Origin: Mycobacterium sp. 3519A
GTDB taxonomy: Bacteria; Actinomycetota; Actinomycetes; Mycobacteriales; Mycobacteriaceae
Reading direction: 5' to 3'
DNA: 64,000 nt
Assembly (NCBI RefSeq): GCF_900240945.1
Contig: NZ_OESG01000014.1
Coordinates: 1,532,015-1,596,014 of the forward strand
The notes below the pieces were generated by a model. It did not search any database and was not told the origin of the DNA. It worked only from the letters and a program-made list of their open reading frames with translations. The translations under genes were made by a program, and so were the position numbers. Positions 1 to 64,000 of the stretch are shown here, piece after piece; positions within the stretch are counted from its first letter, which is position 1; each line of letters starts with the position of its first letter.

Positions 1-84
1 ACCGTCACGGCCCGGTCGCCGATGTTGCCGGCTGTCAGCATCGCGGCGGAGGCGGTCGCCGCGGCCGAACCTGGCATGGGCTGA
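1..84 (+). CDS. C-terminal fragment of a TadE-like pilus-associated protein
   Basis: The first 27 codons of the window are open in frame 1 and end with TGA at 82-84. The peptide is alanine-rich and matches no motif by itself. Its position directly before a TadE-like membrane protein fits the Rv3655c-Rv3654c pair of the mycobacterial Tad/Flp-type pilus cluster, in which Rv3655c-type proteins precede Rv3654c-type proteins. The identification is by context only, because the start and nearly all of the gene lie outside the window. Confidence 0.45.
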   Translation, partial: TVTARSPMLPAVSIAAEAVAAAEPGMG

Positions 85-115
85 ACGTGGATCAGCGAGC
101 CTGATCGCGGTCGCG

Positions 116-421
116 GTGATGGCAATCCTGTTGGCGCTCACCGCGGGTGGCGTCTACGTCGGCGCGGCGGTGGTCGCGCGGCACCGGGCTCAGGCGGCGG
201 CTGACCTGGCGGCGTTGGCCGCCGCGGCGCATCTCGCGGACGGTGCGGACACGGCGTGCGCCCGCGCCGCCGCGCTCACGGACGCCATGGGCACGACCAT
301 GACCGGATGCGTGGTCGAAGACCTCGACGTCGTCGTCACCGTCGCCGCGGCGGTGCCGTTGGGCAGGTTCGGTGTGGGCCCGGCCCGTGCCACCGCGAAA
401 GCGGGCCCGGCCGAGGCTTAA
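116..421 (+). CDS. TadE-like membrane protein (Rv3654c type)
   Basis: About 101 residues. The N-terminus is one hydrophobic segment (AILLALTAGGVYVGAAVV) followed by ARHRAQAAADLAALAAAA, the hallmark of TadE-like and Flp-helper proteins of actinobacteria; such proteins sit in the membrane and are thought to act as minor pilins in type IVc pilus assembly. The frame stays open upstream to the window edge and encodes ERGSASLIAVAV just before the chosen GTG at 116, which also looks native. No ATG, GTG or TTG is in frame further upstream, so the true start is unclear and may be a CTG or lie outside. The stop TAA shares TTAA (418-421) with the stop of the convergent gene. Neighbour order matches Mtb Rv3655c-Rv3654c. 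Confidence 0.65.
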   Translation: MMAILLALTAGGVYVGAAVVARHRAQAAADLAALAAAAHLADGADTACARAAALTDAMGTTMTGCVVEDLDVVVTVAAAVPLGRFGVGPARATAKAGPAEA

Positions 422-1461
422 CGCCTGGCGGTGTCGCCGATGTCGACCAGTTTGGCGGCGGCGATTTCCGTCTCGGTGGGGACACGCAGCGTCGCCAGGC
501 CCGCGTAGACGTCGTTGTCGAGCTGAATCCTATTGACTGTCACGTGAACCGGTGTCCATCCGCCGCCGTTGGCCACCATCCGAAGGACACCCGACGCGGT
601 GCCCGTTGGAACGAAATCACCTGTCATCTCCAGCATTCGGCCGCGGTCGGCCGGATGCACGGCGCGGTTGCCGGTCATGGTGGCGCGCCAGTCGAAGAAC
701 GGCGCCGGGTCGTCCAGCCACTTCAACAGCGTCCAATTCTGCAGATCGACCAGGCACCGGTGCACGCCGGGTTGCGCCAGACCGTCGAGGATGCGCTGCG
801 CCAGCTGGTCGCGTGGCGCATCAGAATCCTCGGGAATGCTGCGCCAATTCATCGCTCGGCAGATCAGCTTCTCGGTGCCGTCATCCTGGCTTTCCTGCAC
901 CACCCGCGACACGAATCCAATGGTGATCGGCTCACGATTGAAATCGCTGATGTCCCAGGTGCTGGCGAACGTCGTGCCGACTTCGGGCTTGATCGCCATG
1001 CACAGCACCTTCGCTTCGCTCGGATTGAGCTCACGGCGCGGCAGATCGTCGGCGAACGCCCTGCCCTGCGTCGGCGTCCGGTCGGGGTCCCATCCGCTGT
1101 TCCACAGCGACTCGCGGGTGTCGGTGGCGATGCCCGTCTCGAGGTCCCAGATCAGCGGTCCGGGTATCGGCCGTTCGGGCGGATCGAGGTCCGGCGGACC
1201 GATCCACAGGTGGACACCGTGGATCACTCCGTCGGACATCTTGATCACTTCAGTACGAATCACGCGGTCGTTCTTCGGCGTGATGCTGCTCAGCCCGAGG
1301 CCGGCGCGCACGGTTTCACCGATGGCCGACTGAACGGCCATCAGGTGGGGGTTGCGTCTCAAGAACGCGCTGATCGGGATGAGATTCTTGGTCCGAGGGC
1401 CTTCTGCCACCACGGCGGGCTCGCTGCCAAGTGTCTCCACGAGCAGCCAGTCGTGGGTCAT
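418..1461 (-). CDS. Rv3651-type sensor-domain protein
   Basis: 347 residues starting at an ATG (MTHDWLLVETLG), close to the length I recall for Mtb Rv3651 (about 345). No signal peptide or membrane segment is visible, so it is probably cytosolic. Rv3651 has been described structurally as a protein with three PAS/GAF-like sensor domains and no output domain; the ligand is unknown. The mixed alpha/beta composition here fits that but shows no catalytic motif. It lies between the pilus-like genes and the helicase, as in Mtb, and its stop codon overlaps the stop of the convergent pilus gene by four bases. The assignment rests on length, sequence resemblance as remembered, and synteny. Confidence 0.8.
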   Translation of the reverse strand: MTHDWLLVETLGSEPAVVAEGPRTKNLIPISAFLRRNPHLMAVQSAIGETVRAGLGLSSITPKNDRVIRTEVIKMSDGVIHGVHLWIGPPDLDPPERPIPGPLIWDLETGIATDTRESLWNSGWDPDRTPTQGRAFADDLPRRELNPSEAKVLCMAIKPEVGTTFASTWDISDFNREPITIGFVSRVVQESQDDGTEKLICRAMNWRSIPEDSDAPRDQLAQRILDGLAQPGVHRCLVDLQNWTLLKWLDDPAPFFDWRATMTGNRAVHPADRGRMLEMTGDFVPTGTASGVLRMVANGGGWTPVHVTVNRIQLDNDVYAGLATLRVPTETEIAAAKLVDIGDTARR

Positions 1462-1662
1462 AGCGGCATTTTACCGCTGGGCCATCGGGGGCCCGGCGGG
1501 CGAGGCGGGCTACGGAATCCGCAAGGCCGTCCAGCTGAAAGGGCGTGACCGGGCGGTGGGCGCTCGTCAAAATGTTGCAGCTAGCCTCGCTCACGAGGTA
1601 GTTTGCGTCTGCGTCCTACTTCGGGGCCTGGGAACGGATCGAGTTGTCGGGCCATCGGCCCG

Positions 1663-1695
1663 TGGGGGCGACCGTCGAGGGGTGGGTCGCCCCCA
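1663..1695 (-). terminator. Hairpin downstream of the helicase gene
   Basis: A perfect 11-bp stem (1663-1673 with 1685-1695, core GGGGGCGACC) with an 11-base loop lies four bases beyond the helicase stop codon. There is no T-run after it on the minus strand, so if it terminates transcription it is the U-less kind often seen in mycobacteria. The rest of the 237-base gap 1462-1698 shows no credible gene; Mtb carries a PE gene (PE33) about here that is absent in this window. Confidence 0.4.
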
Positions 1696-1698
1696 TGC

Positions 1699-4038
1699 TC
1701 ATAGCCGGGGTCGGTGCAGTTCGTCGAGCACCAGGCGCAGGACCCGCACTGCGCCCGCCTTGTCGAGCGGGTCGTTGCCGTTGCCACACTTCGGCGACTG
1801 AACACACGATGGGCAGCCCAACGGGCATTCACATGCCTCGATTGCCGCCGCCGTCGCCGCCCACCACGTGTCGATCTTGCGGAACCCGCGGTCGGCGAAG
1901 CCCGCGCCACCCGGATAGCCGTCATAGACGAAGATCGTCGGAAGCTCTCCCACCGGACCCACCGCCGTCGACAATCCGCCGATGTCGCCGCGATCGCAGC
2001 TGGCGACCAACGGCAGCAGGCCGATCGCCGCGTGTTCAGCGGCGTGCAGCGCCCCCGGGACTTGCAGCAACTCGATCCCATTGTGCTGCAACGCCTCCGG
2101 GGTGATGGTGCACATCACCGCCATGGTGTCCAGGGTGCGGGTGGGCATGTCGAGTTCGACGAAGTCGATCACCTCACCGTCCAGGCGACGGCGCAGATAG
2201 CCGATGACGGTATTGGTCACCGATACCGGCACGACGCCAACTGTCACCGGGCCGTACGTATTTCGCTCACCCGGTCCGGTGACGACGATGTCGGTGAGTT
2301 CGCGCGCGAACGTCGTGTAGCCGGGGTCCTCGGCGTGGACGAACGCCACCCCGTCCTCGAAATCCAGGGAGTCGACGACATAACTCTCACCCTGATGCAA
2401 ATACACCGCACCGGGATGGACCGAGGCAGGCGCCTGGCCGACGCCGGCACTGCCGAGCAGTCGGCCGGTGTCGGCCTCCAGGATCGCGATCTGGCCGCCC
2501 GACGAACCGCGGATGTCCACCGCGGGATGCGGATCGATGCCCGGCGCGGGGAAGTAGCCGCTGGGCCTGCGACGCAGCAGACCGTCGTCGACGAGTGTCT
2601 CCGCCACTGCCTCGGCGTTCCACATGCGCACTTCGGCCTCGGTCAGCGGCAGTTCAGCTGCGGCGCAAAGCAGTTGTGGGCCAAGCACATACGGGTTACC
2701 CGGATCGATGACCACACGCTCGATCGGCTTGTCCAGCAGCGCAGCGGGGTGATGGACGAGATAGGTGTCGAGCGGGTCGTCGCGGGCGATCAGCACGATC
2801 AACGCGCTCTGTCCGCGCCGTCCGGAGCGGCCGGCCTGCTGCCAGAACGATGCGACCGTACCGGGAAAGCCCGCCAGCACCACCGCATCCAGACCGGCGA
2901 TGTCCACGCCCAATTCCAGGGCATTCGTGGTGGCCATGCCCCGCAATTCCCCGTCGGCCAGTTTGCGTTCCAGCACGCGGCGGTCCTCGGCCAGATAGCC
3001 GGCGCGGTAGGACGCCACCCGGTCGGCGAGGTCGGGAGCGACGTCCTCGAGTCGGGCGCGCGCACCCAATGCGGTCAACTCCGCGCCACGCCGCGAACGC
3101 ACGAACGTCAACGTCCTTGCGCCCTCGGCGATTAGATCGGCCATCACCCGCGCGGCCTCGGCGCCGGCCGAACGTCGCACCGGCGCGCCGTTCTCACCGA
3201 AGATGTCCTCGCGCAACGCGGGCTCCCACAGCGCGACCGTGCGTGCGCCGTGCGGCGAACCGTCGTCGGTGACCTCCGCGACGGCCTGCCCGATGAGCTC
3301 CGACGCGGTGGCCGCGGGCTGCGATGTGGTGGCGCTGGCGAAGATCACCGTCGGCATCGAGGAGGTGGCCGAATACCGCGTGCACAGCCGCAGCAGGCGC
3401 CGCAGCACCATCGCCACGTTGGAACCGAAAATACCGCGGTAGTAATGACATTCGTCGACGACTATGAATTGGAGGTTGCGCAGGAACACCGCCCACCGCG
3501 CGTGGTTGCGGAGCAGCGACAAATGGATCATGTCCGGGTTGGAGAAAATCCACCGCGACCGTTCGCGGGCGAAACGCCGCACCTCGCTGGGACTGTCGCC
3601 GTCATACGAACTCGGTGCGACATCCGCTAATCCCGGGACGGCTTCGGTGAGTGCCACCGCCGTCCGTAATTGGTCGTGGCCGAGCGCTTTCGTCGGCGAC
3701 AGATAAAGCGCCCGCGCGCGCGAGTTTTCTTTCAGCGCCGTCAATATCGGCAATTGGTAGGCCAACGATTTACCCGACGCGGTGCCGGTGCTGAGCACGA
3801 CATGCCGTCCGTCGCGCGCAAAATTCGCCGCGGCGAGTTGATGCGACCAGAGCGTCTCGATACCCCGATCAACGAACGCCCGCACGACATCTGGGTCGGC
3901 CCACTGCGGCCACGCCCGGGGTTGTCCCCGACGTGCCGGCAGGTCTGCGACGTGCCGTAACGGTTGTTCATCGGGAGCCGTGCCCTCGATCGCACAGGCG
4001 AGCAGAGCGCGCCCGAAATCCGAGCTCGGATTTGACAC
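1699..4038 (-). CDS. SF2 DEAD/DEAH-box helicase, SftH/MrfA type (Rv3649)
   Basis: 779 residues, GTG start. The helicase core shows motif I GTASGKS (about residues 85-91), a Walker B/motif II box DECH, motif III SATTS, and motif VI QQAGRSGRRG. The C-terminal part carries a DUF1998-like (MZB) domain with a four-cysteine cluster in CECPLGCPSCVQSPKCG, the metal site of this clade. M. smegmatis SftH and B. subtilis MrfA belong here; SftH is a 3'-to-5' DNA-dependent ATPase/helicase, and MrfA acts in repair of mitomycin C damage. Length and position match Mtb Rv3649. It is transcribed away from cspA, and a hairpin follows its stop. The function is inferred from the family; the local sequence does not distinguish repair from other DNA roles. 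Confidence 0.9.
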   Translation of the reverse strand: MSNPSSDFGRALLACAIEGTAPDEQPLRHVADLPARRGQPRAWPQWADPDVVRAFVDRGIETLWSHQLAAANFARDGRHVVLSTGTASGKSLAYQLPILTALKENSRARALYLSPTKALGHDQLRTAVALTEAVPGLADVAPSSYDGDSPSEVRRFARERSRWIFSNPDMIHLSLLRNHARWAVFLRNLQFIVVDECHYYRGIFGSNVAMVLRRLLRLCTRYSATSSMPTVIFASATTSQPAATASELIGQAVAEVTDDGSPHGARTVALWEPALREDIFGENGAPVRRSAGAEAARVMADLIAEGARTLTFVRSRRGAELTALGARARLEDVAPDLADRVASYRAGYLAEDRRVLERKLADGELRGMATTNALELGVDIAGLDAVVLAGFPGTVASFWQQAGRSGRRGQSALIVLIARDDPLDTYLVHHPAALLDKPIERVVIDPGNPYVLGPQLLCAAAELPLTEAEVRMWNAEAVAETLVDDGLLRRRPSGYFPAPGIDPHPAVDIRGSSGGQIAILEADTGRLLGSAGVGQAPASVHPGAVYLHQGESYVVDSLDFEDGVAFVHAEDPGYTTFARELTDIVVTGPGERNTYGPVTVGVVPVSVTNTVIGYLRRRLDGEVIDFVELDMPTRTLDTMAVMCTITPEALQHNGIELLQVPGALHAAEHAAIGLLPLVASCDRGDIGGLSTAVGPVGELPTIFVYDGYPGGAGFADRGFRKIDTWWAATAAAIEACECPLGCPSCVQSPKCGNGNDPLDKAGAVRVLRLVLDELHRPRL

Positions 4039-4315
4039 AGACCGCCTCCCGAAACACCTACGTAAGTGAATTGTTCCCCACTCGATCCCGCCGAGACTGT
4101 CGCACCAGCTCGGAACATGATTGACTTAGCGCGGTCGCAGCTTCTGTGTTCGTGTATTAGCACTCGCAGGATCGACGTTGCGATCGCGGTTCCTGCGAGG
4201 AATGTAGGTCGGGTCAGTTCCGATTACTCCGCGAAGGTGAAGCGGTCGGAACGGGCCCGGTGTACCGAAACACGGTGGACCGCACCCGGAAAAAAGAAAA
4301 GGAAAGATCAAGGAA
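4039..4315 (+). promoter_or_regulatory. Divergent intergenic region with long cspA leader
   Basis: 277 bases separate the start codons of the helicase gene (minus) and cspA (plus), and no coding sequence is visible. A TTGACT box at 4121-4126 could be a -35 element for cspA, with only a weak -10 about 17 bases downstream. If so, the cspA mRNA has an untranslated leader of about 150 bases, typical of cold-shock genes whose leaders control translation. A purine-rich stretch (AAAAAAGAAAAGGAAAG, about 4291-4307) lies directly before the start codon and contains the ribosome binding site. Confidence 0.4.
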
Positions 4316-4519
4316 ATGCCACAGGGAACTGTGAAGTGGTTCAACGCGGAGAAGGGCTTCGGCTTTATCGCCCCGGAGGACGGCTCTGCGGACGTGTTCG
4401 TTCATTACACGGAGATTCAGGGCAGCGGATTCCGCACCCTGGAGGAGAACCAGAAGGTTGAGTTCGAAGTAGGCCAAAGCCCCAAGGGGCCGCAGGCCAC
4501 GGGTGTTCGGGCCGTCTGA
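4316..4519 (+). CDS. cspA: Cold-shock protein CspA
   Basis: 67 residues forming one cold-shock (S1-like OB-fold) domain. RNP1 (KGFGFIAP) and RNP2 (DVFVHYTE) are intact, together with the usual start [12 protein letters not shown]. CspA-type proteins bind single-stranded RNA or DNA and act as RNA chaperones or antiterminators. The ATG is preceded by a purine-rich binding site. Length and position match Mtb cspA (Rv3648c). A clear intrinsic terminator follows 20 bases after the stop, so the gene is probably its own transcription unit. Confidence 0.95.
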
Positions 4520-4539
4520 GCAAGCGAAACTGAACAACT

Positions 4540-4577
4540 CCCCGCGTCATCCACTACCGGACGGCGCGGGGTGTTTT
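4540..4577 (+). terminator. Intrinsic terminator of cspA
   Basis: CCCCGCG (4540-4546) pairs with CGCGGGG (4565-4571), extended by two more pairs, and TGTTTTCGTTTT follows at once. This stem plus T-rich tail is among the most canonical rho-independent terminators in the window. Confidence 0.8.
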
Positions 4578-4642
4578 CGTTTTGGGGCCGTGCGCGGCCC
4601 GGCGACACATCTGTGCCGCACCACTGGCTTACTGTCGGTGAC

Positions 4643-5233
4643 GTGAGCCAGCTGTCGTTCTTCTCGGCAGAGTCGGTGCCGCCCGCGGTCGCCGACCTGA
4701 CCGGAATCCTCGCTGCGCCGGGCCAGGTGGTCCTGGTCGGCAGTGGCGCAGAGCGGGCAGCGCGTCTATCGGTCGTCGTCGACCAGCTGTGGCGAGCCGA
4801 GGGCCTCGCGGAGATGATCACCGAGGCCGGCCTGCAGGCAGAGATCGGGCGCACCGACGAGAACACGCCGCTCGTCCGTACCGCGGCGGACCCTCGTCTG
4901 ATGGTGATCGCGCGGGACTGGACCCTCGGAGCCGTCAAGACCGTGCCGCCCTACTGGCTGCCGGGGCCCCGCGAATTGCGGGCCTGGACACTGGCAGCGG
5001 GCACCCCCGAAGCCGACCGGTACTTGCTGGGCCTGGACCCGCACGCGCCGGACACGCACGCGGCCCTGGCGTCGGCCATGATGCGGGTAGGGATAGCCCC
5101 CACATTGATCGGCACCAGGGGGACGCATCCGGCCCTGCGGATCAGTGGCCGCCGACGGCTATCGCGCCTGGTAGAGAACGTAGGGGAACCACCGGGGAGC
5201 GTCGAGGCGTTTGAACAATGGCCCCGTCTGTGA
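4643..5233 (+). CDS. Conserved actinobacterial protein, Rv3647c type
   Basis: 196 residues from a GTG at 4643 (VSQLSFFSAESVPPAVADL). An in-frame GTG at 4571 would add 24 residues but lies on the right arm of the cspA terminator, so the downstream start is preferred. No signal peptide or transmembrane helix is visible and I recognise no catalytic motif. The protein is conserved between cspA and topA in mycobacteria (Mtb Rv3647c, about 192 residues), suggesting a role in nucleic acid metabolism, but that is only context. The 137-base gap to topA probably holds the topA promoter. Confidence 0.75.
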   Translation: MSQLSFFSAESVPPAVADLTGILAAPGQVVLVGSGAERAARLSVVVDQLWRAEGLAEMITEAGLQAEIGRTDENTPLVRTAADPRLMVIARDWTLGAVKTVPPYWLPGPRELRAWTLAAGTPEADRYLLGLDPHAPDTHAALASAMMRVGIAPTLIGTRGTHPALRISGRRRLSRLVENVGEPPGSVEAFEQWPRL

Positions 5234-5370
5234 CGCGCCTCGACAAGGGGGTCAGTTTGCGTCGGATGGCGCGGGGTGCGAAATTGTCAGTTGCCAGCGG
5301 GTCTGGATATGACCGAGGCGTTATATATCTTGGGCCCGTTGCAACAGGATGAAGTGGAGCGTAAACAGAG

Positions 5371-8193
5371 GTGGCTGAGGGGGACCGCGGAAGCGGCCGC
5401 AACGGCAGCGTGAGGCGGCTCGTCATTGTCGAGTCGCCTACCAAGGCGCGGAAAATCGCCGGTTACCTGGGCTCCAATTACATCGTCGAGTCGTCCCGCG
5501 GACACATCCGTGACCTGCCGCGAAACGCCGCCGACGTGCCCGCGAAGTACAAATCGGAGCCGTGGGCCCGGCTCGGCGTCAACGTCGAGGACAACTTCGA
5601 ACCGCTCTACATCATCAGCCCGGAGAAGAAGAGCACCGTCGCGGAGCTGAAAGACCTGCTCAAGGACGTTGACGAGCTCTATCTGGCCACGGACGGCGAC
5701 CGCGAGGGCGAGGCCATCGCCTGGCACCTGCTCGAGACGCTGAAGCCGAGAATCCCGGTCAAGCGGATGGTGTTCCACGAGATCACCGAACCGGCCATCC
5801 GCGCCGCCGCGGAGGATCCGCGCGACCTGGACAACGACCTGGTCGACGCGCAGGAGACCCGGCGCATCCTGGACCGGCTGTACGGCTACGAGGTCAGTCC
5901 GGTGCTGTGGAAGAAGGTCGCGCCGAAGCTGTCGGCCGGGCGCGTGCAGTCCGTGGCGACCCGGATCATCGTCTCCCGCGAGCGCGAACGGATGGCGTTT
6001 CGCAGCGCGGGCTACTGGGACGTCACCGCCGAACTCGACGCCAGCGTCTCGGACCCGCAGGCGCAGCCGCCCAGGTTCACCGCCAAGCTGAACTCCGTCG
6101 ACGGCCGTCGGGTGGCCACCGGGCGCGATTTCGACTCGCTCGGCGAGCTCAAGAAGCCCGACGAGGTGCTGGTGCTCACCGAGTCCAGCGCGGGCGCGCT
6201 GGCGGCCGGCCTGCGGGGCGCGCAGCTGGCCGTGTCGTCGGTGGAGCAGAAGCCGTACACCCGCCGGCCGTACGCGCCGTTCATGACCTCGACGCTGCAG
6301 CAGGAGGCGGGCCGCAAGCTGCGGTTCAGCTCGGAGCGCACGATGAGCATCGCGCAGCGGCTCTACGAGAACGGCTACATCACTTATATGCGTACCGACT
6401 CGACCACGCTGTCGGAGTCGGCGATCAACGCCGCACGCAACCAGGCGCGCCAGCTGTACGGCGAGGAGTACGTGCATCCGACCCCGCGCCAATACACCCG
6501 CAAGGTGAAGAACGCGCAAGAAGCCCACGAGGCGATCCGGCCCGCGGGCGACGTGTTCTCCACGCCGGGTCAGCTGCACAGCCAGCTCGACAACGACGAG
6601 TTCCGGCTCTACGAACTGATTTGGCAGCGCACGGTCGCCTCGCAGATGGCCGATGCGCGCGGCACGACGCTGTCGCTGCGGATCTCCGGTCAGTCCTCCG
6701 ATGGCCAACAGGTGGTGTTCAGCGCGAGTGGCCGCACCATCACGTTCGCGGGCTTCCTCAAGGCGTACGTCGAGAGCATCGACGATCAGGCAGGCGGCGA
6801 GGCCGACGACGCCGAGAGCCGGCTGCCGAACCTGCACCAGGGCCAGCGCGTCGACGCCAAGGAACTGACGGCCGACGGGCACACGACCTCGCCGCCCGCC
6901 CGCTACACCGAGGCGTCGCTGATCAAGGCGCTGGAAGACCTCGGCATCGGGCGACCGTCGACGTATTCGTCGATCATCAAGACCATCCAGGACCGCGGTT
7001 ACGTCCACAAGAAGGGCAGCGCGCTGGTGCCGTCGTGGGTGGCGTTCGCGGTGATCGGGCTGCTGGAGCAGCACTTCAGCCGGCTCGTCGACTACGGCTT
7101 CACCGCCGCCATGGAGGACGAACTCGACGAGATCGCCGCGGGTAACGAGCGACGGACCAACTGGCTCAACAACTTCTACTTCGGCGGCGAGCACGGTGTG
7201 CAGGACTCGATCGCCAGGTCGGGCGGGCTGAAGAAGCTCGTCGGCGTGAACCTCGAAGGCATCGACGCCCGAGAAGTCAACTCCATCAAGCTTTTTGACG
7301 ACGAGCAGGGTCGGCCCATTTATGTTCGGGTCGGCAAGAACGGCGCGTATCTGGAGCGCATGGTCGCCGGTGAGGACGGCGAGCTCAAGCCGCAGCGGGC
7401 GAATCTGAAAGACGAGCTCACCCCCGACGAGTTGACGCTGGAGCTGGCCGAAAAGCTTTTCGCCACACCGCAAGAGGGTCGTTCGCTGGGGATCGACCCG
7501 GCCACGGGCCACGAGGTCGTCGCGAAGGATGGCCGGTACGGCCCGTATGTCACCGAGGTGCTGCCGGAGCCGGACGAACCGGACGACGGCGCAGGTTCGA
7601 CCGCGAAGAAGGGCAAGAAGCCGACCGGCCCCAAGCCGCGTACCGGTTCGTTGCTGCGGTCGATGGATCTGGAGACGGTGACGCTCGACGATGCGTTGCG
7701 GCTGCTGTCGCTGCCGCGGGTGGTCGGCGTCGATCCGAACACCGGAGAAGAGATCACCGCGCAGAACGGTCGCTACGGCCCATATCTCAAGCGCGGCACC
7801 GACTCTCGCTCACTGGCGACCGAGGAGCAGATGTTCGACATCACGCTCGACGAGGCGCTGAAGATCTACGCGGAACCGAAACGCCGTGGCGGACAACGGG
7901 CTGCAGCGCCGCCGCTGCGTGAGCTCGGCAGTGATCCGGCGACGGGCAAGCCGATGGTGATCAAGGACGGGCGATTCGGGCCGTATGTCACCGACGGCGA
8001 GACGAACGCGAGCCTTCGCAAGGGCGACGACGTGCTGTCGATCACCGACGAGCGCGCCGCCGAACTGCTGGCCGACCGCCGCGCACGGGGCCCGGTCAAG
8101 CGGACCAAGAAGGCCGCTGCGAAGAAGAAGGCGCCAACCAAGAAGGCCGGAGCCGCGAAGTCGGCGACATCAGGCAGGGCGAAGAAGAGCTAG
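5371..8193 (+). CDS. topA: DNA topoisomerase I
   Basis: 940 residues, GTG start, type IA topoisomerase that relaxes negatively supercoiled DNA. The Toprim domain begins with LVIVESPTKARKI and carries DGDREGEA; the catalytic tyrosine is Tyr339 in ITYMRTDST. The C-terminal part has several repeats of the mycobacterial type (for example DGRYGPYV, NGRYGPYL, DGRFGPYV) instead of zinc ribbons, and ends in a lysine-rich tail (about 30 residues, many KK and AKK) like Mtb TopA, where the basic tail helps strand passage. Mtb TopA is about 934 residues. The last codon and stop share CTAG (8190-8193) with the stop of the convergent cyclase gene. Confidence 0.98.
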   Translation: MAEGDRGSGRNGSVRRLVIVESPTKARKIAGYLGSNYIVESSRGHIRDLPRNAADVPAKYKSEPWARLGVNVEDNFEPLYIISPEKKSTVAELKDLLKDVDELYLATDGDREGEAIAWHLLETLKPRIPVKRMVFHEITEPAIRAAAEDPRDLDNDLVDAQETRRILDRLYGYEVSPVLWKKVAPKLSAGRVQSVATRIIVSRERERMAFRSAGYWDVTAELDASVSDPQAQPPRFTAKLNSVDGRRVATGRDFDSLGELKKPDEVLVLTESSAGALAAGLRGAQLAVSSVEQKPYTRRPYAPFMTSTLQQEAGRKLRFSSERTMSIAQRLYENGYITYMRTDSTTLSESAINAARNQARQLYGEEYVHPTPRQYTRKVKNAQEAHEAIRPAGDVFSTPGQLHSQLDNDEFRLYELIWQRTVASQMADARGTTLSLRISGQSSDGQQVVFSASGRTITFAGFLKAYVESIDDQAGGEADDAESRLPNLHQGQRVDAKELTADGHTTSPPARYTEASLIKALEDLGIGRPSTYSSIIKTIQDRGYVHKKGSALVPSWVAFAVIGLLEQHFSRLVDYGFTAAMEDELDEIAAGNERRTNWLNNFYFGGEHGVQDSIARSGGLKKLVGVNLEGIDAREVNSIKLFDDEQGRPIYVRVGKNGAYLERMVAGEDGELKPQRANLKDELTPDELTLELAEKLFATPQEGRSLGIDPATGHEVVAKDGRYGPYVTEVLPEPDEPDDGAGSTAKKGKKPTGPKPRTGSLLRSMDLETVTLDDALRLLSLPRVVGVDPNTGEEITAQNGRYGPYLKRGTDSRSLATEEQMFDITLDEALKIYAEPKRRGGQRAAAPPLRELGSDPATGKPMVIKDGRFGPYVTDGETNASLRKGDDVLSITDERAAELLADRRARGPVKRTKKAAAKKKAPTKKAGAAKSATSGRAKKS

Positions 8194-9794
8194 CGCGCGT
8201 CGCTGGAGACCTCGTCGACGTCGTCGGCTGCGTTGGGCGACACCAGGTTCAGTGGTCGGGCCAACTGCGTGGGCACGGTGCGGCCGCGAAGTTCGACGAT
8301 CTCGCCGACGTCCCAGCACAGCGCCTCGGCGTCGAGCGCCCCGCTCACGGCGATGGCCGACGCGAGCACGTGGCCGGGTTCGAGCTTGGCCAACTCGGTG
8401 AGTCGGGCGGCCTCGTTCACCGGGTCGCCGATCACGGTGTACTCGAAGCGCGCCTGTGCGCCGATGTGGCCGGCGATGGCACGGCCAGCCGAGACGCCGA
8501 TGCCGAATTCGGTCTCGCCGAGGACGGTGATGAGTTCGTCGTGCAGTTCGCGCGATGCGGCCAGTGCGGCGCCGCAAGCGTCGGGATGTTCGATGGGCGC
8601 GCCGAAGATGCAGAGCGCCGCGTCGCCCTGGAACTTGTTGACGAAGCCGCCGTGCCGGTTGACGGTGTCGACGACGACGCGGAAGAACTCGTTGAGCAGG
8701 TTGACCACTTCGGATGCCGGGATGGTGGACGCGAGGTGGGTGGAGCCGACCAGGTCGACGAAAAGCACGGCGGCGTCGCGCTCCTGGCCGCCGAGTTCGG
8801 TACCGCGCTCCAGGGCGCGGCGGGCCACGTCTTCACCGACGTAGCGGCCGAACAGGTCGCGCAGCCGTTGCCGCTCGGCCAGGTCGCGGACCATGTCGTT
8901 GAAGCCGGCCTGCAGCAAACCGAGCTCGCTGGCGTCGTAGATCTGCATGTGCGCGTTGTAGTTACCGCGCTGCACTTCGCCCAGCGCCCAACGCAATTGG
9001 CGCAGCGGGTCGGCGATGGACATGGCCACCAGGACGGTGCCGAACAGGCCGATCACCAATGCGGCGATGGCCAGCAGCAGGATCGGCGTGGTGAGGCGGT
9101 CGGCGGATGCGGTGAGGATCTGGAACTTGCTGGCCACCAACGCGAGCACGATGGCCAGCACCGGAACGGCGGTGGACAACACCCAGGTGAGCACCTGGCG
9201 CTGGATGACGCCCGGTGCGCGGAAGTTCTCCGGCACCCCGCCGCGTAGGGCCGCCACGGCAACGGGCCGCAGCACGCGTTCGGACTGTAGGTAGCCGATG
9301 ATCGCCGTCGCGGTGGCGCCGAGGCCGGTGGCGACGGCGACGACCGGCGCCGACTTGCTGGCCACCGGCCAGCTGGCGACGATGAAGACGATCGAGCCCA
9401 GGCACCAGTTGGTGACGCTGATGACGGTCCGGTAGAAGGGCATCTTCAGCGCGCGGGCCCGTGCCAGTTCGGTGCTGGTGGGGTCGGAGTCGCCGAGCAG
9501 GGTGTCGCGGCGTTGCCACCGCATCACCGGGATGAGCAGCCGCAGGCTCAGGTAGGAGCCGACGGTGAACGACAAGAACAGGTAGCCCAGGAACACCGCC
9601 AGGTTGAAGGCGGGCAGGTCCTGAAGTTGGATCCGGTCCTCGGGCGGCAGGCCGAAGCGCAGGAAGCCGAGCACGAACAGCGCGCCGATGATGTCGCTCT
9701 GCAGCATGCCCAGGGTGAACACCGGCCACGGCGTGCGCGCCGCCCAGCGGACGAATGCGCTGATTCGCCCAATCGGGATGGCATCGGAGGTCAC
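8190..9794 (-). CDS. Membrane adenylate cyclase with HAMP domain (Rv3645 type)
   Basis: 534 residues, GTG start. Six hydrophobic segments fall in residues 25-260, followed by a HAMP linker (about 255-305) and a class III cyclase domain (about 338-505). The catalytic set is complete: metal aspartates Asp347 (FVDLVGS) and Asp391 (FQGDAAL), adenine-selecting Lys387 and Asp457 (IGDPVNEAARL), and transition-state residues Asn460 and Arg464. It should therefore make cAMP as a homodimer at the inner membrane. In Mtb, Rv3645 is reported as a dominant cAMP source linked to fatty-acid responses. Convergent with topA, with overlapping stop codons. Confidence 0.95.
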   Translation of the reverse strand: MTSDAIPIGRISAFVRWAARTPWPVFTLGMLQSDIIGALFVLGFLRFGLPPEDRIQLQDLPAFNLAVFLGYLFLSFTVGSYLSLRLLIPVMRWQRRDTLLGDSDPTSTELARARALKMPFYRTVISVTNWCLGSIVFIVASWPVASKSAPVVAVATGLGATATAIIGYLQSERVLRPVAVAALRGGVPENFRAPGVIQRQVLTWVLSTAVPVLAIVLALVASKFQILTASADRLTTPILLLAIAALVIGLFGTVLVAMSIADPLRQLRWALGEVQRGNYNAHMQIYDASELGLLQAGFNDMVRDLAERQRLRDLFGRYVGEDVARRALERGTELGGQERDAAVLFVDLVGSTHLASTIPASEVVNLLNEFFRVVVDTVNRHGGFVNKFQGDAALCIFGAPIEHPDACGAALAASRELHDELITVLGETEFGIGVSAGRAIAGHIGAQARFEYTVIGDPVNEAARLTELAKLEPGHVLASAIAVSGALDAEALCWDVGEIVELRGRTVPTQLARPLNLVSPNAADDVDEVSSDAR

Positions 9795-9875
9795 AGGTCA
9801 ACCGTATCGGGCTGTACGGACGGAAAAGGGTGCTGTGGGACGGACGTGTCGGTTCGCAGCATTACTGTTATCTCG

Positions 9876-11084
9876 ATGACCGGGGTGTTTTCGCGTCTGG
9901 TGGGTCAGGACGCCGTGGAAACGGAGTTGGTAGCTGCGGCGCAGGCTGCGCGCGGTGATTCAGCTCACAATCCGTCGGCCACCGGGACCATGACACACGC
10001 GTGGCTGATCACCGGGCCGCCCGGATCGGGCCGTTCGATCGCGGCGCTGTGCTTTGCGGCGGCTTTGCAGTGCACGTCCGACGGTGTGCCGGGCTGCGGT
10101 GAATGCCGCGCGTGTACGACGACGATGGCAGGCACCCACGCCGACGTGCGGCGGATCATCCCCGAGGGCCTGTCGATCGGCGTCGACGAGATGCGCAACA
10201 TCGTGCAGATCGCCTCGCGGCGGCCCGGGACGGGGCGCTGGCAAATCGTGGTGGTCGAGGATGCCGACCGGCTGACGGAGGGCGCGGCGAACGCGCTGCT
10301 GAAAGTGGTCGAGGAGCCACCGCCGTCGACGGTGTTCCTGCTGTGCGCGCCGTCGGTGGATCCTGAGGACATCGCGATCACGCTGCGCTCGCGGTGTCGG
10401 CATGTGGCGTTGGTGACGCCGCCGGTCGATGCGATCGCCCAGGTGCTGATCGACACGGATGGGTTGCCGGAGGACCAGGCGCGCTGGGCGGCCTCGGTCA
10501 GCGGCGGCCACGTCGGGCGGGCGCGCCGGTTGGCCACCGATGAGCAGGCGCGGGACCGCAGGCAGCGCGCACTGATGTTGGCCCGGGACGCGGCGACGCC
10601 GTCGCGGGCGTATGCGGCGGCCGAGGAGTTGGTGGCCACCGCCGAGGCCGAAGCGCGGGCGCTGACCGAGGGGCGCAACGAGGCGGAGACCGAGGAATTG
10701 CGCACGGCGCTGGGGGCAGGCGGCACCGGCAAGGGCACGGCGGGCACGCTGCGCGGTGCCACCGGTGCGATCAAAGACCTTGAGAAACGGCAGAAGTCGC
10801 GGCAGACGCGGGCGTCGCGGGACGCGCTGGACCGGGCGCTGATCGATCTGGCGACGTACTTCCGTGACGCGCTGCTGGTGTCGTCCGGTGCGGGCGCGGT
10901 CCAGGCGAATCATCCGGATATGGCGGATCGGATCGAGGCGATGGCCGCGCACGCGTCACCGGACAACCTGCTGCGATGCATCGAGGCGGTGCTGGAGTGC
11001 CGGGAGGCGCTGGCGGCGAATGTGAAGCCCAAGTTCGCGGTCGACGCGATGGTGGCCACGGTCGGGCAGGCGCTGCGGAACTGA
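9876..11084 (+). CDS. DNA polymerase III delta'-like clamp loader subunit (Rv3644c)
   Basis: 402 residues from ATG 9876 (MTGVFSRLVGQDAVETEL); upstream in-frame codons overlap the divergent cyclase gene and were excluded. It is an AAA+ clamp-loader protein: P-loop GPPGSGRS at residues 47-54, a zinc site Cys66-x7-Cys74-xx-Cys77-xx-Cys80, and the SRC motif in LRSRCRH that supplies the arginine finger. It loads the beta sliding clamp onto DNA together with DnaX and the delta subunit. The zinc module and SRC are present, as in DnaX and in many bacterial delta' subunits, while length and synteny match Mtb Rv3644c, usually called the delta' (holB) subunit. Confidence 0.92.
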   Translation: MTGVFSRLVGQDAVETELVAAAQAARGDSAHNPSATGTMTHAWLITGPPGSGRSIAALCFAAALQCTSDGVPGCGECRACTTTMAGTHADVRRIIPEGLSIGVDEMRNIVQIASRRPGTGRWQIVVVEDADRLTEGAANALLKVVEEPPPSTVFLLCAPSVDPEDIAITLRSRCRHVALVTPPVDAIAQVLIDTDGLPEDQARWAASVSGGHVGRARRLATDEQARDRRQRALMLARDAATPSRAYAAAEELVATAEAEARALTEGRNEAETEELRTALGAGGTGKGTAGTLRGATGAIKDLEKRQKSRQTRASRDALDRALIDLATYFRDALLVSSGAGAVQANHPDMADRIEAMAAHASPDNLLRCIEAVLECREALAANVKPKFAVDAMVATVGQALRN

Positions 11085-11140
11085 GTTGGGCTGCGCCATC
11101 GGCCTGCCGTAGACTCGTCCCGCCTGGCTAGACCGGGCAC

Positions 11141-11213
11141 GCCACCTTAGCTCAGTCGGTAGAGCGGCTCACTCGTAATGAGCAGGTCAGGAGTTCGATT
11201 CTCCTAGGTGGCT
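11141..11213 (+). tRNA. tRNA-Thr (anticodon CGT)
   Basis: A full cloverleaf can be drawn. The acceptor stem GCCACCT (11141-11147) pairs with AGGTGGC (11206-11212); the D arm is GCTC-loop-GAGC; the anticodon stem GCTCA/TGAGC encloses the loop CTCGTAA, giving anticodon CGT, which reads ACG threonine codons; the T arm contains GTTCGATT. The discriminator base is T (11213). The CCA end is not encoded, because CCG follows. The 3' end overlaps the end of the gene on the opposite strand. Confidence 0.95.
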
Positions 11214-11572
11214 CCGTTGAGCGCCTCGCGGGCGACTGCGCGGGCAGTGCTGGCGGCGGGGAAGCCGGCGTACCCGCTGGCGTGGTAGATGACTTCGGCG
11301 ATCTCCTCTTCGCTCAGTCCGTTGGTGCGGGCGATCTGGACGTGGAACTTGAGTTCGTCGGTCGCGCGCAACGCGATGAGGATGCCGAGCGTGACGAGGC
11401 TGCGGTCGCGGCGGCTCAAGCCTTCGCGGGTCCACAGACGACCGAAGATGTTGTCGATGCCGATCTCGAGTAGCTCGTCGGCGAACTTGCCGTCGCGGAG
11501 GTCGTCGTCCTGCAGCACGCCGGGGAGCAGCTCGCGGAAGACCTGAAGACCTTGTGTACGCACGTCTGTCAT
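11204..11572 (-). CDS. Carboxymuconolactone decarboxylase-like protein
   Basis: 122 residues from ATG 11572 (MTDVRTQGLQVFREL); a second in-frame start 14 codons upstream is possible. The protein has the CMD/AhpD-like all-alpha fold pattern, with the typical TREGLSRRDRSLVTL and ELKFHVQIARTNGLSEEE stretches. The CxxC of AhpD peroxidases is missing, so a gamma-carboxymuconolactone decarboxylase-like or unassigned role is more likely than peroxide reduction. The stop codon TAG is formed by bases of the tRNA-Thr acceptor stem on the other strand, so the last three codons and the stop fall within or at the edge of the tRNA gene. Confidence 0.85.
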   Translation of the reverse strand: MTDVRTQGLQVFRELLPGVLQDDDLRDGKFADELLEIGIDNIFGRLWTREGLSRRDRSLVTLGILIALRATDELKFHVQIARTNGLSEEEIAEVIYHASGYAGFPAASTARAVAREALNGAT

Positions 11573-11592
11573 GCCGTCCAGACTGGCATGGC

Positions 11593-12471
11593 TTATTGAG
11601 CTTTGGCGGGCCATCCCGGTATCGCTTCGCCGTGAGGTGGCGGTTGGTCTTTGAAGCCGGTCATCATGGCGATGCGTTCTGCTGCGGGCGTCGGCATGGC
11701 CGCTTCACAGCGTGCCTCCAAGTCGTGTCGGAACGATTTGGGGTCGTTCTTCGGGCCCCAGAACGAGCCGTCCGCGCCCGTGATGAACCAATTGCCGAAG
11801 ACGTCCTGGTCCGGCGCGGGTAGGGGGCCGATCTGTGGAACAGTCTGTGGTGCAGGAGGATTCGCACCGACTCGGGGATCGTGCTGCGTCAACTCGACTT
11901 GATTTACGAAGACGCCGCTAGATCCTCGCGCGTACGGTTGACCATCCTTATCGCTGACGACGGAAATGAATTTCCCGGGCCGGGTCTTACTCGCGACGAA
12001 CTTGGCGTAATCCCCACTGCACACGATTGCGCGGTAGCCGTTCCCCACGGGGGTGAGCTCCAAGAAGTGCAGCGCCTCGAAACCGAAATATGGAACAGCA
12101 TCTGCCGGGGCAGATTTACTGGGATAACCCAACGGGCGGACATTGACCAGTTGGAACAGGTAGTTCCCGACCCTCGGAAGGTTCTCGGGCGTCGCTCGGT
12201 CGAAACCCGGATATCCGTTTTCGGCGTTGAGGGTCAGTTCTGCGACGCCATAGGACTCGAGGTAGGCCCGCACGACCATTGCGGGACCAGTGGTGACGTC
12301 GATTCCTGGTTCTGCCGTCCAGTGGAAGCGGAAATTGTTCAGTAGAGGGGGCCAATTGGGGAACAACTGATCGGGTCGAGATGAGGTCTGAGGGGTTGGC
12401 GTTTGAGCGGGCACGCCGCAACCGCCGAGGGCAACGAGAGCGGCCACCAGAATGATGCGTGTGAACCTCAC
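11593..12471 (-). CDS. Putative lipoprotein paired with the EspE-like protein
   Basis: 292 residues from a GTG that overlaps the stop of the upstream gene (GTGA). The N-terminus is a lipoprotein signal: positive start VRFTRI, hydrophobic core, lipobox ALGGC with Cys at about position 18. The rest is hydrophilic, rich in Pro and aromatic residues, and resembles no enzyme family I can name. Translational coupling to the large WxG-type gene says the two act together; a surface anchor, receptor or antidote for the secreted partner are all possible. I see no clear Mtb counterpart at this locus, so the pair is accessory. The end of the CDS is 20 bases from the next gene on the same strand. Confidence 0.8.
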   Translation of the reverse strand: MRFTRIILVAALVALGGCGVPAQTPTPQTSSRPDQLFPNWPPLLNNFRFHWTAEPGIDVTTGPAMVVRAYLESYGVAELTLNAENGYPGFDRATPENLPRVGNYLFQLVNVRPLGYPSKSAPADAVPYFGFEALHFLELTPVGNGYRAIVCSGDYAKFVASKTRPGKFISVVSDKDGQPYARGSSGVFVNQVELTQHDPRVGANPPAPQTVPQIGPLPAPDQDVFGNWFITGADGSFWGPKNDPKSFRHDLEARCEAAMPTPAAERIAMMTGFKDQPPPHGEAIPGWPAKAQ

Positions 12472-14813
12472 TGCGGCGGCGTCGCATTCGTGATCGCACC
12501 CGAATACGCCCGCCAGTACTCGTCGGTCATTGTGTTGAGAACGTTGTCGTGGCCGACCGTTGCGAGATAGCTGGTGATGGCTCCGTAGAACTCCGGATAA
12601 CGGTTGTCTCCCCCCTGCTCGGGAACATTGAACTGGCCGTTGACAAGCCGTTCTTGGAGTTGGGCACGCAAGTAAGGGTCGCCTGCGCCGTCGGCCACCA
12701 ATGCGGCGGCCATGTGCATCTGGACTGGAAACATATCGCGGGCGTGGACGTTGTCGACTCCCGGCATGACTGGTTCTGAGCCGATGAAGAAGTCCTTGCC
12801 GAGGTTGGCGATTCCGCCGGCAGCGGAGCCTCCTGGAAATTCGCCGGCCAGATCCTTGCCGAGATCCCACAATTTCGAACGTAATTCGTAAGACTCGTGG
12901 GCGGCGGTCGCAGCGTCGTGCGTCGCGTCGAATCGCTCGTCATAGGAACCGAGATCCATAGCCGCCTGAAGCTTTCCGGCCGCCTTCATCGCGTAGTTGT
13001 TCTCGCCTGGTGTGCTATCGGTCACTGAGTGCGCCGCCATGTCGAACATCTTGTTCATGTGCGCTTGTGAACTCTCCATTGCGATTTGGCTGGCTGTCTT
13101 CGGGGCGTTGGAATCTACTGGCTGATCTAGGGAAGGGTGATCTGAGTTGAGAACGCTCATCAGGTGTCGGGTGTTGACTGGTTCGAGATTGCCTCCATCT
13201 GGATCGAGGGGCGCGAATCGACCATTACTGTCACCTGTGTCCATACCGACCATGTCGTCCATGTACGGCGAGAACGCCCGCGCCCAGTCGCGTGTCAGTT
13301 CGGGATTAACCTGTCCGAGCGACTGCCCTTGGGCGTCGGGAAGATTCAACAATTGGTTGGAGTGACTGCTCGTGTATTCCGCCAAGGCGTGCGCCGTAGA
13401 GGCGGCGCGCCCAGTTGAATCATGAGCCGCTGATTCGCCTACCCAATCGAAGAGACCGCCCGCCGCCAGCCCGTCATCCTGCCACTGGTGCTGCGTGAGG
13501 TTGTTCAAGAACTTCTCACCGCCCGACCCAGTCACCACGTCGTGAATCACCATGTCGTCGGAGTTGACCGCATTGAACATATTCTGCAGTGTCGGATCGA
13601 CCATTTGGTGATACCAACGCGGCCGGTCGGCCATCGGATCATTTCCGGGCACAGGCCAACCGTTCGATTGCTCGAGTAACTGCCGACTCTTCTCAAACAT
13701 GCCGGAATCCAATGCGCTACCGACTTGGAGGTCGCGGTTCCCACGTTGGATCACATCAGCCAGATCGTTTAACCCCGCCACCGGCGTCGAAGCTGTCTTC
13801 AACTCGGGGAGACCGATCGAACCGTCGGGATTGTGGGTCGGTTCTCCGTAACCCAACGGGGTCAACACCGGTCCGTCCAGCACCTTCTGAATGCCTTCTG
13901 GCAGTGCGTATTTCCCGCCGCTTGCCGGATTGGTGGTCGACGGCGGCTCCGTGCCAGGAAGCCCCGTCTTGATGTTCGGGTTGGACGCGAGTTGGAATAC
14001 GTCGGCGACCCGGCCACCATCGGGACCGGCTTTGTCCATGACCGCTTTGATCTCCGCCGGCGTCTTGTCCCCGAACGCGCGTGAGAAGCCTTGCAGATAG
14101 GACATCTGCTCCGGCGGCAGCGTGAGGTTCCCGTTGTTGAGTGCGGCTTGTTGTTCCGGGTTCAGCGTGGTGTTCTCGACCAGCCGCTGATGTTGCTCGG
14201 GTGTGAGTTGCCCGTTCTGCAGCGCCTCGGAGTCTTCCTTGCCGACCTCGTCCGGCGACTTCTTCTCTTTGTCGTCCTCGCCCTGGCCGGTGGCGAATGC
14301 GGGGCCTTCTTTAGCGAATTTTTGGTTGCCCAGGGCTTGGTATTCGGGGTCCAGGCCGCGGATCTTGCCGCCGATGGTGTTGAGTTCGCCGTTGGAGCGC
14401 TGCACGATCTGTTGGACTTGGGCGATGCCTTTCTGCACGATGGCCAGCCGCATCTGTTCACCGGCCTGGCCCTGCGGGGTGCTGGCCGCGGCGTCGATGA
14501 CCCATTTGCGCACCGATTCCAGATCGCGTCGCCCGGCGGCCACCACTTGTGCTGATTCGCCGACATGGGACGCCAACCGCTGATCGAGGCCGGCGAGCTG
14601 TTCAAAGACTCGGGCGTGTTCGGTGTTGGCCGTGCCGTAGGCGTTGGCCGCACCACCGGTCCACTTCGACCCGGGCGCCGCGGAGTCCACCGTCGACTTC
14701 AACCCGCGCAACGCTGCGCTGTTGTCGTACTGCTCACCGGTGGCCGGAGTGCCCTCACCGAAGGTCTGCCGCGCATTCGACCACGTCGACAAAAACGCGT
14801 TGAGCACACTCAC
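12468..14813 (-). CDS. EspA/EspE-like WxG protein with TPR-like region
   Basis: 781 residues, GTG start (a second GTG lies two codons later). The first 120 residues look helical, with W51-T-G53 followed by ANAYGTANTEH, the type of helix-turn-helix signature found in ESX substrates of the EspA/EspE group. Residues about 175-290 are charged and contain repeated helical units around LTPEQHQRLVEN and LNPEQQAALNNG, like proteins annotated as TPR-repeat proteins. The C-terminal 400 residues hold no motif I recognise. There is no Sec signal, so export through an ESX system is plausible but inferred. It is co-translated with the lipoprotein gene. No ESX secretion genes or EspG-like chaperone lie nearby. 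Confidence 0.78.
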   Translation of the reverse strand: MSVLNAFLSTWSNARQTFGEGTPATGEQYDNSAALRGLKSTVDSAAPGSKWTGGAANAYGTANTEHARVFEQLAGLDQRLASHVGESAQVVAAGRRDLESVRKWVIDAAASTPQGQAGEQMRLAIVQKGIAQVQQIVQRSNGELNTIGGKIRGLDPEYQALGNQKFAKEGPAFATGQGEDDKEKKSPDEVGKEDSEALQNGQLTPEQHQRLVENTTLNPEQQAALNNGNLTLPPEQMSYLQGFSRAFGDKTPAEIKAVMDKAGPDGGRVADVFQLASNPNIKTGLPGTEPPSTTNPASGGKYALPEGIQKVLDGPVLTPLGYGEPTHNPDGSIGLPELKTASTPVAGLNDLADVIQRGNRDLQVGSALDSGMFEKSRQLLEQSNGWPVPGNDPMADRPRWYHQMVDPTLQNMFNAVNSDDMVIHDVVTGSGGEKFLNNLTQHQWQDDGLAAGGLFDWVGESAAHDSTGRAASTAHALAEYTSSHSNQLLNLPDAQGQSLGQVNPELTRDWARAFSPYMDDMVGMDTGDSNGRFAPLDPDGGNLEPVNTRHLMSVLNSDHPSLDQPVDSNAPKTASQIAMESSQAHMNKMFDMAAHSVTDSTPGENNYAMKAAGKLQAAMDLGSYDERFDATHDAATAAHESYELRSKLWDLGKDLAGEFPGGSAAGGIANLGKDFFIGSEPVMPGVDNVHARDMFPVQMHMAAALVADGAGDPYLRAQLQERLVNGQFNVPEQGGDNRYPEFYGAITSYLATVGHDNVLNTMTDEYWRAYSGAITNATPPQ

Positions 14814-14837
14814 CTACCCATTATCCCAACCCCCCGA

Positions 14838-17590
<2,753 letters not shown>

Positions 17591-17619
17591 GCGCTCACTT
17601 TCTATCGTAGGGTGGCGTC

Positions 17620-19401
17620 ATGTCCTACGACGTCATCGTGCGCAACGGCCTGTGGTTCGACGGCACCGGAAGCGCACCCCAGGTCCGCACGCTGGGCATT
17701 CGCGACGGAATCGTCGCGGTGGTATCGCGTGAACCGCTCGACGAAACCGGCTGTCCGGAGGTGATCGACGCGTCCGGCAAGTGGGTCGTGCCCGGCTTCA
17801 TCGACGTACACACCCATTACGACGCCGAAGTGCTGCTCGATCCCGGACTGCGCGAGTCGGTCCGGCACGGCGTCACCACGGTGCTGCTGGGCAACTGCTC
17901 GCTGTCGACCGTCTACGCCGACAACGACGACGCCGCCGATCTGTTCAGCCGGGTCGAGGCGGTGCCGCGGCAGTACGTGCACGGCGCGCTGGAAGCGAAG
18001 AAGACATGGTCCACGCCCGCCGAATACGTTCGGGCGCTCGACGACTTGCCGCTCGGCCCGAACATCGGCTCGATGCTCGGGCATTCGGATCTGCGTACCA
18101 GTGTGCTTGGACTCGACCGCGCGACCACCGAGGGCGTGACGCCGACCAAGGCCGAACTGGACAGAATGACCAAACTGCTCGAGGAGGCCCTCGACGCCGG
18201 CCTGCTCGGCATGTCCGGTATGGACGCGCCCATCGACAAACTCGACGGGGACCGGTTCCGGTCCCGCGCGCTGCCCTCGACGTTCGCCACCTGGCGGGAA
18301 CGGCGCAAGCTGATCTCGGTGTTGCGCAGGCGCCGTCGCATCCTGCAGAGCGCGCCGAACACGAAGAGCCCGCTGTCCGCGCTGATGTTCTTCTTGACCA
18401 GCAGCCGGATGTTCGGTCGTCGCCCCGGTGTCCGGATGAGTCTGCTGGTGTCCGCCGACGCTAAATCCGCCACCGGCGCGGTGCACGTATTGGGGCCCGG
18501 CACAAGGCTTCTCAACAAGGTCCTTGGCTCGTTCGTCCGGTTCCAACACCTTCCGGTGCCATTCGAGCTGTACTCCGACGGCATCGACCTGCCCGTTTTC
18601 GAGGAGTTCGGGGCGGGCACCGCGGCGCTGCACCTGCGCGATCAGATCGAACGCAACGAACTCCTCGCCGACCCCGAGTATCGACGCAGGTTCCGCGCGA
18701 GCTTCGACCGTCGCAAGCTCGGGCCGACCCTGTGGCACCGCGACTTCCACGACGCCACCATCGTGGAGTGCCCCGACGCGACGCTGATCGGCAAGAGCTT
18801 CGGCCAGATCGCCGACGAGCGCGGCCTGCACCCGTTGGACGCGTTTCTCGACGTTTTGGTCGAGAACGGCGAGCGCAACGTGCGGTGGACGACGATCGTG
18901 GCCAACCACCGTCCGAAGTACCTCGATAGGCTCGCCGCGGAACCCTCTGTGCACATGGGCTTTTCGGATGCGGGAGCGCACCTGCGCAATATGGCGTTCT
19001 ACAACTTCGGAGTCCGGCTGCTCAGGCGCGTTCGCGACGCCCAGCGCGCCGGACGCCCCTTCCTGACCACCGAGCGCGCGGTGTATCGGCTCACCTCGGA
19101 GGTGGCCGACTGGTTCGGCTTGGACGCGGGCACGCTACGCAAGGGTGACCGGGCCGATTTCGTCGTTATCGATCCCGAAGGGCTGAACGAATCCGTCGAC
19201 AGCTATCACGAGGCGACCGTGCCGTTCTACGGCGGCTTGAGTCGCATGGTCAACCGCAACGACGCGGCGGTGATCGCGACGGCCGTCAACGGCACCGTTG
19301 TGTTCCGCGACGGCCAGTTCTGTGCGGGCTACGGCACCACGGTCAAGTCCGGCCGGTTCCTGCCCGCAGACACCGGGCAGCTGCTGAAAACGCCTATCTG
19401 A
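17620..19401 (+). CDS. N-acyl-D-amino-acid deacylase-like amidohydrolase
   Basis: 593 residues, ATG start. It begins with the urease-like beta-barrel (YDVIVRNGLWFDGTG) and the metal-binding H-x-H of the amidohydrolase superfamily in GFIDVHTHYDAEV (residues about 62-68). Further ligands are probably in SMLGHSDLR and the C-terminal GFSDAGAHLRN, whose Asp is the usual catalytic residue. D-aminoacylases of this subgroup hydrolyse N-acyl-D-amino acids, but related proteins act on other amides, so the substrate is open. The TetR gene starts one base after this stop codon, giving a two-gene unit in which the regulator probably controls the enzyme. I do not recall a counterpart at this position in Mtb. 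Confidence 0.85.
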   Translation: MSYDVIVRNGLWFDGTGSAPQVRTLGIRDGIVAVVSREPLDETGCPEVIDASGKWVVPGFIDVHTHYDAEVLLDPGLRESVRHGVTTVLLGNCSLSTVYADNDDAADLFSRVEAVPRQYVHGALEAKKTWSTPAEYVRALDDLPLGPNIGSMLGHSDLRTSVLGLDRATTEGVTPTKAELDRMTKLLEEALDAGLLGMSGMDAPIDKLDGDRFRSRALPSTFATWRERRKLISVLRRRRRILQSAPNTKSPLSALMFFLTSSRMFGRRPGVRMSLLVSADAKSATGAVHVLGPGTRLLNKVLGSFVRFQHLPVPFELYSDGIDLPVFEEFGAGTAALHLRDQIERNELLADPEYRRRFRASFDRRKLGPTLWHRDFHDATIVECPDATLIGKSFGQIADERGLHPLDAFLDVLVENGERNVRWTTIVANHRPKYLDRLAAEPSVHMGFSDAGAHLRNMAFYNFGVRLLRRVRDAQRAGRPFLTTERAVYRLTSEVADWFGLDAGTLRKGDRADFVVIDPEGLNESVDSYHEATVPFYGGLSRMVNRNDAAVIATAVNGTVVFRDGQFCAGYGTTVKSGRFLPADTGQLLKTPI

Positions 19402-19402
19402 C

Positions 19403-19990
19403 ATGGCAAGGACGCAGCAGCAGCGCCGCGCGGAAACCGTCGCCCGACTGCTCGACGCCAGCATCGACACCATCATCGACGTCGGCTACGCGCGGGCGTC
19501 GGCGGCGGTGATCGCCAAGCGTGCCAACGTGTCCGACGGTGCGCTGTTCCGCCACTTCCCGACCATGGGCGACTTCATGGCCGCCACCGCCCGCGAGGTG
19601 ATGCGACGTCAACTCGATCTCGTCACCAAGCGAGTAGCCGAAATCCCGGCTGCCGAGGCGGCGCTGGAAGCGGCGGTGCGAATCCAGTGGGAGACCACCA
19701 CCAACGCGACGAACACCGTGATGTTCGAACTGATGGTGGCCGCCCGCACGGACGGGAAGCTGAAAGCGACGTTGCAGACGGTGCTCGCCGAGTACGCCGA
19801 GAACATCTACGCGACCGCGCGCGCCTTCCCCGGCGCCGAGAAGTTCGACGAGGACACGTTCGCGACGCTGGTGGCGATCATCACCAACGCATTCAACGGC
19901 GCCGCGATCGTCAGACCGGTGCTGCCGCAACCCGACAGTGAGGAAAAGCAGATCGATCTGCTGATCGACGTGATGCGCGGGCTGGCCTAG
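19403..19990 (+). CDS. TetR-family transcriptional regulator
   Basis: 195 residues. The N-terminal helix-turn-helix is typical (ARASAAVIAKRANVSDGALFRHF, residues about 31-53), followed by an alpha-helical ligand-binding domain. TetR proteins usually repress neighbouring genes until a small molecule binds. It starts one base after the amidohydrolase stop and so is cotranscribed with it, which points to autoregulation of that pair. The stop shares CTAG (19987-19990) with the stop of the convergent DUF2304 gene. The ligand cannot be read from the sequence. Confidence 0.9.
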   Translation: MARTQQQRRAETVARLLDASIDTIIDVGYARASAAVIAKRANVSDGALFRHFPTMGDFMAATAREVMRRQLDLVTKRVAEIPAAEAALEAAVRIQWETTTNATNTVMFELMVAARTDGKLKATLQTVLAEYAENIYATARAFPGAEKFDEDTFATLVAIITNAFNGAAIVRPVLPQPDSEEKQIDLLIDVMRGLA

Positions 19991-20328
19991 CGCTCTTCGG
20001 GCACCCGCGCCGTCTGCAACGCGACCGCGCGCGCCAACCGCGCATACTTCAACTCGAGGTCTTTGAACCGCATGTAGGCCGACAGCGTGGTGAACACGAA
20101 CGCGATGATCAACACGTACTCCATCAGGTCCGCACCGCGGTCGACGCCAAGCCAATTCGCGACGATGGTGGTGTCGTCCGGACGCAGGATCGCGTAGATG
20201 CCCGCGATCACGAACAGTACGTAACCGACCTTCACCCACGCCTTGGACCGCGCGTTGCGGCGCGAACGCAGCAGGTACACCAGCAGCGACAGCACCGACA
20301 CGATCAGCAGCGCCTGGATCCAGTTCAT
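19987..20328 (-). CDS. DUF2304 membrane protein (Rv3632 type), partner of PpgS
   Basis: 113 residues from ATG 20328 (MNWIQALLIVSVLSLLVYLL), with three hydrophobic segments and a basic loop between the first two (RSRRNARSKAW), followed by a helical tail. It matches Mtb Rv3632 in length and position. Rv3632 is reported to enhance the activity of the polyprenyl-phospho-N-acetylgalactosaminyl synthase Rv3631, probably by holding it at the membrane. Its ATG overlaps the stop of the glycosyltransferase gene (ATGA), so the two are translationally coupled; it is the last gene of the long minus-strand operon. Confidence 0.85.
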   Translation of the reverse strand: MNWIQALLIVSVLSLLVYLLRSRRNARSKAWVKVGYVLFVIAGIYAILRPDDTTIVANWLGVDRGADLMEYVLIIAFVFTTLSAYMRFKDLELKYARLARAVALQTARVPEER

Positions 20329-21045
20329 CGCGACATCCTTCCGCGTAGCCAACCGTCGAAGATGATGTTGACACCGTTGAGCAGGGGCTGGCCCTTCGAC
20401 ATCGAGTATTCGGTGTAGAGAATCTCGACCGGCTCTTCGCTTACCCGCCAATGGTTTTCGTACGCCAATGCGATGAACTCGTCGGCGTGGCTCATCCCGC
20501 TCATGGTGAGGTTGAGCGCGTCGGCCACCTTCCGGTTGAACACCCGCAGACCGTTGTGTGCGTCGGTCAGGCCCAGTTTGCGGCTGCGTCTGCTCAGCGC
20601 TGCCGCCGCGCGCAGCACCACCCGCTTCAGCAGCGGGGTGTGACTGACCACGCCCGGATCGGCGAACCGGGTGCCGATCACCAGGTCGGCGTCGTCGGTG
20701 GAGAGTCTGTCGATCATCCGGATGACATCCTTGACGCGGTGCTGGCCGTCAGCGTCGAACGTGGCGAACACGGCCGCCCCTGGCTGCTGACGGGCGTACT
20801 CGACGCCGGTCTGGATGGCCGCACCCTGGCCGAGGTTGACCGGATGCCGCACCGAATGCGCGCCCGCCCGCCATGCCACGTCGCCGGTGTCGTCGCCGCT
20901 GCCGTCGTCGACGCAGACCACGTGGTCGAAAACCGAGCGAACGTCAGAGATGACGTCGCCGATAACACTCGCCTCGTTGAAGGCGGGGATGATGATCCAG
21001 ACGTCGTGGTAGCGCGTGTCGATGCAGACAAAAATACAGGTTCAC
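20325..21045 (-). CDS. ppgS: Polyprenyl-phospho-N-acetylgalactosaminyl synthase-like GT2 (Rv3631), with apparent frameshift at its start
   Basis: A family 2 glycosyltransferase: DVWIIIPAFNEASVIGD, then CVDDGSGDDT, and the metal site DADGQH. In Mtb, Rv3631 (PpgS) moves GalNAc from UDP-GalNAc to decaprenyl phosphate for galactosamine decoration of arabinogalactan. The frame has no ATG, GTG, TTG or CTG between the upstream in-frame TGA (21042-21044) and the GT2 motif; the first GTG (20921) would delete the nucleotide-binding strand. Removing one base from the A5 run at 21030-21034 would join the gene to a GTG at 21045 that overlaps the previous stop as GTGA, giving 239 residues, close to Mtb's roughly 241. 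Otherwise an ATT at 21035 would have to serve. The coordinates given assume the repaired gene. Confidence 0.82.
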
Positions 21046-22277
21046 CCAGACGACACCCGCGCAAGCGCGGCCAGGTGCACGGCGATTCCCACCAGCGGCC
21101 CGCAGAGCAGCGCGATCACCGTGCGCGTTTCCAGCCCGACCGGCAGCAGCAGCAACAGCGCCGCCGCCACCGTCGCCGACACCCACCCCAGCGAATACGC
21201 CCGGTGCAGCGCCGCCGCGACCGCAGCGGCGCCGGTCAGCGTCAGCAGCGCGATCGCCACCGCCGCCGCCGTCAGCCAGGCCAGCAGCTCGCCGTCGGCC
21301 CGGTACTGGGAGCCGAAGCCCTCCCGCAGCAGCCAGGGCCCGAACACCCCGGCCAGCAGCACGCCAAGCACCCCGAGGCCTGCCACCACCAGCGCCGGCT
21401 GCACCAGCGCCCGCAGTCGCTCGGTGCGCTGGTCGACGAAGTGCGCGATCAGATTGCCCTGCATCGCGGTCAGCGGCACCAGCAGCGGCGCCCTGGTCAG
21501 CGTGACCGCAAGGATCACGACGCCGCCCGCCGCCCCCAGCTCACCCGAGGTGGCCTTGAGGAGCACGGGGAACCCCATCACCAGGATCGCGCTGGCGCCG
21601 GCGGCGGCGATCGAATGCGACGCTCCGCGCAGGAAGGTCATGGTGCCGCCCGGCGTGAGCAGGCGGGCCGCCGCGCGCGTCGTCGGCGACGCGAGCAGCA
21701 GCGCCAGCCACGCGACCGCACCGGCGACCGTGGCCCACAGGTATCCGACCAGCCCCCAGCCGACCAGGAACGTCGCCGCGGCCACCGCCACCCGCATGCC
21801 CGCGTCGGCGACCATCAGCGAGCCGTACTCCGTCCACCTGTTCACACCGGCCAACATGCCCAGCAGCGTGGCGTGCAGGCAGAACCCCGCCAGCCCGACG
21901 CTCAGCAGCGCGACGCTGAGCCACTGCGACTCGACGAACACGTGCGCCGACCACAGCGGTGAGGTAGCGGCGATCAGTGCGGCCGCCACCACTCCGACGA
22001 TGGCCGCCACCCGCATCGGATGCGTGCGCGGGCCGGCTGCCACCTCGGTGTAGCGCGTCGAGCGCACCTCGCGGGTGGCCTCCTGCAGCAGACCGAACGC
22101 GGCGCCGGTGACCAGACCGAACGCGCCCCAGAACACCCCGAACACCGAGAAGCCGGCGGGCTCGAGATCACGCGCGGCCAGGTACAGCACCGCGTAACCG
22201 CACAGCGCCGACAGCACGGTGGCCGTCCCCACCCGCGTCACACTGGCACGCGTGATGGGGCCCGTCGCCTCCGTCAC
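21042..22277 (-). CDS. Polytopic membrane protein, Rv3630 type (flippase-like)
   Basis: 411 residues from a GTG overlapping the previous stop (GTGA). Most of the protein is membrane-embedded, with about 12 helices in a pattern like polysaccharide exporters and lipid flippases of the MOP superfamily (oligosaccharidyl-lipid or O-antigen transporters). It matches the position of Mtb Rv3630, which precedes the PpgS gene. A role in moving polyprenyl-linked GalNAc, or a polymer made by the upstream NRPS, across the membrane is an inference from topology and context; there is no diagnostic motif. Confidence 0.83.
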   Translation of the reverse strand: MTEATGPITRASVTRVGTATVLSALCGYAVLYLAARDLEPAGFSVFGVFWGAFGLVTGAAFGLLQEATREVRSTRYTEVAAGPRTHPMRVAAIVGVVAAALIAATSPLWSAHVFVESQWLSVALLSVGLAGFCLHATLLGMLAGVNRWTEYGSLMVADAGMRVAVAAATFLVGWGLVGYLWATVAGAVAWLALLLASPTTRAAARLLTPGGTMTFLRGASHSIAAAGASAILVMGFPVLLKATSGELGAAGGVVILAVTLTRAPLLVPLTAMQGNLIAHFVDQRTERLRALVQPALVVAGLGVLGVLLAGVFGPWLLREGFGSQYRADGELLAWLTAAAVAIALLTLTGAAAVAAALHRAYSLGWVSATVAAALLLLLPVGLETRTVIALLCGPLVGIAVHLAALARVSSG

Positions 22278-23620
22278 GACGGGCCTTCGAGAGCAGGCAC
22301 CGGAGTGGAATACAGCCACGCATCCCACAGCGGCCGCAGCGACTCGTGCGCGTAATTGGCGGCCAGCCCGGTGAAGTCGTCGGTGACGGCGGTGCTGTGC
22401 CGGTAGCGTGTCGTCCAATCCTGCAGCAGCGCAAAGAAACTCTCGTCACCGATGCGGTGCCGCAGCACATGCAGGGTCAGCGCGCCGCGCTTGTACACCC
22501 GGTCGTCGAACATGTCCCGAGGGCCGGGGTCGGCAAGCACCAGATCGTGCGGCGAATCGGCCAGCCGCTGGTGGTAGTGATGTGCCCACTCGTCGGCGGT
22601 GCGCCCGCCGTTATGCTCGGACCACAGCCATTCCGCGTAACAGGCAAAGCCCTCGTGCAGCCAGATGTGCCGCCACCGCTTGGCGGTGACGGAGTTGCCG
22701 AACCATTGATGGGCGAGCTCGTGGGCGATCAGTCGTTCGGCGCCGCCCTCGCCGTCGCAATGGTTGGCCCCGAAGATCGAAATGCCCTGTGCCTCAAGCG
22801 GTATCTCCAGGTCGTCGTCCGTCACGACGACGGTGTATCCGCTGGCCAGCGGATACGGGCCGAACAGCTTGACGAAGAGCTTCATCATCTTCGGCTGGTC
22901 GGCGAAGTCGTTGTCGAAGTTGTCGCGCAGGCGCTCCGGCAGCACGGCGTGCATCTGGACGCCGTTCTTGGCGATGCGGTGGCGCTCGTACGCACCGATC
23001 TGCAGCGTGATCAGATACGTCGACGTGGGCTCGGCCTGCTCGTAGGTCCACGTCGTCATGCCCGCCCGCACGCGGCGCGACAGCAGGTCGCCGTTGGCCA
23101 GCGCGTAATACGGGCTCTCCGTGCTGATTTGGATGCGGAAGCTGGCCTTGGCGCTGGGATGGTCGTCACAGGGAAACCACGACGCCGCACCGTTCGGTTG
23201 GCCCGCGACCAGCACGCCTTCGGTCAACTCCTCGAATCCGACTTCGCCCCACAGCGATCGGACCGGTCGCGGGGTACCGCCGTAGCGCACGGAGATCTTC
23301 ATCGCCGCCCCCGCAGGCAACGTGTCCTGCAATGCAATGTGCAGCTTGCCATGCGCCGAGCGGAAGTTGGCCGGGCGCTTGCCGTTCACCGACACCTTCG
23401 TCACCGACAGCGCATCGGAGAGGTCCAACGTGAAACTCTGCAGTGCTGCGAGCGTGACGGCGGTGATGGTCGCGCTCCCTGACAGCCGATTGATCGCGAC
23501 CTTGTACTCGAGTTCGAGTTCGTACCGGGACACCCGGTAGCCGAAGTTGCCGTTGGCCGGCAGATAGGGGTCGATGACCGGGGACGCCGATTTCTTCGCC
23601 GCCTTTTTGCTCCTCGTCAC
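22274..23620 (-). CDS. M1-family zinc aminopeptidase, PldII-like context
   Basis: 448 residues, GTG start overlapping the NRPS stop (GTGA). The N-terminus is Lys-rich (TRSKKAAKKSA) without a signal peptide. The M1 beta-domain is followed by the gluzincin site H300-E-L-A-H304 with the third ligand E323, an exact HExxH-x18-E. The exopeptidase GAMEN loop is replaced by LEAQGIS (about 275-281), so specificity may differ from ordinary aminopeptidase N. Overlap with a Pls-type synthetase recalls Streptomyces albulus, whose poly-epsilon-lysine-degrading enzyme PldII is an M1-type metallopeptidase. I infer a role in trimming or degrading the polymer product, or in self-protection. Confidence 0.9.
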   Translation of the reverse strand: MTRSKKAAKKSASPVIDPYLPANGNFGYRVSRYELELEYKVAINRLSGSATITAVTLAALQSFTLDLSDALSVTKVSVNGKRPANFRSAHGKLHIALQDTLPAGAAMKISVRYGGTPRPVRSLWGEVGFEELTEGVLVAGQPNGAASWFPCDDHPSAKASFRIQISTESPYYALANGDLLSRRVRAGMTTWTYEQAEPTSTYLITLQIGAYERHRIAKNGVQMHAVLPERLRDNFDNDFADQPKMMKLFVKLFGPYPLASGYTVVVTDDDLEIPLEAQGISIFGANHCDGEGGAERLIAHELAHQWFGNSVTAKRWRHIWLHEGFACYAEWLWSEHNGGRTADEWAHHYHQRLADSPHDLVLADPGPRDMFDDRVYKRGALTLHVLRHRIGDESFFALLQDWTTRYRHSTAVTDDFTGLAANYAHESLRPLWDAWLYSTPVPALEGPS

Positions 23621-26600
23621 GCGGCGCTGACTTCTGACTTCTTGGCCGACGGTGCTGAGCCGCCGCCGCGCTTCTTACGGAACATGTTCCAAGGTGCGAT
23701 CGGGTTGCCCTGCCAGCGGGTGGACGGCGGCACCTCGTCGCCGCGCATCACCAGCGATGCCGGACCGACCGTGGCGGCCGCCCCGATCCGGGCGGCGGGT
23801 AGTGCGACGCAGTGCGTGCCCAGCGTCGAACCCTGTTCCAGTACAACGGTGTCCATCCGCATGATCCGGTCATGGAACAAATGCGTCTGCACCACGCAGC
23901 CGCGATTGACAGTCGCACCCTTCTCCAGGGTGACCAGGTCCGCCTCGGGCAGCCAATACGTTTCGCACCAGACGCCTCGGCCGATCTTGGCGCCCAATGC
24001 CCGCAGCCACAGGTTCATCACCGGGGTGCCGCTTGCGGCGCGCGCGAACCACGGCGCCGCTACGGTCTCGACGAAGGTGTCTGACACTTCGTTGCGCCAC
24101 ACGAACGACGACCACAGCGGATGTTCGATGGCCCGAATACGGCCGACCACAATCCATTTCGCGATCACGGCGATGCCGCCGGCCAACGCTCCCGCGGCCA
24201 GCAGCACCACGCCGCTGGCCAGCGCAGCCCACGCCCAGCCGAACTGCACCGCAAGCCATTGCACCGTGAAGAGCACGGCGACCCCGATCGCGAACGTCAC
24301 GATCAGCGGGATCAGCCGGCACGTCTCCACCAGCGCACGCAGAATCTTCAGCCGCAGCGACGGATGGAAGGTGCGCAGCGCATCGGCGGCGGTGGTCTTG
24401 CGGCGCAACCGAACCGGAGGGCTGCCCAACCACGACGAGCCGGCCTTGGCCTTGTGCGGAGCCGCCGACAGCACCGCGACCAACCCGTCGTCGGGGACGC
24501 GCCGGCCTGGCTGGGTGATGCCGGAGTTGCCGAGGAACGCCCGTTTGCCGATCGTCGCCTTGGCGACGTGGATCCAGCCGCCGCCCAGTTCATAGGACGC
24601 GACCATCGTGTCGTCGGCCAGGAACGCGCCGTCCTCGACGACGGTGAATTTGGGCACCAGCAATGCGGTCGAAATCTCGGTTCCGCGGCCGACTTTCGCT
24701 CCGAGCAGCCGCAGCCATGCCGGTGTCAGCAGGCTCGCATAGATCGGGAAGAGGTAGTTGCGCGCGGCGTCCATCAGTCGCTCGGTCGCCCACAACTGCC
24801 AGCCGACACGGCTACGCACCGGGTGGTACCCCTCAGGCATCCACATCGACAGCACCCGCACCCCGACCACCGTCAATGCGGCATAGGTGGCCACCGCGGC
24901 CAGGGTGGCCACCGGTGTCCACAGCGCCGCGGGCGTGATCGCGGCGGTCAGTGAGGTGGCATCCCGCACCGCCCAACCGATCACGGCCAGCCCCACCGCC
25001 AGCGCCGCCAGCGGCAGCGCGCCCAACAGGATCGACGTCAGCCCGTAGACGGCCACCCACAACGGGGCGCGCGGCGGCCGATGGTCCGGCCACGGATGTT
25101 TGGCCTTACCGGACTTCACCGCCGGGGAGCCCTTCCAGTACTGCCCGTTCTTGACCTTGCCGATTACACCGGAACCCGGCGCGACGTCGGCGTTCTTGCC
25201 GACGACGGCACCGGGCAGCAGCGTGGTGCGCGCGCCGATGGTGGCGTCGTTGCCGATCGTGATCGGCCCGACGTGGAAGTGGTCGCCGTCGATCCAGTGC
25301 CCGGACAGGTCGACCTCGGGTTCTATCGAGGCGCGGTGCCCGAGTCTCAGCATGCCGGTGACCGGAGGCGCGGAATGCAGGTCGACACCCTTGCCGACCT
25401 TGTTGCCGAGCATGCGGGCGTAGTACACCAACCACGGTGCGCCTGCGAGGTTTTCAGCGCCGCTGGCGTCCGCCAACCGCTCCGCCAGCCAGACCCGCAG
25501 ATGCAGATGACCACCGCGCCGGTAGGTGCCGGGTTGCAGACCGCCGAGCAGCATGCGCGCGCCCAACGCCGCGATCGACATCCGGCCCAGCGGTGTGATG
25601 AAGATCAGGAAACCGGCGGCGACCACCCACCAGTTCACCGGCCGCAGCCACGGCAGTGGATGTAGTTGCGCGACAACGTTGTTCAGCAGCGCCAGCCAGA
25701 CCACCCACTGCAGCCCGGTGAGCGTGGCCAGCGGCAGCGACAGCAGCACCTGCGCGGCCTGGGTCAACCGCGGCGTCGGTTTCACAGTCCGCGTCTCGAT
25801 CGCGGGCGGCGGGTCCAGCTCGTCGAGATAGCCGGCAAGTGACCCGAGCCGGGGATGGTCGTACAGATCGGCCACGGTCACCTGTGGATAGCGCTGCCGC
25901 ATGGCCGCCACCAACTGCGCGGCGGACAGCGAACCGCCGCCGAGCGCATGGAAGTCTGCCTCGGGCCCGTCGATCGGGGCGGCGAGGACCTCCCGCCACA
26001 GGCCTGCCAGCCAGCCCATGGTGCCGCCGAGTTCGGGCTCCTGCTGGTCGGTTCCGCCAGGCGGCGGCCACGGCAGCGCGTTCCTGTCCACCTTGCCCGA
26101 CGTCCGGGTGGGCAACTCGTCGACGAGCACCAGCCTGGGGACCAGCGCGGCGGGCAACGTCTCGGCCAGTGTGGCGCGCGCCTTGCCGACGTCGAACGCC
26201 GGGTCGGCGCTCGCGACGTAACCGACCAACAGCGGTGTGCCGCTGGCGGTTCGTCGCACCGCGGCCGCGCCGCCACTGACCCCCGGCAGGTTCACCAGCG
26301 CCGCGTCGACTTCACCCAGTTCGATCCGGCGCCCGCCGACCTTGACCTGATCGTCGGCCCTGCCGACGAAGTACAAGCCGTCGGCTTCCAGCCGCACCAG
26401 ATCGCCGGTGCGATACGCACGAGCCCAGCCCAGCGTGGGCATCGGCGCATATTTCTCGGCGTCTTTGTCCGGGTCGAGGTAGCGGGCCAGCCCGACGCCA
26501 CCGATGACGAGTTCGCCGGTCTCACCGGTGGCGACCGGCATACCCGCGTTGTCGACGACGGCCAGATTCCAGCCCCGCAGCGGAAGTCCGATGCTCACCG

Positions 26601-27549
26601 CGCTCCTGCCGGTGAGCAGCGAGGCGCTGGCCACCACGGTCGCCTCGGTCGGGCCGTAGGTGTTCCACACCTCGCGGCCGTCGACGGCAAGGCGCTCGGC
26701 CAGATCCGGGGGGCAGGCCTCGCCGCCGAAGATCAGCAGTCGCACCGCTTCGAGTGCCTCTGCCGGCCACAGCGCCGCCAGCGTCGGCACGGTCGATACG
26801 ACGGTGATGTCGCGCGACACCAGCCACGGCCCGAGGTCCATGCCGCTGCGAACCAGCGAGCGCGGCGCGGGCACCAGACAGGCGCCGTGCCGCCAGGCCA
26901 GCCACATTTCCTCACACGAGGCGTCGAACGCCACCGAGAGGCCGGCCAGCACCCGGTCGCCCGGCCCGATTGGGTTGCCCTGCAAGAACAATTGCGCTTC
27001 CGCATCGACGAACGCCGCGGCGCTGCGGTGGGTGACGGCGACCCCCTTCGGGGTGCCGGTGGAACCGGACGTGAAGATGATCCACGCGTCGTCGCGACCG
27101 AGTGGCGCGCCCGCCCGCCATCCGCGCGACGCGCCTTGGGCGCGGATCAGGCCTTTCTCGGTGATGATGCCGACCACCCCGGCCTCGCCGAAGACCAGTT
27201 CGGCGCGCTCGTCGGGGTCGTCGGCGTCGACCGGCACGTACGCCGCCCCGGCCGCCAGTGTCGAGAGGATCGCCACGTACAGCGCGTAACTGCCCGACGG
27301 CATCCGGATGCCGATGCGGTCGCCCCTGCCGATTCCGCGTGCGGCCAGCCACGCGACGCTCTCTTCGATGTCGGAGATCAACTCGGCGTAGGTGAGCTGG
27401 ACCTCGCCGTCGTCGATCGCGGGCGCGTCGGGGTAGCGTGCCGCCGTCTCGTAGAGGATGTCGATCAAGGTGCGCGGTGCCGGCGCGTGCAAAGACAACA
27501 GGTATTGCTCCGGCACCTGCGGTCGGTGCCCGTTCCCGTCCGTCGTCAC
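23617..27549 (-). CDS. Pls/PosA-type membrane non-ribosomal peptide synthetase
   Basis: 1310 residues, GTG start. Adenylation domain, residues about 25-495: A3 FTSGSTGTPKG, A5 NTYGPTEATV, A7 YRTGDLV, A8 GRADDQVKVGGRRIELGE, A10 Lys486. A carrier domain follows with phosphopantetheine Ser540 (GGGSLSAAQL). There is no condensation or thioesterase domain; instead six membrane segments (about 598-628, 637-655, 828-861, 876-903, 1077-1100, 1106-1136) alternate with three tandem acyltransferase-like beta-helix domains (about 665-820, 905-1060, 1145-1290). This is the architecture of poly-epsilon-lysine synthetase Pls (about 1319 residues). Specificity residues D209 A210 E213 S252 I273 G275 T297 V305 V306 K486 suggest lysine or a similar basic amino acid. 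The product is inferred. Confidence 0.93.
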   Translation of the reverse strand: MTTDGNGHRPQVPEQYLLSLHAPAPRTLIDILYETAARYPDAPAIDDGEVQLTYAELISDIEESVAWLAARGIGRGDRIGIRMPSGSYALYVAILSTLAAGAAYVPVDADDPDERAELVFGEAGVVGIITEKGLIRAQGASRGWRAGAPLGRDDAWIIFTSGSTGTPKGVAVTHRSAAAFVDAEAQLFLQGNPIGPGDRVLAGLSVAFDASCEEMWLAWRHGACLVPAPRSLVRSGMDLGPWLVSRDITVVSTVPTLAALWPAEALEAVRLLIFGGEACPPDLAERLAVDGREVWNTYGPTEATVVASASLLTGRSAVSIGLPLRGWNLAVVDNAGMPVATGETGELVIGGVGLARYLDPDKDAEKYAPMPTLGWARAYRTGDLVRLEADGLYFVGRADDQVKVGGRRIELGEVDAALVNLPGVSGGAAAVRRTASGTPLLVGYVASADPAFDVGKARATLAETLPAALVPRLVLVDELPTRTSGKVDRNALPWPPPGGTDQQEPELGGTMGWLAGLWREVLAAPIDGPEADFHALGGGSLSAAQLVAAMRQRYPQVTVADLYDHPRLGSLAGYLDELDPPPAIETRTVKPTPRLTQAAQVLLSLPLATLTGLQWVVWLALLNNVVAQLHPLPWLRPVNWWVVAAGFLIFITPLGRMSIAALGARMLLGGLQPGTYRRGGHLHLRVWLAERLADASGAENLAGAPWLVYYARMLGNKVGKGVDLHSAPPVTGMLRLGHRASIEPEVDLSGHWIDGDHFHVGPITIGNDATIGARTTLLPGAVVGKNADVAPGSGVIGKVKNGQYWKGSPAVKSGKAKHPWPDHRPPRAPLWVAVYGLTSILLGALPLAALAVGLAVIGWAVRDATSLTAAITPAALWTPVATLAAVATYAALTVVGVRVLSMWMPEGYHPVRSRVGWQLWATERLMDAARNYLFPIYASLLTPAWLRLLGAKVGRGTEISTALLVPKFTVVEDGAFLADDTMVASYELGGGWIHVAKATIGKRAFLGNSGITQPGRRVPDDGLVAVLSAAPHKAKAGSSWLGSPPVRLRRKTTAADALRTFHPSLRLKILRALVETCRLIPLIVTFAIGVAVLFTVQWLAVQFGWAWAALASGVVLLAAGALAGGIAVIAKWIVVGRIRAIEHPLWSSFVWRNEVSDTFVETVAAPWFARAASGTPVMNLWLRALGAKIGRGVWCETYWLPEADLVTLEKGATVNRGCVVQTHLFHDRIMRMDTVVLEQGSTLGTHCVALPAARIGAAATVGPASLVMRGDEVPPSTRWQGNPIAPWNMFRKKRGGGSAPSAKKSEVSAA

Positions 27550-27561
27550 GAGTACAAGTTA

Positions 27562-28191
27562 CTAAGCCGCGCGCTGGCCGCGATGGTGCCGCACGCGGTG
27601 CGTGATCACAATTGCGACAACGACGACGGCTGCCGCGACCACGTACCACTTGTACCGTTCGAATGTGTCGTAGATGTCGACAATGTGCTCGCCGGCAAGG
27701 TATCCCAGCCCAGCCCACGCGCCGACCCACAGCACCGCGCCAAGGGCGTTGTAGCCGAGGAATTTCAGCCATCCCATGCCGACGATCCCCGCCAGCAGCC
27801 CGTTGATTTGGCGCAGCCCGTCGATGAACCGCGCGACGGTCACGATCTTGCCGCCGTGCCGGTCGAAGAACGCCTCGGCGCGATCCAGCCGCTGCGGGGT
27901 GAGGAAGACATAGCGGCCGAACCGCTCGGCGAGGGGCCGCCCGCCGAAGTGGCCGACGAGGAAGCCGATGTTGTCGCCGAGCACCGCTGCGAGCACGGCG
28001 ACCAGGAAGACCACCGCGATGTTCATCTGGCCCGCGCCCGCGAACACGGCGGCGGCGATCAACATGATCTCGCCGGGCACCGGGACGCCGAAGTCCTCCA
28101 GGAACAGCATCCCCGCCACGCCGAGGTAGCCGTAATGCTCCAGCAGCGGCTGGACGTCGGAGAAAACACCAGGAAGTTGGGCGTCGGCCAT
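27562..28191 (-). CDS. DedA-family membrane protein
   Basis: 209 residues, ATG start. The DedA/SNARE-associated signature is present: LFLEDFGVPVPGEIMLIAAA, a buried acidic residue, and GRFIDGLRQ-type arginines (VARFIDGLRQINGLLAG). DedA proteins are undecaprenyl-phosphate or phospholipid translocases, some working on recycling of the lipid carrier, with 4-5 membrane helices. It ends 12 bases before the NRPS start codon and is probably the first gene of the operon DedA-NRPS-M1-Rv3630-ppgS-DUF2304. A carrier-lipid flippase would fit both the polyprenyl-phosphate GalNAc genes and a surface polymer. It is divergent from the riboswitch-controlled TerC gene. Confidence 0.92.
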   Translation of the reverse strand: MADAQLPGVFSDVQPLLEHYGYLGVAGMLFLEDFGVPVPGEIMLIAAAVFAGAGQMNIAVVFLVAVLAAVLGDNIGFLVGHFGGRPLAERFGRYVFLTPQRLDRAEAFFDRHGGKIVTVARFIDGLRQINGLLAGIVGMGWLKFLGYNALGAVLWVGAWAGLGYLAGEHIVDIYDTFERYKWYVVAAAVVVVAIVITHRVRHHRGQRAA

Positions 28192-28254
28192 GGGGGTAAC
28201 CGTATGTTCACAAGCCCCGGTTCCGATGTGAGGCAGCTAGCTGGCACACTGGGT

Positions 28255-28388
28255 GACGGAGGGGAGTATTCCTTCGCCGCTGTGTCGTCACCACGTCGAC
28301 CGATATCGGACGACCGGCACCGCGGGCCTGCCCGCGATTTCGCGTGGCCAGGCGGGAGAGACCTCCGGCGTTCAACGACGGCCGGAGG
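28255..28388 (+). promoter_or_regulatory. yybP-ykoY-like (manganese) riboswitch
   Basis: The leader of the TerC gene carries the conserved elements of this class: GGGGAGTA at 28261-28268, a middle GTCGTCACC stem region, and GGCGGGAGAGACC at 28351-28363, matching the two Mn2+-binding loops. After the aptamer, CCTCCGGC (28362-28369) can pair with GCCGGAGG (28381-28388), which contains the Shine-Dalgarno GGAGG eight bases before the ATG. The aptamer 3' end overlaps the left arm, so metal binding and SD sequestration compete; Mn2+ would release translation of the exporter. The class is known upstream of TerC and MntP genes. Confidence 0.85.
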
Positions 28389-28396
28389 CTTATTCA

Positions 28397-29398
28397 ATGC
28401 AAGTGACCCAACTCGAGTGGATGATCACGCTTGGCGTGACGGTTGCGGTGCTGCTGTTCGACGTGATCGTGATCGGCCGTCGGCCGCACGAACCGTCCAA
28501 ACGGGAGCTCGGGACGTATCTCACCCTTTACGTCGCGCTCGCGATCGGCTTCGGGTTGTGGACGTGGTTCTTCCACGGCAGCCAGTACGGGCTGGAGTTC
28601 TTCGCCGGATGGCTGACCGAGTACAGCCTGTCGGTGGACAACCTGTTCATCTTCTTGATCATCATGGCCAGCTTCAAGGTGCCGAAGAAGTACCAGCAGC
28701 AGGCGCTGTTGGTGGGCATCATCCTGGCGTTGATCTTCCGCGGCATCTTCATCGCACTCGGTGCGGTGGCGATCAACCAGTTCTCCTGGGTCTTCTACCT
28801 TTTCGGGGCTTTCCTGATCTACACGGCGTTCAACCTGGTCCGTGACTCCGACCACGACGACGACGCAGAGAACTTCGTGGTGCGGTTCTCACGCAAGCAC
28901 CTCAGCCTCACCGAGTCCTGGCATGGGTTGAGCCTGTGGGTCAGGGAGAACGGCAAGCGGCTGATGACGCCGATGTTCCTCGTCATCGTCGCGTTGGGCA
29001 CCACCGACCTGCTGTTCGCGCTGGACTCGATTCCCGCGATCTACGGCCTCACCCAGGAGCCGTACCTCGTGTTCACCGCCAACGTGTTCGCGCTGATGGG
29101 CCTGCGCCAGCTGTACTTCCTGCTCGGCGACCTGCTGAAGCGCCTGGTCTACCTGTCGCAGGGGCTTGCGGTCATCCTGTCGTTCATCGGCGTGAAATTG
29201 CTGCTGCACGCATTGCACGAGAACGAACTGCCGTTCATCAACGGTGGCGAGCATGTGCCGGTGCCCGACATCCCGACGCTGCTGAGCCTGGGCGTCATCG
29301 TCGTCACGCTGGTGATCACGACGGCGGCCAGTCTGTACAAGACGCGCGTGCACGACGTGAAGAAGGAAGCCGAGAAGCAGACCTTGGATTCCGCCTGA
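28397..29398 (+). CDS. TerC-family metal transporter
   Basis: 333 residues from ATG 28397 (MQVTQLEWMITLGV). About 8 hydrophobic segments, with the family's acidic membrane motifs SVDNLFIF and FALDSIPAIYG. TerC/Alx proteins export Mn2+ or related ions in several bacteria, and regulation by a yybP-ykoY riboswitch directly upstream supports an Mn2+ role. The longer upstream frame is riboswitch RNA and not coding. A soluble loop (about 155-175) is rich in Asp. Position corresponds to Mtb Rv3629c, a membrane protein of similar size. Confidence 0.93.
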   Translation: MQVTQLEWMITLGVTVAVLLFDVIVIGRRPHEPSKRELGTYLTLYVALAIGFGLWTWFFHGSQYGLEFFAGWLTEYSLSVDNLFIFLIIMASFKVPKKYQQQALLVGIILALIFRGIFIALGAVAINQFSWVFYLFGAFLIYTAFNLVRDSDHDDDAENFVVRFSRKHLSLTESWHGLSLWVRENGKRLMTPMFLVIVALGTTDLLFALDSIPAIYGLTQEPYLVFTANVFALMGLRQLYFLLGDLLKRLVYLSQGLAVILSFIGVKLLLHALHENELPFINGGEHVPVPDIPTLLSLGVIVVTLVITTAASLYKTRVHDVKKEAEKQTLDSA

Positions 29399-29434
29399 GC
29401 GGAATCATCGACAGGGTCGGCGTGTTTTCCTAGC

Positions 29435-29842
29435 GTGACCGGCGTGCGGCTATTCGTGGCGAACTCGCCGAGCGGTGACTGGAGTGAACTGACCGATGGC
29501 GATCAGCGCACGGTGCGCGTCGCCGCTTCCGACCTGCAGCAGGCCCGCCGCGCGAGGGCGCGGATCAGGGCCGGCGGCGACGACTCGGCGGTGATCCTCG
29601 ATGTCACCGTCGCGGTGGCCGGCGACTTCCGTTCGGCGAGAAGCGTTCTCGGGCCTGCGCGAGAGACAGTGCAGTACGCGGGCACCGTCGACGGGCTCGC
29701 CGGGCTGATCTCGGACATCTCGCGGGCCGACGTCGCCGACGGTGTCACGCTGATCCCCGCTTCGCCGCGACAAGATCTGCGGGACCTGGGGCGCGAAGTG
29801 CTCCGACTGCTGTCCATGCACGATCAGCCCAAGGCCTCGTAA
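29435..29842 (+). CDS. Small protein resembling the C-terminal part of luciferase-like oxidoreductases
   Basis: 135 residues from GTG 29435; a second GTG lies three codons later. The last 40 residues (ADVADGVTLIPASPRQDLRDL) read like the end of an F420/FMN-dependent luciferase-like monooxygenase barrel, and the middle LDVTVAVAGDFRSAR also fits. No N-terminal cofactor-binding part is present, so it is either a truncated relic or a separate small family that shares this fold end. Codon use is normal. It lies 36 bases after the TerC stop and could be cotranscribed. Function unknown. Confidence 0.65.
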   Translation: MTGVRLFVANSPSGDWSELTDGDQRTVRVAASDLQQARRARARIRAGGDDSAVILDVTVAVAGDFRSARSVLGPARETVQYAGTVDGLAGLISDISRADVADGVTLIPASPRQDLRDLGREVLRLLSMHDQPKAS

Positions 29843-30134
29843 CGCGGGAGCAATTAGCTGTCAACGGCGGGTGATGTCGATTTAGACTCGTTGAAGCGAC
29901 GTTTTAGAAACATGTCACGTAACTGAACTTATTGCGGCAATACAATTCCGCGGAGTTGTCGGGCTCTGTCTACAGCTGTTCGCATGCGAAATCACCGTCC
30001 GCGATGTACAGTTTCTTAGCTGGCCGGTCGTGAAGTTTCGTTGCTGTGACGATGGCGCAGCAGGTAGTGCAACTCTTCATGAAACAGGGGCGTCCATTGC
30101 GCGTTTTTGCTATCTGCGTCAATTTCGAGGCGCG
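29843..30134. other. AT-richer intergenic region, no gene seen
   Basis: 292 bases with visibly lower GC than the neighbourhood and no coding frame I can support. A near-perfect dyad TATTGC-G-GCAATA at 29930-29942 could be an operator for the acyltransferase gene, but there is no regulator beside it. The ATG of the acyltransferase at 30135 is chosen because the sequence before it does not resemble the family. Confidence 0.45.
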
Positions 30135-31460
30135 ATGACCACGCAACCCACCACGGATTCGACCGAGGCGGACGCCACGAAGGTCGATTCCCCGCAGCAA
30201 ATTCACAGGCGGGCCAGGATTATCGGGTTGGACGGCGTGCGTGGGCTGCTGTGCCTGAGCATCGCGATCACGCACGTCACGGGCTACTACACCGCCCACA
30301 CCGCGCACGTCTGGAAGACGAATGTCTTCGGTTTCTCACTGGTCTACTTTTTCGTGCTAAGTGGTTTCCTGCTGTTTCTGCCATATGTCCGAAATGTGGT
30401 TGCTGAGCGGTCCTCGGCACGGATGCCGAATGTGCGTGACTACGCGGTACACCGCCTCGCCCGGATCATGCCCGCATATCTGGTCATTTGTCTGATCGTG
30501 AATTTCGTGTTGCGGCTGTCCTATGTAGACAATGCGTCGCTGATGCCCGACGACGCCAAGACCGGAATCGGCGTCATCACCGCGCCCGGTGAATTGCTGG
30601 CCAACCTCGCGTTGGTGCAGACGTATTTCCCGGCCTACATCCAGACGGGCATCGGACCGTCCTGGTCGCTCACGCTGGAGTACGCGTTCTATCTGTCGCT
30701 TCCGCTGCTGGGATTTGCGGTGTTCGGTCTGCGCAAGCGCAGTGGGCGAAATCCGTTCGTCGTCGCGATGGTGGCGCCCACCATCTTGTTGTTGGTCGGG
30801 TTGATCGGCCGGGCGCTGATTCCGGTGGTGGATCGGTACGCGGGCACCACCGACTTCATTCTGCTCAACTGGGGGCCGAACATCGCCGCGGTCTTCACCA
30901 AGAGCATTCTGACCAACGCGGACAACTTCGCGATGGGGATGTTCGCCGCAATCGTGTTCGTCGGGATCGAGCGCGGCGCGCTGCCGCAGCGGATCAGTCG
31001 ACGCATCCGGATGGCCAGTGCTGTCGCGATACTCCCCGTCCTGGTTGTCAGCGCCGCCTTCTTCGGGATCGCAGTGCAATTCGTGACGGCCGGCGTCGGT
31101 GTGGTCGCGGCCCTGATGATCCTCATCGTCGTGGTGCCCCTTGCGCACGGCCGCAAATCGAAGTTGGCGACGTTCCTCGACGTCCGGCCGATCCGCTACG
31201 TCGGCGAGATCTCGCTGTCGGCGTACCTGTGGCACTTCCCGATGCTGCTCCTGCTGGGCAAGCTCGGATGGATGGCCGGTGACACGCTGCCGGGCATGCT
31301 GCACAACATCGTGCTGCTGCTCGCGGTGACGATCCTGGCCGCGACCGTCACGTACTACCTCGTCGAGAAGCCCTCGATGAACTACGCCAGGCGTCTGCGC
31401 GGTGGTAAGAAATCGCCTGCGGCGCCGGACAAGTCGAAACTGGCGCCGGCGACCAAGTAA
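30135..31460 (+). CDS. Acyltransferase-3 family membrane protein
   Basis: 441 residues with about 10-11 membrane helices. The N-terminal motif LDGVRGLLCLSIAITHV holds the conserved His of acyltransferase-3 (OafA-type) enzymes, and GFSLVYFFVLSGFLLFLPYVR is the second family motif. These enzymes transfer acetyl, succinyl or other acyl groups to extracytoplasmic sugars and lipids of the cell envelope. The C-terminus is Lys-rich and cytoplasmic. There is no SGNH domain, so acyl transfer is probably completed by the membrane domain alone. The substrate is unknown. It is convergent with the serine hydrolase, with a 3-base gap. Confidence 0.9.
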   Translation: MTTQPTTDSTEADATKVDSPQQIHRRARIIGLDGVRGLLCLSIAITHVTGYYTAHTAHVWKTNVFGFSLVYFFVLSGFLLFLPYVRNVVAERSSARMPNVRDYAVHRLARIMPAYLVICLIVNFVLRLSYVDNASLMPDDAKTGIGVITAPGELLANLALVQTYFPAYIQTGIGPSWSLTLEYAFYLSLPLLGFAVFGLRKRSGRNPFVVAMVAPTILLLVGLIGRALIPVVDRYAGTTDFILLNWGPNIAAVFTKSILTNADNFAMGMFAAIVFVGIERGALPQRISRRIRMASAVAILPVLVVSAAFFGIAVQFVTAGVGVVAALMILIVVVPLAHGRKSKLATFLDVRPIRYVGEISLSAYLWHFPMLLLLGKLGWMAGDTLPGMLHNIVLLLAVTILAATVTYYLVEKPSMNYARRLRGGKKSPAAPDKSKLAPATK

Positions 31461-31463
31461 CCG

Positions 31464-32615
31464 TCAACCAAGCGCGTCGAAGATGATCTCGGCGTAGCGA
31501 ATGGTGCGCTCGGTTCCCGTTGTCCCCGGGCCCATCCTGTTCATCACATAAGAGAAGGTGGCGTGGTGTTCGGGGGCCATCACCACCATCGATCCGCCCC
31601 AGCCGCCCCAGAAGCAGATCCTGCCCTCCGGCACCCCCGGAACGCTTTCCGGCGACGGCAATCCGAACCCGATGCCGAACCGCAACGGCACCATCAGTAC
31701 CAGGTCGATGCCGTTGGATTGCTCCTGGAAGATCAGGTCGATGGTGTCCTCACTCAGCAGCTGCACGCCGTTGGCCTTGCCGCCCAACGAGATTGGTGAC
31801 AGTGCGCGCGCCAGCGCGCGGGCGTTGCCATGCCCGTTGACGCCGCCGATGTCGGCGCGGCGCCAGGGCGTTGTCTCGACGATCAGCGCGGTGTTCTCGT
31901 CGGGCGGGAAACCCGCGAACGTCTTGTAGGCAGGGTGGTCGTGGGGTAGGTCGTCGAGTGAGATGGGTAGCGGCGGAGGCGGAACCACCTCCGCGACGCG
32001 GTGCTCGTCTGCGGGGCCGAGACCGATTTGGACGTCGGCCTGCAGGGGCGCGGCGATCTCGTCGCGCACGAACTCTTTGAGGGTTTTGCCGGTGGCGCGG
32101 CGGATCACCTCGCCGATCAGGTGCCCGTAGTTGACGGCGTGATAGCCAGACGCCGACCCCGGCGTCCACCAGGGCTCCTGTCGGGCCAGCTGGTCGGTCG
32201 CCTTCTCCCAGTCGTAGATGTCGTCGATGCCGAACGGCACCTGCCAACCTGAGACGCCCGAGGTGTGCGACATCAGGTGACGAACTTCGATGTCCTGCTT
32301 GCCGTTCTGAGCGAACTCCGGCCAGTAACTGGCGACCGGAGCGAACGCGTCGATATCGCCGCGGTCGATCGCGATCAGTGCGGCAAGCGCGGTCAGCGTC
32401 TTCGTGCACGAGAAGAAGTTCACGATCGTGTCGTGCGCCCACGGCGTCGTCTTCGCGCGGTCGGCGTGGCCGCCCCAGATGTCGACCACCATGTCACCGT
32501 CAATATCGACGGCGATCGAGGCGCCCAGTTCCTCCCCCTTGGCGAGTTCGTCGGCCAGCGCGTCGGCGACCTTGGCGAAGCGACTCTGGCAGTGGCCATT
32601 CACGGCATCGTTCAT
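31464..32615 (-). CDS. Serine hydrolase of the class C beta-lactamase/esterase fold
   Basis: 383 residues from ATG 32615 (MNDAVNGHCQSRFAKV); an ATG six codons upstream is also possible. The SxxK nucleophile motif is Ser-Cys-Thr-Lys (NFFSCTKTLTALAAL), followed by Tyr-x-x-x-Asn in GYHAVNYGHL and a C-terminal W-G-G-W-G-G loop. This is the EstB/LipE-like group of mycobacterial esterases rather than a true beta-lactamase. No signal peptide is present, so it acts in the cytoplasm or at the membrane surface. The natural substrate is unknown. Confidence 0.88.
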   Translation of the reverse strand: MNDAVNGHCQSRFAKVADALADELAKGEELGASIAVDIDGDMVVDIWGGHADRAKTTPWAHDTIVNFFSCTKTLTALAALIAIDRGDIDAFAPVASYWPEFAQNGKQDIEVRHLMSHTSGVSGWQVPFGIDDIYDWEKATDQLARQEPWWTPGSASGYHAVNYGHLIGEVIRRATGKTLKEFVRDEIAAPLQADVQIGLGPADEHRVAEVVPPPPLPISLDDLPHDHPAYKTFAGFPPDENTALIVETTPWRRADIGGVNGHGNARALARALSPISLGGKANGVQLLSEDTIDLIFQEQSNGIDLVLMVPLRFGIGFGLPSPESVPGVPEGRICFWGGWGGSMVVMAPEHHATFSYVMNRMGPGTTGTERTIRYAEIIFDALG

Positions 32616-32726
32616 CGGGCCATCATGCGGCATCGAGGCAGAGTTATTTGTCCAATGCGTCCAAAACGTGCGGGCAGGCGGCGTACCGTTTGCAGTGCAA
32701 ATTCCCAGCACGGGCGGAGGAATCTG

Positions 32727-32966
32727 ATGCGCAAATTCGGCATGGCCCTTGCGATAACCGCGATGATGTTCGGCTCGGTGGCCACCGCGCAGACGGCATA
32801 CGCGGCGCAGAGCTCGCACGACACGAATGTGGCCACACAGCCGGCGGTGCCGGTCGGGCCCAAGGTGCAGATGCTCGATTGCTACGGCACGACCGGCGGA
32901 ATGGGCTGCGGGCCCGGATGGGTTTGGCGCGACGGCTGGCGCGGATTCGGCTGCTACCCCTGCTGA
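32727..32966 (+). CDS. Small secreted cysteine-containing protein
   Basis: 79 residues, with a strong binding site (GGCGGAGG) before ATG 32727. The signal peptide runs from MRKFGMALAITAMMFG to a likely cut after TAYA (about residue 26). The mature part is about 53 residues, with a neutral linker and a compact C-terminal end that carries four cysteines (CYGTT..CGPGW..GCYPC) plus Gly and Trp. Two disulfides are possible. It precedes a second small secreted protein by 16 bases. I recognise no family. A peptide hormone, bacteriocin or envelope role would be guesses. Confidence 0.7.
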   Translation: MRKFGMALAITAMMFGSVATAQTAYAAQSSHDTNVATQPAVPVGPKVQMLDCYGTTGGMGCGPGWVWRDGWRGFGCYPC

Positions 32967-32982
32967 CGGATAGGAGCACGAC

Positions 32983-33513
32983 GTGTACAGAGTCCAGACA
33001 ATTGCAGGCGGCATCGCTGCCGCTGCGGTGCTGACGTTCAGCGGGTTCGGTTATGCCGCAGCACAACCCGGCGACTACGGCGCCTTGCCGGTGGACCCGA
33101 ATTTGATCACCGACTCGCTCGCCTACAACGCGGCGCCCGCCGTGTTCAATCCGGATGGGCAGCCAGGTGTCGAGACGGTCTACACCCACCGCGATGGCAG
33201 TCGCACGATCACGAGCACCATCCTTGTGCTTCCCGATGCGCAGGCCGCGACGGCCGCGTTGGACGCGGCGAGGGGACAACTGGCGGTCGCCGACGGCAAA
33301 TCCCAACCCGCTGACGTCGGTTCGGGCGGGACGATACTGACGGGGATGTCACCGGACGGTTCGAAGTCGGTGACGGTGCTGTCCTTCACCCAGGGCAATA
33401 CCGCAGCCACCATCGAATTCGCAGGCGCGGCAAGTGATCCCGCGCCCGAGGACCTGGTCCTCGAACTGGGCAGGAAACAGGACACCGCGATCCAGGACTG
33501 GCAGGCGGCCTAG
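32983..33513 (+). CDS. Secreted protein of unknown function
   Basis: 176 residues, GTG start, 16 bases after the previous small secreted gene. A Sec signal peptide (VYRVQTIAGGIAAAAVLTF) ends around GYAAAQPGD. The mature part has alternating strands and helices (TVYTHRDGSRTITSTILVL; DAQAATAALDAARGQL), as in the small beta-sheet periplasmic proteins often found in mycobacteria. No enzyme motif or lipobox is seen. It ends two bases before the convergent OHCU-like gene. Confidence 0.75.
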   Translation: MYRVQTIAGGIAAAAVLTFSGFGYAAAQPGDYGALPVDPNLITDSLAYNAAPAVFNPDGQPGVETVYTHRDGSRTITSTILVLPDAQAATAALDAARGQLAVADGKSQPADVGSGGTILTGMSPDGSKSVTVLSFTQGNTAATIEFAGAASDPAPEDLVLELGRKQDTAIQDWQAA

Positions 33514-33515
33514 CC

Positions 33516-34031
33516 TCACCAGTTGTCGTAACCGCCTTCCGGCCCGAGCATGCGCTCGAGCCGGGTGCGGTTGATGCGTGCCAACTCGTTGCGCACGATC
33601 TTGCGCTCGGTCTCGAAGTCGTTGTGCAGACGGTCGGTCATGGTGGCCAGCACGTCCTGCGCCGAATAGCCGTTGACGAACATCACGAACCCGAAGCCGA
33701 AGTGCTCCAGGTAGCCCTTGGACGCGACGGTGAGCTTGTCCATCACCCCGGGTCGGTCGCACCACACCGCGCATTGTTCGGCCGCTGACTTCTCGCTGCC
33801 CGGCCGCCGCCCGACGTCGGGGTAGGCCTGCAGGATCGAGTCGATCGAATCCTCCGACAGCCCGAACAACAGGGCGTCGGCCTGGCGGAACAACCGGTCG
33901 TGGCTGTCGTACGGACGGCCGCGGGCCAGGTCGGCGGCCAGTGGCACGCTGTAACAACACTCGTAGATCGCATGCACGGCCCGACGCATCGGCATTGCGT
34001 TGAACGCGTCCAGGCCGATCCCCTGATGCAT
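33516..34031 (-). CDS. OHCU decarboxylase-like protein
   Basis: 171 residues from ATG 34031 (MHQGIGLDAFNAMP); a GTG 11 codons upstream would add a Cys-rich peptide. The sequence follows the all-helical fold of 2-oxo-4-hydroxy-4-carboxy-5-ureidoimidazoline decarboxylase: AFNAMPMRRAVHAIYECC at the start, the GFVMFVNGYSAQDVL segment in the place of the family motif F-x-(V/I)-x3-G, and the ERKIVRNELARINRTRLERML end. OHCU decarboxylase acts in uric acid breakdown to allantoin, but no other purine catabolism genes are nearby. It may be a paralogue with another role. A short inverted repeat lies upstream. Confidence 0.7.
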   Translation of the reverse strand: MHQGIGLDAFNAMPMRRAVHAIYECCYSVPLAADLARGRPYDSHDRLFRQADALLFGLSEDSIDSILQAYPDVGRRPGSEKSAAEQCAVWCDRPGVMDKLTVASKGYLEHFGFGFVMFVNGYSAQDVLATMTDRLHNDFETERKIVRNELARINRTRLERMLGPEGGYDNW

Positions 34032-34102
34032 CAACACACAGCAATCTTCAAGCGTGCAGAGCACGCCGACGTTAAGGCGTGTTACAGCGAGGAAAAATAC
34101 TG

Positions 34103-34591
34103 CTAGTGCCCGGCCTGTTTGAAGCGCTCGACTGAGGCCTTCAACTCCGCCTCGGCCTCCTGGCGGCCCACCCAGTCGGCGGCCTTGACGAACTTGCCCG
34201 GTTCCAGGTCCTTGTAGTGCACGAAGAAGTGTTTGATCGCCTCCAGTTCGAAGGCGGGCACATCGTCGAGGTCTTGAATGTGGTCCCAGCGCGGGTCACC
34301 GGCGGGCACGCACAGCAGCTTGTCGTCGCCGCCGGCCTCGTCGGTCATCCTGAACATCGCGACTACTCGAGCCTCGACGATGCATCCGGGGAACACCGAC
34401 TCGGGCAGCAGGACCAGCGCGTCCAGCGGATCGCCGTCCTCCCCGAGGGTGTTCTCGAAGAAGCCGTAGTCGGTCGGATAACCCATCGGGGTGAACAGAT
34501 AGCGGTCCAGCTTCACGCGGCCGGTTTCGTGGTCCACCTCGTATTTGTTGCGCGATCCCTTGGGGATCTCGATGACGACGTCGAACTCCAC
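34103..34591 (-). CDS. ppa: Inorganic pyrophosphatase
   Basis: 162 residues, family I soluble pyrophosphatase, which hydrolyses PPi released by biosynthesis. Active-site features are visible: the lysine in GSRNKYEVD, the acidic loop [12 protein letters not shown] with metal aspartates, and [14 protein letters not shown]. The length equals Mtb Ppa (Rv3628). It is divergent from dacB with a 102-base gap. A typical essential housekeeping gene. Confidence 0.97.
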
Positions 34592-34693
34592 CGCCGCGGC
34601 TCCTTACCGATGTGCTCAGGTCTGACAGGGACGGGCTCACCCTAACGGAGCGATACGCTGCAGTGAGGTGCTGGGCAACAGAGCAGGAGAGTT

Positions 34694-36076
34694 ATGCGGC
34701 CGACGCAGTGGCGGCGATCGACGCATGTGCTGATCGGCGTGGCGGTGCTGCTGCTGGTTGCCGTCGTCGTCGCGGTGGCCGCCGTGCTCACCACCGGCAA
34801 CTCGACCAGCGATGCGCAGGCCGTGAAGCCGGCGCCCGCCGCGGCGACCGCAGCCCCCGGCGTCGTCCCGGTAGGCGACTCGGCGACCAAACCGACCCCC
34901 GACCGGTTGGCCGCGCTGCTGGCGCCGCTGGTGGCCGACCCGAACCTGGGCGCCCTGACCGGCAGGATCACCGACGCGATCACCGGCGCGCAGTTGTGGG
35001 CGCAGGGCGCCGACGTGCCGATGCAGCCGGCGTCGGTGAACAAGACGCTGACCACCGCCGCCGCGCTGCTCGCGCTCGACCGCGACGCGCGGCTGACCAC
35101 CCGCGTGCTGTCGACCGGGCAACCGGGCGTCGTCGTGCTCAAAGGTGGCGGTGACCCGACCCTGTCGGCCGCGCCACCGGGCAAACCCACCTGGTACAAG
35201 GGTGCGGCCCGGATCAGCGATCTGGCCGATCAAGTGCGTCGCAGCGGTGCCGACGTCACCACCGTCCAGGTCGACGTCAGCGCGTACAGCGGTCCGACCA
35301 TGGCGCCGGGTTGGGATCCCGCTGATATCGGGGGCGGCGACATCGCGCCGATGGAGGCCGTGATGCTCGACGGCGGGCGCACCCAGCCGGTCACCGTCGA
35401 GTCCGGGCGCTCCACGACCCCCGCCCTGGATGCGGGGCGCGCGCTGGCCGTCGCGCTGAACGTGGACCCGGCCACCGTGACCGTGCTGCCCAACGGGCTG
35501 CGCGGCGGTCAGGAGATCGCGTCGGTGCAGTCGCCGCCCCTGCTGGAACGGCTGCGCCAGATGATGAACGAGTCGGACAACGTGATGGCCGAGTCGATCG
35601 CCCGTGAGGTCGCCGCGCAGGCAGGCAAGCCGCAGAGTTTCGACGGCGCCGTGCAAGCCGTGCTCGGGGAACTCGAGATGGCGAAGATCGACACCGGCAA
35701 TTCGCATCTGGTCGACTCCAGCGGCCTTTCGGTCGACGACCGATTGACCGCCGAGACGCTCGACGAGGTGGTCAACGCGGCCGCAGGCGACGACCATCCC
35801 AAGCTGCGGCCCCTGGTCGACCTGCTGCCGATCGCCGGGGGCAGCGGCACGCTGTCCAATCGCTACCTCGACACCGACGCCGGCCGGGCGGCCGCGGGTT
35901 ACCTGAGGGCCAAGACGGGATCGCTGACGGGAACCAATTCGTTGGCAGGCATCGTCACCGACGCCAGCGGGCGGGTGCTCACCTTCGCGTTCATCTCCAA
36001 CAACGCCGGGCCGACGGGCCGAACGGCGATCGACACGCTGGCCGCGGCGCTGCGATCCTGCGGGTGCAGCACATGA
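34694..36076 (+). CDS. dacB: D-alanyl-D-alanine carboxypeptidase/endopeptidase (PBP4 class)
   Basis: 460 residues with an uncleaved N-terminal membrane segment (about 13-33), so it is anchored with its catalytic domain outside. Penicillin-binding motifs are S114-V-N-K117 (QPASVNKTLTTAA), Ser-Asp-Asn in MNESDNVMAES, and K-T-G in RAKTGSLTG. PBP4-type enzymes trim peptidoglycan stem peptides and can cleave cross-bridges. It matches Mtb Rv3627c in size and order. The stop overlaps the ATG of the following protease gene (ATGA). Confidence 0.93.
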   Translation: MRPTQWRRSTHVLIGVAVLLLVAVVVAVAAVLTTGNSTSDAQAVKPAPAAATAAPGVVPVGDSATKPTPDRLAALLAPLVADPNLGALTGRITDAITGAQLWAQGADVPMQPASVNKTLTTAAALLALDRDARLTTRVLSTGQPGVVVLKGGGDPTLSAAPPGKPTWYKGAARISDLADQVRRSGADVTTVQVDVSAYSGPTMAPGWDPADIGGGDIAPMEAVMLDGGRTQPVTVESGRSTTPALDAGRALAVALNVDPATVTVLPNGLRGGQEIASVQSPPLLERLRQMMNESDNVMAESIAREVAAQAGKPQSFDGAVQAVLGELEMAKIDTGNSHLVDSSGLSVDDRLTAETLDEVVNAAAGDDHPKLRPLVDLLPIAGGSGTLSNRYLDTDAGRAAAGYLRAKTGSLTGTNSLAGIVTDASGRVLTFAFISNNAGPTGRTAIDTLAAALRSCGCST

Positions 36077-37125
36077 ATTCGTCGACCAAGCCGAGGCTGA
36101 CCGTCGGCCGCGCCGTCGACTGGCAGTTCGCCGCCACGGTGGGCGCCAAACTCGCGCGGCCTGGCCCCGCCGCCACCGCCTACCCCCGCCGACAGGTCAT
36201 CGAGCAGTTGGCCGAGGCGTCCCGCAACGCCGAACTCCCGGTCCGCGAGGTGACCGGCCTCAGCGAGGGCGGTGAGATTCCCGAGGCTCGCGTCGTCGAC
36301 CGCGTCGAATGGATCCGCGCCGCAACGCAATCCATGCGGGTGATGACCGGCGGCACACAAGGTCCACGCGGCATGATCACCAGCCGCATCACCGGTGCGC
36401 AGACCGGCGCGGTGCTGGCGTTCATCTCGTCGGGCATCCTCGGCCAGTACGACCCGTTCGGACCCAACGGCGGCGAACTGCTGCTGGTGTATCCGAACGT
36501 CATCGCCGTCGAACGCCAATTGCGGGTGTTGCCAGCCGATTTCCGGTTGTGGGTGTGCCTGCATGAAGTCACTCACCGAGTGCAGTTCCGCGCCAACCCC
36601 TGGCTGGCTGAGCACATGTCGCAGTCGCTGGCGGTGCTGACCGATGACGCCACCCAAGACGTCACCGAGGTGGTCGGACGACTTGCCGAGTTGGTCCGCA
36701 ACAAGCGCGACGGCGTTGCGCAGGAACCGAATTCAACCGGGGTTCTGGGCTTGCTGCGGGCGGTGCAGTCCGAGCCGCAGCGGCGCGCGCTCGACCAGTT
36801 GCTGGTCCTCGGCACGTTGTTGGAAGGGCACGCCGACCATGTGATGGACGCGGTGGGCCCCGCGGTGGTGCCGACCGTGTCGACCATTCGGCGTCGATTC
36901 GACGAACGCCGCAGACGCAAGCAGCCACCGCTGCAGCGCATCCTGCGAGCGCTGCTGGGTGTGGACGCCAAGATGAGCCAGTACACCCGCGGCAAGGCGT
37001 TCGTCGACCACGTCGTCGGCCAGGTCGGAATGGCAAGGTTCAACACCGTCTGGTCGAACGCCGAAACCCTGCCGCTGCCAACCGAAATCGATGAGCCGCA
37101 GCGATGGATCGACAGGGTGCTGTAG
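36073..37125 (+). CDS. Putative zinc metalloprotease (Rv3626c, DUF2342)
   Basis: 350 residues from ATG 36073. The zinc motif is H-E-V-T-H (WVCLHEVTHRVQF), with a probable third ligand in LLEGHADHVM. Proteins of this family are annotated as 'coenzyme F420 biosynthesis-associated' from phylogenetic profile, but no F420 gene is near. It has no signal peptide; the C-terminus is basic (RRRFDERRRRKQPP). It is translationally coupled to dacB and overlaps tilS by 22 bases, forming the run dacB-Rv3626c-tilS-hpt as in Mtb. Confidence 0.85.
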   Translation: MNSSTKPRLTVGRAVDWQFAATVGAKLARPGPAATAYPRRQVIEQLAEASRNAELPVREVTGLSEGGEIPEARVVDRVEWIRAATQSMRVMTGGTQGPRGMITSRITGAQTGAVLAFISSGILGQYDPFGPNGGELLLVYPNVIAVERQLRVLPADFRLWVCLHEVTHRVQFRANPWLAEHMSQSLAVLTDDATQDVTEVVGRLAELVRNKRDGVAQEPNSTGVLGLLRAVQSEPQRRALDQLLVLGTLLEGHADHVMDAVGPAVVPTVSTIRRRFDERRRRKQPPLQRILRALLGVDAKMSQYTRGKAFVDHVVGQVGMARFNTVWSNAETLPLPTEIDEPQRWIDRVL

Positions 37126-38066
37126 CAGCGCTGAAGGCGGCGCTGGCCGCATTCGTCAGCGAGCAGGGCGCAGACGACGACCGCTGGTGTGTCGGGCTGT
37201 CCGGCGGTGCGGATTCGCTGGCGCTGACGGCCGTCGCCGCTGCGGCCAAGCCGACCACCGCGCTGATCGTCGATCATCGGCTGCAACCTGACTCCGGCGA
37301 CGTCGCGGCTACTGCGAAGCAACAGGCACTGTCGCTGGGATGCGTTGACGCCCAAGTGCTTTGCGTCGATGTCGGTACGGCCGGCGGGCCCGAGGCCGCC
37401 GCGCGCACCGCGCGCTACCGCGCGTTGGACGACGCCCGCGGCGGGATGCCGGTGCTGCTCGCGCACACACTCGACGACCAGGCCGAGACGGTACTGCTCG
37501 GGCTCGGCCGCGGATCGGGCTCGCGGTCGATCGCGGGCATGCGGCCGAGCGATCCGCCGTGGTACCGCCCACTGCTCGGCGTTCGTCGTGCGCTCACCCA
37601 CGCCGCATGCGACGAGTTGGGGCTGACGCCGTGGCGCGACCCGCACAACGCGGATCGCCGATTCACCCGCAGCAGGCTGCGCGCCGAGGTGCTGCCGTTG
37701 TTGGAGGACGTGCTCGGCGGCGGGGTCGCTGAGGCGCTGGCCCGCACCGCGGCGGCACTGCGTGAAGACACCGACGCCCTCGACCGGTTGGCCGCCGAGG
37801 CGCTGGCCGATGTCGGCTCGGGGGGTGCTCTGGACACCGCGCGGTTGGCGGCGCTGCCGGAGGCGGTCCGACGCAGGGTGATTCGCGGCTGGCTGCTGGC
37901 CGGCGGCGCCAGCGGGCTGACCGACAAGCAGATCCGCGGCGTCGACACTCTGGTCACTGCATGGCGCGGTCAGGGCGGCGTCGCCGTCGGCTCACCGTTG
38001 CGCAGTCAGCGCCTGATCGCCGGGCGCCGCGACGGGATGCTGACGCTGCACACCGAACCGGTGTGA
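37104..38066 (+). CDS. tilS: tRNA(Ile)-lysidine synthase
   Basis: 320 residues. The PP-loop ATP pyrophosphatase motif SGGADS lies in [13 protein letters not shown] (residues about 33-38), followed by [14 protein letters not shown], the lysidine-synthase signature. TilS changes C34 of tRNA-Ile(CAU) to lysidine so that it reads AUA. It is shorter than the E. coli enzyme and lacks its C-terminal domains, as usual in actinobacteria. Its ATG lies inside the end of the preceding gene. It corresponds to Mtb Rv3625c (mesJ). Confidence 0.95.
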
Positions 38067-38080
38067 AGGTATGGCACGCT

Positions 38081-38671
38081 GTGGACGTGGTCGAGCAACC
38101 TACCGAGATGTACCCCGGCGACATCAAGTCGGTGTTGCTCTCGTCGCAGGCGCTCCAGGACAAGATCGCCGAACTCGGCGCGCGGGTCGGTGACGACTAC
38201 CGCGACGCAATCGCCGAGAACTCTCAGGACCTGCTCCTGATCACCGTGCTCAAGGGCGCGGTTTTCTTCGTCACCGACCTCGCCCGGGCGATTCCGCTGC
38301 CCACCCAGCTGGAGTTCATGGCGGTCAGCTCCTACGGGTCGTCGACGTCGTCGTCGGGTGTGGTGCGCATCCTCAAGGACCTCGATCGCGACATCAACGA
38401 CCGCGACGTGCTGATCGTCGAGGACGTGGTCGACTCCGGGCTGACGTTGTCCTGGCTGCTGCGGAACCTGGCGACGCGGCGTCCGCGGTCGCTGCGGGTG
38501 TGCACGCTGCTGCGTAAGCCCGACGCGGTGCGCGCCGACGTCGACATCGCCTACGTCGGCTTCGACATCCCCAACGAGTTCGTCGTCGGCTATGGCCTCG
38601 ACTATGCCGAGCGCTACCGCGACCTGCCGTACATCGGCACGCTGGACCCCAAGGTCTACGAGCAGGTCTGA
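38081..38671 (+). CDS. hpt: Hypoxanthine-guanine phosphoribosyltransferase
   Basis: 196 residues from a GTG 15 bases after the tilS stop (another GTG two codons on is possible). The PRPP-binding motif [17 protein letters not shown] and [15 protein letters not shown] are typical of HGPRT. It salvages hypoxanthine and guanine using PRPP. The tilS-hpt-ftsH grouping is ancient in Gram-positive bacteria; here hpt and ftsH are separated by about 6.4 kb. Corresponds to Mtb Rv3624c. Confidence 0.95.
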
Positions 38672-38755
38672 CCCCCCTCGCGCCCAAACGGACAAACGGG
38701 CGGGAAAGCGCGAGAAGAATTCGGCAAAACGTCGATCTCGGCGCAAGATGAGGCA

Positions 38756-40978
38756 ATGTCCACCACAGCCCTGAGGATCTGCCCTCTGTGCGAAGCCACT
38801 TGCGGCCTGACGCTGACAATCTCCGAGGGCCGGGTGACGGCCGCCCGCGGCGACCGCGACGACGTCTTCAGCCACGGATTCATCTGCCCGAAGGGCGCCA
38901 GCTTCGCCGAACTCGACAACGATCCCGACCGGCTGAGTACGCCGCTGGTCCGCCGCGACGGCCAGCTGACCGAAGCCACCTGGGAGGAGGCCTACGCCGT
39001 GGTCGCCGAGCGGCTCAGCGCGGTGATCCGCGACCACGGCGGCGCGTCGGTCGGTGTCTACCTCGGCAACCCGAACGCGCACACGATCGCGGGCAGCCTC
39101 TACGCGCCGTTGATCATCCGCGCGCTGCGCACCCGCCAGATGTTCAGCGCGAGCACGCTGGACCAGATGCCCAAGCACGTCGCGCTGGGCCACATGTTCG
39201 GCAGTCCCGTCGCGTTCACCGTGCCCGATCTGGACCGCACCGACTACCTGGTCATCATCGGCGCGAATCCCCTTGTCTCCAACGGAAGTTTGGCCACCGC
39301 CGCCGACTTCCCCGGTAAGCTGCGCGCCCTGCGCAAGCGCGGCGGCAAGCTGACCGTCATCGACCCGGCGCGCACCCGCACCGCCGAACTGGCCGACCGC
39401 CACCTCGCGCCGCGGCCCGGCACCGACGCCGCGCTGCTGTTCGGCGTCGTCCACGTGCTGTTCGACGAAGACCTGGTCGCACCGGATCTCGGCGGAATGG
39501 CCGACCACGTCAACGGACTGGAGCAGGTCCGCGAACTGGCCGGCGCGTTCGCGCCGGAGACGGTAGCCGCGCACTGCGGCGTGACCGCCGACGAGATACG
39601 CTCCATGGCCCGTGAGATCGCGACGGCGCCCACGGCAGCGGTGTACGGCCGAATCGGCACGTCCACAGTCGAATTCGGCACCATCGGCAGCTGGCTCGTC
39701 GACGTCATCAATGTGTTGACCGGAAACCTCGACCGGCCGGGCGGCGCGATGTTCCCGCTGGGCGCGGCCATGCCGGCGCCGCGACCCGCCGGTCCCGGCA
39801 AGGGCTTCGCCACCGGGCGATGGCACAGCCGCGTCTCGGGGTATCCAGAGGCGCTGTCCGAACTGCCCGCCGCGGCGCTGGCCGAGGAGATCGACACCGA
39901 AGGTGACGGGCAGATCAAGGCGATGATCACGATCGCGGGCAACCCGGTGCTGTCGGCTCCCGACGGCGACCGTCTCGACCGTGCGCTCGACAGCGTCGAA
40001 TTCATGGTCAGTATCGACCCGTATCTCAACGAGACCACGCGTCACGCCGACGTGATCCTGCCGCCACCACCGCCGTCGCGGACCGGTCACTACGACTTCG
40101 CGTTGAACAACCTCGCGGTGCGTAACAACGCCCGCTATACGCCGCCTGCGCTGCCGTTGGACGGCAGGCCCGACGAACCGGAGATCCTGTCGCGGCTGGC
40201 GCTGATCCTCTACGGCGTGGGCTACGACCAGGATCCGGGTCTCGTCGACCAGCAGGTCATCACCACCACGTTGGAGAAGGAGACCGCAGACCCGCATTCC
40301 CCGGTGGCCGGGCGCGCCGTCGACGAGATGGTCGCGATGCTGATCGACGGGCCCGGCTACGAACGCAGGCTGGACATGATGTTGCGGCTCGGCCCCTACG
40401 GCGACGCGTTCGGCGCCAAACCCGACGGTTTGACGCTGGAGCGGTTGAAGGCGGCGCCGCACGGCATCGACCTCGGCGCGCTGCAGCCGCGGATCCCCGA
40501 GGTGCTCAAAACCCGTTCTGGCCGAATCGAACTCGCTCCGGAGGCGTTGATCGCCGACGTGGCGCGGCTGCGGGATTCGCTGGGGCGCGGCGACGACGGC
40601 TTCATGCTGATCGGTCGCCGACACCTGCGTTCGAACAACAGCTGGATGCACAACCTGCCTGCGCTGGCCGGCGGCACCAACCGCTGCACGCTGCAGATCC
40701 ATCCGGACGATGCCGAGGAGCTCGGGTTGACGGAGAACGCGTCGATCAAGGGCCCCGGCGGCGACCTGGTGGCACCGATCGAGCTCACGCCGGGCATGCG
40801 GCGCGGTGTCGTCTCGCTGCCGCACGGCTGGGGACACGACCGCGGCGGCACCCGTCAACTGGTCGCCGCCGACCAACCGGGGGTCAACGTCAACCAACTC
40901 AACGACGGCGGGCAACTCGACCCGCTGTCGGGCACCGCCGTGCTCAACGGCATCCCGGTGGTGGTGTCACCCGCCTGA
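38756..40978 (+). CDS. Molybdopterin-dependent oxidoreductase (DMSO reductase superfamily)
   Basis: 740 residues without a twin-arginine signal, so cytoplasmic. The N-terminal 4Fe-4S motif is C-x2-C-x3-C with a fourth Cys in FICPKG (residues about 9-45). Molybdopterin domains follow, including YLVIIGANPLVSNG, VIDPARTRTAELAD and the C-terminal SLPHGWGHD..NVNQLNDG segment. The Mo ligand position lies in FSASTLDQMPKHV, which has no cysteine, so Ser or Asp would coordinate Mo. The family includes formate dehydrogenase-like and uncharacterised actinobacterial oxidoreductases. No electron-transfer subunit or cofactor-sulfuration gene lies beside it. The substrate is unknown. Confidence 0.88.
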   Translation: MSTTALRICPLCEATCGLTLTISEGRVTAARGDRDDVFSHGFICPKGASFAELDNDPDRLSTPLVRRDGQLTEATWEEAYAVVAERLSAVIRDHGGASVGVYLGNPNAHTIAGSLYAPLIIRALRTRQMFSASTLDQMPKHVALGHMFGSPVAFTVPDLDRTDYLVIIGANPLVSNGSLATAADFPGKLRALRKRGGKLTVIDPARTRTAELADRHLAPRPGTDAALLFGVVHVLFDEDLVAPDLGGMADHVNGLEQVRELAGAFAPETVAAHCGVTADEIRSMAREIATAPTAAVYGRIGTSTVEFGTIGSWLVDVINVLTGNLDRPGGAMFPLGAAMPAPRPAGPGKGFATGRWHSRVSGYPEALSELPAAALAEEIDTEGDGQIKAMITIAGNPVLSAPDGDRLDRALDSVEFMVSIDPYLNETTRHADVILPPPPPSRTGHYDFALNNLAVRNNARYTPPALPLDGRPDEPEILSRLALILYGVGYDQDPGLVDQQVITTTLEKETADPHSPVAGRAVDEMVAMLIDGPGYERRLDMMLRLGPYGDAFGAKPDGLTLERLKAAPHGIDLGALQPRIPEVLKTRSGRIELAPEALIADVARLRDSLGRGDDGFMLIGRRHLRSNNSWMHNLPALAGGTNRCTLQIHPDDAEELGLTENASIKGPGGDLVAPIELTPGMRRGVVSLPHGWGHDRGGTRQLVAADQPGVNVNQLNDGGQLDPLSGTAVLNGIPVVVSPA

Positions 40979-40983
40979 GACTG

Positions 40984-41046
40984 CGCCGAAACGGTATTCC
41001 AGCAGAGAAAGTTCGAGCAGAGGCCTGCCGGAATACCGTTTCGGCG
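40984..41046. repeat. Perfect 17-bp inverted repeat between convergent genes
   Basis: CGCCGAAACGGTATTCC (40984-41000) is repeated in perfect inverted form at 41030-41046, with a 29-base spacer. It fills the gap between the oxidoreductase stop (40978) and the lpqG stop (41051). It could terminate both convergent transcripts, although neither side has a T-run, or it could be a mobile palindromic element. I saw no second copy in this window. Confidence 0.9.
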
Positions 41047-41050
41047 GAGA

Positions 41051-41767
41051 TCAGGTGAGCTCGAAGATGACCGTCACGGAGAAGTTCACGGTCTGCTGAC
41101 CGGGTTCCACCGGCACCGCCGCCATCTCGGCGCCCTTGAAGTTGGGCAGCGGGGTGGGCGGCGTCGACCCGCCCGACTCGGTGATCGAGACGACCTTGCC
41201 GAGGTGCAGGCCGGACAGCTGTGCGTACTGCTGAGCGCGGTCCTTGGCGTCGTTGAAGGCCCGCGCCCTGGCATCCTTCACCAGTTGCGAGTCGTCGTCG
41301 AGCGAATAGTTCACCGAGTTGATCCGGGTGGCGTCACCGCCGGTGTTGATGATCGACGCCAACGTCTGCGATGCGGTGTCGAGCTTGCGGACCTTGATGT
41401 CGATCGAATTGTTCGCGCGGTAGCCGACGATGGTGGTGCTGTCGCCGCCCGCGAACTGTGGCTGCAGGCTGACATTCGAGGTGCTGATGTCCTTGCGGTC
41501 GATGCCTGCCCCGACCAACGCGTCGATGACCGCCTGCTGACGATCGCTGGTCTGGTTCATCGCGCCACTGACGTCGGGCGCGACGAACTCGATGGACGCG
41601 TTGACGTTCAGCGTGTCGGGGGCGCCCTGCACCTCGCCCGCCCCCACCACGGTGACCTGACGCGTCTCCCTGTCGGAGGAGCCCGTTGGCCCGGATGTCG
41701 AGTCGCAGGCCGAGAGTCCTACGGCGGCAAGCGCCGCCGCGGCGATGAGAAGCAGGCGGGTGGGCAT
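41051..41767 (-). CDS. lpqG: SIMPL-domain (DUF541) lipoprotein LpqG
   Basis: 238 residues from ATG 41767 (MPTRLLLIAAAAL). A lipoprotein signal ends in the lipobox LSAC. The mature protein is a SIMPL/DUF541 domain of the BP26/OMP28 group: VTVVGAGEVQGAPDTLNVN at the start, then repeated strand-helix units. Brucella BP26 forms ring-shaped channels; the mycobacterial role is unknown. It corresponds to Mtb LpqG (Rv3623), which sits next to hpt; here the Mo oxidoreductase has been inserted between the two. Confidence 0.85.
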   Translation of the reverse strand: MPTRLLLIAAAALAAVGLSACDSTSGPTGSSDRETRQVTVVGAGEVQGAPDTLNVNASIEFVAPDVSGAMNQTSDRQQAVIDALVGAGIDRKDISTSNVSLQPQFAGGDSTTIVGYRANNSIDIKVRKLDTASQTLASIINTGGDATRINSVNYSLDDDSQLVKDARARAFNDAKDRAQQYAQLSGLHLGKVVSITESGGSTPPTPLPNFKGAEMAAVPVEPGQQTVNFSVTVIFELT

Positions 41768-41783
41768 GCCTGGCACCATACCG

Positions 41784-42800
41784 TCAGGGAGTCACCAGGA
41801 TCTTGCAGTGCGCATCGGGATGGGCCAGGTCTTCAAAAGCGGCGCCGACGCCGTCCAGACCGACCTCCCCGGTGATCATCGGTGCGACGTCGATGTCGCC
41901 CTCGGCGATCGCGCGCAGGCAATCGGTGAACTCGGTCGGGTCGTAGGCCAGGACGAACTGCACGTTGATCTGCTTGGCGATCGCGAAGTACGGGTGGAAG
42001 GTGTCGGCCTGCATGCAGACGCCCGCTACGACGACGCGGGCGCCGACCGGCGCACGGCGCAGGATGTCGTCGATGACGCCAGGCACGCCGACCACCTCGA
42101 AGATCACCGCAGGCCGTGCGCTGTCGAACGGTGACCCTTCGGCGGGGTCGACGGTGGCGGTGGCGCCCATGGCCTGTGTCAGGTCGCGTCGGCGTGCCGA
42201 AAAGTCAGCTGCGACAATGGTTTCCACGCCGAGACGACGCAGCCCGGCGATGACCGCGAGCCCGATCGGACCGCAGCCCAGCACGAGCGCTGCCTCGCCG
42301 CGCTGGATCGCGGACTTGTTCACCGCGTGCAGGCCGACGGCCATCGGTTCGGTCAGCGCCGCGTGCCGCGGGTCCAGTCCGTTCGGAATCGGCGTCAGCA
42401 GGGGCGCGCTCAACAGCATCCGCTCGGCGTAGCCGCCGATCGTCTTGTTGGAGTAGACGATCGGCTCGACGCCGGTCGCCGACACCAGCACCGGCAATGA
42501 GGTGACCAGTGTGCCGGCGGCGGGGGCTTCGGTGTCCGGTCCCGCTTCCAGCACCTCGGCGCTGAATTCGTGTCCCATGTAGATGTCGCGGTCCAGGTCG
42601 ATGTTCATGCTGCCGCCGCCGAAGCCCTCGATCTGGTTGTTCAGTTCCAGGACGTCCGCGCCGTGCTGGGCGAAATGCAAGTCAGAGCCGCAGATTCCGC
42701 ACGCCTGCACGCCGACCAGCACCTGGCCCGGTCCGGGGACCGGTTCGGCCACGTCGTCGCGGAGCACCATGCGACCGCCGCGCAGCACCGAAGCGCGCAT
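41784..42800 (-). CDS. Zinc-dependent medium-chain alcohol dehydrogenase
   Basis: 338 residues. The catalytic zinc site starts with GICGSDLHF (Cys about 38), and the NAD(P)-binding site is in ALVLGCGPIGLAVIAGL. The structural-zinc cysteine cluster is missing; in its place is an Asn- and Gly-rich loop (NNQIEGFGGGSMNIDLD). The start codon overlaps the stop of the luciferase-like gene by one base (TGATG), so the three genes EphA-LLM-ADH are a single operon. Together they may oxidise an epoxide, aldehyde or alcohol substrate, but no substrate can be named. Confidence 0.9.
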   Translation of the reverse strand: MRASVLRGGRMVLRDDVAEPVPGPGQVLVGVQACGICGSDLHFAQHGADVLELNNQIEGFGGGSMNIDLDRDIYMGHEFSAEVLEAGPDTEAPAAGTLVTSLPVLVSATGVEPIVYSNKTIGGYAERMLLSAPLLTPIPNGLDPRHAALTEPMAVGLHAVNKSAIQRGEAALVLGCGPIGLAVIAGLRRLGVETIVAADFSARRRDLTQAMGATATVDPAEGSPFDSARPAVIFEVVGVPGVIDDILRRAPVGARVVVAGVCMQADTFHPYFAIAKQINVQFVLAYDPTEFTDCLRAIAEGDIDVAPMITGEVGLDGVGAAFEDLAHPDAHCKILVTP

Positions 42801-43999
42801 CAGTTCTCCTGTTCCTTCAGTTCGCCGGTGTGCTCGCTGATCGCCTTGACGATCGCCTCGCCCGCGCGGCCAAGCAGCTTGTCGCGCATGCTCTTTGCCC
42901 AGTCGTGCGACGCCCGCGGCGCGGTCAGCTGACCCTTGAAATGCGGGATCACCTCGCGGGCGAACAGTTCGTAGGAGTGGTAGGTGGCCGCGGGTGAGGC
43001 CCAGTCGTGGCCGAGCAGCAGCAGCGTGCCGAATCCACCGGACTGCTCGAGCAGGTCCTGGATGTAGGCCACCGCGTCGCCGGGAGTGCCGATGCAGCAA
43101 TTGCCCATACCCGCATATTCGGCGACGAACTCCCGCGGCGATTGCGTTCCCACTGCGCCGTCGCTGGCGTTCGACAGCGGCACGAAACCGGCCGCGCCGA
43201 AATAGTTCGCGAAGTCCTGCAGCCCGTACGTGCAGTCGTCGATGGCCTGCTCCCTGGTGTCGGCCAGATGCATGATGGCCAGCACCCGCCAGTCGGCGCG
43301 GTCGGGTTCGTCACGACCCGACTTCGCAGCCTGATCCGTCACCACACCCCAGGTGTTCTCCAGCGCCGCGTAACCGCCCGGCACCGACATCGACAGGGAA
43401 AGCAGCGACGTGCCGAGCGCGCCGGCCAGCCGCGGGCCCGACGGGGAAATCATTGCCGCGGTGGAGATTTCGGGATACGGCCAGGTGTATGGACGAACGT
43501 GCAGTTGCGCGTCGCGCAGCGTGAACCAGTCGGACTGCCGGTCGATCCGCTCGTCGGGTGCTGCGCGGAACAGCGCCAGGATCGCCTCGAGCGACTCCTG
43601 CATCATCCTGCGCTGCTCGACCGGGTCGATGCCCATCATGTAGGCGTCGGACGGCAGCGCGCCCGGCCCGGTGCCGAACATCACCCGCCCGCGGGTGAGA
43701 TGGTCGAGCAGCACCCACCGGTCGGCCACCATCAGCGGATGGTGGTAGGGCAGCGACACCACACCGGTGCCCAGCCGAATGTGTTTGGTGCGCTCGGCGG
43801 CCGCGGCGATGAACACCTCGGGGCAGGCGATCAACTCGTATCCGCCGGAATGGTGCTCGCCGAACCACACCTCGTCGTACCCGAGTTTGTCCAGCGCCAC
43901 GGTGCGGTCCAGGTCGTATTCGAGTGCGACGGTGGGGGATTGGCCCACCGGGTGGAACGGCGTGATGAAGACGCCGAAGTTCAGCGGTCTGTCCGTCAT
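42800..43999 (-). CDS. Luciferase-like (LLM) flavin-dependent oxidoreductase (Rv3618 type)
   Basis: 399 residues from ATG 43999. It is a bacterial-luciferase-like TIM barrel: FGVFITPFHPVGQSP, DEVWFGEHHSGGYEL, LGTGVVSLPYHHPL and GRVMFGTGPGALPSDAYMMG. It resembles class LLM monooxygenases annotated as alkanal monooxygenases; FMN with an NADH-dependent partner or F420 are both possible cofactors. It matches Mtb Rv3618 by order beside ephA. Its ATG overlaps the EphA stop (ATGA). Confidence 0.9.
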   Translation of the reverse strand: MTDRPLNFGVFITPFHPVGQSPTVALEYDLDRTVALDKLGYDEVWFGEHHSGGYELIACPEVFIAAAAERTKHIRLGTGVVSLPYHHPLMVADRWVLLDHLTRGRVMFGTGPGALPSDAYMMGIDPVEQRRMMQESLEAILALFRAAPDERIDRQSDWFTLRDAQLHVRPYTWPYPEISTAAMISPSGPRLAGALGTSLLSLSMSVPGGYAALENTWGVVTDQAAKSGRDEPDRADWRVLAIMHLADTREQAIDDCTYGLQDFANYFGAAGFVPLSNASDGAVGTQSPREFVAEYAGMGNCCIGTPGDAVAYIQDLLEQSGGFGTLLLLGHDWASPAATYHSYELFAREVIPHFKGQLTAPRASHDWAKSMRDKLLGRAGEAIVKAISEHTGELKEQEN

Positions 44000-44898
44000 G
44001 ACTGCTCCAGTTCTGCGAGGAATGCCAGCAGGATGCGGTTGACCTCGTCGGGCCGCTCCTGCTGCACCCAGTGCCCCGCGCCCTCGATCCACTTCTCCGT
44101 GTACGGCCCCGCGACCATCTCGTGGGCGCGGGCGGGATTCATGGTCGGGCCCACCGGGTCGGCCGTGCCGCCGACGAACAGCGCGGGCACCGTGATCTTC
44201 GCGTCGGCTAACTGCGGCGTCGACTCCCAGTTGCGGTCGTAGTTGCGGTACCAGTTCAGCGCTCCGGTGAATCCGGTGCTGCCGAATTCGGTCACGTAAT
44301 GCTGGAACTCTTCGGCGCTGATCCAGTTCGGCAGCGGCGCCGGTCCCGCCACGAGGCCCGCGAACATCCCGCTCATCGTGGCGGCCACGTCGGCCTCCAT
44401 CTCGGCCTCGGCGACCCCTGGCTCCTGGAAGCGCAACATGTAGAAGTCCTCGCCGAACTTCTGCCGCCAGCGCTCGGTGGGTCGGGACCGGGCCCGCGGA
44501 ATGGGCGGGACCGACAGGCCCGCGGCCGCCCTGACGCGCTGCGGGTGCAACACGGCGGTGTGCCACACCACCATGGCGCCCCAGTCATGGCCGATGAACA
44601 CCGCCCGCTCGGTGCCGACCTCGTCGAGCAGGCCGACGAGGTCGCCGGTCAGGGCATGGATGTCGTAGTCCTCGACGGCCTCGGGCTGCTCGGAGCAGCC
44701 GTAGCCGCGCTGATCGGGCGCCAGCACGTGATAGCCCGCGGCCGCGAGCACCGGGATCTGGTGGCGCCACGAGTAGGCCAGTTCGGGAAAGCCGTGGGCC
44801 AATACGACGACGGGAGCACCCGCCTCACCGGCCTCGTACAACCGCAGCGAAACGCCGTTGGTCTCGACTAACCGCTCGGTCGAGGTGAGCACGACCAC
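43996..44898 (-). CDS. ephA: Epoxide hydrolase EphA-like
   Basis: About 300 residues, alpha/beta hydrolase. The start is ambiguous: GTG at 44898 is used, with GTG 44892 or TTG 44904 as alternatives. The oxyanion motif HGFPE is in LAHGFPELAYSWRHQ; the nucleophile Asp is in FIGHDWGAMVVWH; late acidic and His residues are in ADPVGPTMN and GAGHWVQQERP. This is the signature of soluble epoxide hydrolases. Mtb ephA (Rv3617) sits in the same place. It is divergent from ftsH. Confidence 0.88.
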   Translation of the reverse strand: MVVLTSTERLVETNGVSLRLYEAGEAGAPVVVLAHGFPELAYSWRHQIPVLAAAGYHVLAPDQRGYGCSEQPEAVEDYDIHALTGDLVGLLDEVGTERAVFIGHDWGAMVVWHTAVLHPQRVRAAAGLSVPPIPRARSRPTERWRQKFGEDFYMLRFQEPGVAEAEMEADVAATMSGMFAGLVAGPAPLPNWISAEEFQHYVTEFGSTGFTGALNWYRNYDRNWESTPQLADAKITVPALFVGGTADPVGPTMNPARAHEMVAGPYTEKWIEGAGHWVQQERPDEVNRILLAFLAELEQS

Positions 44899-45034
44899 AG
44901 CCAAGCACAGGGCGGTGGTTGCCGAAAGAGTGCCCGAGAGAACCGCCGGGAACCTTCCTTCGTTGGTCTAGCGGTAGCCTGAACTATTCCAGCTGCGCGT
45001 ATTGGAAGGACCTGCCCGCGAGGGCCGATGCTTG

Positions 45035-47332
<2,298 letters not shown>

Positions 47333-47349
47333 CACACAACGGAGGCTTG

Positions 47350-47985
47350 ATGACTCCGCGCACCCGAGGAGCGGATGAGCAGGTGTCGCACCACAACTCG
47401 ACCACGTTCAACCGCCGCGTCTTCGACCAGGAACGCGCGGAGTCGGCCGTCCGCGAGCTGCTGATCGCCGTCGGCGAGGACCCCGACCGGCACGGCCTCG
47501 AGGACACGCCCGCCCGGGTGGCTCGTGCGTACAAGGAGCTGTTCGCCGGGCTGTACACCGACCCGGATACGGTGCTGGACACCACCTTTGACGAACAGCA
47601 CGACGAACTGGTGCTGGTCAAGCAGATCCCGATGTATTCGACGTGCGAACACCACCTGGTGTCGTTCCACGGGGTGGCCCACGTCGGCTACATCCCCGGG
47701 GTGGACGGCCGCGTCACCGGGTTGTCCAAGATCGCCCGACTGGTCGACCTGTACGCCAAACGTCCGCAGGTGCAGGAGCGGCTGACCGCGCAGATCGCCG
47801 ACGCGCTGATGCGCAAACTGAACCCGCGCGGGGTGATCGTGGTCGTCGAGGCGGAACATCTGTGCATGGCGATGCGCGGGGTCCGCAAACCGGGCGCGAT
47901 CACCACGACGTCGGCGGTGCGTGGCCAATTCAAGACCGACAAAGCGTCACGGGCCGAGGCGCTGGATCTCATCCTGCGGAAGTGA
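47350..47985 (+). CDS. folE: GTP cyclohydrolase I
   Basis: 211 residues, first enzyme of tetrahydropterin synthesis: GTP to dihydroneopterin triphosphate. The zinc site has Cys in [14 protein letters not shown] and the later Cys-containing [32 protein letters not shown] is the family signature. A perfect GGAGG precedes the ATG at 47350. The stop overlaps the folP GTG start (GTGA). Corresponds to Mtb folE (Rv3609c). Confidence 0.97.
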
Positions 47986-48809
47986 CCGCGACGCGCGTGC
48001 AGGTCATGGGGGTCGTCAACGTCACTGACGATTCCTTCTCGGACGGGGGACTGTTCCTCGACCGCGACCGTGCGGTCGAACACGGGCTGGCGCTGGCCGC
48101 CGAGGGCGCCGCGATCGTCGACGTCGGCGGTGAGTCGACCCGCCCCGGCGCCACCCGTATCGAGCCGCGAATAGAATCGGGACGCGTGCTGCCGGTGATC
48201 AAAGAGCTTGCCGGACAAGGCATCACAGTCAGCATCGACACCATGCACGCCGCGGTGGCGCAGGCGGCGCTGGAGAACGGTGCGCAGATCGTCAACGACG
48301 TGTCCGGCGGGCGCGCCGATCCGAACATGGCGCCACTGCTGGCCGACGCGAAAGTGCCGTGGGTGCTGATGCACTGGCGCTCCGTCGGGACCGCCCGGCC
48401 ACACGAGGTGCCCACCTACCGCGACGTGGTCGCGGAGGTCCACGACGAACTGATGGCCAGCGTGGACGCGGCCGTGGCCGCCGGTGTCGATCCGGCCAAA
48501 CTGATCATCGACCCCGGCCTGGGATTCGCCAAGACTGCACAACACAATTGGGCGTTGCTGCGGGCGTTGCCGCACTTCGTCGCAACCGGGATACCGGTGC
48601 TCGTCGGCGCGTCCCGCAAGCGGTTCCTCGGCACGCTGCTGGCCGGACCCGACGGTGAACCGCGGCCACCGGACGGCAGAGAAACCACCACCGCGGTGAT
48701 CTCGGCGCTGGCCGGGTTGAACGGCGCGTGGGGAGTGCGGGTGCACGACGTGCAGGCGACGGTGGATGCGCTCAAGGTGCTCGAGGCTTGGGGCGCCGAC
48801 CATGGCTGA
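47982..48809 (+). CDS. folP1: Dihydropteroate synthase
   Basis: 275 residues, GTG start overlapping the folE stop. The family signatures are [16 protein letters not shown] at the start and [11 protein letters not shown] (pterin site); the sulfonamide target region is normal. It joins hydroxymethyl-dihydropterin pyrophosphate with p-aminobenzoate. Mtb FolP1 (Rv3608c) is about 280 residues. It overlaps folB by eight bases. Confidence 0.96.
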
Positions 48810-49185
48810 TCGAATCGAGTTGCGCGGCTTGACCGTTCGCGGTTTCCACGGTGTGTACGACCACGAGCGACGCGATGGGCAGGACTTCGTCGTCGACATC
48901 ACGGTGTGGGTCGATCTTGCGGCCGCCGCGGCAAGCGACGACCTCGCCGACACGCTCGACTACGGCGCACTGGCCCAACGGGCCGCCGATATCGTCTCCG
49001 GGCCGCCGCGCAACCTCATCGAAACCGTCGCGGGTGCGATCGCCGACGACGTGATGGCCGACGACCGGGTACACGCCGTCGAGGTCGTCGTGCACAAACC
49101 GTCGGCACCGATCCCGTTGACCTTCTCGGATGTGGCTGTGACGGCCCGGCGGTCCCGGCGCGGGGGCCGCGGAGGTGTCGGGTGA
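48802..49185 (+). CDS. folB: Dihydroneopterin aldolase
   Basis: 127 residues, ATG inside the folP end. [21 protein letters not shown] at the start and the catalytic Lys in [11 protein letters not shown] are typical. The enzyme cleaves dihydroneopterin to hydroxymethyl-dihydropterin. It has a basic C-terminal tail (RRSRRGGRG). The stop overlaps the folK start as GTGA. Confidence 0.95.
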
Positions 49186-49694
49186 GCCGAGTCGTCTTGT
49201 CCATCGGGTCCAATCTCGGCGATCGGCAGGCTCGGCTGCAGTCGGTTGTCGACGGTCTCGACGGCGCGGTGCGTGCGGTGTCGCCGGTGTACGAGACGGA
49301 TGCGTGGGGCGGCGTGGAGCAGGGACCGTTCCTCAACGCTGTGCTGATCGCCGACGATCCGGCGCTGGACTGCCGCGGTTGGCTGCATCGGGCGCAGGAA
49401 CTGGAAGCGGCCGCCGAGCGCGTCCGCGTGCAGCGGTGGGGTCCGCGCACCCTCGACGTCGATCTCGTGGTCTGCCACGACGGGCAGCGCGAGGTGACCT
49501 CACACGACGCCGAACTCACGTTGCCGCATCCGCTGGCGCATCAGCGGGCGTTCGTGTTGATCCCGTGGCTGGCGGTGGACCCGGACGCGACGTTGACCGT
49601 CGCGGGTCAACCGCGCGCCGTCGCAGGCCTGCTCGCCGAGTTGGCGCAGGACGAGCGCGACGGCGTGCGTCGCACCGAGGTGGCGCTGGGCTGA
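49182..49694 (+). CDS. folK: HPPK, hydroxymethyl-dihydropterin pyrophosphokinase
   Basis: 170 residues. Signatures are [16 protein letters not shown] at the start and [14 protein letters not shown], whose two Asp bind Mg-ATP. It transfers pyrophosphate from ATP to 6-hydroxymethyl-dihydropterin, giving the folP substrate. Its stop overlaps the next ATG by one base (TGATG). Corresponds to Mtb folK (Rv3606c). Confidence 0.96.
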
Positions 49695-50170
49695 TGGGAC
49701 CGACCCGCAAACGTGACCTGACGGCCGCGGCGGCGCTCACTGCCGTGGCGGGCTACCTGCTGGTGGTACTGGTGTACCGCTATTTCCCGCCGATCGATGT
49801 GTGGACGGGAATCTCGCTGCTGGCTGTTGCCGTCGCCGAGGCCGGCTGGGCGTTCTATGTCCGGAACAAGATCAACGAGGGCGAGATCGGCGACGCCCGC
49901 GGTTGGCTTCATCCGCTTGCCGTGGCGCGGTCGGTGTTGGTCGCCAAGGCGTCGGCCTGGGTTGGCGCGCTGGTGCTCGGCTGGTGGATCGCGGTGCTGT
50001 GCTACCTGTTACCGCGCCGCAGCACGTTGCGGGTCGCGGGGGAGGACACCGCGGGCGCGGTCGTCGCGGCCGTGAGCGCGCTCGCGTTGGTGATAGCTGC
50101 GCTGTGGCTGCAGCATTGCTGCAAGTCGCCGCAGGACCCGCATGAGAACGCCGACGGGGCGACAGAGTAG
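49694..50170 (+). CDS. DUF3180 membrane protein (Rv3605c)
   Basis: 158 residues with four hydrophobic segments in the order helix (15-35), helix (43-60), helix (92-112), helix (125-142), matching DUF3180. It always follows folK in mycobacteria and related genera. Function unknown. A pair of adjacent Cys (LWLQHCCKSPQ) lies at the end of the last helix. It is translationally coupled to folK. Confidence 0.9.
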   Translation: MGPTRKRDLTAAAALTAVAGYLLVVLVYRYFPPIDVWTGISLLAVAVAEAGWAFYVRNKINEGEIGDARGWLHPLAVARSVLVAKASAWVGALVLGWWIAVLCYLLPRRSTLRVAGEDTAGAVVAAVSALALVIAALWLQHCCKSPQDPHENADGATE

Positions 50171-50246
50171 TTGACCGGCGTCGTCGACCGCCGAATCGCC
50201 GAAAGGGTCGACACGCGAGATGACCTGTGGCGGGTACAGTCGGCGC

Positions 50247-51441
50247 ATGGCCGATCTGTCTCGCGGTACGCGCTCCCGGCGCGCTGTCCGCAGGCCGGGT
50301 TGGGTGCTGCTGACGGTGTTGCTGGTGCTCGCCATCGGGGCGAGCTCCGCCCTGGTGTTCACCAACAAGGTGGAATTGCTGAAGCTGGCCGTCATCCTGG
50401 CGTTGTGGGCCGCGGTGGTGGCGGCGTTCGTCTCGGTGATCTACCGCAGGCAAAGCGACATCGACCAGGCCAAGGTACGAGACCTGAAGCTGGTCTACGA
50501 CTTGCAGTTGGACCGCGAGATCTCGGCGCGCCGCGAGTACGAGCTGACGGTGGAAACCCAGCTGCGGCGCGAGTTGACGTCAGAGATCCGGGCCCAGGCC
50601 GCCGACGAGGTCGCCGGTCTGCGCGCCGAATTAGCTGCGCTGCGGGCCAATTTGGAGATTTTGTTCGACGCGGACCTGTCGCATCGGCCTGCGCTGGAAA
50701 CCGATCGCAGCCGAAGCTACGGCGAGTGGCCACGCACCACGGAGATGGCGGGCCGGGTCAAGGCGAGCCGGATCGACACCGAGGAGCGCGAGGACCTCGA
50801 CGCCAACACCGAGGAAAGCCCCATCATCGACGTGCCCGCCGAACCCGAGGCCGAATGGGCGCCGCCGGATGCCGGGGGCGCGCACCGCAGGCCGTCGGAG
50901 ACGGAGCAGGAGCGCGGGCGCCGCCATCGCGTCGAGGAGCAGCCGCGCGCATACACCTCGCCACCGCCGACGGCTGCCGAGACCACGACCCAATTCACTT
51001 GGGAGCCACCACGACAGGAGCCACCACCCGCGCCGCCGGAGCCCACACCGGCAGTGGATTCCCGCAGGCGCACCCGGCAGTAACTGGGTGGCACCCGCCA
51101 CCCCGGAACCGACGCCTGAGAACGGAGCGGCGGACGAATACGTCGGCAGGCGACGGGCACCCGAGCCTGCGATGCAGACTGCGCCCGTCGAACCGCCACG
51201 CGGTCGCCACTCCGCCCCCGCGGACGCCGCCGATCCCGGCCGCCCGCCTGCGCCGCCGACGCTGCACACCGAACCGCGCCACCCTGAGCCTGAACCCGCG
51301 CAGGAACAATCTGCCGAGCGACCCGAAGGGCGCCGCCACCGGAGCATCGAGGACACCGGCGGACAGTCGGTCGCCGAACTGTTGGCCAGGCTGCAGGCCA
51401 CCCCGACCGGAGGCGGTCGTCGCAGGCGCCGCGACGAGTGA
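50247..51441 (+). CDS. Rv3604c-type membrane protein, broken by an apparent frameshift
   Basis: The ATG at 50247 gives a protein with two N-terminal membrane helices, a coiled-coil-like charged segment (about 70-150) and a Pro/Arg-rich tail that stops at 51083 (278 residues). The next frame (+1) is then open and encodes another about 120 residues typical of this family, ending in IEDTGGQSVAELLARLQ, GGGRRRRR and a stop at 51441. Removing one base between about 51030 and 51080 joins the two into a 397-residue protein, the length I recall for Mtb Rv3604c. A single-base insertion, real or a sequencing error, is the simplest reading. Mtb Rv3604c is an Ala/Arg/Pro-rich membrane protein of unknown function. 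Confidence 0.75.
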
Positions 51442-51522
51442 GTTAGGCTCGTGGCGACCGTCCGGTACCCGCAACGCAGGACCGGAACGATGAATCCACG
51501 ACATTTTGCGAGGTCGTCTGCG

Positions 51523-52473
51523 ATGGAGCAGTCCCCAGCGCACGCGCGGGGTCCCGAGGCCGGACTGCGGCCGGCGCGGCTCACGATCGGCATCATCTCC
51601 GCGGGACGGGTCGGTACGGCGCTGGGCGTCGCGTTGGAACGCGCCGAGCACGTGGTGGTCGCGTGCAGCGCGATCTCGCATGCGTCCCGGCAGCGTGCCG
51701 AACGCAGGCTGCCCGACACCGCGGTGCTGCCGCCCGACGAGGTGGCGCGCCGCGCCGAACTGTTGGTGCTGGCCGTGCCCGACGCCGAACTCGCGGGCTT
51801 GGTCGGCGGTCTGGCCGCGACCTCGGCGGTCCGGCCCGGCACCATCGTCGCGCACACATCGGGTGCCAACGGCATCGGCGTGCTGGCGCCGTTGACCGGA
51901 CAAGGCTGCATCCCGCTGGCCATCCATCCCGCCATGACGTTCACTGGCGGGGACGAGGACATCGCGAGGCTGTCGGAAGCATGTTTCGGTGTGACGGCCG
52001 CCGACGAAGTCGGGTACGCGATCGCCCAGTCGTTGGTGCTCGAGATCGGCGGCGAGCCGTTCCGGGTGCGCGAGGACGCACGCACGCTGTATCACGCCGC
52101 ACTGGCACACGCGAGTAACCACCTGGTGACGGTGATGCTCGACGCGGTCGAAGCGCTGCGAGCGGCGTTGTGGGGTCAGGAGTTGTTGGGCCAGGAACTG
52201 GTTGGCGACGCGCCGGGCGGCATCGCCGAACGCGTGATCGGCCCGCTGGCGCGCGCGTCGCTGGAGAACTCGCTGCAGCGCGGGCAAGCAGCGCTGACCG
52301 GCCCTGTCGCGCGCGGCGACGCGAATGCGGTCGCAGGCCACCTGCGGGCGCTGGCCGAGGTGGATCCGCAACTGGCACAGGCGTATCGGGCCAACTCGCT
52401 GCGCACCGCGCAGCGCGCGCACGCCCCCAAGGAAGTGTTCGCAGTGTTTTCCGACTCCTCGGGACAGTCATGA
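51523..52473 (+). CDS. Rossmann-fold/DUF2520 oxidoreductase-like protein (Rv3603c)
   Basis: 316 residues from ATG 51523 ([10 protein letters not shown]); an ATG 11 codons upstream is possible. A dinucleotide-binding motif is in [14 protein letters not shown], then [11 protein letters not shown], and a helical C-terminal DUF2520 domain ([17 protein letters not shown]). The fold resembles ketopantoate reductase (PanE) and other NADP-dependent dehydrogenases. Lying directly before panC, it could provide the ketopantoate reductase step, but this is inference and the family is not proven to be PanE. Its stop overlaps the panC start (ATGA). Confidence 0.88.
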
Positions 52474-53405
52474 CCAAGCCACGATTCAGCGCGGGCGAAC
52501 TCAACGTCTACTCCAGTCCTCGTGACGTTCACGACGTCACCAGGGCACTGCGAACGACGGGCCGCAGGGTGATGCTGGTGCCGACGATGGGTGCCCTGCA
52601 CGAGGGGCACTTGACGCTGGTCAGGTCCGCCAAGCGGGTCCAGGGCGCCGTGGTGGTGGTGTCGATCTTCGTCAACCCGTTGCAGTTCGGGCCGAACGAG
52701 GACCTCGGCGCGTACCCGCGCACACTCGACGACGATCTGGCGTTGCTGCGCGCCGAGGGTGTCGAGATCGCGTTCGCGCCGACGGCCGCCGACATGTACC
52801 CCGACGGCAGGCGGACTTCCGTGCACCCTGGCCCGCTCGGGGAGGAACTCGAAGGTGCCGCCCGCCCAACGCATTTCGCGGGTGTGCTGACCGTCGTGCT
52901 CAAGCTGCTGCAGATCGTGCAACCCGATCGCGCCTTCTTCGGCGAGAAGGATTACCAGCAACTCGTGGTGATCCGGCAGATGGTCGCCGACCTCAACATC
53001 GACACGCAGATCGTCGGTGTGCCGATCGTCAGGGAAGCGGACGGGCTGGCCATGTCGTCACGTAACCGCTATCTCAACGACGTCGAACGCGAGCAGGCCG
53101 GAGCGCTGTCGGCGGCGCTGCTGGCGGGCATGTACGCCGCATCGGGCGGCAAGGCGGCGGCACTGGACGCCGCGCGTGCGGTGCTCGACGAGGTGCCCGC
53201 CATCGACGTCGACTATCTCGAAGTGCGCGATCAGCTGCTCGGTCCAGCGCCCGCCGAAGGCATCGCCCGCATGCTCATTGCCGCCAGGCTCGGCGGCACC
53301 AGGCTTCTCGACAACATCGCGATCGACATCGGCGCCACCACCGGTACCGACGGGCATCCACGCGTCGGCACCCAAGAGGGCCACGAATTACCTTGGAGAA
53401 ATTGA
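52470..53405 (+). CDS. panC: Pantoate-beta-alanine ligase
   Basis: 311 residues. The nucleotidyl-transferase motifs are [13 protein letters not shown] and the KMSKS-like [26 protein letters not shown] is a family signature. It makes pantothenate from pantoate and beta-alanine with ATP, and adjoins panD, which supplies beta-alanine. Corresponds to Mtb panC (Rv3602c). One-base overlap with panD. Confidence 0.97.
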
Positions 53406-53812
53406 TGTTACGGACAATGCTGAAGTCGAAGATCCACCGCGCCACGGTGACGCAGGCCGATCTGCACTACGTCGGCTCGGTGACCATCGACGCCGACCTG
53501 ATGGATGCGGCCGACCTGCTCGAGGGTGAACAAGTCACGATCGTCGACATCGACAACGGCGCACGGCTGGTCACCTACGCCATCACTGGCGAGCGCGGTA
53601 GCGGTGTGATCGGGATCAACGGCGCCGCAGCACATCTCGTGCATCCGGGCGACCTGGTGATTCTGATCGCTTACGGCACAATGGAAGACGCCGAGGCCAA
53701 GACCTATCAACCGCGGGTGGTGTTCGTCGGCGCGGACAACAAGCAGATCGATCTCGGTAGTGACCCCGCCCACGTGCCGGCCGATGCGGCCGCGCTGATG
53801 TCTGCTCGGTAG
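53405..53812 (+). CDS. panD: Aspartate 1-decarboxylase
   Basis: 135 residues. The self-processing site is Gly24-Ser25 (HYVGSVTID), where cleavage creates the pyruvoyl cofactor on Ser25. It decarboxylates aspartate to beta-alanine. The C-terminus extends about 10 residues past the conserved core, as in mycobacteria. Corresponds to Mtb panD (Rv3601c). Confidence 0.97.
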
Positions 53813-53817
53813 CGCCC

Positions 53818-54633
53818 GTGCTGCTCGCAATCGACGTCCGCAACACGCACACCGTGGTCGGCCTGATCTCCGGGTCCGGTGATCACGCAAAGGTAGTGCA
53901 GAACTGGCGGATTCGCACCGAATCCGAGGTCACCTCCGATGAGTTGGCGCTCACCATCGACGGCCTGATCGGAGACGACTCCGAACGCCTGACCGGTGCC
54001 GCGGGCCTCTCGACAGTGCCGTCGGTGTTGCACGAGGTCCGACTGATGCTCGAACAGTACTGGCCTTCGGTGCCGCATGTGTTGATCGAACCGGGGGTAC
54101 GCACCGGCATCCCGCTGCTCGTCGACAACCCGAAAGAGGTGGGCGCGGACCGGATCGTCAACTGTCTCTCGGCCTACCACAAGTACAAGTCCGCCGCGAT
54201 TGTCGTCGACTTCGGCTCGTCGATCTGCGTTGACGTGGTTTCCGGGAAGGGCGAATTCCTTGGCGGCGCAATCGCTCCCGGCGTACAGGTGTCTTCAGAC
54301 GCGGCCGCCGCGCGGTCGGCGGCGTTGCGTCGCGTCGAACTGACCCGGCCCCGTTCGGTGGTCGGCAAGAACACCGTCGAATGCATGCAGGCGGGTGCGG
54401 TGTTCGGATTCGCCGGTCTGGTGGACGGGTTGGTCAACCGCATCCGGGAGGATGTCGACGGGTTCGCAGGCGACGATGTCGCGGTGGTGGCCACCGGACA
54501 CACCGCACCGTTGGTGCTGCCCGACCTGCACACCGTCGACAAGTACGACAAGCATCTCACGCTGGACGGGCTGCGCCTGGTGTTCGAGCGCAACCGCGAC
54601 AGCAACCGCGGCAGGCTGAAACAAGCCCGCTGA
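53818..54633 (+). CDS. coaX: Type III pantothenate kinase
   Basis: 271 residues, GTG start. ASKHA-type motifs are [15 protein letters not shown] (phosphate 1) and [14 protein letters not shown] (phosphate 2); a third motif is in [14 protein letters not shown]. CoaX proteins phosphorylate pantothenate in the first CoA step, although the mycobacterial one is reported inactive, with PanK (CoaA) being the main enzyme. It is the last gene of the ftsH-fol-pan operon, ending 10 bases from the convergent gene. Confidence 0.94.
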
Positions 54634-54643
54634 CACAAATCGC

Positions 54644-55867
54644 TTAGAAGAACGTGCGGATCAGGCCGACCACCCGGTCGTCGGCGTCGAGTTCCGGGAT
54701 CATTTGCCACTTGTCGAACACCGTGCAGGGGTGTGAGATGCCGAAGCCGAGCCAGCCGCCCACCTCGACGTTGTCGTCGCCGCCCAGCCGCAGATAGGCG
54801 TGCTGATCGTTGAGCTTGGTGACCACGCTGTCAGGCAGCCGCAGCGGTACCGGCAGATCCGTGTCGAACGAGACGTCGCGGCGCCCCATGGTGAGCACGG
54901 CCAGCCCGGGCTCAGGGCACGACACCACCTGACCCCATACCTGCAACGCAGGCCGCAACTCGCCGCGCAGCGGTGAGGTCCGCGCATATAGCCCGTCGTC
55001 GTGGGTGAGGTACCCGCCGCTGCGCAGGATCGTGCGCCATTCGCCCGCCAGCACGTCGGCGACCGCATCGAAATAGGTGCTGCCGCCCGCCGTGACGATC
55101 GCCCGGTCCGTCTCGAACAGCGGCGCCAACCGCACCGCGGCGTCGCGCATCTCGCGCAGATAGGCGGTGACGGCGGCGAGCGCCTCGGCAGTGGTGTCGT
55201 GGCCGCGCGCCGCCTCGTAGCCCGCGACGCCGACCAGCCGCAGCCAAGGCGAGGCGGCGGCCGCGCGCGCCACCTCGTCGACCGCGGCGGCGCCGCGGCA
55301 GCCGGTGCGCCCGTCGAACATGCCCACCTCCACGCAGACATCGAGCGGCCGCTCCGCTCCCGCCGCGGCCAGCGCCGCGCCCATCGACTCCACGCCGCGC
55401 ACCGAATCTACCCAGCACACCAGCGAGAAATCCGGATGAGCGGCCAGTTCGGTTGCCAGCCAGCGCAATCCGGCGTCGTCGACAAGCTCGTTGGCCAGCA
55501 CCACGTCACGTACCCCGAACGCCCGGTAGGTCCGCACGTGGCTGAGTGTCGCGGCCGTGATCGCGCACGCGCCCGCGTCCAACTGGCGGGCGAACAGCTG
55601 CGGGGCCATGTGCGTCTTACCGTGCGGGGCCAGTTCGACGCCGCGATCGCGACACCAGTTGGCCATCGCGACCAGGTTGTGCGTCAGCGCCTCGGCGCGC
55701 AGCACGCAGATCGGTCCGACGACGCCCGCCTCGAAGAGGTCGGGGGCCTGCGCGCAGATCTGCCTCGGCGTGCTGCCCCACCACGCCGACGGCAACCCCT
55801 TGAACCGCCAGTCGATCGGTTCGTCGGCCAGGGCGGTCACTGCAGCGGCGCTGATCGCGGCGGTCAT
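54644..55867 (-). CDS. DSD1-type PLP enzyme (D-threonine aldolase/D-serine dehydratase-like)
   Basis: 407 residues from ATG 55867. It has an alanine-racemase-like N-terminal barrel with the PLP lysine in [12 protein letters not shown], and a D-serine-dehydratase-like C-terminal domain with the metal motif H-x-C in [13 protein letters not shown]. Relatives are D-threonine aldolases, D-serine dehydratases and amino-acid deaminases, so the substrate is a beta-hydroxy amino acid or similar, but is not settled. It is divergent from lysS with a 23-base gap. The apparent much longer frame upstream is only the antisense of the lysS repeat array. Confidence 0.85.
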
Positions 55868-55890
55868 GCGTTGATTTAAGCTGGCAGGTC

Positions 55891-57705
55891 GTGACCTCAC
55901 CTGATCAGCCCACGCCCGAGTCCGGAGCGGCAGCGGGCGCGACATCCGAGTCCGGAGCGGCAGCGGGCGCGACATCCGAGTCCGGAGCGGCAGCGGGCGC
56001 GACATCCGAGTCCGGAGCGGCAGCGGGCGCGACATCCGAGTCCGGAGCGGCAGCGGGCGCGACATCCGAGTCCGGAGCGGCAGCGGGCGCGACATCCGAG
56101 TCCGGAGCGGCAGCGGGCGCGACATCCGAGTCCGGAGCGGCAGCGGGCGCGACATCCGAGTCCGGAGCGGCAACGGGCGCGACATCCGAGTCCGGAGCGG
56201 CAACGGGCGCGACATCCGACTCCGACGTCCCCGAGCAGTTCCGGATCCGTCAGGCCAAGCGCGAGCGGCTGCTCGCCGAGGGGCGTGAGCCCTACCCGGT
56301 CGAGGTCGCCCGCACGCACACGCTGGCCGAGATCCGGCAGGCCTACCCGGACCTCGAGGCCAACACCGAGACCGGGCAGATGGTCGGCGTCGCGGGCCGG
56401 GTGATGTTCTCCCGCAACGCCGGGAAGCTGTGTTTCGCGACGCTGCAAGACGGCGACGGCACCCAGCTGCAACTGATGCTCAGCCTCGACCGTGTTGGGG
56501 CCGAATCGCTCGACTCCTGGAAATCCGACGTCGATCTCGGCGACATCGTCTACGCACACGGCGAGGTGATCAGCTCCCGCCGCGGCGAACTATCTGTGCT
56601 TGCGGATTCCTGGCAAATAATTTCCAAAGCGCTTCGGCCACTTCCCGTCGCCCACAAAGAAATGAGCGAAGAGGCCCGGGTGCGGCAACGCTATGTCGAT
56701 CTCATCGTTCGTCCGGAGGCCCGCACCATTGCCAGGCAGCGGGTGGCGGTCGTGCGGGCCGTCCGTGAGGCGCTCCAGCGGCGCGGCTTTCTCGAAGTCG
56801 AGACACCGATGCTGCAGACCTTGGCCGGCGGTGCGGCCGCCAGGCCGTTCGTCACGCACTCCAATGCGCTCGATGCGGACCTCTACCTTCGGATCGCACC
56901 GGAACTGTTCCTGAAGCGTTGCTTGGTGGGCGGATTCGAGCGTGTCTTCGAGCTGAATCGGGTGTTCAGAAACGAAGGTGCGGATTGGACGCATTCACCG
57001 GAATTCGCGATGCTCGAGACTTATCAGGCCTACGGCACGTACGACGATTCTGCCGTCATGACGCGCGAGATTATTCAAGAGGTCGCCGACGAAGCGATCG
57101 GCACCAGAAAGCTGCCATTGCCTGATGGCACCGTCTATGACGTGGACGGTGAATGGGAGACGATACAAATGTATCCCTCGTTGTCTGAGGCACTCGGTGA
57201 AGAGATCACTCCGCAGACGACGGTCGAACACTTATGGCAGATCGTCGATCGGCTTGATGTCGAGATTCCGCGCGACCGCGGTTACGGACATGGGAAATTG
57301 GTAGAAGAACTATGGGAACATGCTGTCGGTAACAAGCTTTGGGCTCCGACGTTCGTGCGTGATTTCCCGGTGGAGACAACGCCGCTGACCCGCTCTCACC
57401 GCAGCGTTGAAGGCGTCACCGAGAAGTGGGACCTCTACGTTCGGCGGATCGAACTCGCAACTGGTTACTCCGAGCTGATCGATCCCGTTATCCAACGGGA
57501 AAGGTTCGAAGCTCAGGCTCGTGCAGCGGCCGCAGGTGACGATGAGGCAATGGCTCTGGATGAGGATTTTTTGGCGGCATTGGAGTACGCGATGCCGCCC
57601 TCGACAGGTACTGGAATGGGCATCGATCGGTTGTTGATGGCATTGACGGGTCTGTCGATTCGCGAGACCGTTTTGTTCCCGATTGTTCGTCGCCACAGCA
57701 ACTGA
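55891..57705 (+). CDS. lysS: Lysyl-tRNA synthetase with an N-terminal repeat extension
   Basis: 604 residues, GTG start; Mtb LysS (Rv3598c) is about 505. The extra length is an in-frame array of ten copies of the decapeptide [10 protein letters not shown] (last two [10 protein letters not shown]) at residues about 10-110, before the normal start [17 protein letters not shown]. The catalytic part is class II: an OB-fold anticodon-binding domain (about 170-250), motif 2 [16 protein letters not shown] and motif 3 [15 protein letters not shown]. It charges tRNA-Lys with lysine, the amino acid predicted for the NRPS. The C-terminal half uses more AT-rich codons than the N-terminal half. It is followed by lsr2, as in Mtb. 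Confidence 0.97.
55921..56220 (+). repeat. Ten tandem 30-bp repeats in lysS
   Basis: Ten head-to-tail copies of a 30-base unit; the first eight are identical and the last two share one G-to-A change (and the last ends GAC instead of GAG). The unit is ten codons, so expansion or contraction keeps frame. It encodes an Ala/Gly/Ser/Thr-rich, probably unstructured linker at the enzyme's N-terminus. Such arrays vary in copy number by slippage and could serve as a VNTR typing locus. On the other strand the array creates a false open frame. Confidence 0.97.
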
Positions 57706-57763
57706 TCTGCCTCGATTCAGAAATTTTCTGAAGTTGTTGAATGGTTTCCGTTCCTATGGCACA

Positions 57764-57791
57764 TTGGTGCCGGGGGTTCGAGGACTAAACT
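57764..57791 (+). promoter_or_regulatory. Candidate lsr2 promoter
   Basis: TTGGTG (57764-57769) and TAAACT (57786-57791) are spaced by 16 bases, a fair match to a SigA-type mycobacterial promoter, about 40 bases before the lsr2 ATG. Just upstream (57716-57732) lies an AT-rich dyad TTCAGAA-3-TTCTGAA that could end lysS transcription or bind Lsr2 itself, which prefers AT-rich DNA. Confidence 0.4.
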
Positions 57792-57829
57792 ACTGAACTA
57801 GTGCTCAAGCAGAAGGGCTGTGTGGGGTA

Positions 57830-58171
57830 ATGGCGAAGAAAGTGACCGTCACGCTCGTTGACGATTTCGACGGCGAAGGCGCTGCCGATGAGACGGTCGA
57901 ATTCGGGCTCGACGGGGTGAGCTATGAGATCGACCTTTCTTCCAAGAACGCCGCAAAGCTCAGGAACGAGTTGAAGCAATGGGTCGACGCCGGCCGCCGC
58001 GTCGGTGGTCGCAGGCGTGGTCGTTCCGTGGGTTCTGGCCGCGGTAGGGCGGCGATCGACCGTGAACAGAGCGCAGCCATCCGGGAGTGGGCGCGGCGTA
58101 ACGGACACAACGTGTCCACCCGCGGTCGTATCCCCGCCGACGTCATCGACGCGTTCCACGCGGCAACATAA
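57830..58171 (+). CDS. lsr2: Nucleoid-associated protein Lsr2
   Basis: 113 residues. The N-terminal beta/alpha dimerisation domain starts [18 protein letters not shown]; the C-terminal DNA-binding domain ends [20 protein letters not shown], with the Arg-Gly-Arg AT-hook-like loop. Lsr2 is the H-NS-like xenogeneic silencer of mycobacteria that binds AT-rich DNA, bridges it and represses foreign genes. A basic linker ([14 protein letters not shown]) joins the two domains. It corresponds to Mtb lsr2 (Rv3597c) and lies between lysS and clpC1 as there. Confidence 0.97.
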
Positions 58172-58221
58172 TCGGCAGTTGCCAGGATTGCTCATCGGCG
58201 AAACAGCGCCGGTGGTTGCCT

Positions 58222-58236
58222 TTCGCTAGCGGCGAA
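58222..58236. promoter_or_regulatory. ClgR-like operator upstream of clpC1
   Basis: TTCGC-TAGCG-GCGAA is a perfect dyad of 5+5+5 bases that fits the ClgR box (CGC-N5-GCG core) of actinobacteria. ClgR activates Clp protease and chaperone genes in Mtb and Corynebacterium. It lies about 230 bases before the clpC1 start. A -10-like TAGACT at 58385-58390 is a possible promoter element downstream of it. No other feature was seen in the 291-base gap 58172-58462. Confidence 0.6.
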
Positions 58237-58462
58237 CCCGCCGCGGCTCATCGTCGGAAACGATTTCTCCACCGGGGGCGTTGCTATGGGCGGCGCCGGG
58301 TACAGGACTTATGGCGCCGACGACCGTCGCCGTATCGCTTTTTGGACAGTGCCAGCAGGCAGCGCAGGGGTGGCGGACGCCCACTAGACTTGGGTGACGG
58401 GTCCGGGCGCGGCGTGCCGCGAAAGAACCCGTACCTATTTGATGGAGAGCAGGTAACCACCG

Positions 58463-61018
<2,556 letters not shown>

Positions 61019-61032
61019 CACGCCAAGTCGTG

Positions 61033-61067
61033 AAGGCCCCCGAATCGCAATGATTCGGGGGCCTTTG
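61033..61067 (+). terminator. Intrinsic terminator after clpC1
   Basis: A perfect 14-bp stem AAGGCCCCCGAATC/GATTCGGGGGCCTT (61033-61046 with 61052-61065) with a 5-base loop, starting 15 bases after the clpC1 stop. The tail is short (TT then GCG), but the stability makes termination very likely. Confidence 0.85.
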
Positions 61068-61089
61068 CGTCTGTTCGGTAGCCCAGATG

Positions 61090-61225
61090 CTTAGGATGCT
61101 GATGTAATCGACGGGCGAAGGAATCCTGGTGAAAATCCAGAACGGTCGCGCCACTGTGGACAGTCAGACCCGACGCCCGTCGTCACCTTTGAAACTGGGA
61201 CGCGAAATCCCGGGAAGGAACTTCA
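61090..61225 (+). promoter_or_regulatory. Cobalamin riboswitch
   Basis: The core GGTGAAAATCCAG at 61128-61140 and the B12 box GCCACTG at 61150-61156 are exact class features. The closing stem CGACGGGCG (61109-61117) pairs with CGCCCGTCG (61174-61182). A further hairpin lies near 61196-61212, just before the ribosome binding site GGGAAGGA, and may be the expression platform that hides the site when B12 is bound. Cobalt uptake would then fall when cobalamin is plentiful. Confidence 0.9.
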
Positions 61226-61227
61226 AG

Positions 61228-61443
61228 ATGACCTCTTCTGAGGCCCGTAAGACCGTAGCGCCTGCAGTCGACCTCTCATTGGCGAAAGCGGCGCTGTGGC
61301 TGTCCGTCACGGCATTCCTCGCCTTGGTGGTGCTCTATTTCGTCGGCCTCGACCAGGGCGCGACGTCGGTGTTCGGCGACAACACCTACGTGCACGAGTT
61401 CGTGCACGACGCCCGTCACCTGCTCGGCTTCCCCTGCCACTGA
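61228..61443 (+). CDS. cbtB: Cobalt transporter subunit CbtB
   Basis: 71 residues with one membrane helix (LAKAALWLSVTAFLALVVLY) and the CbtB end HEFVHDARHLLGFPCH, whose His and Cys could bind cobalt. CbtB works with CbtA in cobalt uptake for B12 synthesis, often under a cobalamin riboswitch, as here. ATG at 61228 with GGGAAGGA eight bases before it. Confidence 0.93.
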   Translation: MTSSEARKTVAPAVDLSLAKAALWLSVTAFLALVVLYFVGLDQGATSVFGDNTYVHEFVHDARHLLGFPCH

Positions 61444-61458
61444 GCAGGCAGCTTCAGC

Positions 61459-62187
61459 ATGGAAAAACGAATAATCGCGCGCGGCCTGCTGGCTGGCGCT
61501 GTCGGTGGCGTGCTCGCGTTCTTGTTCGCACGCACATTTGTCGAACCGGTGATCACCCGGGCCCTGGCCTATGAGGAATCGCACTCGCACGGCCACGAGC
61601 ACGGCGTCGAACTGTTCACCCGCGGGGTGCAGGCCAACATCGGCATGGGCTTCGGCGTGTTGGCGTTCAGCGTGGCGATGGGAGCGCTGTTCGCCGTGGT
61701 CTACTGCGTGGCCTACGGCCGGGTCGGCAACCTGTCGCCGCGCGCACTGTCGGTGGTGTTGGCCGGTGGAATGTTCCTGTCGCTCTACGTGATTCCGTTC
61801 CTCAAATACCCACCGAATCCGCCCGCTGTCAGCATGGAGGAGACCATCCGGCAGCGCACGCTGCTGTATCTGCTGATGGTGGTGTTGTCGGCCGCGCTGC
61901 TGGTGGCCGCCGTGTATCTGGCGCATCGACTGACGGCGCAGTTCGGGCACTGGAGTGCGGCGCTGATCGCGGCAGGGGCCTACGTCGTGGCGATCGCGGT
62001 GGTGATGCTGGTGCTGCCGACCATCGACGAGACGCCTGCCGACTTCTCCGCGGACGTCCTCTATGAATTCCGGCTGTACTCGTTGGGCACTCAGTTCGTG
62101 ATGTGGGCGGTGATCGGCCTGGTGTTCGCATCGATGGCGGATCGGCTGCTCGGACAATCGCGACGGCGGGAGAGCGTCAGCGCGTGA
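61459..62187 (+). CDS. cbtA: Cobalt transporter subunit CbtA
   Basis: 242 residues, about 6 membrane helices. The first external loop is His-rich (EESHSHGHEHGVELF), as expected for metal capture. CbtA forms the transport channel with CbtB; it starts 15 bases after the cbtB stop. The stop overlaps the phosphatase start (GTGA). Confidence 0.93.
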   Translation: MEKRIIARGLLAGAVGGVLAFLFARTFVEPVITRALAYEESHSHGHEHGVELFTRGVQANIGMGFGVLAFSVAMGALFAVVYCVAYGRVGNLSPRALSVVLAGGMFLSLYVIPFLKYPPNPPAVSMEETIRQRTLLYLLMVVLSAALLVAAVYLAHRLTAQFGHWSAALIAAGAYVVAIAVVMLVLPTIDETPADFSADVLYEFRLYSLGTQFVMWAVIGLVFASMADRLLGQSRRRESVSA

Positions 62188-62735
62188 GTGAAGTCGTCCG
62201 GCTGACACTCGTATCGCATGCGATGACCGATGCGATGGCAGCCGGACGGTTTCCCACCGACGAACCGCTGAATGCGGTCGGCCATCGTCAGGTCGATGCG
62301 TCCATCGACCTGGGCGTCACCGAGCGGGCCTACTGCGGACCGGAGAAGCGGACGCGGCAGACCGCTGAACTGCTCGGCCTGCAGGCCGGCGTCGACGACC
62401 GGTTGGCCGACCTGAACTACGGCCGGTGGCACGGCGACGTGGTCGGCGGGGTGCAGCCCGACGATCTGGCCATCTGGTTGACCGATCCCACGCGGGCGCC
62501 GCACGGCGGTGAGTCGATCGTCGACCTGATCGACCGCGTGGGCGGGTGGATGGACTCGTTGACCACGCGTCGGGCACGCCTGGTGGCGGTCACCCATCCG
62601 GCGGTGGTGCGTGCCGCCATCCTGGTCGCGCTCAATGCGCCGCCAAAGTCGTTCTGGCGCATCGACATTGCGCCGGTGAGCCGCACCGTGATGCATTTCC
62701 GCGGGCACGCGTGGACTTTGCGGTCCAGCCTGTAG
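62184..62735 (+). CDS. Histidine phosphatase-family protein in the cobalt operon
   Basis: 183 residues, GTG start overlapping the cbtA stop. The fold is that of the histidine phosphatase branch, with YCGPEKRTRQTAELLG and a C-terminal VTHPAVVRAA matching the conserved Arg and His of the family. The N-terminal motif, normally R-H-G, is S-H-A (LVSHAMTDAM), so the Arg is missing while His is kept. CobC-type members remove a phosphate in alpha-ribazole synthesis for B12; this one's cobalt operon position suggests a related role, but altered motif residues leave activity in doubt. Confidence 0.82.
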   Translation: MSEVVRLTLVSHAMTDAMAAGRFPTDEPLNAVGHRQVDASIDLGVTERAYCGPEKRTRQTAELLGLQAGVDDRLADLNYGRWHGDVVGGVQPDDLAIWLTDPTRAPHGGESIVDLIDRVGGWMDSLTTRRARLVAVTHPAVVRAAILVALNAPPKSFWRIDIAPVSRTVMHFRGHAWTLRSSL

Positions 62736-62736
62736 A

Positions 62737-64000
62737 TCAGGGCACCGGAATCAAGCCGAACGTCTGCTTGACGATCGACAGCAGCCAGGCCGCCGCGGTG
62801 GTGCTGCGAAAACGCGGCCAGTTCAACTGAAAGCTGACCACCCACGGTTGGCCGGTGTGATCGACGGCGTACCAACTGAATGTCAAGTCGCCCGGCAGGT
62901 TTCCGCCCTTGGCGCCGATGTACGGCCACTTCGATCGATCCAGATCGATGCCGGGAATGGCCGAAAGGATCTGCTTCACCGGCGCCGCCTCACCGACCGC
63001 GGCGGCCTGAAGCGCGGCGTGCACCCGGCAGATGTCGGCGGCGCTGCCGTACCACTCGGCGCCATAGGTGGAGGCGGGGGAGCTGGTCCGGGTCGGATCC
63101 GGTTGGTACGGACGCGAATTCGTTTGCGCCAGCAGCTGCGCCCTGGCTTGCGGGTTGGCTTCCTTCCACTGTTCGCGAAGATCCGGTTCGCCCCAGCCGA
63201 TCGAAAACAGCTCGTGCATGGTCGGGAACGGCGTCATGCTGGCCGGGTCGTGGTGGCCCGCCGCCGCCAACGCGCGCTCGACGCCGTGTGGGGTCACCCG
63301 GCCGATCAACAGATCGGTGGCCATGTTGTCGCTCGCGGAGATCATCTCTTGCGCCGCCCTGCGCACGGTCACCTTGGCGCCCGCAGGTAGGTCGTTGAGG
63401 TGAGCGGAGCCGAGCTTCTTGGCTTCGTCGGTGACCGTGAGTTCGTCGGTCCAGCGCAGCGTCCGCGCTTTGACCGCATCGGCAACCGCAAGCAGCACAT
63501 ACAGTTTCATGATCGAGGCCAACGGCATCGACACGTCGTTGTTCGTGCCTGCGATCGGTGAGCACTCGCCGTTGTTCACCTTGGCGACCTGATACGAATA
63601 GCGCGCACCCGACTTCGTCAGCTCGGTGTCGATGTCGGCCCACTTCTTGATCGGGGGCGGTTGCAGCGTCACCTCGAACCGGTCGACAAGGCCCTGGGGG
63701 TTCGTGCGCAGCGCAATGTCTTGTGCCGCACCGTAGGACGTCAGTGTGTGCAGCGTCGCCTGGCCCGCGCCGATGTCGATGCCTGCAACGGTGATCGGTC
63801 GGTCCAACCAGAGGTTGCCCATCGCGGAGGTGATGGGGTTGACCTGTTGCGGCGTCGCCATGGTGCGCACCCCGACGGTGCCGATCGGCCACTCCGAGTT
63901 GAGCATGTCGATGGTCTGCTTGGCCCGCAGACCCTGCGGCGTGTTGATCTCGATCGGCACACCGTACGTGGTGTCGGCCACCGGTACGGGTGTTGTGCTC
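62737..64000 (-). CDS. lpqF: Class A beta-lactamase-fold lipoprotein LpqF (N-terminus outside window)
   Basis: At least 420 residues; the frame runs past the window end, where the signal and lipobox must lie, and the GTG at 63981 is not taken as the start. Motifs of serine beta-lactamase and penicillin-binding folds are present: S-x-x-K in MPLASIMKLYVLL, S-D-N in ISASDNMATDL, and K-G-G in IGAKGGNLPGD. The N-terminal part is a separate domain before these. The Mtb counterpart is LpqF (Rv3593, about 450 residues). The substrate is unknown; the Glu of the omega loop was not identified, so beta-lactam hydrolysis is not assumed. It is convergent with the phosphatase with a one-base gap. Confidence 0.88.
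   Translation of the reverse strand, partial: STTPVPVADTTYGVPIEINTPQGLRAKQTIDMLNSEWPIGTVGVRTMATPQQVNPITSAMGNLWLDRPITVAGIDIGAGQATLHTLTSYGAAQDIALRTNPQGLVDRFEVTLQPPPIKKWADIDTELTKSGARYSYQVAKVNNGECSPIAGTNNDVSMPLASIMKLYVLLAVADAVKARTLRWTDELTVTDEAKKLGSAHLNDLPAGAKVTVRRAAQEMISASDNMATDLLIGRVTPHGVERALAAAGHHDPASMTPFPTMHELFSIGWGEPDLREQWKEANPQARAQLLAQTNSRPYQPDPTRTSSPASTYGAEWYGSAADICRVHAALQAAAVGEAAPVKQILSAIPGIDLDRSKWPYIGAKGGNLPGDLTFSWYAVDHTGQPWVVSFQLNWPRFRSTTAAAWLLSIVKQTFGLIPVP

What the first reader, a model, noticed from the sequence alone, without database searches (positions are those of the whole stretch)
19987..28191. A mycobacterial Pls-like operon joining a membrane NRPS to M1 peptidase, DedA and PpgS genes
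Six minus-strand genes run as one unit: DedA, then 12 bases, a 1310-residue Pls/PosA-type synthetase, an M1 metallopeptidase, an Rv3630-type multi-spanning protein, the PpgS-type GT2 and its DUF2304 partner. Four junctions are GTGA/ATGA overlaps. In Mtb only Rv3630-Rv3631-Rv3632 are present as I recall, so DedA, NRPS and M1 look like an insertion upstream of the conserved GalNAc genes. Co-translation suggests a shared envelope function: a basic isopeptide polymer, or lipid-carrier handling for galactosamine decoration.
Basis: partly seen in the sequence, partly recalled or inferred. Interest (0 to 1): 0.85.

Follow-up and report, generated by a model that had tools for sequence, protein, structure and literature searches.

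The report
Polylysine synthetase operon in a mycobacterium
An environmental mycobacterium carries genes predicted to make and trim epsilon-poly-lysine, packed on one strand with a flippase-like protein and genes that load galactosamine for the cell wall; the gene pair looks old in this bacterial family and lost in part of it, so whether mycobacteria make this antimicrobial polymer can now be tested.

The parts
27562..28191 (-). DedA/VTT-domain membrane protein (209 aa); nearest named equivalog UptA but far under its cut-off
   Evidence: PF09335 71 bits; NF052604 95.5 bits vs cut-off 250; beside the NRPS in 3 of 178 genus genomes and in L017 with the same 12-nt gap
23617..27549 (-). Pls-type epsilon-poly-L-lysine synthetase (1310 aa)
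   Evidence: TIGR02353 756 bits; lysine pocket code DAESIGTVVK identical to 7wew
26074..27468 (-). Adenylation domain (about residues 28-492)
   Evidence: 319 of 485 aligned residues (65.8%) identical to S. albulus Pls A domain 7wew; PF00501
25825..26013 (-). Thiolation (carrier) domain, residues 513-575
   Evidence: PF00550 48.9 bits; carrier Ser kept in 81 of 81
23698..25755 (-). C-terminal polymerisation domain: three repeats of a helix pair plus beta-helix
   Evidence: TIGR02353 residues 599-1284; hydropathy peaks in pairs near 601/642, 840/879, 1083/1112; AlphaFold2 model pLDDT 80.3, pTM 0.84
22274..23620 (-). M1-family zinc metallopeptidase (448 aa), PldII-like partner of the synthetase
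   Evidence: PF01433, PF17900; HExxH plus Glu in 80 of 80; adjacent to the NRPS in 133 of 133 NRPS-bearing genus genomes
22709..22723 (-). HELAH zinc-binding motif of the M1 peptidase (residues 300-304)
21042..22277 (-). Rv3630-type polytopic protein (411 aa), MOP-superfamily fold, Wzx-like flippase candidate
20325..21035 (-). [quoted passage not shown] no in-frame ATG/GTG/TTG upstream of the conserved N-terminus)
   Evidence: NF058614 417.6 bits, cut-off 370; reading frame
19987..20328 (-). DUF2304 membrane protein, Rv3632-type partner of PpgS (113 aa)
   Evidence: PF10066 97.6 bits; 4-nt overlap with PpgS
16646..17590 (+). NAD-dependent sugar epimerase (GalE-like), possibly the UDP-GlcNAc/GalNAc epimerase of the same island; not co-directional
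   Evidence: PF01370; TIGR01179 161 bits, under its 262 cut-off; relatives of it stand near PpgS in many named loci

Best explanation
Two known kinds of module lie in one probable transcription unit. Module 1 (NRPS + M1) is a pls-pldII pair. The A domain adenylates L-lysine, the carrier Ser holds lysyl thioester, and the membrane-embedded C-terminal domain joins it to the epsilon-amine of a free lysine or growing chain, giving an epsilon-poly-L-lysine exported or kept at the envelope; the co-translated M1 peptidase trims or destroys it (self-protection, turnover). Module 2 (Rv3630-type protein + PpgS + DUF2304) is the arabinogalactan-galactosamine branch: PpgS with DUF2304 loads GalNAc on polyprenyl phosphate, and the Rv3630-type MOP protein flips that lipid-linked sugar. 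The arrangement NRPS-M1-Rv3630(-PpgS-DUF2304) is probably ancestral in the genus and is shared with several other genera; NRPS-M1 later moved away and was lost repeatedly in one clade. DedA is a rare late addition, perhaps helping recycle polyprenyl phosphate. Shown here: gene content, order, overlaps, pocket and active-site residues, co-inheritance, predicted fold of the Rv3630-type protein. Inferred: one mRNA, the polymer, its hydrolysis, the flipping step and any joint physiology (both modules would add positive charge to the envelope).
For: Lysine pocket identical to S. albulus Pls and constant in 81 of 81 aligned proteins. Among 35 out-of-family TIGR02353 loci, 30 have this pocket, 28 of them with an M1 gene starting within about 80 nt of the synthetase stop; the 2 with other pockets have none there, and 3 lack an A domain. 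The same gene pair is known: pldII overlaps pls by 4 bp in S. albulus (PMC4361855, passage); [quoted passage not shown] coelicolor (PMC8117764, Results). In the genus sample NRPS and M1 go together: 133 of 133 adjacent; the one M1 without NRPS (G126) lies at a contig end. C-terminal domain as described for PosA. Rv3630-type model closest to WzxE, then MATE and MurJ. Outside the own genus the Rv3630-type gene and PpgS co-occur in 44 of the 49 genomes with either. NRPS and Rv3630 near in 85 of 113 genus genomes and 24 of 41 genomes of other genera. Tree.
Confidence: 0.7

Rival explanations
1. Neighbourhood only: pls-pldII and the galactosamine module are independent, and their adjacency is an ancestral accident kept by descent, without shared regulation or function. 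(This rival shares the two module assignments with the best explanation and denies only the link.)
For: Synthetase present in 184 of 201 family genomes but PpgS in 57 of 201; in g3, g8 and g14 and in the nested genus clade the modules lie apart. The Rv3630-type gene tracks PpgS outside the genus (44 of 49).
Against: 4-nt M1/Rv3630 overlap in 26 of 30 loci, one of them outside the genus (L070); adjacency kept in five genera; in one subclade NRPS-M1 moved but stayed 10-30 kb from PpgS, on the other side of the island (8 genomes plus G016; L042, L043).
Confidence: 0.4
2. The Rv3630-type MOP protein serves the lysine polymer (exports it or a lipid-linked form of it) rather than, or besides, polyprenyl-P-GalNAc.
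For: It overlaps M1 by 4 nt in 26 of 30 loci and stays beside NRPS-M1 in 37 of 37 PpgS-less genomes with listed positions; PpgS presence needs 9 changes on the best tree. MATE-type MOP proteins carry cationic solutes (established knowledge).
Against: Most of the family sample has the synthetase without any Rv3630-type match (184 vs 62 of 201). Genomes without the synthetase keep it beside PpgS (36 of 37 listed within 3 kb; the 37th, G105, at 3.4 kb). In the PpgS-less locus L028 a GalE over its cut-off and a 602-aa polytopic protein follow it, so another sugar substrate is possible.
Confidence: 0.15
3. The synthetase makes a different cationic isopeptide (ornithine, diaminobutyrate, beta-lysine) or only short lysine oligomers with a non-antimicrobial role.
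For: Family members use several substrates (PMC10522769, sections read); chain length cannot be read from sequence.
Against: 10 of 10 pocket residues equal the lysine enzyme and differ from the other codes printed in the sections read; the M1 partner goes with the lysine pocket outside the family (28 of 30).
Confidence: 0.12
4. Recent insertion of DedA-NRPS-M1 upstream of the galactosamine genes.
For: DedA adjacency is confined to a small clade (3 of 178).
Against: Distribution and rooted tree show NRPS-M1-Rv3630 as the older state.
Confidence: 0.03

Closest known systems
pls-pldII operon of Streptomyces albulus (epsilon-poly-L-lysine synthetase and type II degrading enzyme)
   Same: A-T-C1C2C3 membrane NRPS with identical ten-residue pocket; peptidase gene directly downstream with a 4-nt overlap (PMC4361855 passage; PMC9223678 introduction)
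   Different: Here followed on the same strand, again with a 4-nt overlap, by an Rv3630-type MOP protein, then PpgS and DUF2304; not shown to make polymer
Corynebacterium variabile pls-peptidase operon (Jiang et al. 2021, PMC8117764, Results and Discussion read)
   Same: Pls homologue with a peptidase gene in one operon; lysine-type pocket
   Different: A word search of its main text finds no 'mycobacter'; no galactosamine genes described beside it in the sections read
PosA, delta-poly-L-ornithine synthetase of Acinetobacter baumannii (PMC10522769)
   Same: Same family and C-terminal architecture
   Different: Ornithine pocket with Met at position 2; window has Ala, the lysine-type residue
Arabinogalactan galactosamine module Rv3630-Rv3631(PpgS)-Rv3632 of M. 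tuberculosis and its C. glutamicum counterpart (PMC9671496, passages)
   Same: PpgS and DUF2304 partner; Rv3630-type gene upstream
   Different: Here joined to pls-pldII; the gene order of M. tuberculosis is recalled, not fetched
WzxE lipid III flippase and other MOP-superfamily transporters
   Different: 14% identity; no Pfam family reached E 0.001; substrate unknown

Membership tests
Pls (epsilon-poly-L-lysine synthetase) | Adenylation domain with lysine pocket | tested here: met
   DAESIGTVVK, 10 of 10 equal to 7wew; 81 of 81 in the alignment
Pls (epsilon-poly-L-lysine synthetase) | One carrier domain, no condensation or thioesterase domain | tested here: met
   Pfam at E 0.001: AMP-binding, PP-binding and hexapeptide families only
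Pls (epsilon-poly-L-lysine synthetase) | C-terminal domain with six TM helices in three pairs and three beta-helix domains | tested here: met
   TIGR02353 full length; hydropathy pairs; model, in which short stretches of the beta-helices fall under pLDDT 50
Pls (epsilon-poly-L-lysine synthetase) | PldII-type peptidase gene directly downstream | tested here: met
   M1 with 4-nt overlap in the window; adjacent in 133 of 133 genus genomes
Pls (epsilon-poly-L-lysine synthetase) | Makes epsilon-poly-L-lysine | not testable with these tools
   needs enzyme assay or LC-MS
PldII-type epsilon-PL-degrading enzyme (M1) | M1 zinc site HExxH-(18)-E | tested here: met
   residues 300, 301, 304, 323, each 80 of 80
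PldII-type epsilon-PL-degrading enzyme (M1) | Sequence relation to S. albulus PldII | not tested
   PldII sequence not held; nine unnamed f19 genomes of 7.3-11 Mb carry 48-52% identical M1 genes after lysine-pocket synthetases
PldII-type epsilon-PL-degrading enzyme (M1) | Cuts epsilon-poly-lysine | not testable with these tools
   needs assay
PpgS | NF058614 over curated cut-off | tested here: met
   417.6 vs 370 bits
PpgS | Translatable start | tested here: inconclusive
   no in-frame ATG/GTG/TTG ahead of the conserved N-terminus; L042 shows none near its N-terminus either
MOP-superfamily flippase (Wzx type) | MOP fold | tested here: met
MOP-superfamily flippase (Wzx type) | Sequence family match (Pfam/NCBIfam) | tested here: inconclusive
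   none at E 0.001; one source names relatives O-antigen/teichoic acid export membrane protein
MOP-superfamily flippase (Wzx type) | Moves a lipid-linked sugar | not testable with these tools
   needs mutant or transport assay
UptA (undecaprenyl phosphate transporter) | Equivalog cut-off | tested here: not met
   95.5 vs 250 bits; filed only as DedA/VTT family

The most novel reading that the evidence does not exclude
The two modules are one pathway: Pls, which elongates onto free amines, builds lysine chains on the amine of a lipid-linked galactosamine (or another lipid-carried acceptor), and the Wzx-like Rv3630-type protein flips the product, so that arabinogalactan carries oligo-epsilon-lysine; the M1 peptidase trims it. 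This would be a new class of amino-acid decoration of the mycobacterial wall. Against it: the place of deacetylation is unknown, PpgS-less genomes keep the synthetase, and genomes without the synthetase keep PpgS.
Probability: 0.06. Interest if true: 0.9.

Novelty: new variant of a known kind. Interest (0 to 1): 0.55.

Why it matters
Epsilon-poly-lysine is known from Streptomyces, a few other bacteria and some fungi, and as a food preservative. I found no paper in the library that reports its synthetase in mycobacteria (searches; searches show only the top rows of thousands, and of the 33 papers listed I read parts of five). Here it is close to a core gene of the sampled family (184 of 201 genomes), with a hydrolase that stands beside it in every synthetase-bearing genome of the genus sample (133 of 133). 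That suggests a basic envelope or defence role rather than an occasional antibiotic, and it raises the question why part of the genus has lost it. The Rv3630-type protein gives a concrete candidate for a step called unidentified in 2022 (flipping of polyprenyl-P-GalNAc, PMC9671496). Both claims can be tested in laboratory strains.

Tried and rejected
DedA as a core part: rejected, 3 of 178 (only matches at E 1e-45 or better were listed). A fourth 4-nt overlap: rejected (one search had printed only part of that list).

Functional replacement of one module by the other: in the genus sample NRPS and PpgS absences are rarely shared (92 both, 41 NRPS only, 42 PpgS only, 3 neither; Fisher p 0.0007, counts). 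A tree-aware test gave no signal (8 independent pairs on starred branches, PpgS differing in 0.6 on average), so I treat it as inheritance in clades, not as evidence.

A glycosyltransferase in PpgS-less loci: the 602-aa protein of L028 matches no Pfam, NCBIfam or PDB sequence. My idea that it is a GT-C enzyme or Rv3635-like is recall and inspection only; relatives of it also stand in PpgS-bearing loci.

Rfam found nothing at gathering scores. Promoter and terminator scans found no more than shuffles (1 vs 0.7; 3 vs 3.4), so operon limits rest on spacing alone. The VIA-align list is a second look at Foldseek's hits; families not listed there are not excluded.

Limits of counts: one search listed 150 places, fewer than its 175 matching genomes, so adjacency counts with Rv3630 use 150 genomes (28 of 178 unlisted or absent). 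One search listed only part of its matches; one search filled in the genomes that bear PpgS or Rv3630. g11 and g26 contain contigs whose lengths equal those of named Williamsia (L067) and Speluncibacter (L070) records. In one search the loci L097-L118 and L139 hold only about 1.5 kb beyond the domain match, or less at contig ends: 8 of 22 and L139 show no M1 hit (six g3, three g9, one of them cut at a contig end); they were not used in the out-of-family count. The adjacency label 'elsewhere' includes synthetases on another contig. The tree is a quick one with 46 of 157 inner branches open and long outgroup branches.
Full report
What is there. The window lies in a 7.3 Mb genome. The closest named relatives of its synthetase (85% identity and below) are Mycolicibacterium and Mycobacterium. 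Six minus-strand genes run DedA, NRPS, M1, Rv3630-type, PpgS, DUF2304. A TerC/Alx gene lies divergently upstream; a TetR gene converges on DUF2304, their ends overlapping by 4 nt. Three junctions are true 4-nt overlaps and DedA stands 12 nt before the NRPS. In 22 named relatives that junction is never a 4-nt overlap: 21 have gaps and one an 8-nt overlap.

The synthetase. TIGR02353 (Pls/PosA) matches residues 599-1284 at 756 bits. The A domain is 65.8% identical over 485 aligned residues to the S. albulus Pls A domain (PDB 7wew), and its ten pocket residues, at 209, 210, 213, 252, 273, 275, 297, 305, 306 and 486, are DAESIGTVVK in both. The positions were placed by motif against PheA numbering, which is recalled. 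All 81 proteins aligned (window plus 80 loci) keep this code and the carrier serine. According to PMC10522769 (sections read) position 2 sets chain length, Ala going with lysine, Met with ornithine, Phe with diaminopropionate or diaminobutyrate. The C-terminal 721 residues model as three repeats of a long helix pair and a beta-helix (pLDDT 80.3, pTM 0.84), as described for PosA.

The M1 partner. The 448-residue protein has the M1 N-terminal and catalytic domains. The closest solved relative is a zinc metalloprotease (6a8z, E 1.8e-43; that it is from Deinococcus is recalled), and the zinc-site residues are constant in 80 of 80. In S. albulus pldII lies next to pls with a 4-bp overlap in one operon (PMC4361855, passage) and is called the major epsilon-PL-degrading enzyme (PMC9223678, introduction). 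In C. [quoted passage not shown] coelicolor (PMC8117764, Results). Against easy optimism, C. variabile itself and C. glutamicum expressing the gene made none that was detected (same source).

Co-inheritance. In 178 own-genus genomes the synthetase is in 133 and the M1 orthologue in 134; 133 of 133 synthetase genomes have both adjacent on one strand. The extra M1 (G126) sits on a 4,899-base contig whose end cuts off the side where the synthetase would lie. In 79 of 80 named loci an M1 gene follows on the same strand (the 80th, L032, is cut at its end); 53 overlap by 4 nt, 16 by one base, and in ten the gap is 0 nt to 2.1 kb. The pairing is not strict across the whole family: six g3 genomes and two g9 genomes show no M1 hit in the roughly 1.4 kb held downstream. 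Outside the family, 35 TIGR02353 loci were examined (15 returned and 20 fetched): 30 have the lysine pocket and 28 of those an M1 gene starting within about 80 nt of the synthetase stop; two have other pockets (DFECLSAVTK, no M1; DFEYIGTVTK, a 38% M1 some 900 nt away); three lack an A domain.

Distribution. In 201 genomes spread over the family the synthetase is in 184 (28 of 31 genera), PpgS in 57 (8 genera), the Rv3630-type gene in 62 (8 genera). Class-wide it is in 59 of 246 genomes, 16 of the 59 from the own family. So the synthetase is close to a family core trait.

Linkage. Genus sample: of 113 genomes with the synthetase and a listed Rv3630 position, 85 have both within 10 kb on one strand; of 92 with synthetase and PpgS, 61 are near, 9 are 10-30 kb apart, 11 further, 11 on other contigs. 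All 37 PpgS-less genomes with listed positions keep the Rv3630-type gene beside the synthetase. Genomes with PpgS and a listed Rv3630 position have them within 3 kb, except G105 (3.4 kb). Outside the genus: synthetase and Rv3630 near in 24 of 41 genomes with both, in g4, g9, g11 and g26; apart in g3, g8, g14 and four g9 genomes (17 of 41: 7 far, 10 on other contigs). Named examples of the order are Williamsia L067, Speluncibacter L070, Dietzia L092 and L095. Rv3630-type and PpgS co-occur in 44 of 49 genomes having either.

History. A tree of 160 Rv3630-type proteins (150 genus, 10 other genera as outgroup: six with the synthetase next to Rv3630, two elsewhere, two absent; quick method) puts 'synthetase next to Rv3630' on all basal branches of the genus. 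All but two of the genus rows with the synthetase elsewhere or absent (36 absent, 27 elsewhere) fall in one nested clade of 63 rows (support 94, not starred; its 55-row part 99, starred). The two exceptions, G126 and G008, lie on short contigs. The absent label needs at least 8 changes on starred branches and 14 on the best tree, outgroup rows included; PpgS presence needs 9. The direction (loss, not gain) is read by inspection from the root. DedA is the exception: it stands beside the synthetase only in G000, G066 and G163, which form one starred clade, and in L017.

How it most likely works. Lysine is activated, tethered and polymerised at the membrane; the M1 enzyme removes or shortens the chains; separately PpgS and DUF2304 load GalNAc on polyprenyl phosphate, the MOP protein flips it, and a distant enzyme transfers galactosamine to arabinogalactan. 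Both products are cationic (for galactosamine see PMC7502851, passage), which would give a common physiological theme, but I have no test of a joint role and hold it at about one in three.

Is it new? The synthetase-peptidase pair is a known kind. New, as far as the searches go, are its near-core standing in the mycobacterial family and its coupling to the galactosamine module. The library holds only open-licence papers; I did not see the supplementary tables of PMC10522769 or PMC8117764, which may list mycobacterial homologues, nor read two papers that hold both 'poly-L-lysine synthetase' and 'mycobacteri' (PMC11350112, PMC10157215). Gene order in M. tuberculosis and its lack of the synthetase are recalled, not tested.

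Noticed in passing
window 20921-21042: The PpgS frame has no ATG, GTG or TTG between the end of the Rv3630-type gene and its conserved N-terminus; an in-frame ATT stands there. L042 (Mycolicibacter engbaekii) shows no common start near its N-terminus either.
   Followed up: partly
window 19987-19990: The ends of DUF2304 (minus) and a TetR gene (plus) overlap by 4 nt, convergent.
   Followed up: no
L019, L023, L024, L028, L030, L056, L087, downstream of the Rv3630-type gene: PpgS and DUF2304 are missing; a plus-strand GalE-like gene (over the GalE cut-off in L028, the one tested) and a relative of a 602-aa polytopic protein without any family match follow instead; in L019 and L028 a carboxymuconolactone-decarboxylase gene comes next.
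   Followed up: partly
L119, L129, L130: Out-of-family TIGR02353 proteins that lack an adenylation domain (open frames of 1106, 880 and 946 residues), all in genomes of group f19, where other genomes carry a lysine-type Pls.
   Followed up: no
L167, L168: Synthetases with unusual pockets DFECLSAVTK and DFEYIGTVTK in group f17, without a directly adjacent M1 gene.
   Followed up: no
G000 contig C12, about 841820-858538: The window's genome holds a 6121-residue open frame with several adenylation-domain matches, a separate large NRPS.
   Followed up: no
L099, L103, L104, L106, L112, L118: In g3 genomes (2-3 Mb) the lysine-pocket synthetase shows no M1 gene in the roughly 1.4 kb held downstream.
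   Followed up: partly
genus sample: Synthetase and PpgS are almost never both absent (3 of 178), though each is absent in about a quarter; a tree-aware test gave no signal.
   Followed up: yes
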